From positions 1 through 33,830 of the forward strand of contig DUNK01000009.1 in the NCBI GenBank assembly GCA_012839355.1: 33,830 nucleotides of DNA. Direction: 5' to 3'. Shown here piece by piece: positions 1-33,830 of the stretch. Positions within the stretch are counted from its first letter, which is position 1. Every line of letters starts with the position of its first letter. Position numbers and translations under genes: made by a program. The notes under the pieces were generated by a model. The model did not search any database, was not told the DNA's origin, and saw nothing but the letters and a program-made list of their open reading frames with translations. The DNA is from Acholeplasma sp. GTDB taxonomy: Bacteria; Bacillota_I; Bacilli_A; Acholeplasmatales; UBA5453.

Positions 1-27
1 TGGTAGTATGAGGAGAATGTTTTTAAG

Positions 28-2697
28 ATGAAGAAGTTAATTTTAATAGACGGACACTCGCTCTTTTTTAGAGCGTATTATGCAACTGCACATTCAAGAA
101 GTGGATTGATGCAAAATAAAGATGGTCTTTATACAAATGCTCTTTTTGCGTTTGTTAATATGATTGAAAAGATTTTAGAAGAAGACTATTCACATATTTT
201 AGTTACTTTTGATACAAGTGCTCCTACTAGAAGACACGAAGCTTATCCTGAATATAAAGCTGGTAGAGATAAGATGCCAGAAGAGATGAGTGTACAAACA
301 CCCCTCATACATGAATACTTAAAACATAAAAACATTAAAGTTCTCGCAAAAGATGGTTATGAAGCAGATGATATTATCGGTACTTATTCATTAATTGCTG
401 GCAAAGATATGAAAGTAGATATTTACTCATCAGACCGAGACTTGCTTCAATTAATTAACGATAATGTAACTGTTAAACTAATGAAAAAAGGTTTGACTGA
501 AGTTGTTGATATGACACCAGAAGTATTTTATGAAGAATATGGTATCCATCATAAATATATTGTTGATTTAAAAGCGTTAATGGGTGATCCGTCTGATAAT
601 ATTCCAGGAATTCCTGGCGTTGGTGAGAAGACAGGAATTAAACTAATTCAGGAGTATGGATCAATTGAAAATATCTTCGCTAATAAAGAAAAAGTTAAAG
701 GTAAGTTAGGCGAAAGATTAGTTGATGGTGAAAAAGAAGCGAAAATATCATATGAACTATCGATAATTGATGTTGATGTGCCTGTTGATTATTCACTTGC
801 TGAAATAGAAAAACAAGCAGAAGATGAAAAAGCATTAGTTGATTTTTACCGAAGAATGGACTTACACACTTTTATTCAAAGAAAAGAAGTTCAAGTTAAA
901 AAAGAGATTGAAGAAGACTATAATTTGTTTTCCTACTTTGAAGAAGTTAAGGAAGAAGAAAGTAAAGAAAGAAAGACAGTAGTTATTCAAAAAGAAAGTG
1001 AACTAACTAGTTTAATTGAAGATAATCTAGCGATATATTGTGAGTTTTATGATGTAAATTATCATAACTCAGAAATCTTGGGAGTGGGCATTACTAATTC
1101 AACTAATAATTATTTTGTTAGTTTAGATTTAGTTTTAAAGACGAATGAATTTTTAGACTTCTTAAAGAGTGATAGACCAAAAATTACTTATGATTATAAA
1201 GCATTTAAAGTGGCGCTAATGTGGTTAGGTCATGATTTAAACGGTGTGGTTTATGATATGTTGTTAGCTAGTTATTTAATTAACGCTAACATCAACATTA
1301 AAGATATGAAATATGTTGCTGGTGAGTTCGGCTATGATGATTTATATTATGATGATGTTATCTATGGCAGAGGAGCGAAGAAAAAGGTTCCTGAAGAACA
1401 TGTATTAGTTGAACATATTACTAAAAAGACTCAAGCAATTTATAAGTTAAAAGAGATAATTACTAAAAGGTTAGAAAAAGATAGTTTAGTTGATTTAAAT
1501 AAATTAGAAATAGATGTTTCTACAGTGCTTGCTAAAATGGAGTATCGTGGTGTTAAAATTGATAAAGATATTTTAGCTGAACAAAAAAGTCTTTTAGAAA
1601 AAGAGATATTAGAGTTAGAAAAAGAAATTCATAATTACGCAGGGCGAGAGTTTAATATTAAAAGCCCAATACAGTTAGGTGAAGTTTTGTTTGATGAACT
1701 TAATTTACAACCATCTAAAAAGACTGCAACTAAGAGATATTCAACTAATATTGAAGTTTTAGAAAGGTTAATTGATGACCATCCAATTATTAAACCAATT
1801 ATTGAATATCGTAGTGTTACAAAACTCTTTTCAACTTATTTAGAAGGAATTGAAAATGCGTTATTTGCAGATTCAAAACTTCATACGATTTACACGCAAG
1901 CATTAACAGCAACTGGTAGATTATCAAGTTTAGAACCAAACCTCCAAAACATTCCTGTAAGGACTGAAGAAGGCAGAAAGATTAGAAAGTTTTTTGTTAG
2001 TAAGGATGATCATGTTTTTATTAGCGCTGACTATTCCCAAATTGAATTAAGAGTTCTTGCGCACATGAGCGATTCAAAAACGCTTATAGACGATTTCAAC
2101 CATGGTTTGGATATTCATAGCCAAACAGCTAAGAAAGTCTTTCAAACAGAAAATGTGACACCATTAGAAAGATTTAAAGCTAAGGCAGTTAACTTTGGGA
2201 TTATTTATGGTATTAGTCCGTTTGGTTTATCAAAAGACATTAATACATCAGTCGGTGAAGCGAAAGATTTTATTGATAGATATTTTGAAATATATCCTGA
2301 GATTAAAAAGTATTTAGATAAAACAGTCGCTGAAGCAATTAAGAAAAAGTATGTTACTACGATTATGAATAGACGTAGGTACATACCTGAGTTAAGTAGT
2401 TCAATCGGTCACGTAAAAGCGTTTGGGAAAAGAACAGCGATGAATGCTCCGATTCAAGGAAGTGCCGCTGATATTATTAAAAAAGCGATGGTTGATCTAG
2501 ATAATTATCTTGAAAAGAATAATTTAAAATCAGCAATTATTCTCCAAGTCCATGACGAGTTAATTTTAGAAGTTCCAAATAATGAAGTAGAAATTATTAA
2601 AAAAGTTTTACCAGAGATAATGAGCAAAACAGTTAGTTTAAAGGTTAAGTTAGAAACGCATGTATCTGTTGGTAAAAGTTGGTATGAGTTAGATTAA
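28..2697 (+). CDS. polA: DNA polymerase I
   Basis: Family A DNA polymerase for Okazaki-fragment maturation and repair. The N-terminal ~290 residues are the 5'-3' flap nuclease (MKKLILIDGHSLFFRAYYA start, DPSDNIPGIPGVGEKTG helix-hairpin-helix). Residues ~310-490 are a vestigial 3'-5' exonuclease domain: the first acidic motif (normally DxE) reads CEF around residue 338, and the region resembles the inactive domain of Bacillus-type Pol I. The polymerase domain has motif A DYSQIELR (Asp668, Glu673), motif B RFKAKAVNFGIIYG and motif C QVHDE (His842, Asp843, Glu844). The length of 889 aa is normal. AGGAGAA at 11-17 is the ribosome binding site. mutM follows after one base, so the two genes are surely co-transcribed. 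The protein should lack proofreading; this is inferred from the lost acidic residues. Confidence 0.98.
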   Translation: MKKLILIDGHSLFFRAYYATAHSRSGLMQNKDGLYTNALFAFVNMIEKILEEDYSHILVTFDTSAPTRRHEAYPEYKAGRDKMPEEMSVQTPLIHEYLKHKNIKVLAKDGYEADDIIGTYSLIAGKDMKVDIYSSDRDLLQLINDNVTVKLMKKGLTEVVDMTPEVFYEEYGIHHKYIVDLKALMGDPSDNIPGIPGVGEKTGIKLIQEYGSIENIFANKEKVKGKLGERLVDGEKEAKISYELSIIDVDVPVDYSLAEIEKQAEDEKALVDFYRRMDLHTFIQRKEVQVKKEIEEDYNLFSYFEEVKEEESKERKTVVIQKESELTSLIEDNLAIYCEFYDVNYHNSEILGVGITNSTNNYFVSLDLVLKTNEFLDFLKSDRPKITYDYKAFKVALMWLGHDLNGVVYDMLLASYLINANINIKDMKYVAGEFGYDDLYYDDVIYGRGAKKKVPEEHVLVEHITKKTQAIYKLKEIITKRLEKDSLVDLNKLEIDVSTVLAKMEYRGVKIDKDILAEQKSLLEKEILELEKEIHNYAGREFNIKSPIQLGEVLFDELNLQPSKKTATKRYSTNIEVLERLIDDHPIIKPIIEYRSVTKLFSTYLEGIENALFADSKLHTIYTQALTATGRLSSLEPNLQNIPVRTEEGRKIRKFFVSKDDHVFISADYSQIELRVLAHMSDSKTLIDDFNHGLDIHSQTAKKVFQTENVTPLERFKAKAVNFGIIYGISPFGLSKDINTSVGEAKDFIDRYFEIYPEIKKYLDKTVAEAIKKKYVTTIMNRRRYIPELSSSIGHVKAFGKRTAMNAPIQGSAADIIKKAMVDLDNYLEKNNLKSAIILQVHDELILEVPNNEVEIIKKVLPEIMSKTVSLKVKLETHVSVGKSWYELD

Positions 2698-2698
2698 A

Positions 2699-3496
2699 AT
2701 GCCAGAATTACCAGAAGTAAGAGTTGTTAGTAAGTTTTTAAATAGTACCGTTAAAGGTTCAACAATTAAAGATATTGATGTTAGATATAAAAAGATGATT
2801 GATGAAGAAACTAAGAGAAAACTTATTGGCCAGAAAATAAATAAAATTGACACTCACGGGAAATATTTAATTTTTGATTTAACTGATTATGATTTAATTA
2901 GTCATCTAAGAATGGAAGGTAAGTATTATATTAGAACGGCAAAAGAGTTTGATAAGCACGATCATATTATCTTTTATTTAGATGATAAAGTTTTAGTTTA
3001 TAATGATGTTAGAAAGTTTGGAACGTTTGATTTAAGGAAGAAAGAGTTAACTTATAAGACTAAACCACTTAATAAGTTAGCAAGTGAACCTTTTACTATT
3101 GATGAAAAAGAGTTTTATGAAAACATTAAAAAGAGAAATGTACCACTAAAGACTTTACTCTTAAACCAAGAAGTAATTGCTGGTATTGGTAATATCTATG
3201 CTGATGAAATATTGTTTTTAGCGAAACTTCACCCGTTTAAGTTAGGCAGTAAAACAACTTTTAAAGAAGCGAAAGAAATAATAAAATATTCTAAAGATGT
3301 TTTAACTAGAGCGATTCTTAAAGGCGGAACAACTATTTATAGTTTTAAGAGTGATGGCAATGTTGGTTATTTCGCTCAAGACTTGCAAGTTCATCATCGT
3401 TATAATGAACCTTGTCTAGTGTGCGGAACATTAATTGATAAAGAAAAGATAGGTGGAAGAACATCATATTATTGTAAGGTTTGTCAGAGGAAGTAA
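2699..3496 (+). CDS. mutM: formamidopyrimidine-DNA glycosylase (Fpg/MutM)
   Basis: Bifunctional DNA glycosylase/AP lyase that removes 8-oxoguanine and other oxidised purines. It starts with MPELPEV, which contains the catalytic Pro2 (Schiff base) and Glu3. Lys55 lies in the HGKY motif. The C-terminal zinc finger is C-x2-C-x16-C-x2-C (CLVC ... CKVC) and reaches the end of the protein. The length of 265 aa is typical. It begins one base after the polA stop, and polA-mutM-coaE is the usual Firmicute order. Confidence 0.98.
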   Translation: MPELPEVRVVSKFLNSTVKGSTIKDIDVRYKKMIDEETKRKLIGQKINKIDTHGKYLIFDLTDYDLISHLRMEGKYYIRTAKEFDKHDHIIFYLDDKVLVYNDVRKFGTFDLRKKELTYKTKPLNKLASEPFTIDEKEFYENIKKRNVPLKTLLLNQEVIAGIGNIYADEILFLAKLHPFKLGSKTTFKEAKEIIKYSKDVLTRAILKGGTTIYSFKSDGNVGYFAQDLQVHHRYNEPCLVCGTLIDKEKIGGRTSYYCKVCQRK

Positions 3497-3498
3497 AG

Positions 3499-4071
3499 AT
3501 GGAAAAAATCGGAATAACAGGCTCTTTAGGAACAGGAAAATCAGTAGTTAGTAATTATTTTAAGAAAATGGGGCACTTAGTGATTAGCGCTGATTTTATT
3601 AATGCAGAATTACTAAACGAAGAGGATGTTATTCTTAAAGTTAATAAGCTATTATTTGGTGAAGATAGTGAATATCTAGATAAAAAAAGAATTGCTGAAT
3701 TAATATTTTCTAACAAGGAAAAGAAAAAAGAATTAGAGGACTATTTACATCCAATGATTTATGCTAAAATGAAAGAAATTATTGATAATTGCGATGAAGA
3801 GATTGTTTTTTTAGAAATACCACTATTATTTGAAACAAATTTTATTGAACTAGTTGATTATGTAATAGTTGTTTATGCAAATAAAACTGAACAAATAAAA
3901 AGAATTAGAAAAAGAGATGGCCTAACTAAGGTTGAGGCAGAAAAAAGAATTAATGAACAGATGCCAATTTATGAAAAGATATTAAAGGCAGATTATGTAA
4001 TAGATAATAATAAAACGATAAAACATACCGAACAACAATTAAAAGAGTGGTATGAAGCATTTAGGGGGTAA
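3499..4071 (+). CDS. coaE: dephospho-CoA kinase
   Basis: Last step of coenzyme A synthesis: ATP-dependent phosphorylation of the 3'-OH of dephospho-CoA. The P-loop GSLGTGKS lies at the N-terminus, followed by the CoaE-typical SADFINAELL and FLEIPLLFE motifs and an RIRKRDGL lid region. The chosen start is ATG 3499, with AGAGG at 3486-3490 about 8 nt upstream, giving 190 aa. A TTG at 3481 is in frame but lies inside the mutM coding end and would add six residues with no family support. It sits two bases downstream of mutM. Confidence 0.96.
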   Translation: MEKIGITGSLGTGKSVVSNYFKKMGHLVISADFINAELLNEEDVILKVNKLLFGEDSEYLDKKRIAELIFSNKEKKKELEDYLHPMIYAKMKEIIDNCDEEIVFLEIPLLFETNFIELVDYVIVVYANKTEQIKRIRKRDGLTKVEAEKRINEQMPIYEKILKADYVIDNNKTIKHTEQQLKEWYEAFRG

Positions 4072-4073
4072 TT

Positions 4074-4409
4074 ATGGCAATATACAAAACAGCAGATAAT
4101 GCAAAAGATGACCGTTTAGTGACTAATTGGTATCGTAATAGTTACGAACAGTGTAGTGAAGCAGTTAAACGTGTTTGTAAGGGCTATGGATATCAGCTTA
4201 TTCATGAAAATGATAATCATGGCGAGTTTATTTTTGAAAGAGCGAGAGATACATTAGATGTTCAAATTGTTTCTTTAAACAGAAGAGAGACTGCAATTGA
4301 TTTTGTACTAAATTCAAATGTGTTTTTTGACTTTGGCCGTTCAAAAGCAGTTATACAAGATTTATACGAAAGGTTAAGAAACGAATTAGATTATTTTAAA
4401 AGATTTTAA
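4074..4409 (+). CDS. conserved hypothetical protein between coaE and dnaB
   Basis: A 111-aa soluble protein that I do not recognise. It is basic and mixed alpha/beta in appearance, with no signal peptide or membrane segment. Two cysteines (EQCSEAVKRVCKG) are not arranged as a zinc finger. A good AGGGGG ribosome site overlaps the coaE stop, and the next gene, dnaB, starts 15 nt after its end, so it belongs to the replication operon. In many Firmicutes the slot before dnaB holds nrdR. This protein is not NrdR: it lacks the N-terminal CPxC zinc ribbon and the ATP-cone and is shorter. A replication- or repair-related role is only a guess from position. Confidence 0.85.
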   Translation: MAIYKTADNAKDDRLVTNWYRNSYEQCSEAVKRVCKGYGYQLIHENDNHGEFIFERARDTLDVQIVSLNRRETAIDFVLNSNVFFDFGRSKAVIQDLYERLRNELDYFKRF

Positions 4410-4424
4410 AAGACAGGGAGTTTT

Positions 4425-5600
4425 ATGACAAACAAAAGTTTTTGGGTAATGACGAGCTCATTTTGTAGTAGTGAAGATATAAAGACTTTAAGCCTTTTAT
4501 ATCAACCTTTAATTGGACCTAATAGTTTAGGTTGTTATTTGATGCTGTCTAATTTAGTTAACCCAACAAACTTACAAACAGACATTTATAAAATGCAATA
4601 TCTTTTAGATATTTTAAACTTTAATGTTGAAACTCTAACGAATGTTTTAGATAAGTTAAATGCGATTGGTTTATTAACGACATATGAAAAAGATAATATA
4701 TATTTGTTTCGCTTAAATATGCCATTAAAACCGAGACAGTTTTTCTTAGATACGATTTTAGGACCATACTTAAAGAGCGAGGTTGGCGATAAGAACTTTG
4801 ACCAACTATTTAGTTATTTTAGTAGTAGTGAAGTATCTAAAAAAGGTTATAAAAATATTACTAAAGCTTTTGACCAAGTCTATAAAACAAAAGTTTATGA
4901 ACCAATAAGTAGTGAAAAGTTTATTATTGGTAGAAAAAATAATGGCGGAGTTATTATTAAAGATGCATTTGATTTTGAGACTTTCTACGAAGGTTTACCT
5001 ATTAGACTTAAAAAACGTAGAATTTTCACGAAAAAGGTAATATCGCAAATTGCATCTGTGATGTATGTTTATAACTTTACAGAACGCGAAATGATAAGAA
5101 TTTTATCATCAGCATATGATGAAGAAAACAATAAAATATTTGCGGAAAAGATTGGCTTATTAGCACGCGAGTATTTTGAGAAAAACTATACTGAATCGCA
5201 AATTACTTTTGAAAAACAACCAGAAGTTGCTGATGAAGTTGATTTAAGAACATTAAAACCACAAGACATTATTGCGGTTATCGGTGGTAAGATGACTAAT
5301 AATAGTGTTGCATTAGAAACAATTAGAAAGTTTATTGAAAGAAACGCTGTTGATATTGGTTTAATAAACGGCGTAATTATCGCTTCAATTAAATATACAG
5401 GTCATGTACCATCGTTGGTATATTTAGAAAAAGTGTTGGCTGATTGGCTGAGCAAAGGAATTAAAACAGGTAAAGATGCTTTAAGAGTTTTACAAGGTAT
5501 TCCAGAAACTCCAAAAAGTAAAACGAGAAAAAGAGTTTCTGATGATGAACCTGAATGGTTAGATGGAATTATTGCATCTTTTGATGAGGAGGAAGAGTAA
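4425..5600 (+). CDS. dnaB: replication initiation and membrane attachment protein DnaB (DnaD/DnaB family)
   Basis: Firmicute-type DnaB, the primosome protein that works with DnaD and DnaI to load the replicative helicase; it is not the helicase itself. The N-terminal winged-helix part has the family-typical LSLLYQPLIGPNSLGCYLML motif. The C-terminal part (residues ~270-350) is the DnaD-like DNA-binding domain, followed by a basic linker and an acidic tail ending DGIIASFDEEEE. The length of 391 aa is slightly short of the ~470 aa in Bacillus. AGGGAG lies upstream of the ATG. It overlaps dnaI by one base (TAATG), which supports translational coupling. Confidence 0.95.
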   Translation: MTNKSFWVMTSSFCSSEDIKTLSLLYQPLIGPNSLGCYLMLSNLVNPTNLQTDIYKMQYLLDILNFNVETLTNVLDKLNAIGLLTTYEKDNIYLFRLNMPLKPRQFFLDTILGPYLKSEVGDKNFDQLFSYFSSSEVSKKGYKNITKAFDQVYKTKVYEPISSEKFIIGRKNNGGVIIKDAFDFETFYEGLPIRLKKRRIFTKKVISQIASVMYVYNFTEREMIRILSSAYDEENNKIFAEKIGLLAREYFEKNYTESQITFEKQPEVADEVDLRTLKPQDIIAVIGGKMTNNSVALETIRKFIERNAVDIGLINGVIIASIKYTGHVPSLVYLEKVLADWLSKGIKTGKDALRVLQGIPETPKSKTRKRVSDDEPEWLDGIIASFDEEEE

Positions 5601-6412
5601 TGAGTTTAGATTTTATGATTAAAGAGATTAAATCTTTTTCAGAAACTAAAAATTTAAAATATGAATATCATGATATTACTACAATATATCAGTATATTAG
5701 ACTTAAAAAAGCCTTTCTTGAAAACGAAAGTACAGAACTTTATGAACCAATATTAAGTATGGATCCAGTAAGCATTGAGTATATACCTTCTAAAAAGCAT
5801 CAAGAAGAGCTAAAGTTAAAAGAAAAAACTAAAAATATTGATACGACATATCATAGTGGATATTTACTGGACGCTAAGTTTAAAGACTTTGAAGTTTTAA
5901 ATGAAGAAAGAGAAAAACTTTTAAATAAAGCGAAAGATTTCGTTAAAAACTTTGAAAAGAAAAAGTTTATTAAAGGTTTGTATATTTATGGACAAAATCG
6001 TACAGGTAAAACATTTTTACTATCAGCGATAGTTAACGAGCTAGCAAGTAAAGATGTAAAAACTGTCTTTGTCTATGTGCCAGATTTAATTAGAGATGTT
6101 CATAGTAGTATTGACGAAGGTTTATTAGAAGAGAAAGTTAATCAACTCAAAAACTGCGATTTATTAGTTTTGGATGATTTAGGTAGTGCGTTTATGAATC
6201 GTTGGTTTAGAGATCAAGTCTTTGGTTCGGTTATTCAATATAGATTAAGTGTAGGCTTACCAGTGCTTGTATCATCTAATTTAAGTATGTCGCAACTAGC
6301 AAATTATATGATTGATCCTAGCGTTAATAATGATAAGTTTGCGGCAGTTAGAATTACAACGCGACTTAGTGAATTAACAACACAAATCAAATTAACTGAG
6401 GAAAGGTATTAA
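5600..6412 (+). CDS. dnaI: primosomal helicase loader DnaI
   Basis: AAA+ ATPase that loads the replicative helicase in Firmicutes. The C-terminal ATPase has Walker A GQNRTGKT (about residues 134-141), Walker B LLVLDDLG and a downstream NRWFRDQVF segment of sensor or arginine-finger type. The N-terminal ~120 residues fit the helicase-binding domain. The length of 270 aa is slightly short of Bacillus DnaI. A strong GAGGAGGAAG ribosome site lies inside the end of dnaB. An intrinsic terminator follows directly, closing the polA-to-dnaI unit. Confidence 0.95.
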   Translation: MSLDFMIKEIKSFSETKNLKYEYHDITTIYQYIRLKKAFLENESTELYEPILSMDPVSIEYIPSKKHQEELKLKEKTKNIDTTYHSGYLLDAKFKDFEVLNEEREKLLNKAKDFVKNFEKKKFIKGLYIYGQNRTGKTFLLSAIVNELASKDVKTVFVYVPDLIRDVHSSIDEGLLEEKVNQLKNCDLLVLDDLGSAFMNRWFRDQVFGSVIQYRLSVGLPVLVSSNLSMSQLANYMIDPSVNNDKFAAVRITTRLSELTTQIKLTEERY

Positions 6413-6415
6413 GAT

Positions 6416-6440
6416 AGGGCAGTAACTGCTCTTTTCTTTT
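6416..6440 (+). terminator. intrinsic terminator after dnaI
   Basis: A 6-bp stem, GGGCAG (6417-6422) with CTGCTC (6426-6431) including one G-U pair, and a 3-nt loop, followed by TTTTCTTTT. It starts four bases after the dnaI stop and separates the replication operon from the T-box promoter. Confidence 0.75.
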
Positions 6441-6469
6441 AATTTTGCATATATTTTTAATGAATAATA

Positions 6470-6498
6470 TTGGATTATAAAAAATAAAGTGGTATAAT
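6470..6498 (+). promoter_or_regulatory. sigma-A promoter of the thrS T-box transcript
   Basis: The -35 TTGGAT (6470-6475) and -10 TATAAT (6493-6498) are separated by exactly 17 bp. The predicted start is near 6505, just upstream of the first T-box stem strand. Confidence 0.8.
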
Positions 6499-6504
6499 TA
6501 TTTG

Positions 6505-6710
6505 TGAAATGCGTAGTAAGAACAAAAAACGGTTTACCAACAGCGATTGTGAGATGGTGAAAGTCACAAACAAACTGTATACTCTCTTATTAGCAGCCTG
6601 CAAAACAGAGCCGTATGTCTGCGTTAAAGATTTAGAGTGTCGTATTTTTATACGGAACTAAGGTGGTACCGCGAAATTTCGTCCTTAGAAATTTTCTAAG
6701 GACTTTTTAT
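6505..6710 (+). promoter_or_regulatory. T-box riboswitch (Thr) upstream of thrS
   Basis: A transcription-attenuating leader that senses uncharged tRNA. The signature AAGGTGGTACCGCG lies at 6660-6673; its UGGU would pair with the ACCA end of a tRNA carrying an A discriminator. The terminator stem is GTCCTTAG (6681-6688) with CTAAGGAC (6696-6703), followed by T5. The base of Stem I can form from ATGCG (6509-6513) with CGTAT (6612-6616). The 5' side then carries AGTA (6515-6518, loop-E type) and the 3' side has ACA at 6605-6607, a threonine codon in the expected specifier position. The specifier assignment is from hand folding; the T-box and terminator are unambiguous. Confidence 0.95.
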
Positions 6711-6729
6711 TATATAAGGGGGAATTAAA

Positions 6730-8655
6730 ATGAAATTAAGATTACCAGATGGAACAGAATTAAATGTTAATGAAGGAGTAACACCATTAGAGATTGCGTT
6801 AAGCATTTCTAAGAGTTTAGCGAAAGACTCAGTTGGTGCGCTTTTAAATGAAAGACTAATCGAGTTAAACTATCCAATTAATGAAGAGGGAGAGTTTAAG
6901 ATTATTACGAAAAAAGACCCTTTAGCTTTTCAGTTTTTAAACCACTCTGCTGCGCACTTAATGGCTAGTGCCGTACTTAAACTCTATCCGAATGCGAAGT
7001 TTGGGGTTGGTCCAGCGATTAAAGAAGGTTTTTATTATGACATGGATTTAGGCGAAGAAAAATTAAGTGATGAAGATTTGCCAAAAATTGAAGAAATGAT
7101 GTTAAAAATAGCTAATGATAAGCCTATAGTTAAAGGTAAAGAAGTTAGTTATAAAGAAGCATTAGAGATTTTTAAACATGATGAATATAAATTAGAATTG
7201 CTTAAAGATTTAGAAGGTGAAAAAATCTCTATTTATACTCACGATGAGTTCGTTGATTTATGTCGCGGCGGTCACGTTAACGATATGGGTGAGATTAAGC
7301 ATTTTAAACTTTTAAGTGTTGCGGGGGCGTATTTCCGTGGTGATTCAGATAATAAAATGTTAACGCGAGTTTATGGTGTAGCATTTTATAGTAAAAAAGA
7401 GTTAGATGAACACTTACAAATGCTTGAAGATAGAAAAGAAAGAGATCATAGAAAACTAGGTAGAGAGCTAGGATTATTTATGTTTTCTAACGAAGCGGGG
7501 TCAGGACTGCCTTTTTGGTTAAAAAATGGGGCAACAATCAGACGAATTGTTGAAAGATATATTACTGATAAAGAGATTTCTTTAGGTTATGAACATGTTT
7601 ATACGCCAGTAATTGCTGATCATGAACTATATAAAACAAGCGGACACTGGGATCATTATCAAGATAGTATGTTCCCACCGATGCAAATGCCTGATGGTGA
7701 AAAGGTTGTATTAAGACCGATGAATTGTCCGCATCATATGCTTATATATAAATATGAACCAAGATCATATAAACGGTTACCTTTAAGAATTGCCGAGTTA
7801 GGCATGATGCATAGATATGAAAAATCTGGAGCATTAACAGGTTTACATCGTGTTAGAGAAATGACGCTTAATGATGCGCATATCTTTGTTAGACCTGAAC
7901 AAATCAATGAAGAATTTCAAAGAGTTGTAAATTTATTAGTTGAAGTATATAAAGACTTTAATATTACTAATTACTCTTTTAGACTTTCATGTAGAGACCC
8001 AGAAAACAAAGAAAAATATCATGATAATGATGAAATGTGGAATCAAGCGGAAGACCAATTAAGAGAAGTTTTAGATGATTTAGGTTTAGAATATGAAGAA
8101 GCAATTGGTGAAGCGGCATTTTATGGTCCTAAGTTAGATGTTCAAGTTACTACAGCATTAGGTCATGAAGAGACGTTATCGACAATTCAATTAGACTTTT
8201 TATTACCTGAAAGATTCGAACTCACTTATATTGGTGAAGATGGTAAAGACGAACACGTGCCTGTAGTTATTCATAGAGGAATTGTTTCAACTATGGAAAG
8301 ATTTGTCGCATATTTAACGGAAGAACATAAAGGTGTGTTCCCGTTATGGTTAACACCTGTTCAAGTAGTTGTAATACCAGTAAATTTAAATTATCATGAA
8401 GCATATGCTAATAAAGTTTATGAAAAATTAAGAAAAGCTGATATTAGAGTTGAACTTGATATACGCGATGAAAAACTTGGTTATAAGATTAGAGAACATC
8501 AAACAAGTAAAGTTCCTTATACGCTAGTAATAGGCGATAATGAAGTAGAAAACGATACAGTTACTTATAGAGAATACGGCAAAAAAGAACAAGTAACAGT
8601 TAAAACTGCGGATTTTATCAAGTTGTTACATAAAAGAATTGATAGTAAAAAATAA
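6730..8655 (+). CDS. thrS: threonyl-tRNA synthetase
   Basis: Class II synthetase that charges tRNA-Thr. In order: TGS domain (1-60), the editing/second additional domain with HSAAH (His72, His76) and CRGGH, the catalytic core with the zinc-binding Cys in RPMNCPHHM and His residues in KTSGHWDHY and VVIHRG, and a C-terminal anticodon-binding domain (from about residue 540, VQVVVIPVN). The length of 641 aa is full. AGGGGG lies upstream of the ATG. Expression is governed by the T-box leader, and mrp follows within 12 nt and is probably on the same transcript. Confidence 0.99.
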
Positions 8656-8667
8656 GAGGTGATTATA

Positions 8668-9663
8668 TTGACGAATTATGATGAATTAAAAAAACATTTA
8701 GAAAAGTTAATTGATCCTGGTTATAATTTGCCACTTAAAAAAACTGAAGGCTTAAAAAAGTTATCAGTTGGCCCAACAGGAGTAGTTAATGTTGAAATAG
8801 CTTTAAAAGATATAAGTACCGAATCACAAAAAGAATTTAAACTAGTTGTAACTAAATTAGTTAAGTTAGAGTTAGGTTTTCCTGGTATTAAGATTAGTTT
8901 TGTAAAAAACCCTTTTGTTGAAGAAGGTGCGAAAAAGATTATTTATATCGGTATCGCATCAGGTAAAGGTGGAGTTGGTAAATCAACTGTAACAGCTAAT
9001 TTAGCTTACGCTTTAAGCCGTTTAGGTAAAAAGGTTGGGATAGTTGATGCTGATGTTTATGGCGCTAGTATCGCTGATATTTACGAAGTTCCTGATGCTA
9101 AACCGACCGGAGCAAGTGAGGAACATATGTATCCGCCTGTATCTAGAGGCATTGAGATAATTTCAACAGCATTCTTTATTGATAAGGAAACACCTATTAT
9201 GTGGAGAGGCCCAATGTTGGGTAGTTTATTAAACCACTTTTTTACAGGTGTAAAATGGCATGAAAAAACTGATTATATACTAATAGACTTGCCGCCAGGA
9301 ACAGGAGATACAGCTTTAGATGTTCAAAAGTACGCTCCTCAAACTAAGATGATAATTATTACAACTCCGCATGTTAACGCAGCAAGTGTAGCACTTAAAG
9401 CAGGGTTAGGAGCAGAAAAGATTGGACATAAGGTAATAGGTGTTATTGAGAATATGAGTTATTATCTAAATCCAGTTAACCAACAAAAGGATTATATCTT
9501 TGGTAAGGGTGGAGGTAAAACAGTTAGCGAAAAGCTAAAGGTAGAATTGTTAGCTGAGATACCAATTAACCAACCTAAATCAGGTTTCTTATATGAAAAA
9601 GATGAGTACAATGGTAAAATATATGAAGAATTAGCTAAAAAAATAATCGGTTTAATTGAATAA
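8668..9663 (+). CDS. mrp: Mrp/NBP35-family P-loop ATPase, SalA-like, without cysteines
   Basis: N-terminal DUF59/MIP18-like domain (~1-80) followed by a deviant Walker A ATPase domain (SGKGGVGKS), DADVYG, WRGPMLG and LIDLPPGTGD. In iron-sulfur carriers of this family a C-terminal CxxC follows ENMSY. Here that stretch reads NMSYYLNPVN, and the whole protein contains no cysteine, so it cannot carry the cluster through Cys ligands. This resembles Bacillus SalA, an Mrp homologue with a regulatory role. I chose TTG 8668 as the start because AGAGGTGA (8655-8662) lies 5 nt upstream; the in-frame GTG at 8659 is inside that ribosome site. The length is 331 aa. It follows thrS closely. Confidence 0.9.
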   Translation: MTNYDELKKHLEKLIDPGYNLPLKKTEGLKKLSVGPTGVVNVEIALKDISTESQKEFKLVVTKLVKLELGFPGIKISFVKNPFVEEGAKKIIYIGIASGKGGVGKSTVTANLAYALSRLGKKVGIVDADVYGASIADIYEVPDAKPTGASEEHMYPPVSRGIEIISTAFFIDKETPIMWRGPMLGSLLNHFFTGVKWHEKTDYILIDLPPGTGDTALDVQKYAPQTKMIIITTPHVNAASVALKAGLGAEKIGHKVIGVIENMSYYLNPVNQQKDYIFGKGGGKTVSEKLKVELLAEIPINQPKSGFLYEKDEYNGKIYEELAKKIIGLIE

Positions 9664-9685
9664 TGTTGCCTTTTAAAACATGTAA

Positions 9686-9754
9686 GTGTGTTTTATAATC
9701 ATTAAAAAAATATGTAAAAAAATAGTTTTAAAATAGATAACAGTGTGTTATAAT
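9686..9754 (+). promoter_or_regulatory. intergenic region with repeated GTGTGTT..ATAAT promoter-like motifs
   Basis: The 107 nt between mrp and the next gene's start hold two similar motifs, GTGTGTTTTATAAT (9686-9699) and GTGTGTTATAAT (9743-9754). Each ends in a consensus TATAAT -10. Neither has a good -35 at 17 bp. A weak hairpin with AAAACA/TGTTTT arms (9675-9694) overlaps the first. The second -10 overlaps an in-frame ATG at 9753, which argues that the downstream gene starts at 9771 with a very short leader. Confidence 0.45.
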
Positions 9755-9770
9755 GGTGTTGGCGATAAAA

Positions 9771-11066
9771 ATGTTAAAAAGAAAAGCAGAATCGGCGTTA
9801 AAAGCCTGGAAAGAAAAAGAAAATAGAGGAGTTTTGTTTTTGCAAGGCCCAAGAGGCTCTGGCAAGTCAAGTTTAGTAACAAAGTTTGCAAAAGAAAATT
9901 ATAATCATTTTGTTCATTTGGATTTTGAAAATAATCCAGTACATAAATCGATCTTTTTTTCTAGTCTTGATTTTTCAAGTATTATTAAACAAATTACATT
10001 AAAGTTAAGAAGAGGCAAATTAATTCCAAATGAAACATTAATCTTTTTAGATGAGGTTCATTTATCACCTAAAGCTAGAGAAGCAGCAAAAACATTGATT
10101 GAAGGTAATCGTTTTGATGTAATTATGGCGAGTTCATTTTCAGGAGCGAACATCGACAGATTTGACCCTTCACCGCTAGAACATGAGGAAATCTTAAATG
10201 TTTCTAGTATGGATTTAGAAGAATTTATGTGGGCGAACGGTATTAGTACTCAAGCGATTGATGATGTTTATCGTTGTTTTAATGAGAAAAGACCAATCCC
10301 TTCGATCTTACACGAACAATTTATAAATTTATTTAAAGAGTATATGGTTGTTGGTGGAATGCCTGAGGTTGTTAGTGCGTTTGTAAATAACCATGACTTT
10401 AGAGAAGTGTTAAATATTCAAAGAAAAATATATAACTCTTATGTAAAAGCGATTGAAGACCATTTAACAGGTCCAAATCAAACAAAAGCGTTACAATGCT
10501 TTAATTCAATTGATTCGCAATTGATGAAAGAAAACAAGAAATTCCAATATGGAGTTGTAGAAGATAAAGGTAATGCAAGAAAATTTGAGTCGTCTATTTT
10601 ATGGCTCTATGATGCTGAAATGATAAGAATCTCATTCCAGTTAGATAACTTATTATTACCGTTTCATAGAAACGCAAGATATAACATTTTTAAAGTTTAC
10701 TTCCAAGATCATGGCCTACTAATGAGTAGACTTGGCTATCAAGCTCAACAAGCAATTATGGATGGAAACTTTAATATTGAAAACTCGGCGGTATTAGAAG
10801 CGACTGTTGCTGATTTATTAGCCAAAAATGATATTCGTTTATTTTACTATTCAAAATCAACAACATTAAATATGGAGTTTATAGTTGATGTTGGCGGTGT
10901 TGTAACAGCTTTATCAGTTAATGATGCTGATAATACTAAAGCTAAAGCACTAACATCGCTTTATGAAAATTATGATTTAAAGTTTGGAATAGAACTAACA
11001 AGAGATAATTTAAGTGTAAGTGATAACTTGCATCGTTATCCGCTTTATTGTTTAATGTTCTTTTAA
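9771..11066 (+). CDS. AAA-family ATPase with DUF4143 C-terminal domain
   Basis: Predicted ATPase of the AAA_14 + DUF4143 type, common in bacteria and archaea and without an agreed function. The N-terminal ATPase has Walker A GPRGSGKS and Walker B TLIFLDEVHLSP; the DUF4143 part starts around YMVVGGMPEVVSAF and ends in a nuclease-like region (LEATVADLL ... MEFIVDV). I chose ATG 9771 because family members begin MLKRK-, and because a TATAAT at 9749-9754 covers the upstream ATG 9753. No Shine-Dalgarno precedes 9771. The length is 431 aa. galE begins 23 nt later, so it heads a long plus-strand run. Confidence 0.88.
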   Translation: MLKRKAESALKAWKEKENRGVLFLQGPRGSGKSSLVTKFAKENYNHFVHLDFENNPVHKSIFFSSLDFSSIIKQITLKLRRGKLIPNETLIFLDEVHLSPKAREAAKTLIEGNRFDVIMASSFSGANIDRFDPSPLEHEEILNVSSMDLEEFMWANGISTQAIDDVYRCFNEKRPIPSILHEQFINLFKEYMVVGGMPEVVSAFVNNHDFREVLNIQRKIYNSYVKAIEDHLTGPNQTKALQCFNSIDSQLMKENKKFQYGVVEDKGNARKFESSILWLYDAEMIRISFQLDNLLLPFHRNARYNIFKVYFQDHGLLMSRLGYQAQQAIMDGNFNIENSAVLEATVADLLAKNDIRLFYYSKSTTLNMEFIVDVGGVVTALSVNDADNTKAKALTSLYENYDLKFGIELTRDNLSVSDNLHRYPLYCLMFF

Positions 11067-11089
11067 AAAATAAGAAAAAGAGGTGTATG

Positions 11090-12085
11090 ATGAAAGTATT
11101 AGTTACCGGTGGACTAGGTTTTATTGGTTCGCATACAGTTGTTGAACTGTTAGAAAAAGATTATGACGTTGTAATAATTGATAATTTAAGCAATAGTGAA
11201 GTTATTGTTTTAGATAAATTAGAAAAATTAACAGGGAAGAAGATCCCTTTTTATGAAATTGACTGTTGCGACTATGAAAAGTTAGAAAAAATATTTAAAA
11301 AGTATAAATTCGACGCAATTATTCATTTTGCTGGTTATAAAGCTGTTGGGGAATCAGTAGCAAAGCCTTATATGTATTATTCAAACAATTTAAATTCGAC
11401 AATGAATTTAGCAAATTTAGCAACTGAGTATAAAGTTCCTAGATTTATTTTTTCTTCAAGCGCGACTGTTTATGGCGACCAAACGCCTCCATTAACTGAA
11501 TTAATGGAGAAGAAAGAGACATCTAATCCTTACGGAGAAACAAAAGCGATGAGCGAAAGGATTTTATCAGATATAAGTAAAGCGAATAAAAGTTTTAGTG
11601 TTGTATTATTAAGATACTTCAATCCAATTGGTGCACATAAGTCTGGTGTAATTGGCGAAAAACCATCCGGTATACCAAACAATTTAATGCCATACATCAC
11701 ACAAACAGCTAAAGGCATTAGAGAAAAACTATACGTTTTTGGTGATGATTATGATACGCCAGATGGTACAGGTGTAAGAGATTATATTCATGTTGTAGAT
11801 TTAGCGAAAGGCCATGTGGCGGCGTTAGAATACGATTTTGAAGGCGTAGAAGTGTTTAATTTGGGTACCGGTAAAGGTACATCTGTTTTAGAAATCGTTA
11901 AAGCATTTGAAGAAGTCAATAAAATTAAAATACCTTATGTAATAACTGATAGAAGACCTGGCGATATTAGCGCATCATATGCTGATGCAAATAAAGCTAA
12001 AAAACTCCTTAACTGGGAAGCTAAACTAACAATTAAGGATATGGTTAAAGACTCTTGGAATTTTGAAAGGAATTTAAATGATTAA
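11090..12085 (+). CDS. galE: UDP-glucose 4-epimerase
   Basis: Extended short-chain dehydrogenase/reductase that interconverts UDP-glucose and UDP-galactose with bound NAD. The Rossmann motif GGLGFIGS lies at the N-terminus, SSSATVYG carries the catalytic Ser/Thr, and the Y-x3-K pair is Tyr148/Lys152 in NPYGETK. The C-terminal NLGTGKGTSVLE and RRPGD motifs are GalE-typical. AGAGGTG precedes a double ATG; the second (11090) has the better spacing and gives 331 aa. Its end overlaps the next gene by 8 bp. Likely use is galactose-containing glycolipids or envelope sugars. Confidence 0.96.
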   Translation: MKVLVTGGLGFIGSHTVVELLEKDYDVVIIDNLSNSEVIVLDKLEKLTGKKIPFYEIDCCDYEKLEKIFKKYKFDAIIHFAGYKAVGESVAKPYMYYSNNLNSTMNLANLATEYKVPRFIFSSSATVYGDQTPPLTELMEKKETSNPYGETKAMSERILSDISKANKSFSVVLLRYFNPIGAHKSGVIGEKPSGIPNNLMPYITQTAKGIREKLYVFGDDYDTPDGTGVRDYIHVVDLAKGHVAALEYDFEGVEVFNLGTGKGTSVLEIVKAFEEVNKIKIPYVITDRRPGDISASYADANKAKKLLNWEAKLTIKDMVKDSWNFERNLND

Positions 12086-13175
12086 AGTTAGTTATGAAAA
12101 TTCACTTATAAATTTATCAGCAAGTCTATTAAAACATTATAATGCGTTTATTGAATATAAAACCTTAAAAGTTGTTGATGAATATTTAAATAAAGGCTAT
12201 AACCATGTAATACTAATGGTTTTAGATGGTTTAGGTATAAATATTATTAAAGCTCATTTAGATGAAAATGATGGTTTAAGAAAAAACATAAAACATGTTG
12301 CTAATAGTGTTTTTCCACCGACGACTGTTGCGGCAACTAACGCTATACTATCGGGCAAACCGTCTTTTGTTAGTGGGTTCGTTGGTTGGATGCAATACAA
12401 TCAATTTGCTGATGCACATGAAGTTGTATTTTTCGGTTATGATTATTATGATGCAAATAAAATAGTTTCACCACAACTCCAACAAAACTTTTTAAAGTAT
12501 GAAAATATTCTTGATAAAATAAAGAAGAAAAATGAAGATTTGCATGTTGAGGTTGTATTTCCAAGTTTTCATAAAACGAATGGCTATGAAACATTTGATG
12601 ACCAATTAAATAGGCTTTTAATGATCACTCAAAAGAAAAAATCATTTACTTATTGTTATAGTGACCAACCTGATTTAACTATTCATCAAAATGGCATATA
12701 TACTGATGAGGTAAAAAGATGTGTTAAAAGTATCAATGCCTCATATGAAAGATTTTTAAGAGAAATAAAAGATGATGTTTTAGTTATTGTTACAGCTGAT
12801 CATGGTTTAATTGATGTTGAACCGATAAAGTTGTATAATTATAACGATGTCGTTAAAACATTTATTAGAAAACCAGCGCTAGAAGCGAGAGCTACAGCAT
12901 TCTTTGTTAAAGAAGAAGAGAAGAAAAACTTTGAAAAACTATTTAAAAAATATTTTAAAGATGACTTTCTCTTGTTAAGTAGAGAAGAGTTATATGAAAC
13001 GAACCTTTTAGGTTATGGAGTTAAAAACTCATTGTTGGATAGTTTTATCGGTGATTATTTGGCTATCGCAGTTAAAAATAAAATGTTTGTTTTGTGTGAT
13101 AGAGAACCATTTAAAGCTCATCACGCAGGGTTAACGAAAGAAGAATTAGAAATACCAATTATTATTAATAGATGA
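12078..13175 (+). CDS. alkaline-phosphatase-superfamily nucleotide pyrophosphatase/phosphodiesterase
   Basis: A 365-aa soluble metalloenzyme of the type I phosphodiesterase/nucleotide pyrophosphatase family (PF01663-like). Visible metal and nucleophile motifs are VLDGLG near residue 50, FPPTT (Thr82/Thr83, one of which is the likely nucleophile), VTADHGL, and a C-terminal HHAGLTKEEL with a metal-ligand His. The usual HG after the nucleophile helix reads SG here (SFVSGFVGW). There is no signal peptide, so a cytoplasmic role is likely. The start overlaps galE by 8 bp and the stop is TGA. Substrate unknown. Confidence 0.88.
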   Translation: MIKVSYENSLINLSASLLKHYNAFIEYKTLKVVDEYLNKGYNHVILMVLDGLGINIIKAHLDENDGLRKNIKHVANSVFPPTTVAATNAILSGKPSFVSGFVGWMQYNQFADAHEVVFFGYDYYDANKIVSPQLQQNFLKYENILDKIKKKNEDLHVEVVFPSFHKTNGYETFDDQLNRLLMITQKKKSFTYCYSDQPDLTIHQNGIYTDEVKRCVKSINASYERFLREIKDDVLVIVTADHGLIDVEPIKLYNYNDVVKTFIRKPALEARATAFFVKEEEKKNFEKLFKKYFKDDFLLLSREELYETNLLGYGVKNSLLDSFIGDYLAIAVKNKMFVLCDREPFKAHHAGLTKEELEIPIIINR

Positions 13176-13191
13176 AATGGAGGAGTTTATT

Positions 13192-13389
13192 ATGGCATGG
13201 CATGATGAAACAAAAATTATTGGCGAAAAAGTCGCAGTAAAAAATGAAAAAGACCACGGCGTTATCACGAGAATAGATTATGAAAGAGAACTAGTCTATG
13301 TTTTATTTCCAAAGATGAGAGAAGTTGCATATCCTTATCCGGCGGCACTTGAACAAGGCTATCTAATCATTAAGTTTTCTAAAAAATAA
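13192..13389 (+). CDS. small conserved hypothetical protein (65 aa)
   Basis: A short soluble protein with alternating charged and hydrophobic strands (KVAVKNEKDHGVITRIDY, ELVYVLFPKMREVAYPYPAA), which looks like a small beta-barrel of SH3 or KOW kind. I do not recognise a named family. I chose ATG 13192, giving 65 aa, because GGAGGAG (13179-13185) lies 6 nt upstream; the earlier ATG at 13177 overlaps that ribosome site. It sits 16 nt after the phosphodiesterase and 3 nt before the phosphopantetheinyl transferase. Confidence 0.75.
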   Translation: MAWHDETKIIGEKVAVKNEKDHGVITRIDYERELVYVLFPKMREVAYPYPAALEQGYLIIKFSKK

Positions 13390-13392
13390 TTG

Positions 13393-14028
13393 ATGTTAAA
13401 AGTATATATAACGAAAGTGTTTGATGACGCATTCGTCTATTTTGATTATCTTAATTTAAATATTCAAGAAAGAATTAATAAAAATAAAGATGATTTAAAG
13501 AAAAAACAGATGATTACAGCTGAACTACTGCTTAGACACGCTTTAATAGATAGCGGTTATAAAGGTGAAGTTAGTTTAGAATATACCCCTAAACCAATCT
13601 TAAAAGATAGTGGTTTAAGCATTTCTAAGAGCCATAGTAATGATTATGTTATGGTAGCAGTTAGTAATGAAAATGTTGGTTGTGATATCGAAAAGATAAG
13701 AATTGTTAAAAATCCAACAAAAGTTTTATCTGAAGAAGAGTTTGAAAACTATAAAAAGCAAAAAGAAGATAAAAAAGCAGAGGTTTTTACCCTTTACTGG
13801 ACAGCGAAAGAATCATATATTAAATATCATGGTTCATTAACGAAAGAATATAAAGAGATTTTTTTCAATATAGAAAGAACTATTAATAACTTTAATGGTG
13901 GTAAAATTGAAGATTTATATTGTTATCAATCGTTTTTTAACGAATATTCTTTTGCGATAGTTAGTAAAATGTTTACTGTACCAGAAGTAGTTTTTGTTAG
14001 TGAAAAGGAATTGAAAGGTGATATATAA
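13393..14028 (+). CDS. 4'-phosphopantetheinyl transferase, Sfp type
   Basis: Transfers the phosphopantetheine arm of CoA to a carrier-protein serine. The Sfp/Gsp hallmarks are visible: ISKSHSNDYV (substrate His region), GCDIEKIR (Mg-binding Asp/Glu) and YWTAKESYIKYHG. The length of 211 aa fits Sfp-type enzymes and is well above the ~120 aa of AcpS. No polyketide or non-ribosomal peptide genes lie nearby, so the substrate is probably the fatty-acid acyl carrier protein, with this enzyme standing in for AcpS (inference). ATG 13393 follows a TTG directly after the previous stop; there is no strong ribosome site, so coupling is likely. Confidence 0.9.
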   Translation: MLKVYITKVFDDAFVYFDYLNLNIQERINKNKDDLKKKQMITAELLLRHALIDSGYKGEVSLEYTPKPILKDSGLSISKSHSNDYVMVAVSNENVGCDIEKIRIVKNPTKVLSEEEFENYKKQKEDKKAEVFTLYWTAKESYIKYHGSLTKEYKEIFFNIERTINNFNGGKIEDLYCYQSFFNEYSFAIVSKMFTVPEVVFVSEKELKGDI

Positions 14029-14029
14029 G

Positions 14030-14461
14030 ATGAAAATCCGTATTAATGTAATAATGTTAGTTTTAATCAGTCTTTTACTTGTTGGTTGCAACAAAAAGAC
14101 AAAAGCAGAAACTTACGAGACGTTTAGAGATAAGCATTTAGGCCCACAAACAACATTTACACAACCTGAAGAAGAATATTACGTTTATTTTTATAAGGAT
14201 GAATGTCCAGCATGTGTTAAAGTTCAAGATTTAGTTTTCGCTCAAGCTAAAAATAAAGAAATGCCACTATATTTTGTCAATCAGGTTGATGTGATAGACT
14301 TTTTAGCTAGAACAGATAATAGAGATTACAACAATTATGGAGCGCAACAATTTTCTGAGATTAAAATTTTTGGATTTCCAACTATTGTATTAATAAAAAA
14401 CGGCATGGTTATAGCGCAATTTGTTGGTTCTACAGCTATAACAAATGAATTAGGAAAATAA
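14030..14461 (+). CDS. thioredoxin-fold lipoprotein
   Basis: Membrane-anchored redox protein. A lipoprotein signal MKIRINVIMLVLISLLLVGC has a lipobox LVGC, so the mature N-terminus is Cys20. The remainder is a thioredoxin-like domain with active site CPAC (KDECPACVK) and a cis-Pro loop (FGFPTIVLI). The length is 143 aa. ATG 14030 is preferred, with AAAGGTGA about 8 nt upstream; a GTG at 14018 would only add residues before the signal peptide. It starts one base after the phosphopantetheinyl transferase gene. A role in disulfide handling or oxidative protection outside the membrane is inferred. Confidence 0.88.
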   Translation: MKIRINVIMLVLISLLLVGCNKKTKAETYETFRDKHLGPQTTFTQPEEEYYVYFYKDECPACVKVQDLVFAQAKNKEMPLYFVNQVDVIDFLARTDNRDYNNYGAQQFSEIKIFGFPTIVLIKNGMVIAQFVGSTAITNELGK

Positions 14462-14463
14462 TA

Positions 14464-15012
14464 GTGATTAAAGAAATTTATAATTATAAACCAAAAAATA
14501 AAGATGAAATTAATGATAAAACTTATATGCTAGAACTTTATGAAACACATAAAGAAAAACTTTATAGCCGCTTTAAGTTTTTTCATTTTACAGCATCAGC
14601 GGTAGTTTTTAACGCTAATTACGATAAAGTTTTATTCGTCTATCATAAGATTTATGATTCTTGGGCGTGGATGGGTGGACATATGGATGGTATGCAAGAC
14701 TTTTTAGAAGTTGCGAAAAAAGAAGTTAAAGAAGAATCGGGTCTTAAAGATATAAAGCCAGTCTTTAAGCATCCAGTTAGTATTGAAGTTTTATCAGTTG
14801 CTGAACATTATAAAAATGGCGAAGTGGTTAGTCCACACCAGCATTTAAATGTTACTTACGCTTTTATTGGAAATGAAGAAGATGAACTTAGGGTAAATTA
14901 TGATGAAACTAAAGGTGTTAAGTGGATTAAGATTAGTGAATTAGAAAATTATGTCGATGAAGAGCGGATGTTAAAGATATATAATAAAATCATAGAAAGA
15001 GTGGTAAAGTGA
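14464..15012 (+). CDS. Nudix hydrolase
   Basis: A 182-aa Nudix-fold pyrophosphohydrolase. The Nudix box is recognisable from GHMDGMQ to KEVKEESGL: the three catalytic/metal glutamates of the REUxEE helix are kept, R is replaced by K, and the first conserved Glu (G-x5-E) is Gln. WAWMGGHMDG precedes it as in many Nudix proteins. The substrate is unknown. The start is GTG 14464, with AGGAAAA just upstream, inside the end of the lipoprotein gene. The end overlaps the HAD gene in a GTGA. Confidence 0.9.
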   Translation: MIKEIYNYKPKNKDEINDKTYMLELYETHKEKLYSRFKFFHFTASAVVFNANYDKVLFVYHKIYDSWAWMGGHMDGMQDFLEVAKKEVKEESGLKDIKPVFKHPVSIEVLSVAEHYKNGEVVSPHQHLNVTYAFIGNEEDELRVNYDETKGVKWIKISELENYVDEERMLKIYNKIIERVVK

Positions 15013-15662
15013 AAAAGTTAGTAATTTTTGATTTAGATGGCACGCTTTTAGATACATTAACCGATTTAACAAATAGTGTTAACTATGTTTTAAAGCAGTA
15101 TAAAAAACCATTAAAAGAAGAATTAGAAATTAAATATCATTTAGGTTATGGACCTAAATATTTATTAGAAAAAGCTTTTGAGAAAAACTTTAGTGATGAA
15201 GAATATAAAGAAGTATTTAGTCTTTATGATAATTATTATTCCAAACATCAACTTGACTTTACTAAGCCTTATGAAGGGATAATTGATGTTTTAAACGAGT
15301 TAAAAAGGGAAGGCTATTTGTTGGCTGTCTGCTCAAACAAACAAGAAAGCGCCGTTAAAGAGTTGATGGATGAAATGTTTAATGGTATCTTTGATGTGAT
15401 GATGGGAACGAGCAAGCTTAACAAACCAAAACCAAACCCTGAGATGGTGCTAAAGGCTATGGAACTATTAGGAGTTAAAAAAGAGAACACCATTTATATT
15501 GGCGATACTGAAGTTGATTTAAATACAGCAATAAACGCAAACATAAAAAAAATAGCCGTGTTATACGGCTTTAGAAAAAAGGCTGATTTAATTAAATATA
15601 AACCTGAATATTTTGCTGATACGCCAAAAGAGTTAATAACTTTAATTAAAGAAATACTATGA
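15009..15662 (+). CDS. HAD-superfamily phosphatase (phosphoglycolate phosphatase/PpaX-like)
   Basis: HAD subfamily IA hydrolase with all four motifs: FDLDGTLLDT (nucleophile Asp8 and general acid Asp10), the motif II VCSNKQ Ser, the motif III Lys in NKPKPNPEM, and the motif IV GDTEVDL. The helical cap lies between residues ~15 and 80. The length of 217 aa matches Gph/PpaX enzymes. It starts with GTG overlapping the Nudix stop. Its 3' end overlaps by 6 bp the end of the convergent GH13 gene. Confidence 0.92.
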   Translation: MKKLVIFDLDGTLLDTLTDLTNSVNYVLKQYKKPLKEELEIKYHLGYGPKYLLEKAFEKNFSDEEYKEVFSLYDNYYSKHQLDFTKPYEGIIDVLNELKREGYLLAVCSNKQESAVKELMDEMFNGIFDVMMGTSKLNKPKPNPEMVLKAMELLGVKKENTIYIGDTEVDLNTAINANIKKIAVLYGFRKKADLIKYKPEYFADTPKELITLIKEIL

Positions 15663-18167
15663 GTGATCTTTTTCAGTAGGTCTTAAAATCAAAGATGTTA
15701 CAACAACCCCTAAAATGATTATCAAACCACCTGAGATTAATAAATAAACGATAAAATTATCTTTCTTTGGAGGTTCAGGAGTTGGGATAGGATCTTCAAT
15801 GATGTTGCTTTTATTTAAACCAAAGTGAAGTAATAAACTTTGGTTTTTTTGTAGTTCTATTTCGCTATTATTATCAAATTTTGTTTTTAAAGGATAATGG
15901 TTTAAGGTATCAATAATGACTTGCCAGTTAAACTCACCATCGCGGTTGTAGTGTAAGTATCCTTTTAAACCTTCAGGTAGAGTAATGTTTTGTGTATCGC
16001 CAAAGTTATGAATAATTAAAATATGCGGATAAAGGTCATCAGCACTAACTATTTGATATTCAACAACATTGTTTTTAACTGTATAAACAACATCACTTCT
16101 AATTTTTGAATGCTCTAACATTTGGAGGGAAGGGTGCTCTTTTTTAAGTTTAATAAGATCTTTATATAAAACGAACAAACTATTGTTAGTATCTTTTAAC
16201 TGATAATTTAAAGGTTCATCATCGTTATAAAAACCTATCTCTTCTCCACCTTTGATTACTGGTACTCCGTAAGAAAGGAGCTGTAAGGCTTTTAATTGTT
16301 TGTTTTCATCAGTGCTTAAACTAGGGAAATAACTTAAACGTTTAAAAGATTGATCAGCACTTAAAGTATTATATGTTGGACTCCAAGTTGATAATACATA
16401 ACCTTTTAAACTAGTGTTAGTTGTACCATTAAGGAAACTATCTTCTAAACTAAATCTATCTTCATCAACAGCACTAATATGTCTAACTTGATCAAGAGAA
16501 GAAGGCGAACTCAATTTCTTTTGAGTATTATTAGGAGAAGCACTAATAAAATCTCCGTAAAAAATAAAATTTTCATCTTGTGCAAGATCTCTCATTTTAT
16601 TGTTTAAGTAGTCAACAGTAAAAGAGTTTAATGGACTTATTTTAAGACCTTGAAATTTAAACTCGTTCACTAAATATGTTAATTGTGATTCTAAATACTT
16701 ATTAGTCATGTAATGATTAGTTTCAAAAAAGGCCTTATTTTCTTCTTTAATTATCTTTGCCTCTTTAGTTTCATAATAATAACCAGGCATCAACAATTCT
16801 AAACTCTCAATAACATCAGTATAAGTATCTAAATCCAAAATAACACTAATCCCATTTTCGTTTAATGTTTTAATTAACTGTTTAAGTTCTGTATGCTCAG
16901 CACCGATAGTTGTTTTAGTGCGGTAATCGCTGTTAATGATACTTAAAGAGTGTTTTGTTTTGATTAAATCGTTTAAGGCAAGGTGAGTTACACCTAACTC
17001 TTTTAAATGGTTTAAACCGGCTGAAAATGTCTTGTTTTTATCGTTTCTATAAAAGAGATTAAGATTAGTCAAACTATTGTAGCGATTATTTAAGTGAGAT
17101 TGTGGTAAATTACCAGTGAGTTTTTTAATTGATGACTCGTAAATTATTGAATCGGCGTAACTCTCAGCTGTGTTTTCTGGTTTCCAAAGGTTATATCCGT
17201 TTGGGTTTAACGAAAACAAATCAACAATTAAGCCGCGATTGTTAGAAACATATTTAACATAAGGATCAATAATTTCATGTAAAACGCCATCTCTTGTAAA
17301 AGAGTATGTATATTCATAAGTAGCTAAATTTCCATTATTTATATATTCAAAGACGCCATCACTTGTTTTATTCATATTAAAAGATGTTCGATATTCGCCT
17401 TTATATAAATTAAGAGTTAGTTGATTTAAAGTTGGAGCCCAAACTTTAAATGTAGTAGAGTTTTTTGATTGTTTCACGCCTAAATCATTGTTGGTATAAT
17501 TAAAAAGAGTTTCAAAAAAACCAGAAGTGTAAATCTCAGTGTGAGAAACAATCTTTTGACTGACTGTTAAACCATCAAAGGTGTTTAATTCAAGGTGATA
17601 TTCAGAGTTAAAGTCTAAGTCGTCTTGGAGGTTAATAAAGTACTGATTAGCTATATGATTAAAAGTATAATCTTCAATATCAATATAAACATCATTTTTT
17701 AAAATGTTTACTTCGTGTTCTGTGACAGGGTAATTAGTAAAAAACTTAATTTGTTTTCTATCAATAAAAGTAGCATATGTCACTTCAGTAATTAAATCTT
17801 CAAGGACATTTGAAAATGCATACTTAGTCATATAATATTCTGTGTAAATATTGGTGAAGCTAAACACTACTTGCTCAGTTCTAATAGCAGAAGTAACTAC
17901 GATACTATACTCAGTATCATCAAGCAAAGTAAAATCTTCAATATAAAAACGAAACCAAATTCTTTCGTTTAAGTTATATTCAGCTTTTTGAAAATCAATT
18001 AAAATATTCTCTTCACTATCACAAAGAGAAGCTTCTAAATCTTCTAGTCTGTGATCAAGGAAAAAACAATAAATATCTAAACTATTATTTTCTGCCTTCA
18101 CTGGCAACAAACTAATAGTTAATATTGAAAGTATTAAAACGATTATTGTTTTTGTCAATATTTTCAT
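15657..18167 (-). CDS. membrane-anchored pullulanase-like GH13 protein with degraded catalytic site
   Basis: An 836-aa surface protein. Residues 1-25 are a signal peptide (cut near VKA-ENN). Residues ~210-320 include a CBM48/E-set-like domain (TTFKVWAPTLNQLTLNLY ... IIDPYVKYV). Residues ~330-690 are a GH13 barrel most like type I pullulanase. Residues ~795-836 are a Pro-rich stalk, one membrane helix (about 805-826) and a short charged tail. By alignment with pullulanase motifs, region II (normally GFRFD) reads GLKIS with Ser511 at the nucleophile, region III (normally GE) reads YGDF with Asp539 at the acid/base, and region IV (normally HDN) reads ADQ, with Asp605 kept. I therefore expect no hydrolysis; glycan binding or a structural role is more likely. 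AGGTGG precedes the ATG. Confidence 0.85.
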   Translation of the reverse strand: MKILTKTIIVLILSILTISLLPVKAENNSLDIYCFFLDHRLEDLEASLCDSEENILIDFQKAEYNLNERIWFRFYIEDFTLLDDTEYSIVVTSAIRTEQVVFSFTNIYTEYYMTKYAFSNVLEDLITEVTYATFIDRKQIKFFTNYPVTEHEVNILKNDVYIDIEDYTFNHIANQYFINLQDDLDFNSEYHLELNTFDGLTVSQKIVSHTEIYTSGFFETLFNYTNNDLGVKQSKNSTTFKVWAPTLNQLTLNLYKGEYRTSFNMNKTSDGVFEYINNGNLATYEYTYSFTRDGVLHEIIDPYVKYVSNNRGLIVDLFSLNPNGYNLWKPENTAESYADSIIYESSIKKLTGNLPQSHLNNRYNSLTNLNLFYRNDKNKTFSAGLNHLKELGVTHLALNDLIKTKHSLSIINSDYRTKTTIGAEHTELKQLIKTLNENGISVILDLDTYTDVIESLELLMPGYYYETKEAKIIKEENKAFFETNHYMTNKYLESQLTYLVNEFKFQGLKISPLNSFTVDYLNNKMRDLAQDENFIFYGDFISASPNNTQKKLSSPSSLDQVRHISAVDEDRFSLEDSFLNGTTNTSLKGYVLSTWSPTYNTLSADQSFKRLSYFPSLSTDENKQLKALQLLSYGVPVIKGGEEIGFYNDDEPLNYQLKDTNNSLFVLYKDLIKLKKEHPSLQMLEHSKIRSDVVYTVKNNVVEYQIVSADDLYPHILIIHNFGDTQNITLPEGLKGYLHYNRDGEFNWQVIIDTLNHYPLKTKFDNNSEIELQKNQSLLLHFGLNKSNIIEDPIPTPEPPKKDNFIVYLLISGGLIIILGVVVTSLILRPTEKDHS

Positions 18168-18186
18168 ATAACCACCTATAAATATT

Positions 18187-18215
18187 CTAACATATTTTGA
18201 AATCTATTGTATAAT
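18187..18215 (+). promoter_or_regulatory. promoter of the alpha-glucosidase gene
   Basis: The -10 TATAAT lies at 18210-18215, with CTAACA (18187-18192), a 4/6 match to -35, at 17 bp. It lies in the 77-bp divergent region between the two GH13 genes. On the other strand TAGAAT, ending near 18185, could serve as the -10 for the pullulanase-like gene but has no clear -35. Confidence 0.55.
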
Positions 18216-18244
18216 TAATTAAAAGCGAGAAAAGGAGTTTTTCA

Positions 18245-19957
18245 ATGTCTTTTTATAAATCTAAATGGTGGAAAGAGTCTATTGGCTATCAAATTTACAT
18301 TAAAAGTTTTAAAGATTCAAATGATGATGGAATAGGCGACTTAAATGGAATAATAGAAAAACTAGACTATTTAAAAGATTTAGGAATAGATTTTTTATGG
18401 ATTTGTCCGTTTTATCAATCACCAATGGTCGATAATGGTTATGATGTCTCTGACTTTTTTAAAGTTGATTCGAGTTTTGGGACTATTAAAGACTTTAAAA
18501 ACTTAGTTAAAGAAGCGAAAAAAAGAAAGATGAAGATTATCGTTGATTTAATCTTAAACCAGACGAGTGATGAACACATTTGGTTTATTGAATCAAGGAA
18601 AGATAAAGAAAATCCTTATCGCAATTTTTATATTTGGGAAAAAGGTAGAGAAAAAGACGAAGGCTTAACTGAACCAACTAATTGGGCCTCTTTCTTTGGT
18701 GGATCAGTTTGGGAGTATGATAGTAAAACGGATGAATATTACATGAAGATATTTTCTAAACATATGCCTGACTTAAACTGGTGTAATCCATTTGTTAGAA
18801 AGAAAATGCACGAAGTTGCGAAGTTTTGGTTGGATTTAGGTGTGAGTGGCTTTCGGGTTGATGCCGCAGCCCATTTAGGGAGAAAGAAAAAGTTAGTTGA
18901 TTCCAAGCTAAACAATAATGATAAATATAAAAAAGACTGGCGTATGTTTTCTAATTTAAAAGAAACATTTATCTATTTAGATGAGTTTAATAAAGAAGTA
19001 TTTAGTAAGGGCGATATTTTAACGGTAGGAGAAGTGGGCGGTAGTGCAACCGTTAAAGAAGCGATTAAATATTCAGGAATCAAAAAAGGCTCACTAAATA
19101 TGGTCTTTAATTTTGATCATTGTTTTTGCAATAATGTTTATGATGTTAAAAGTAAAGATGATAAAATTAAAACTAACTTAATTGGCCTAAAAAGAGTTTT
19201 TAATATGTGGCATACTAAAACATATAAAAAAGCGTGGCAACCATTATACTGGTTAAATCACGACCATCCACGCTTGTTAAGTCAATATGGGAATGAAGAT
19301 GAACCGTTTCTTTCTGGTTCAATGTTAGCGGTAGCATTATATTTTAAAGGAGGCACACCATTTATCTATCAAGGAGAAGAGTTAGGAATGGTCAACTATC
19401 CGTTTAAAAAGATTGAAGATTTTAATGATGTGTCGTTAATTAATCATTATAATCATGAAAAAGAAAAAGCGAGTTTCAACAAAGAAGATTTTATCTATCA
19501 AGAAGGTATAAGATCAAGAGATAATGCTAGAACAATTATGAGTTGGGACAATTCTAAATATGCTGGTTTTTCTAATGTTAAGCCTTGGTTCCATTTAGAT
19601 AAAAACTATGAAAAAAGAAATGTTAAAAATGCTTTAAAAGACAAAGATTCGCTTTACTATTTTTATCAGAAAATCTTTAAATTAAGAAAAGATAAAAGAT
19701 ACTCAAAAACGCTTATCTATGGTAAATACCAACAACTATTAAAGGATGATGAAGATATTTATTGTTACTTAAGAAAAGAAGATAAAGAGATTTTGGTAGT
19801 GGCTAATTTCTTTAATAAAAATAAAGAGATAGAGATAAAAGGTTATAAGGTAAAAGACATTTTAATTAGTAATTATAAAAAAGAAAACAAGAACCTTAAA
19901 TCTTTAAAGTTAAGACCTTATGAAGCAATAGTATATTTAGTTGAAAGGGATAAGTAA
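18245..19957 (+). CDS. GH13 alpha-glucosidase (oligo-1,6-glucosidase/maltase type)
   Basis: A cytoplasmic exo-acting glucosidase of 570 aa, the normal size. It starts WWKESIGYQIYIKSFKDS, and has QSPMVDNGYDVSDF, GFRVDAAAH (nucleophile Asp206), TVGEVGG (acid/base Glu263) and LNHDHPR (Asp340), so the catalytic triad is complete. Region I reads NQTSDEH where NHTSDEH is usual, so the conserved subsite -1 His is Gln106. The residue after the nucleophile is Ala rather than the Val of typical oligo-1,6-glucosidases, so the alpha-1,4 versus alpha-1,6 preference is open. AAAGGAG precedes the ATG. No sugar transporter is adjacent. Confidence 0.92.
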   Translation: MSFYKSKWWKESIGYQIYIKSFKDSNDDGIGDLNGIIEKLDYLKDLGIDFLWICPFYQSPMVDNGYDVSDFFKVDSSFGTIKDFKNLVKEAKKRKMKIIVDLILNQTSDEHIWFIESRKDKENPYRNFYIWEKGREKDEGLTEPTNWASFFGGSVWEYDSKTDEYYMKIFSKHMPDLNWCNPFVRKKMHEVAKFWLDLGVSGFRVDAAAHLGRKKKLVDSKLNNNDKYKKDWRMFSNLKETFIYLDEFNKEVFSKGDILTVGEVGGSATVKEAIKYSGIKKGSLNMVFNFDHCFCNNVYDVKSKDDKIKTNLIGLKRVFNMWHTKTYKKAWQPLYWLNHDHPRLLSQYGNEDEPFLSGSMLAVALYFKGGTPFIYQGEELGMVNYPFKKIEDFNDVSLINHYNHEKEKASFNKEDFIYQEGIRSRDNARTIMSWDNSKYAGFSNVKPWFHLDKNYEKRNVKNALKDKDSLYYFYQKIFKLRKDKRYSKTLIYGKYQQLLKDDEDIYCYLRKEDKEILVVANFFNKNKEIEIKGYKVKDILISNYKKENKNLKSLKLRPYEAIVYLVERDK

Positions 19958-19958
19958 T

Positions 19959-20423
19959 ATGGAGATAATTATTGGTTTAGTATTAATAGTTTTGATAATA
20001 GTAGGCATTTATTTAGCCTTGTATTTAAACAAGGAAAAACACCTAAAGGCTATTAAAGAAAAATTAAGGGCTGTTGGTGAAATAAAAGAAGTGAAGGCTA
20101 ATGCTTTTGATTTAATATTAACAGTTAATAATCAGCAAGTGTTTGTCAAGATATTACTTTTAGGGATTCATAAAGAATTAAGTATCAATTCAAGAAGACA
20201 CTGGCAAGTAGATGCATCAACGAAGAAGTTAAAACTATTAAAAACAGGCGGCTTTGAAAAGATCAAAGGAACTAAAATATTATTAGTTTCGCCACCTGTT
20301 TCCAGTATCGTAAAATATATTAATGAAAATGAAGTTGTTTTTGTAAAATGTGATGAATTATGTTTTGATTTTTACTTATTTACAACTGATGAAATAGATA
20401 AAATTAAAGAGGTTATAATTTAA
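19959..20423 (+). CDS. hypothetical single-pass membrane protein
   Basis: A 154-aa protein of unknown function. A membrane helix spans about residues 3-24, followed by a cytoplasmic basic domain with mixed strands (FDLILTVNNQQVFVKILLLG) and a middle segment rich in Lys/Arg. ATG 19959 is preferred over the upstream TTG because AAAGGGA (19945-19951) gives 7-nt spacing. It starts one base after the alpha-glucosidase stop, so it is on the same transcript. Its stop overlaps the convergent ispG stop by 4 bp. Confidence 0.75.
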   Translation: MEIIIGLVLIVLIIVGIYLALYLNKEKHLKAIKEKLRAVGEIKEVKANAFDLILTVNNQQVFVKILLLGIHKELSINSRRHWQVDASTKKLKLLKTGGFEKIKGTKILLVSPPVSSIVKYINENEVVFVKCDELCFDFYLFTTDEIDKIKEVII

Positions 20424-21454
20424 AATTCTTCAATCATTTTTTTGAGTGTTTTGAAGATGTCTTTATTGTTAACTTTATCTACGACTTTTCCTTTCTTAAA
20501 GATTAAGGAATAGTCTTTTCCACCTGCTACACCAATGTCTGCGTGTTTTGCTTCACCTGGGCCGTTTACAGGACAACCCATAACTGCGATAGTAATATTT
20601 TTATTAACGGTATCTAAGTATGTTTCTAATTCTTTAATAATAGATGTCATATCGTATTGAATTCTGCCACATGTAGGACAGCTAATTAAGTTAGGATAAT
20701 TAGAAATTAAATTAAAGTTTTTTAAGATTTCTTTTGCTGCTTTTATTTCAACCTCAGGTGTATCGGTCAATGATACTCTAATAGTGTTGCCGATACCTTT
20801 ATGTAATAGTAAACCGATACCGATTGCGCTTTTAATTGAACCACTAAAAGCTGGCCCTGCTTCAGTTACGCCTAAGTGAAGTGGATAAGGAAAAGTTTTG
20901 CTAGCTAATTCGTAGGCTTCAATCATTGTTGCAATGTCTGTTGCTTTTAACGATAAGACAATATCGCGAAAATCAAGAGATTCTAAAATGTTGATATGGT
21001 ATTTAGCAGTTAAAATCATGTTTTCAGCCGTTGGTGGTAAATCATCTTTCATTGATCCGCTATTAACTCCAACTCTAATCGGAATCCCTTTTTCCTTACA
21101 AGCATCAACGATTAGTTTAACTTTGTCAATATCATTAATGTTGCCTGGATTTAACCTAATTTTATCAACGCCTTGTTTGATTGATTCAAGTGCTAATTTA
21201 TAATCAAAATGAATATCAGCAATTAAGGGAATCTTTATTTGTTTTTTAATCTCACTCAAGACTTTTGCGTCTTGCATATTAAAAACCGCAACTCTAACAA
21301 GTTCACATCCAGCTTTTTCTAGTCTATGAATTTGTTTAACGGTTTCTTCAACATTGGCAGTTTTAGTGTTCGTCATTGATTGAATGTAAACACGATCATT
21401 GCCGCCTAAGATTAGATTGCCCACTTTGACAGATTTTGTCTTGTTTCTTTTCAT
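20420..21454 (-). CDS. ispG: 4-hydroxy-3-methylbut-2-en-1-yl diphosphate synthase (IspG/GcpE)
   Basis: Penultimate step of the MEP isoprenoid pathway: reduces MEcPP to HMBPP using a [4Fe-4S] cluster. The TIM-barrel part carries RLNPGNI and RVGVNSGSM. The cluster ligands are Cys259 and Cys262 (SCPTCGR), Cys294 and Glu301 (GCPVNGPGE). The 344-aa length is the short bacterial form. I chose ATG 21454 because GGTGA lies just upstream and because extending to 21484 would run through a TATAAT (21471-21476 on this strand) that is the likely -10. It is a lone minus-strand gene, divergent from rpmG. It implies that the other MEP enzymes are encoded elsewhere. Confidence 0.97.
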   Translation of the reverse strand: MKRNKTKSVKVGNLILGGNDRVYIQSMTNTKTANVEETVKQIHRLEKAGCELVRVAVFNMQDAKVLSEIKKQIKIPLIADIHFDYKLALESIKQGVDKIRLNPGNINDIDKVKLIVDACKEKGIPIRVGVNSGSMKDDLPPTAENMILTAKYHINILESLDFRDIVLSLKATDIATMIEAYELASKTFPYPLHLGVTEAGPAFSGSIKSAIGIGLLLHKGIGNTIRVSLTDTPEVEIKAAKEILKNFNLISNYPNLISCPTCGRIQYDMTSIIKELETYLDTVNKNITIAVMGCPVNGPGEAKHADIGVAGGKDYSLIFKKGKVVDKVNNKDIFKTLKKMIEEF

Positions 21455-21511
21455 TTTATTCACCAATATGATTATATCACACAAACAAAACTAAGATGAA
21501 AAATTATTTTC

Positions 21512-21540
21512 TTGTAATCTTTAAAAAGATTTGTTATACT
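21512..21540 (+). promoter_or_regulatory. promoter of rpmG
   Basis: The -35 TTGTAA (21512-21517) and -10 TATACT (21535-21540) are separated by 17 bp. The predicted start, near 21547, leaves a ~20-nt leader with GGAGG (21555-21559) before the ATG at 21568. Confidence 0.75.
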
Positions 21541-21567
21541 TATAAACGGACAATGGAGGTTGATGAT

Positions 21568-21717
21568 ATGCGCACATATGTAAAATTAGTTTGCACAGAG
21601 TGTAATGAAGAAAATTACTATACAGATAAAAACAAAAGAACTACACCTGATCGCTTAGAAATGAAAAAATATTGCCCTAAACAAAGAAAACACACTTTAC
21701 ATAGGGAAAAACGCTAA
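21568..21717 (+). CDS. rpmG: 50S ribosomal protein L33
   Basis: A 49-aa large-subunit ribosomal protein. The L33 pattern is clear: [28 protein letters not shown] and a final THxxHRE-like stretch. The first zinc knuckle CTEC is intact; the second reads CPKQ, so only three of the four zinc cysteines remain, as in Bacillus RpmGA-like copies that have lost or weakened zinc binding. The start is fixed by GGAGG and by the MRTYVKL N-terminus. An AT-rich hairpin terminator follows directly. Confidence 0.96.
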
Positions 21718-21743
21718 AACTATTTTTTAAAAATAGTTTTTTG
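21716..21743 (+). terminator. intrinsic terminator after rpmG
   Basis: Near-perfect palindrome AAAACTATTTTT (21716-21727) / AAAAATAGTTTT (21729-21740) followed by TT. The sequence is A-rich before the stem and T-rich after it, so it may work in both directions. The ATG of the next gene is only 12 nt downstream. Confidence 0.7.
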
Positions 21744-21751
21744 TTATTATA

Positions 21752-22366
21752 ATGAAAATCATAGGTTTAAAAGGCGAAGCCAACGCTTATATTTTAAGAC
21801 GATTTGATGGCGTAATGCTTGTTGATCCTTCATGTAATTATGAAGAGATAGTAGAAAAGATAAGCGGATTAAAGCTGTGGGGGATATTACTCACACATGC
21901 GCATAAGAATCATATTAGTTTAATAGGTCGTTTTAATTGTCCGGTATATTTACATAAAGATGATTACTTTTTATTCATTGATGATAGTTTAAATGGTTTT
22001 AAAGATAGTGAATCAAAAAGGGAGTATGATTTAAATAGGCTTGATTTGAAGTTAGTCGATGATGATACTAAGTTAGAGTTTGTTGATAAAAGAGTAGAAG
22101 TCATACATACACCTGGCCATACTAAAGGATCTGTTTGTTATTATTATGATGGTAAACTATATACAGGCGATACACTAACAATTAAAGGGGCAGGGTTTTC
22201 AAAAAGAAAGTCACACTCAGATTATCAATTAAAAAAATCAGTAAAAATGTTATATGAGAGATTTAGTGTAAACACTATAGTGTGTCCGGGTCATGGTAAA
22301 GATACAACACTCCTAGAAATTAGACAAAAAAACGAAAAAGTTCGAACAATTTTAAAAAAAGAATAA
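21752..22366 (+). CDS. metallo-beta-lactamase-fold hydrolase (glyoxalase II-like) with altered metal motif
   Basis: A 204-aa cytoplasmic member of the glyoxalase II-like branch. The fold motifs are present: THAHKNH (His49, His51, Asn53, His54), HTPGHTKGS, TGDTL and CPGHG. The usual THxHxDH has Asn53 in place of the second-metal Asp, the only missing ligand. The substrate is unknown; hydroxyacyl-thiol hydrolysis is the family default. The ATG at 21752 is the natural family start (MKIIGLKGEANAYIL), but there is no Shine-Dalgarno and the ATG sits inside a TATAATG, so how it is transcribed is unclear (read-through of the rpmG terminator is possible). Confidence 0.87.
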   Translation: MKIIGLKGEANAYILRRFDGVMLVDPSCNYEEIVEKISGLKLWGILLTHAHKNHISLIGRFNCPVYLHKDDYFLFIDDSLNGFKDSESKREYDLNRLDLKLVDDDTKLEFVDKRVEVIHTPGHTKGSVCYYYDGKLYTGDTLTIKGAGFSKRKSHSDYQLKKSVKMLYERFSVNTIVCPGHGKDTTLLEIRQKNEKVRTILKKE

Positions 22367-22371
22367 CAGTT

Positions 22372-22400
22372 AAAGGCGCTTATTTGGCGCCTTTTTCTTT
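22372..22400 (+). terminator. intrinsic terminator before hrcA
   Basis: Perfect 8-bp stem AAAGGCGC (22372-22379) / GCGCCTTT (22387-22394), a 7-nt loop, then TTTTTCTTT. It ends the metallo-hydrolase transcript just upstream of the CIRCE operator. Confidence 0.88.
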
Positions 22401-22403
22401 TAA

Positions 22404-22430
22404 TTTGCACTTAATGCTTGACAGTGCCAA
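22404..22430 (+). promoter_or_regulatory. CIRCE operator 1 (HrcA binding site)
   Basis: TTTGCACTT (22404-22412), a 9-nt spacer, then CAGTGCCAA (22422-22430). This matches the TTAGCACTC-N9-GAGTGCTAA consensus in form and spacing. It overlaps the -35 of the hrcA promoter, so bound HrcA would block RNA polymerase. Confidence 0.9.
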
Positions 22431-22446
22431 TTTATTAAGTTATAAT
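22418..22446 (+). promoter_or_regulatory. perfect consensus sigma-A promoter of the hrcA operon
   Basis: TTGACA (22418-22423) and TATAAT (22441-22446) with a 17-bp spacer. All twelve bases match the consensus. The strength of the promoter is balanced by overlapping and downstream HrcA sites. Confidence 0.92.
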
Positions 22447-22450
22447 GAAA

Positions 22451-22476
22451 ATGGCACTTGAAGTTTAAAGCGCCAA
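22451..22476 (+). promoter_or_regulatory. CIRCE-like operator 2 in the hrcA leader
   Basis: ATGGCACTT (22451-22459), an 8-nt spacer, then AAGCGCCAA (22468-22476). Each half matches six of nine CIRCE positions and the spacer is one base short. It lies at the transcription start and just upstream of the ribosome site AGGAGTGA. Probably a weaker second HrcA site. Confidence 0.65.
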
Positions 22477-22489
22477 CAGGAGTGATTTA

Positions 22490-23503
22490 ATGTTATCAAA
22501 TAGACAAAAATTAATTTTAAAAGCGATAGTTGAAATTTATGTTGAAACGGGAATTCCTGTTGGTTCAAAGGTTTTAACTGATAGACCATACTTAGATTAT
22601 TCAAGCGCGACAATCCGTTATGATATGCAAGATTTGGAAGAGATGGGCTATTTAGAAAAGACGCATACTTCATCAGGAAGAATACCTTCAACAAGAGGTT
22701 ATAGATACTATTTGGAAAATTTAATTACTAGAGATAGTGATACAGGTCAGTTTTTCCCACTTATTGATAGTATTTTTGAAAAGTTTGAAAACAGAAAAGA
22801 ACATGCTGTTAAAAGAGCCATTGATTTATTAAGCGAACTAACAAGTTATACATCGGTGGTGTTGGGACCTGATTCAAGTTTAACTAGAATTAAAAAGATT
22901 GATGTTGTTAATTTAACGGAAGATGAAGTTGTATTGCTTATAGTAACTAATAAAGGTAATGTTCAATCGCAAGTCTTTAGAATTCCTGATGGTATCTCGT
23001 TAGAGTATTTCAATAAAACGATTAAAACTTTTGATGATTTACTGAAAAATCAATATATTAAAGATGCTGGTAGAATATTAAGTTCAAGGTTGATGGAAAA
23101 AGAAGTTGTTGAATATCTTGATTATCAAGAAAAGATAGTTGATACATTCATTGATGCGTTTATGCGTATGGGTCAAGAAGAAGTCTATTTATCAGGCATT
23201 GGTAATATGATTAGTGAAACGACGTTTGAAGATCCAGAAGATATTAAAAACCTTTTGAGGGTTTTAGATAATAAAGATGTACTAAGAGTTATTGGTAATG
23301 AAAAAGGTTTATCATTTAAAATCGGTAGAGAGGCAGAGTTTATGCCAACAGACCAGTGCACGATTATTAGTGTTCCATATCGTGTGAGTGAATATGAAGT
23401 AGGAACTATAGCATTAATTGGGCCGGTTAGAATGGATTATTCAAAGGTAATTCCTTTGATGGAATATATTGCGAAAAATATTACAAAATTATATAAAAAA
23501 TGA
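22490..23503 (+). CDS. hrcA: heat-inducible transcription repressor HrcA
   Basis: Repressor of the class I heat-shock genes, binding CIRCE and kept active by GroE. The N-terminal winged-helix domain has LSNRQKLILKAIVEIYVETG, VGSKVL, SSATIRYDMQDLEEMGYL and TSSGRIPSTRGYRYYL, which are HrcA hallmarks. The middle GAF-like and C-terminal dimer parts follow. The length of 337 aa is normal. AGGAGTGA precedes the ATG. It represses its own operon through the two upstream CIRCE elements; its TGA stop overlaps the first possible ATG of the grpE frame. Confidence 0.97.
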   Translation: MLSNRQKLILKAIVEIYVETGIPVGSKVLTDRPYLDYSSATIRYDMQDLEEMGYLEKTHTSSGRIPSTRGYRYYLENLITRDSDTGQFFPLIDSIFEKFENRKEHAVKRAIDLLSELTSYTSVVLGPDSSLTRIKKIDVVNLTEDEVVLLIVTNKGNVQSQVFRIPDGISLEYFNKTIKTFDDLLKNQYIKDAGRILSSRLMEKEVVEYLDYQEKIVDTFIDAFMRMGQEEVYLSGIGNMISETTFEDPEDIKNLLRVLDNKDVLRVIGNEKGLSFKIGREAEFMPTDQCTIISVPYRVSEYEVGTIALIGPVRMDYSKVIPLMEYIAKNITKLYKK

Positions 23504-23511
23504 GGGATATG

Positions 23512-25900
<2,389 letters not shown>

Positions 25901-25911
25901 AATAAATAAAG

Positions 25912-25935
25912 AAAAGTGGCAGCAATGCCACTTTT
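25912..25935 (+). terminator. stable hairpin between dnaK and dnaJ
   Basis: Perfect 10-bp stem AAAAGTGGCA (25912-25921) / TGCCACTTTT (25926-25935) with a GCAA (GNRA) tetraloop. Only four T residues follow and the dnaJ ribosome site AAAGG is immediately next, so it is probably a partial terminator or an mRNA stabiliser that sets dnaK above dnaJ. Confidence 0.7.
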
Positions 25936-25949
25936 AAAGGATGTGTGAG

Positions 25950-27059
25950 ATGTCTAAAAGAGACTATTATGATATATTGGGCGTTAGTAAAGACGCTTCA
26001 CAAGAAGATATAAGAAAAGCTTATAGAGCATTAGCGAAGAAATATCACCCTGATGTTTCTAAGGAAGAAAATGCTGAGGCTAAATTTAAAGAAGTTCAAG
26101 AAGCATATGATGTATTAGGAAACGAAGAAAAACGAAAGAACTATGATAGATTCGGTGCAGCTGGAGCGAATGCGAACTTTGGCAGCGGATTTGAAGGTTT
26201 TAGTGGTTTTGGAGGTTTTGGTGGATTTTCTGATATATTTGACTCCTTTTTTGGTGGTGGTCAAAGAAGAGTTGATCCTAATGCCCCAAGAAGAGGTAGA
26301 GATATTGAAAGACCAATTACAGTAACTTTTGAAGAAGCCGTTTTAGGAACTAAAAAAGACTTACAATTAGAAGTTGAGGTTGATTGCGATATTTGTAATG
26401 GCTCTGGGGCAGAAAGCATGAAAGATATTGAAAAATGTAAGACATGTAATGGTCATGGTTATGTTACTGTTGAACAAAGAACGATTTTAGGTTCGATGCG
26501 AAGTCAAGAAACTTGCCACACATGTGGTGGTAGTGGGAAGACTATTAAAAATAAATGTAGTAGTTGTCGTGGAACCGGTAGAAAGCGCGTGGTTAAGAAT
26601 GTGACAGTTAATGTTCCAGCGGGAATTGATAACAATATGAACTTAAGGATGACTGGCTATGGTGAAGGTGGAAGTAATGGTGGTGAAAATGGTGATTTAT
26701 ATTTAAGATTTCGCGTTAAACCACATAAAGTGTTTGAAAGGAAAAAAGATGACATTTTGCTAACTGTTCCAATTAGTTTTGCGCAAGCAGCCTTAGGAGA
26801 TAAAATTGAAATTCCTACGATTTATGGAAATGTCGATTTAAATATTCCGGCCGGTACACAACCAGGCACAGTTATGAAACTAAGAGGTAAAGGTGTCCAG
26901 CAAGTAAACGGAAGCAGAAAAGGTGATCAACTCGTTACATTAAAGGTTGAAGTACCAAAAAATTTAACTGAAGAACAGAAAAAAGCAATTAAAGAATTCA
27001 GTAATTTAGAAGGTAAACAGACATCTTGGGATAAGTTTAAGAATCTTTTTAAAATGTAA
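25950..27059 (+). CDS. dnaJ: chaperone DnaJ (Hsp40)
   Basis: Co-chaperone that stimulates DnaK ATPase and delivers substrates. It has a J domain (1-70) with KYHPDV (HPD motif), a Gly/Phe-rich linker (FGSGFEGFSGFGGFGGF), four zinc-binding repeats CDICNGSG, CKTCNGHG, CHTCGGSG and CSSCRGTG, then the C-terminal substrate domains. The length of 369 aa is normal type I. ATG 25950 (MSKRDYYDILGV) is the family start; the ATG at 25941 abuts the ribosome site. It is the last gene of the heat-shock operon. Confidence 0.98.
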   Translation: MSKRDYYDILGVSKDASQEDIRKAYRALAKKYHPDVSKEENAEAKFKEVQEAYDVLGNEEKRKNYDRFGAAGANANFGSGFEGFSGFGGFGGFSDIFDSFFGGGQRRVDPNAPRRGRDIERPITVTFEEAVLGTKKDLQLEVEVDCDICNGSGAESMKDIEKCKTCNGHGYVTVEQRTILGSMRSQETCHTCGGSGKTIKNKCSSCRGTGRKRVVKNVTVNVPAGIDNNMNLRMTGYGEGGSNGGENGDLYLRFRVKPHKVFERKKDDILLTVPISFAQAALGDKIEIPTIYGNVDLNIPAGTQPGTVMKLRGKGVQQVNGSRKGDQLVTLKVEVPKNLTEEQKKAIKEFSNLEGKQTSWDKFKNLFKM

Positions 27060-27146
27060 ATAATTAAGTTAAGTTTTTAAAATACTATGTTTTTACTAGG
27101 ATTTCATTTATAAGGAATTATAATTGAAACATAATTGGAGATTGTT

Positions 27147-27437
27147 ATGAAGTATTGTAAATATTGCGGAAGTGAAATTTATATAGATTCAGAGATTTGT
27201 TTAAACTGCGGCAGAAGAGTTTCTGAGATAGAAGCTAAGGCGGATAATAGTGTAACTTTGGGGTTGGTTGCTCTTATAGTTGGTATGTTTATACCGCTTG
27301 TTGCATGGATTGTTGGTGGTATTGGCTTATCTGTTGCTAATAGAACAAACAATAGCGTAGGCAAAAAATTAAATGTAGCTGCTATAATCATCGGCACAAT
27401 CGTGTTTTTATTCGCGTTTGCTATGCTTTCACAATAA
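27147..27437 (+). CDS. zinc-ribbon membrane protein
   Basis: A 96-aa protein with an N-terminal zinc ribbon (MKYCKYCGSE ... CLNCGRR, a CxxC pair twice) followed by two hydrophobic helices (about 38-60 and 73-94). Proteins of this build (zinc_ribbon_2 plus DUF4190-like helices) are common in Firmicutes and have no known job. GGAG (27136-27139) lies 7 nt before the ATG and TATAAT (27119-27124) is a possible -10 with no good -35. A decayed copy of its ribbon follows directly downstream. Confidence 0.8.
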   Translation: MKYCKYCGSEIYIDSEICLNCGRRVSEIEAKADNSVTLGLVALIVGMFIPLVAWIVGGIGLSVANRTNNSVGKKLNVAAIIIGTIVFLFAFAMLSQ

Positions 27438-27461
27438 AAAAACAAGGCGAAGCAAAGTTAA

Positions 27462-27560
27462 TTTTATAGGAATGTATTCTTCACAGAATTAGATAGATGT
27501 TCAAGTTGTGGTAGAAGAGTTACTAAAATACAACTAAAAATAGAAAACATGAAATTTTAG
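27462..27560 (+). pseudogene. decayed copy of the zinc-ribbon gene
   Basis: One frame without a start codon encodes a peptide including FFTELDRCSSCGRRVTKIQ, ending in TAG at 27558-27560. It lines up with IDSEICLNCGRRVSEIE of the upstream gene: CxxCGRRV is kept, the first CxxC knuckle is missing and the membrane helices are gone. This looks like a truncated tandem duplicate. Confidence 0.6.
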
Positions 27561-27590
27561 AAAGGCGTATTTTTACGCTTTTTTTATTAT
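27561..27590 (+). terminator. intrinsic terminator after the zinc-ribbon locus
   Basis: A 9-bp stem, AAAGGCGTA (27561-27569) with TACGCTTTT (27574-27582) including one G-U pair, a T4 loop, then a T-rich tail. It directly follows the stop of the decayed copy, so it probably belonged to that gene. A further AT hairpin AAAAGTA-TGAT-TACTTTT follows at 27597-27614. Confidence 0.75.
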
Positions 27591-27635
27591 TAGATTAAAA
27601 GTATGATTACTTTTATACTTTTTTTAAAAAAAATA

Positions 27636-27664
27636 TTGACACATATTAAAATGTATGTTATACC
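27636..27664 (+). promoter_or_regulatory. promoter ahead of a broken gene
   Basis: TTGACA (27636-27641), a 17-bp spacer and TATACC (27659-27664). A good -35 and a fair -10. The only downstream coding signal before the next terminator is the frameshifted remnant. Confidence 0.55.
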
Positions 27665-27970
27665 ATAATTCGTGTTTGAATTTGGATGACCGAGTTTTCG
27701 CCTTAGTTATCACGTTAACCACGAATGGAACACTAGAAATAAAATGTTAGCGTTTTAAGATTAAAAGCATTTAATAGTAATAAACTACAAGAAAGGGATT
27801 ACGTTGTTGTCCCAAATAGTAAAAACGCTGATTACTTATGGGGAGCAAAAATCCTTTCAATTAATTTTGAAACAGAAAAAGTAGTTACAACGGTTAATGA
27901 TGCATTTGAAGGTGAAGAAGAAACAGAAAAAGATTTACAAGAAGAAACAAACGATAAAACGGGAAAATAA
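27655..27970 (+). pseudogene. frameshifted gene remnant of unknown family
   Basis: Two open stretches in adjacent frames join into one plausible protein. The first (to about 27745) includes LDDRVFALVITLTTNGTLEI and runs into TAG at 27748. The second (27743-27970) reads VSVLRLKAFNSNKLQERDYV, then a VPNSKNADYLWGAKILSIN segment and an acidic tail to TAA. Removing one A from the AAAA run at 27741-27744 restores a single frame across the break. The second stretch has no ATG, GTG or TTG, so it is not a gene by itself. The N-terminus is not recognisable. Together with the zinc-ribbon remnant, this makes 27438-28023 a decay zone with no intact gene. Confidence 0.6.
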
Positions 27971-27984
27971 AAAATAGTATAGAT

Positions 27985-28023
27985 AAAGCTCATGATTAAG
28001 CGAAAAATTCATGAGTTTTTTTT
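27985..28023 (+). terminator. intrinsic terminator before the pst operon
   Basis: CTCATGA (27989-27995) pairs with TCATGAG (28009-28015), extended by G-U and A-T pairs into the flanking AAAG/TTTT, followed by eight T residues. It isolates the pst promoter from upstream transcription. Confidence 0.85.
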
Positions 28024-28042
28024 ATTTTCATAAGGAAAATCC

Positions 28043-28069
28043 TTACAAGTTTTTTACAAGGTTATTACA
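28043..28069 (+). promoter_or_regulatory. PHO box: three TTACA repeats at 11-bp spacing
   Basis: TTACA occurs at 28043, 28054 and 28065, spaced exactly 11 bp, one helical turn apart. Firmicute PhoP binds TTAACA-like direct repeats with this spacing upstream of Pho promoters. The TATAAT at 28102-28107 has no -35 at 17 bp, as expected for an activator-dependent promoter. Since phoP is in the same operon, this predicts positive autoregulation under phosphate limitation. Confidence 0.8.
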
Positions 28070-28101
28070 TTTCTTGATAGTTTTATACTTATATAGATTG
28101 C

Positions 28102-28107
28102 TATAAT
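28102..28107 (+). promoter_or_regulatory. -10 element of the pst operon
   Basis: A consensus TATAAT, with a start predicted near 28114. The ribosome site GGAGGA (28118-28123) is 12 nt from the ATG, a little longer than usual. Confidence 0.65.
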
Positions 28108-28135
28108 CTAGACGAACGGAGGATAGAAAAAGAAG

Positions 28136-29041
28136 ATGAGAAAATTTATTTTAAGTATTTTAGTTTTAGTATTAGGCGTTGTACTAGTAGGATGTAAAGG
28201 GAAAGAAGAAACAATTAAAGTTTACACTAGAGATACAACGAGTGGAACAAGAGGAGCATTTTTTGAAATTATCGGCCTAAAAGCACTTGCTGAATCTAAT
28301 GATGGTTTAGTAGATGGATATATAGAAGCATCCACTAATGGCGATATGATGGATTCAGTTAAAAATGATAAAAATGGAATTGGTTATATTTCATTATCAG
28401 GATTAAGTGGATCAGGTCTTAAAGGTTTAGAGTTTAATGGTGTCGCTGCAACTGAAGCAAATGTATTAAATGATACATACGAATTAAAGAGACCATTTAT
28501 GTATATTCGCAAAGCTGATGCAGATATTGGATCAGAGATTGAAAAACAATTAGTAGCAGCATTCTTAGCGTTTATGGATTCAAAAGATGGTAAAGAAATT
28601 ATTAAGAATAAAGATGGTATTGTCGGTGGAATAGATACAGCACCAACATGGGATAGCATCAAAGATCAACATGCTGCGGCATTAGCAGAAGGCGATCAAG
28701 TTGAAATTCACTTTGGTGGCTCAACATCAGTTGAAAAAATTGCAAGAGCATTATCATCAGCATTCTCAGCATTAGCACCAAGATTTAAGCCTATGCACAA
28801 TCATACAGGTTCAGGTGCAGCTTATGAAGGAACTAGAGCAGATGGTAATTTACACATTGGTTTTGCAAGTAGAAACCTAAAAGACACAGAAAGTGGTACT
28901 GGCGTTATATATGGAAGACTTGCATGGGATGCAGTAGTAATAGTAGTTAATAGTGAAAATGAACTTAATAACATTACTACAGAACAAGTAAAAGATGTCT
29001 ATACAGGAGAAATAAAAAACTGGAAAGATTTACGTAACTAA
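28136..29041 (+). CDS. pstS: phosphate-binding lipoprotein PstS, circularly permuted
   Basis: Substrate-binding lipoprotein of the Pst phosphate ABC importer. The signal peptide ends in VLVGC, so Cys20 is lipidated. The order of parts is reversed from ordinary PstS. Residues 27-170 hold what is usually the C-terminal half (phosphate motif TRDTTSGTR at 31-39, GIGYISLSGL at 81-90, YELKRPFMYI). Residues 188-301 hold what is usually the N-terminal half (GGSTSVEKIA at 194-203, TGSGAAYEG at 224-232, IGFASRNLKD at 241-250, YTGEIKNWKDL at 289-299). The protein stops where ordinary PstS continues into the SGTR motif. All expected phosphate-contact motifs are present once, so it should bind phosphate. 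It overlaps pstC as TAATG. Confidence 0.93.
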   Translation: MRKFILSILVLVLGVVLVGCKGKEETIKVYTRDTTSGTRGAFFEIIGLKALAESNDGLVDGYIEASTNGDMMDSVKNDKNGIGYISLSGLSGSGLKGLEFNGVAATEANVLNDTYELKRPFMYIRKADADIGSEIEKQLVAAFLAFMDSKDGKEIIKNKDGIVGGIDTAPTWDSIKDQHAAALAEGDQVEIHFGGSTSVEKIARALSSAFSALAPRFKPMHNHTGSGAAYEGTRADGNLHIGFASRNLKDTESGTGVIYGRLAWDAVVIVVNSENELNNITTEQVKDVYTGEIKNWKDLRN

Positions 29042-29964
29042 TGGATAAAGCGAAAAAGCGAAATAGACGAATTGATAAAATAGCTAAAAACATCTTATTG
29101 TTTACAGCTATTTTATCAGCGTTATTTATAGTACTTATAATTGTAATAGTTGCATTGCGCGGTTTTAGACCGTTTTTCTTGAGTTATGATGGTCATAAAG
29201 TTAGTTTCTTTAAGTTTATTACTGGAACTAGGTATTTTGCACCAGAATATAGAATCGGCTATATAATTATTAATACGATGTACGTAGTTCTTTTATCTGT
29301 TCTCGTTAGTGCGCCCATTTCTGTTTTAACAGCCCTTTTTGTCGCAAAAATGGCGCCGAAAGTATTAAGTAATATTTTAACGACAACAATCGAAGTCCTA
29401 GCATCAATACCTTCTATAATTTTTGGGATGTTCGGAAAAGGATATGTAGTAATATTAGTAAGAAACTTCGCTGATAAAATAGGCATAGTTACCGCAGGTG
29501 GACAGTCAACACTGGCAACAGTTATTGTTTTATCGATGATGATTATGCCTACTATTACAATGTTATCAATTACGGCAATTAAGTCTGTTCCAGAAGATAT
29601 GGAACATGGCTCTTTAGCGCTTGGTGCAAGTGAAACTCAAACAATGTTTTGTATTAGTTTAAATGCAGCTAAGCCTGGGATATTTGCAGGTATAATTTTA
29701 GGTGTTGGTCGTGCTTTAGGTGAAGCAACCGCAGTGACGATGGTTGCAGGCGGTCGTGGTAGTGGACCAACATTTAGTTTATTTTCAACAACAAGAACAT
29801 TAACTTCAACAATCTTAACAGGTATTCATGAAGCCAATTTTGGTTCACTAGAATACGATATAAGATTTTCTATTGGGTTGGTGCTTATTGTTGTTATTTT
29901 AGTTGTAAATATCATTTTAAACGCTGTGAAGAAAAGGTTAGGAAGATATTATGAACCGAGTTAA
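29041..29964 (+). CDS. pstC: phosphate ABC transporter permease PstC
   Basis: Integral-membrane half of the phosphate channel. The hydrophobic segments include one near residues 17-40 and a series from about 73 to the end. The permease coupling region has EHGSLALGASETQTMF followed by GIILGVGRALGEATAV. The length of 307 aa is normal. The ATG overlaps the pstS stop and the end overlaps pstA by 14 bp, so translation is coupled. Confidence 0.97.
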   Translation: MDKAKKRNRRIDKIAKNILLFTAILSALFIVLIIVIVALRGFRPFFLSYDGHKVSFFKFITGTRYFAPEYRIGYIIINTMYVVLLSVLVSAPISVLTALFVAKMAPKVLSNILTTTIEVLASIPSIIFGMFGKGYVVILVRNFADKIGIVTAGGQSTLATVIVLSMMIMPTITMLSITAIKSVPEDMEHGSLALGASETQTMFCISLNAAKPGIFAGIILGVGRALGEATAVTMVAGGRGSGPTFSLFSTTRTLTSTILTGIHEANFGSLEYDIRFSIGLVLIVVILVVNIILNAVKKRLGRYYEPS

Positions 29965-31168
29965 TAAAAGAAAAGTTATTGATACGAGTTTAAAAGTAAT
30001 TACATATATAGCTTCCTTTATAGCAGTTATTATTTTAGGAGCGATATTGTTTTTTGTGTTTAGTAGAGGAAGTAAGTTATTATCGTTTAAAATATTAGTA
30101 ACAGATTATCATTCAAAACCTTACCGTTTAGAAACAACAGTAAGCGCGAAAGGCTTAAGTTTTGAAAATCCGCACATCAAGGATGCTTATTTTTCTGAAA
30201 ACTTTGGCTTTGCGGTAAAAGATGATTATACATTAGAAGGTATTAAAACAATTAGATTTGTTTACATAGATGATAACTCACCACTTAAAACTACAATAAA
30301 CGAACAAGGAGAAAAGTCTCCATTCAAAGAAGGTTTTATTTTTGATTCAACAATGCGTGCAGTTTTAGAAGATGAATCTACAGTTACGATATTTAGTAGA
30401 TATGGTGCTGAAAATCTTGTTAATGTTTTAAGTGATGCTGTTGGGATACAAACAGCCAATGTTAAATCTGAAGGTGGAGGTATTAGAGGTTCTATTATTA
30501 CAACATTATATTTAATTTTCTTGACATTAATTATTGGACTCCCTTTTGGAATATTAACGGCACTTTATTTACATGAGATAGCACCCCAAAATAAAGTTAC
30601 TAATTTATTAAGATCATTTATTGATATGTTAACAGGAGTACCATCTATTATTTTTGGATTAATGGGTGCAGCAGTATTTATCCCTTTAACATCAGCACTA
30701 TTTAGTAACCCTGATATGAAAAGAGGTTCAGTTATTGCAGGGGCATTAACACTAGTTGTAATAATTTTGCCAGTAGTTATTAAGGCAACAGAATCAGCTT
30801 TATCAGTTGTTCCTAAATCATATAAAGAAGGTTCACTCGCTTTAGGTGCAACAAAGACACAAACAATTTTTAAGATAATGTTACCAAATGCTTTACCAGG
30901 AATATTATCAGGAGCGATTTTAAGTGTTGGTAGAGTTATTGGTGAGTCGGCAGCGTTAATTTTTGCGATGGGAACATTTATCGGTGATAAAATTAGTATT
31001 ACAGGTAGATCAACTTCGCTTGCAGTCCATATTTGGTCGGTAATGGGTGGAGAGATTCCAAATGTTAATTTAGCTAGTACGATTGCAATTATAATCTTGA
31101 TTGTCGTCTTAGCGCTAAACATGAGTGTTAAAGTGATTACTAATAGTTTTATGAATAAATATAAGTAG
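29951..31168 (+). CDS. pstA: phosphate ABC transporter permease PstA with extra extracytoplasmic insertion
   Basis: Second permease of the Pst system. TM1 spans about residues 15-36; the core permease resumes at [17 protein letters not shown] (about 175) and carries the coupling loop [16 protein letters not shown] and [10 protein letters not shown]. Between them lie about 130 residues (40-172, e.g. [39 protein letters not shown]) where ordinary PstA has only a short loop, which explains the 405-aa length compared with the usual ~290. By topology this insertion faces outward, next to PstS. AGGAAG lies before the ATG. A domain name for the insertion is not recognisable. Confidence 0.95.
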
Positions 31169-31176
31169 GTGAAATT

Positions 31177-31923
31177 ATGTTTAAAGTAGAGAATATGTCA
31201 TTATATTATGGCGATAAAATGGCTTTAGAAAACATTAATATGGAAATTAAAGAAAAAGAAGTTACAGCCTTTATTGGACCTTCTGGTTGTGGTAAATCAA
31301 GTTTTTTAAGAAGTTTAAATAGAATGAATGATTTAATTGAAGAAGCGGTCACTACAGGAAGTATTAAATTAAAAGGTAGTAATATTTATGATAGAAAGTA
31401 TGATGTAATAGAATTAAGAACTAAAGTTGGGATGGTGTTCCAAAGTCCTAACCCGTTTCCAATGTCTATATATGAAAATGTGGCTTATGGTCCTAAAAGA
31501 CAAGGCGTTAGAAATAAAAAAGTTTTAAAAGAGATAGTTGAAAGAAGTTTAAAACAAGCAGCTCTTTGGGAAGAAGTACATGATAGATTGCATGAATCAG
31601 CAATGAAACTTTCGGGCGGCCAACAACAAAGATTGTGTATCGCAAGAACTTTAGCGATGGAACCTGAAGTTATTTTGATGGATGAACCTACTAGCGCACT
31701 TGATCCGATTGCAACTCAAAAGATTGAAGATTTAATTAGAGAACTAAAAAATGATTATACAATCGTAATTGTTACTCACAATATGCAACAAGCGGCACGT
31801 ATTAGTGATAAAACGGCATTCTTTTACTTGGGAGAGTTAATTGAATTTGACGAAACAACGAAGATTTTTAGTAAACCAAAATATGAACAAACAGAAAAGT
31901 ATATTACCGGGAGATTTGGCTAA
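31177..31923 (+). CDS. pstB: phosphate ABC transporter ATP-binding protein PstB
   Basis: ATPase of the importer. Walker [10 protein letters not shown] (33-41), Q-loop [19 protein letters not shown], signature [13 protein letters not shown], Walker [12 protein letters not shown] and switch His in [13 protein letters not shown] are all intact. The length of 248 aa is normal. TAGGTGA precedes the ATG. Its stop overlaps a TAATG that is not the likely phoU start. Confidence 0.99.
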
Positions 31924-31925
31924 TG

Positions 31926-31934
31926 TGTTATAAT
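31926..31934 (+). promoter_or_regulatory. possible internal extended -10 promoter before phoU
   Basis: TGTTATAAT matches the extended -10 TGnTATAAT exactly, just after the pstB stop. No -35 is visible, which extended -10 promoters can do without. It would give basal phoU-phoP-phoR transcription when the PHO-box promoter is off. Confidence 0.45.
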
Positions 31935-31952
31935 GACATAAGGGGAAAAATA

Positions 31953-32615
31953 ATGAATTTAAGAAAATGGTTGGAGATTGCAATCGAGGATTTAAAGAAA
32001 GATGTCTATAAAATGGCAACAATGGTTATCACTAACATTAGCGACAGTTTAAAAGCCTTTGAAGAAAACAATTTAGATATGGCTGAAGAAATTAAGTTAC
32101 GAGACATTGAAGTTGATGAGATGGAAGATGTTATTTCTAAAAAAGTTTTAGAGATTATTTGGAAAGAACAACCTTTAGCGAGCGACTTAAGATTAGTTAC
32201 AGGGATTTATAAACTAATTACGGATTTAGAAAGAATTGGAGATCATGCTAGAGATATAGCTAATATTACTATTAAGACTCATAAACTTGACCATGAAAGA
32301 TTACTCCCAATTACAATTAAAATGGCAAAAATAGCCAATCAGATGGTTCTTGATAGTGTTGAAGCATTCTTTAAGATTGATGTTAATTTAGCAATTGATA
32401 CGATTAATAAAGATGATGAAGTTGATTCATTATTTAACGAATTAACATTACTTGCGATTGATGATTTTAAACATAATAAGATTGATCATGAGTTTGGAGT
32501 ATATTTACTATTTGTTGCTAAATATATTGAAAGAATCGCAGACCATGCAACTAACATTTGTGAGTGGTTAATATATATAGTAAGAGGAAGCCCTAGAATA
32601 ACAAGTATCCTTTAA
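31953..32615 (+). CDS. phoU: phosphate signalling regulator PhoU
   Basis: Cytoplasmic all-helical regulator linking the Pst transporter to the PhoR kinase. Two PhoU repeats are visible, each with the metal-binding helix: YKLITDLERIGDHARDIANI (first) and FVAKYIERIADHATNICEWL (second). The length is 220 aa. ATG 31953 is chosen because AGGGG (31941-31945) lies 7 nt upstream and MNLRKWLE fits the family start; an upstream ATG at 31923 has no ribosome site. Confidence 0.96.
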   Translation: MNLRKWLEIAIEDLKKDVYKMATMVITNISDSLKAFEENNLDMAEEIKLRDIEVDEMEDVISKKVLEIIWKEQPLASDLRLVTGIYKLITDLERIGDHARDIANITIKTHKLDHERLLPITIKMAKIANQMVLDSVEAFFKIDVNLAIDTINKDDEVDSLFNELTLLAIDDFKHNKIDHEFGVYLLFVAKYIERIADHATNICEWLIYIVRGSPRITSIL

Positions 32616-32626
32616 GGAGGTAAAAT

Positions 32627-33292
32627 ATGTTAGTCTATTTTGTTGAAGATGATACGAGTATTGCTTATATTATTGATAAAACATTAGAAAAACTTGGCGT
32701 TGATAAAAAAGGCTTTATCACCGGACAAAGTTTTATTGATGCATATGATGAGCAAAAACCAGATTTAATTTTATTAGACATTATGTTACCTGACACTTCA
32801 GGTATTGAACTTTTAAAATATGTTAGAAAAGATGATAAAGAAATACCAATTATCATTATTTCTGCCTTATTTAACGAGATGGATAAAGTTATTGCGTTAG
32901 ATAGTGGGGCTGATGACTATATTACTAAACCGTTTGGACTTTTAGAGTTAACTTCAAGAATTCAAGCTAAGTTAAGAAAAGTTAGTGATAAATCAACAAT
33001 TAACTTTCATGATATTAAAATCGATTTAAAACAATACAAAGTATATGTTAAACAAGCAGAAGTAAGTTTAACTAATAAAGAATATGAGATATTTAAATAT
33101 ATGATTGAAAATGCTGAAAATGTTTTAACGAAAGAAGATATCTTTTGCGCAGTTTGGAACTCTGATTTTATGGGTGAAACAAGGGCTTTAGATATGCATA
33201 TTAAAGCTTTAAGACAAAAACTAAAAGAAGCGAACTCAGAAGTTAAAATTGAAACAGTCTATGGTATTGGCTACAAGATAGGAATTATTTAA
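32627..33292 (+). CDS. phoP: OmpR/PhoB-family response regulator PhoP
   Basis: Two-component response regulator. The receiver domain (1-115) has the acidic pair Asp8/Asp9, phosphoacceptor Asp51 (LILLDIMLP), and the conserved Lys in YITKPFG. The winged-helix DNA-binding domain (about 125-221) has LTNKEYEIFKYMIEN, TRALDMHIKALRQKL and TVYGIGYKI. The length of 221 aa is normal. A strong AAGGAGGT precedes the ATG. Its place after pst-phoU and the 11-bp TTACA repeats upstream of pstS argue that it is the phosphate regulator. Confidence 0.95.
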   Translation: MLVYFVEDDTSIAYIIDKTLEKLGVDKKGFITGQSFIDAYDEQKPDLILLDIMLPDTSGIELLKYVRKDDKEIPIIIISALFNEMDKVIALDSGADDYITKPFGLLELTSRIQAKLRKVSDKSTINFHDIKIDLKQYKVYVKQAEVSLTNKEYEIFKYMIENAENVLTKEDIFCAVWNSDFMGETRALDMHIKALRQKLKEANSEVKIETVYGIGYKIGII

Positions 33293-33830
33293 TGGAAAGA
33301 TACATAATAATTATTTTAATAGCGCTACTTTTGTTAGCGTTTGGAGTTTTGGTCTACTTACAGCTAAAACATAAAAGAAACACACAATTCTATTTAGAAA
33401 GACAATATAATGAAGTCTTAAACTCTATGCAACAAGCTATTTTATTATTTGATAATAAAGATAGGTTGTTGTTTTATAATAAGTATGCTGAGGTTGCTTT
33501 TCATTTAAAAAATGCAGATTTAGGTAAGACCGCATATATGATGTTTAATAATGAAAAGTTTTTAGAACCCTTTACTAAAAATGAAAAAGAAAAAGTCTTT
33601 GATATTAACTTTTTAAATAAAATCTTTATTGTGCAAATATATCAAGTTCAAAAAACATTTAGTAAAAGTAGCGCTTCAAAACTAATAGTTTTGCATAACG
33701 TTACAGAAGAACGAAAAATAGAAGAGACGAAAAAAGACTTCTTTGCGCACGCTTCACATGAGTTAAAATCGCCATTAACTGCGATTTTAGGTTATAGCGA
33801 ATTAATTACGTTAGATATGGTTGAAGAAAA
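33292..33830 (+). CDS. phoR: sensor histidine kinase PhoR, 3' end cut by the window
   Basis: The first 179 residues of a histidine kinase. One membrane helix spans about residues 4-25, then a PAS-like domain (~40-138, EVLNSMQQAILLFDNKDRLLF) and the dimerisation/phosphoacceptor helix FFAHASHELKSPLTAILGY, with His156 as the phosphorylation site. The ATP-binding domain lies beyond the window. There is no second membrane helix or external sensor domain, so it probably takes its signal from PhoU and the Pst transporter or through the PAS domain. The ATG overlaps the phoP stop (TAATG). Confidence 0.93.
   Translation, partial: MERYIIIILIALLLLAFGVLVYLQLKHKRNTQFYLERQYNEVLNSMQQAILLFDNKDRLLFYNKYAEVAFHLKNADLGKTAYMMFNNEKFLEPFTKNEKEKVFDINFLNKIFIVQIYQVQKTFSKSSASKLIVLHNVTEERKIEETKKDFFAHASHELKSPLTAILGYSELITLDMVEE

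Follow-up and report, generated by a model that had tools for sequence, protein, structure and literature searches.

In a 33,830-nucleotide stretch of Acholeplasma sp. DNA (the window), the gene at 28136–29041 encodes a lipoprotein that is a circularly permuted PstS, with the C-terminal half of the canonical protein placed first and the N-terminal half last. We put at about 0.92 the probability that this gene encodes the lipoprotein that binds phosphate for a PstSCAB importer, with in-frame tandem duplication followed by trimming as the likeliest route to the permuted order. The permuted form is inherited and not peculiar to the genome that carries it, and the same order is already present in a pneumococcal crystal structure, 4H1X.

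Gene, motifs and half order

The permuted gene and its parts, followed by the downstream genes of the operon, are as follows.

28136–29041, + strand: permuted pstS gene, 301 residues, an ATG-to-TAA reading frame whose TAA stop shares one base with the pstC start codon
28136–28195, + strand: residues 1–20, a lipoprotein signal peptide ending in the lipobox LVGC, read from the sequence (Cys20 at 28193–28195)
28208–28630, + strand: PstS C-type half, here in first place (about residues 25–165), located with a half-specific profile and phmmer against canonical PstS; contains R32..SGTR, GIGYISL, NVLNDTYELKRPF and the terminal helices
28631–28699, + strand: linker, residues about 166–188, joining the former C- and N-termini, without a match in canonical PstS
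28700–29032, + strand: PstS N-type half, here in last place (about residues 189–299), located with a half-specific profile and phmmer; contains GGSTS, GSG, ASR, DAVVIVVN and GEIKNWKDL
29041–29964, + strand: pstC, permease (TIGR02138, 204.7 bits against a cut-off of 196.45)
29951–31168, + strand: pstA, permease (TIGR00974, 205.9 bits against a cut-off of 193.45)
31177–31923, + strand: pstB, ATPase (TIGR00972, 424.1 bits against a cut-off of 343.2)
31923–32615, + strand: phoU (TIGR02135, 181.4 bits against a cut-off of 130.25)
32627–33292, + strand: OmpR/PhoB-type response regulator (PF00072 and PF00486, both above cut-off)

The motifs placed first are R32...S36-G37-T38-R39, GIGYISL (82–88) and ..LKRPF, and those placed last are GGSTS (194–198), GSG (225–227), SR (245–246) and GEIKNW (291–296); apart from ..LKRPF, which it did not mention, they stand where a preliminary description of this DNA had placed them. 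Every motif is present once, ruling out a tandem duplication inside the window gene, as that description had also held. The C-type half extends to about residue 165 and is followed by a linker of ~23 residues and then the N-type half; across permuted proteins the linker between the half profiles has a median length of 27 residues (range 16–34). The phosphate-site motifs GSTS, GSG, SR and R..SGT are all present and align with canonical PstS in phmmer comparisons with PDB sequences. Among 53 permuted relatives, residues R32, S36, G37, T38, S196, S226 and S245, which correspond to canonical phosphate-binding motif positions, are invariant, and Cys20 is at least 90% conserved.

Profile searches reflect the exchanged halves. 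Pfam PF12849 (PBP_like_2) matches at 88.1 bits against a gathering score of 27, and the canonical-order NCBIfam profile TIGR02136 reaches 143.4 bits, below its curated cut-off of 206.6, in each case as two separate stretches. The TIGR02136 shortfall is expected of a permuted order, yet is formally a miss, and we class the window protein as a permuted relative of PstS, outside that model. Permuted proteins are named only 'substrate-binding domain-containing protein', because curated PstS models split them and score low.

Rotation of the mature protein restores the canonical order. Each form was scored by its best single stretch against each of 74 canonical PstS proteins, and the median taken: the unrotated window protein gave 50.0 bits and 40% coverage, and rotation at residue 188 gave 96.9 bits and 88% coverage. 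Five other rotation points yielded 65–96 bits and 50–79% coverage, none better on either measure, although rotation at residue 140 was nearly equal on score (95.7 bits). Against 93 permuted proteins (itself counted), the unrotated protein aligned end to end with 163 bits and 98% coverage. Consistent with these results, phmmer against the PDB matched the canonical PstS structures 4q8r, 4gd5, 1twy and 4n13 as two swapped stretches and matched 4h1x in one stretch (window residues 24–298 to 4h1x 8–263, E = 1.1e-24). An AlphaFold2 model of the window protein built with 53 rows (mean pLDDT 95.4, pTM 0.87) had 4h1x as its top match in Foldseek, a structural search that keeps sequence order (E = 3.8e-27, TM 0.90 by target length, 276 columns, 27% identity), and aligned with canonical PstS only in fragments of 90 columns (4gd5) and 67 columns (1twy). 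The model thus has no normal-order match to canonical PstS, and the close homologues are themselves permuted rather than collinear with it, so the permutation proposed in the preliminary description is borne out by sequence and structure comparison alike.

The closest known counterpart, S. pneumoniae TIGR4 SP_2084 (PstS2, 4H1X), shares with the window protein the permuted order, cut site, lobes and linker position, and its gene is likewise the first of a pst operon, one that includes phoU2 (PMC4913102). It differs in its shorter linker and in sequence, with the 27% identity of the structural alignment. A second system in pneumococcus is canonical (PstS1); in its own genome, the window protein was the only match found. 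Canonical PstS of C. perfringens (4GD5/4Q8R) and V. cholerae (1TWY) shares, after rotation, all phosphate-site motifs and the two-lobed fold, but has the other half order, a lipid or free N-terminus on lobe 1 and at most 90 columns alignable in order. The window protein is much less novel than the preliminary description implied, with the order common in its class and solved as 4H1X. The order has been in the PDB since that structure's release in 2012, apparently as an unnamed kind, and our search for a paper describing a permuted PstS, limited to openly licensed literature and therefore weak evidence of absence, found none. The second-best Foldseek match was the glycine betaine-binding OpuAC of B. 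subtilis (2B4L, 3CHG), a protein of another ligand and family (TM about 0.5, 12–15% identity); circular permutation has been reported between glycine betaine-binding proteins (PMC2395249). PstS and OpuAC are type II proteins, and no type I sugar-binding protein was among the 50 Foldseek matches listed.

As the preliminary description stated, the gene carries an intact signal peptide and leads a normal pst operon. The arrangement is general: wherever a permuted locus had 2.5 kb or more of sequence after pstS (54 loci), pstC-pstA-pstB followed, in 49 cases with phoU as well. Phosphate binding for PstCAB is the most likely role, judging from the operon, the conserved phosphate-site residues and pneumococcal Pst2 genetics: a pneumococcal strain without Pst1 still imports phosphate, and encapsulated cells require either Pst1 or Pst2 (PMC4913102). 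The response regulator presumably controls the operon, a role suggested by its position. Between dnaJ and pstS, at 27135–27437 (+), lies a gene for a small zinc-ribbon and two-helix membrane protein with a weak DUF4190 match.

Distribution and number of origins

The permuted form is standard among relatives of the window genome and is present in three bacterial phyla. It is carried by about 88 of the 296 genomes of the class to which the window belongs (counted from listed single-stretch matches), and a sample of the phylum agrees; it occurs further in 11 of 349 genomes from the phylum of Christensenella hongkongensis (Clostridia) and in 7 of 198 Spirochaetota genomes, all from searches that used a permuted query and so underestimate the canonical share. 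Plasmids of Monoglobus pectinilyticus and Treponema saccharophilum each carry a permuted PstS heading pstC-pstA-pstB-phoU. Small genomes of the neighbouring family that are reminiscent of phytoplasmas have no pstS. Two separate permuted pstS genes adjoin in one genome (G107, L129:4496–6514, −), and another (G232) holds a permuted and a canonical PstS together (L126, L160), like pneumococcus.

The swapped order may have arisen once or several times independently (in Bacilli, the Monoglobus/Treponema group, Streptococcus and others). With the halves rotated to one order, a 180-row tree has one branch, weakly supported (SH-aLRT 67), with all 105 permuted units on one side and all 75 canonical units on the other. 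An 81-row tree with the junction columns removed needs three changes and has an unresolved backbone, and the second permutation described below shows that further ones arise. A tree constrained to keep the permuted rows together is 0.03 log-likelihood units worse (p-AU 0.50), and every group examined has the same cut site and linker position, though constraints of the fold could cause both. A single origin, suggested at first by the 180-row tree, agrees with the data but is unproven in view of the 81-row tree and the AU test; we regard several origins as a possibility of roughly one in three.

Tandem genes and a second permutation

Relatives of the window gene include in-frame tandems. Writing the halves as N and C, two fetched loci encode NCNC tandems of canonical PstS (L002:2536–4128, +; L114:2850–4481, −; 531–544 residues), both in Clostridia-type genomes and of the intermediate type needed for the first permutation. 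Tandems of permuted PstS in the order CNCN occur in five genomes (L051, L166, L167, L168 and L169; 593–678 residues), and one locus encodes a CNCNCN triple of 910 residues (L170:1281–4010). Every tandem is one reading frame behind a single N-terminal region. Duplication recurs, because neighbouring copies are 74–99.7% identical in nucleotides (81–99.7% in the CNCN and CNCNCN genes), the two most similar pairs being from draft genomes.

One genus holds both a tandem and a trimmed product. A single-contig genome (G042) encodes the 593-residue CNCN tandem of L051, and a genome of the same genus (G050) encodes instead a single 309-residue lipoprotein (L175:3846–4772, −), arranged as C-tail, N half and C-head, with its gene eight bases upstream of pstC. 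Residues 25–306 of the latter align in one stretch to 135–414 of the tandem at 48% identity, and the best matches of its model (pLDDT 90.6) were canonical PstS structures, over about 222 columns. L175 is a second circular permutation, with its cut near the point equivalent to residue 132 in the window protein; among 88 genomes of the family, it was the only single gene found in this order. On the simplest reading, a CNCN tandem gave rise to the G050 protein by losing its two ends, and this pairing of a tandem with a collinear shorter protein supports duplication and trimming as the route.

The older permutation probably has a similar origin, in an NCNC tandem: pstS would have been duplicated in frame, and the first N-type half and last C-type half would then have been lost. 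The route is seen most directly for L175 and not for the older permutation behind the window protein. Living NCNC tandems do not adjoin the permuted clade in the 81-row tree, a position that speaks against L002 and L114 as its direct ancestors. We lean, by a little, towards a broader reading in which pstS has been repeatedly duplicated in frame and trimmed, with canonical tandem, permuted, permuted tandem and re-permuted forms all extant and with the tether moving from lobe 1 to lobe 2 and back again in the L175 species. If this is true, pstS offers a natural series showing the duplication route to circular permutation step by step. The tandem and re-permuted relatives are more interesting than the window protein itself: they represent real intermediates of a route that is usually only inferred.

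Tether position and competing explanations

In the permuted protein the C-type half follows the lipobox, the linker bridges the former termini, and the chain now ends just past the NW.dL motif; both new termini are predicted to lie in lobe 2. Phosphate would be bound between the two lobes and handed to PstC/PstA as by any PstS. The motif map and predicted secondary structure indicate that lobe 1 is now continuous and lobe 2 split, so that the lipid tether would pull on lobe 2 and not on lobe 1; the shift of the tether between lobes put forward in the preliminary description follows from this sequence-level picture and stands to that extent. For studies of transport, the consequence would be natural PstS pairs that should differ in the tethered lobe.

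The permuted order could be adaptive rather than a neutral by-product of duplication, with a tether on lobe 2 aiding docking to and release from PstCA in tethered, wall-exposed cells. A lipobox is kept in most permuted proteins, 92 of 99 by a strict pattern, with some of the remaining seven having one by eye. The authors who described TpMglB-2 of Treponema pallidum raised the same idea for that protein, another lipid-tethered binding protein whose chain is naturally permuted in a circular way (proposed 'Type Ic'; PMC4990184). TpMglB-2 differs from the window protein in its Type I fold, glucose ligand and other cut site with an added fourth crossover, and the window protein falls outside Type Ic, which is defined by a Type I fold and a permuted MglB. 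Against an adaptive order, the permuted proteins that lack a lipobox are chiefly Spirochaetota members (L107–L109, L111), the tether of L175 appears to have gone back to lobe 1 within the same order, and one genome (G232) has both forms, so that neither order looks compulsory. We consider an adaptive origin unlikely.

A fusion of two halves from different binding-protein genes, considered also for TpMglB-2 (PMC4990184), would look identical to a one-gene permutation by order alone, and the NCNC tandems demonstrate that halves of neighbouring copies can join. However, both halves of the window protein specifically match PstS, and the identities of its N- and C-halves to 104 permuted units correlate (r = 0.85), with nearest relatives shared; the two halves thus have a common history, and a fusion of unrelated halves is very improbable. 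An assembly join, cloning artefact or pseudogene can be dismissed, the first two as in the preliminary description: the window comes from a draft genome (41 contigs, 86% complete), but the reading frame is intact with its signal peptide and overlaps the pstC start, and the same order recurs in 93 independent single-copy reading frames, single-contig genomes among them, and in the crystal structure 4H1X.
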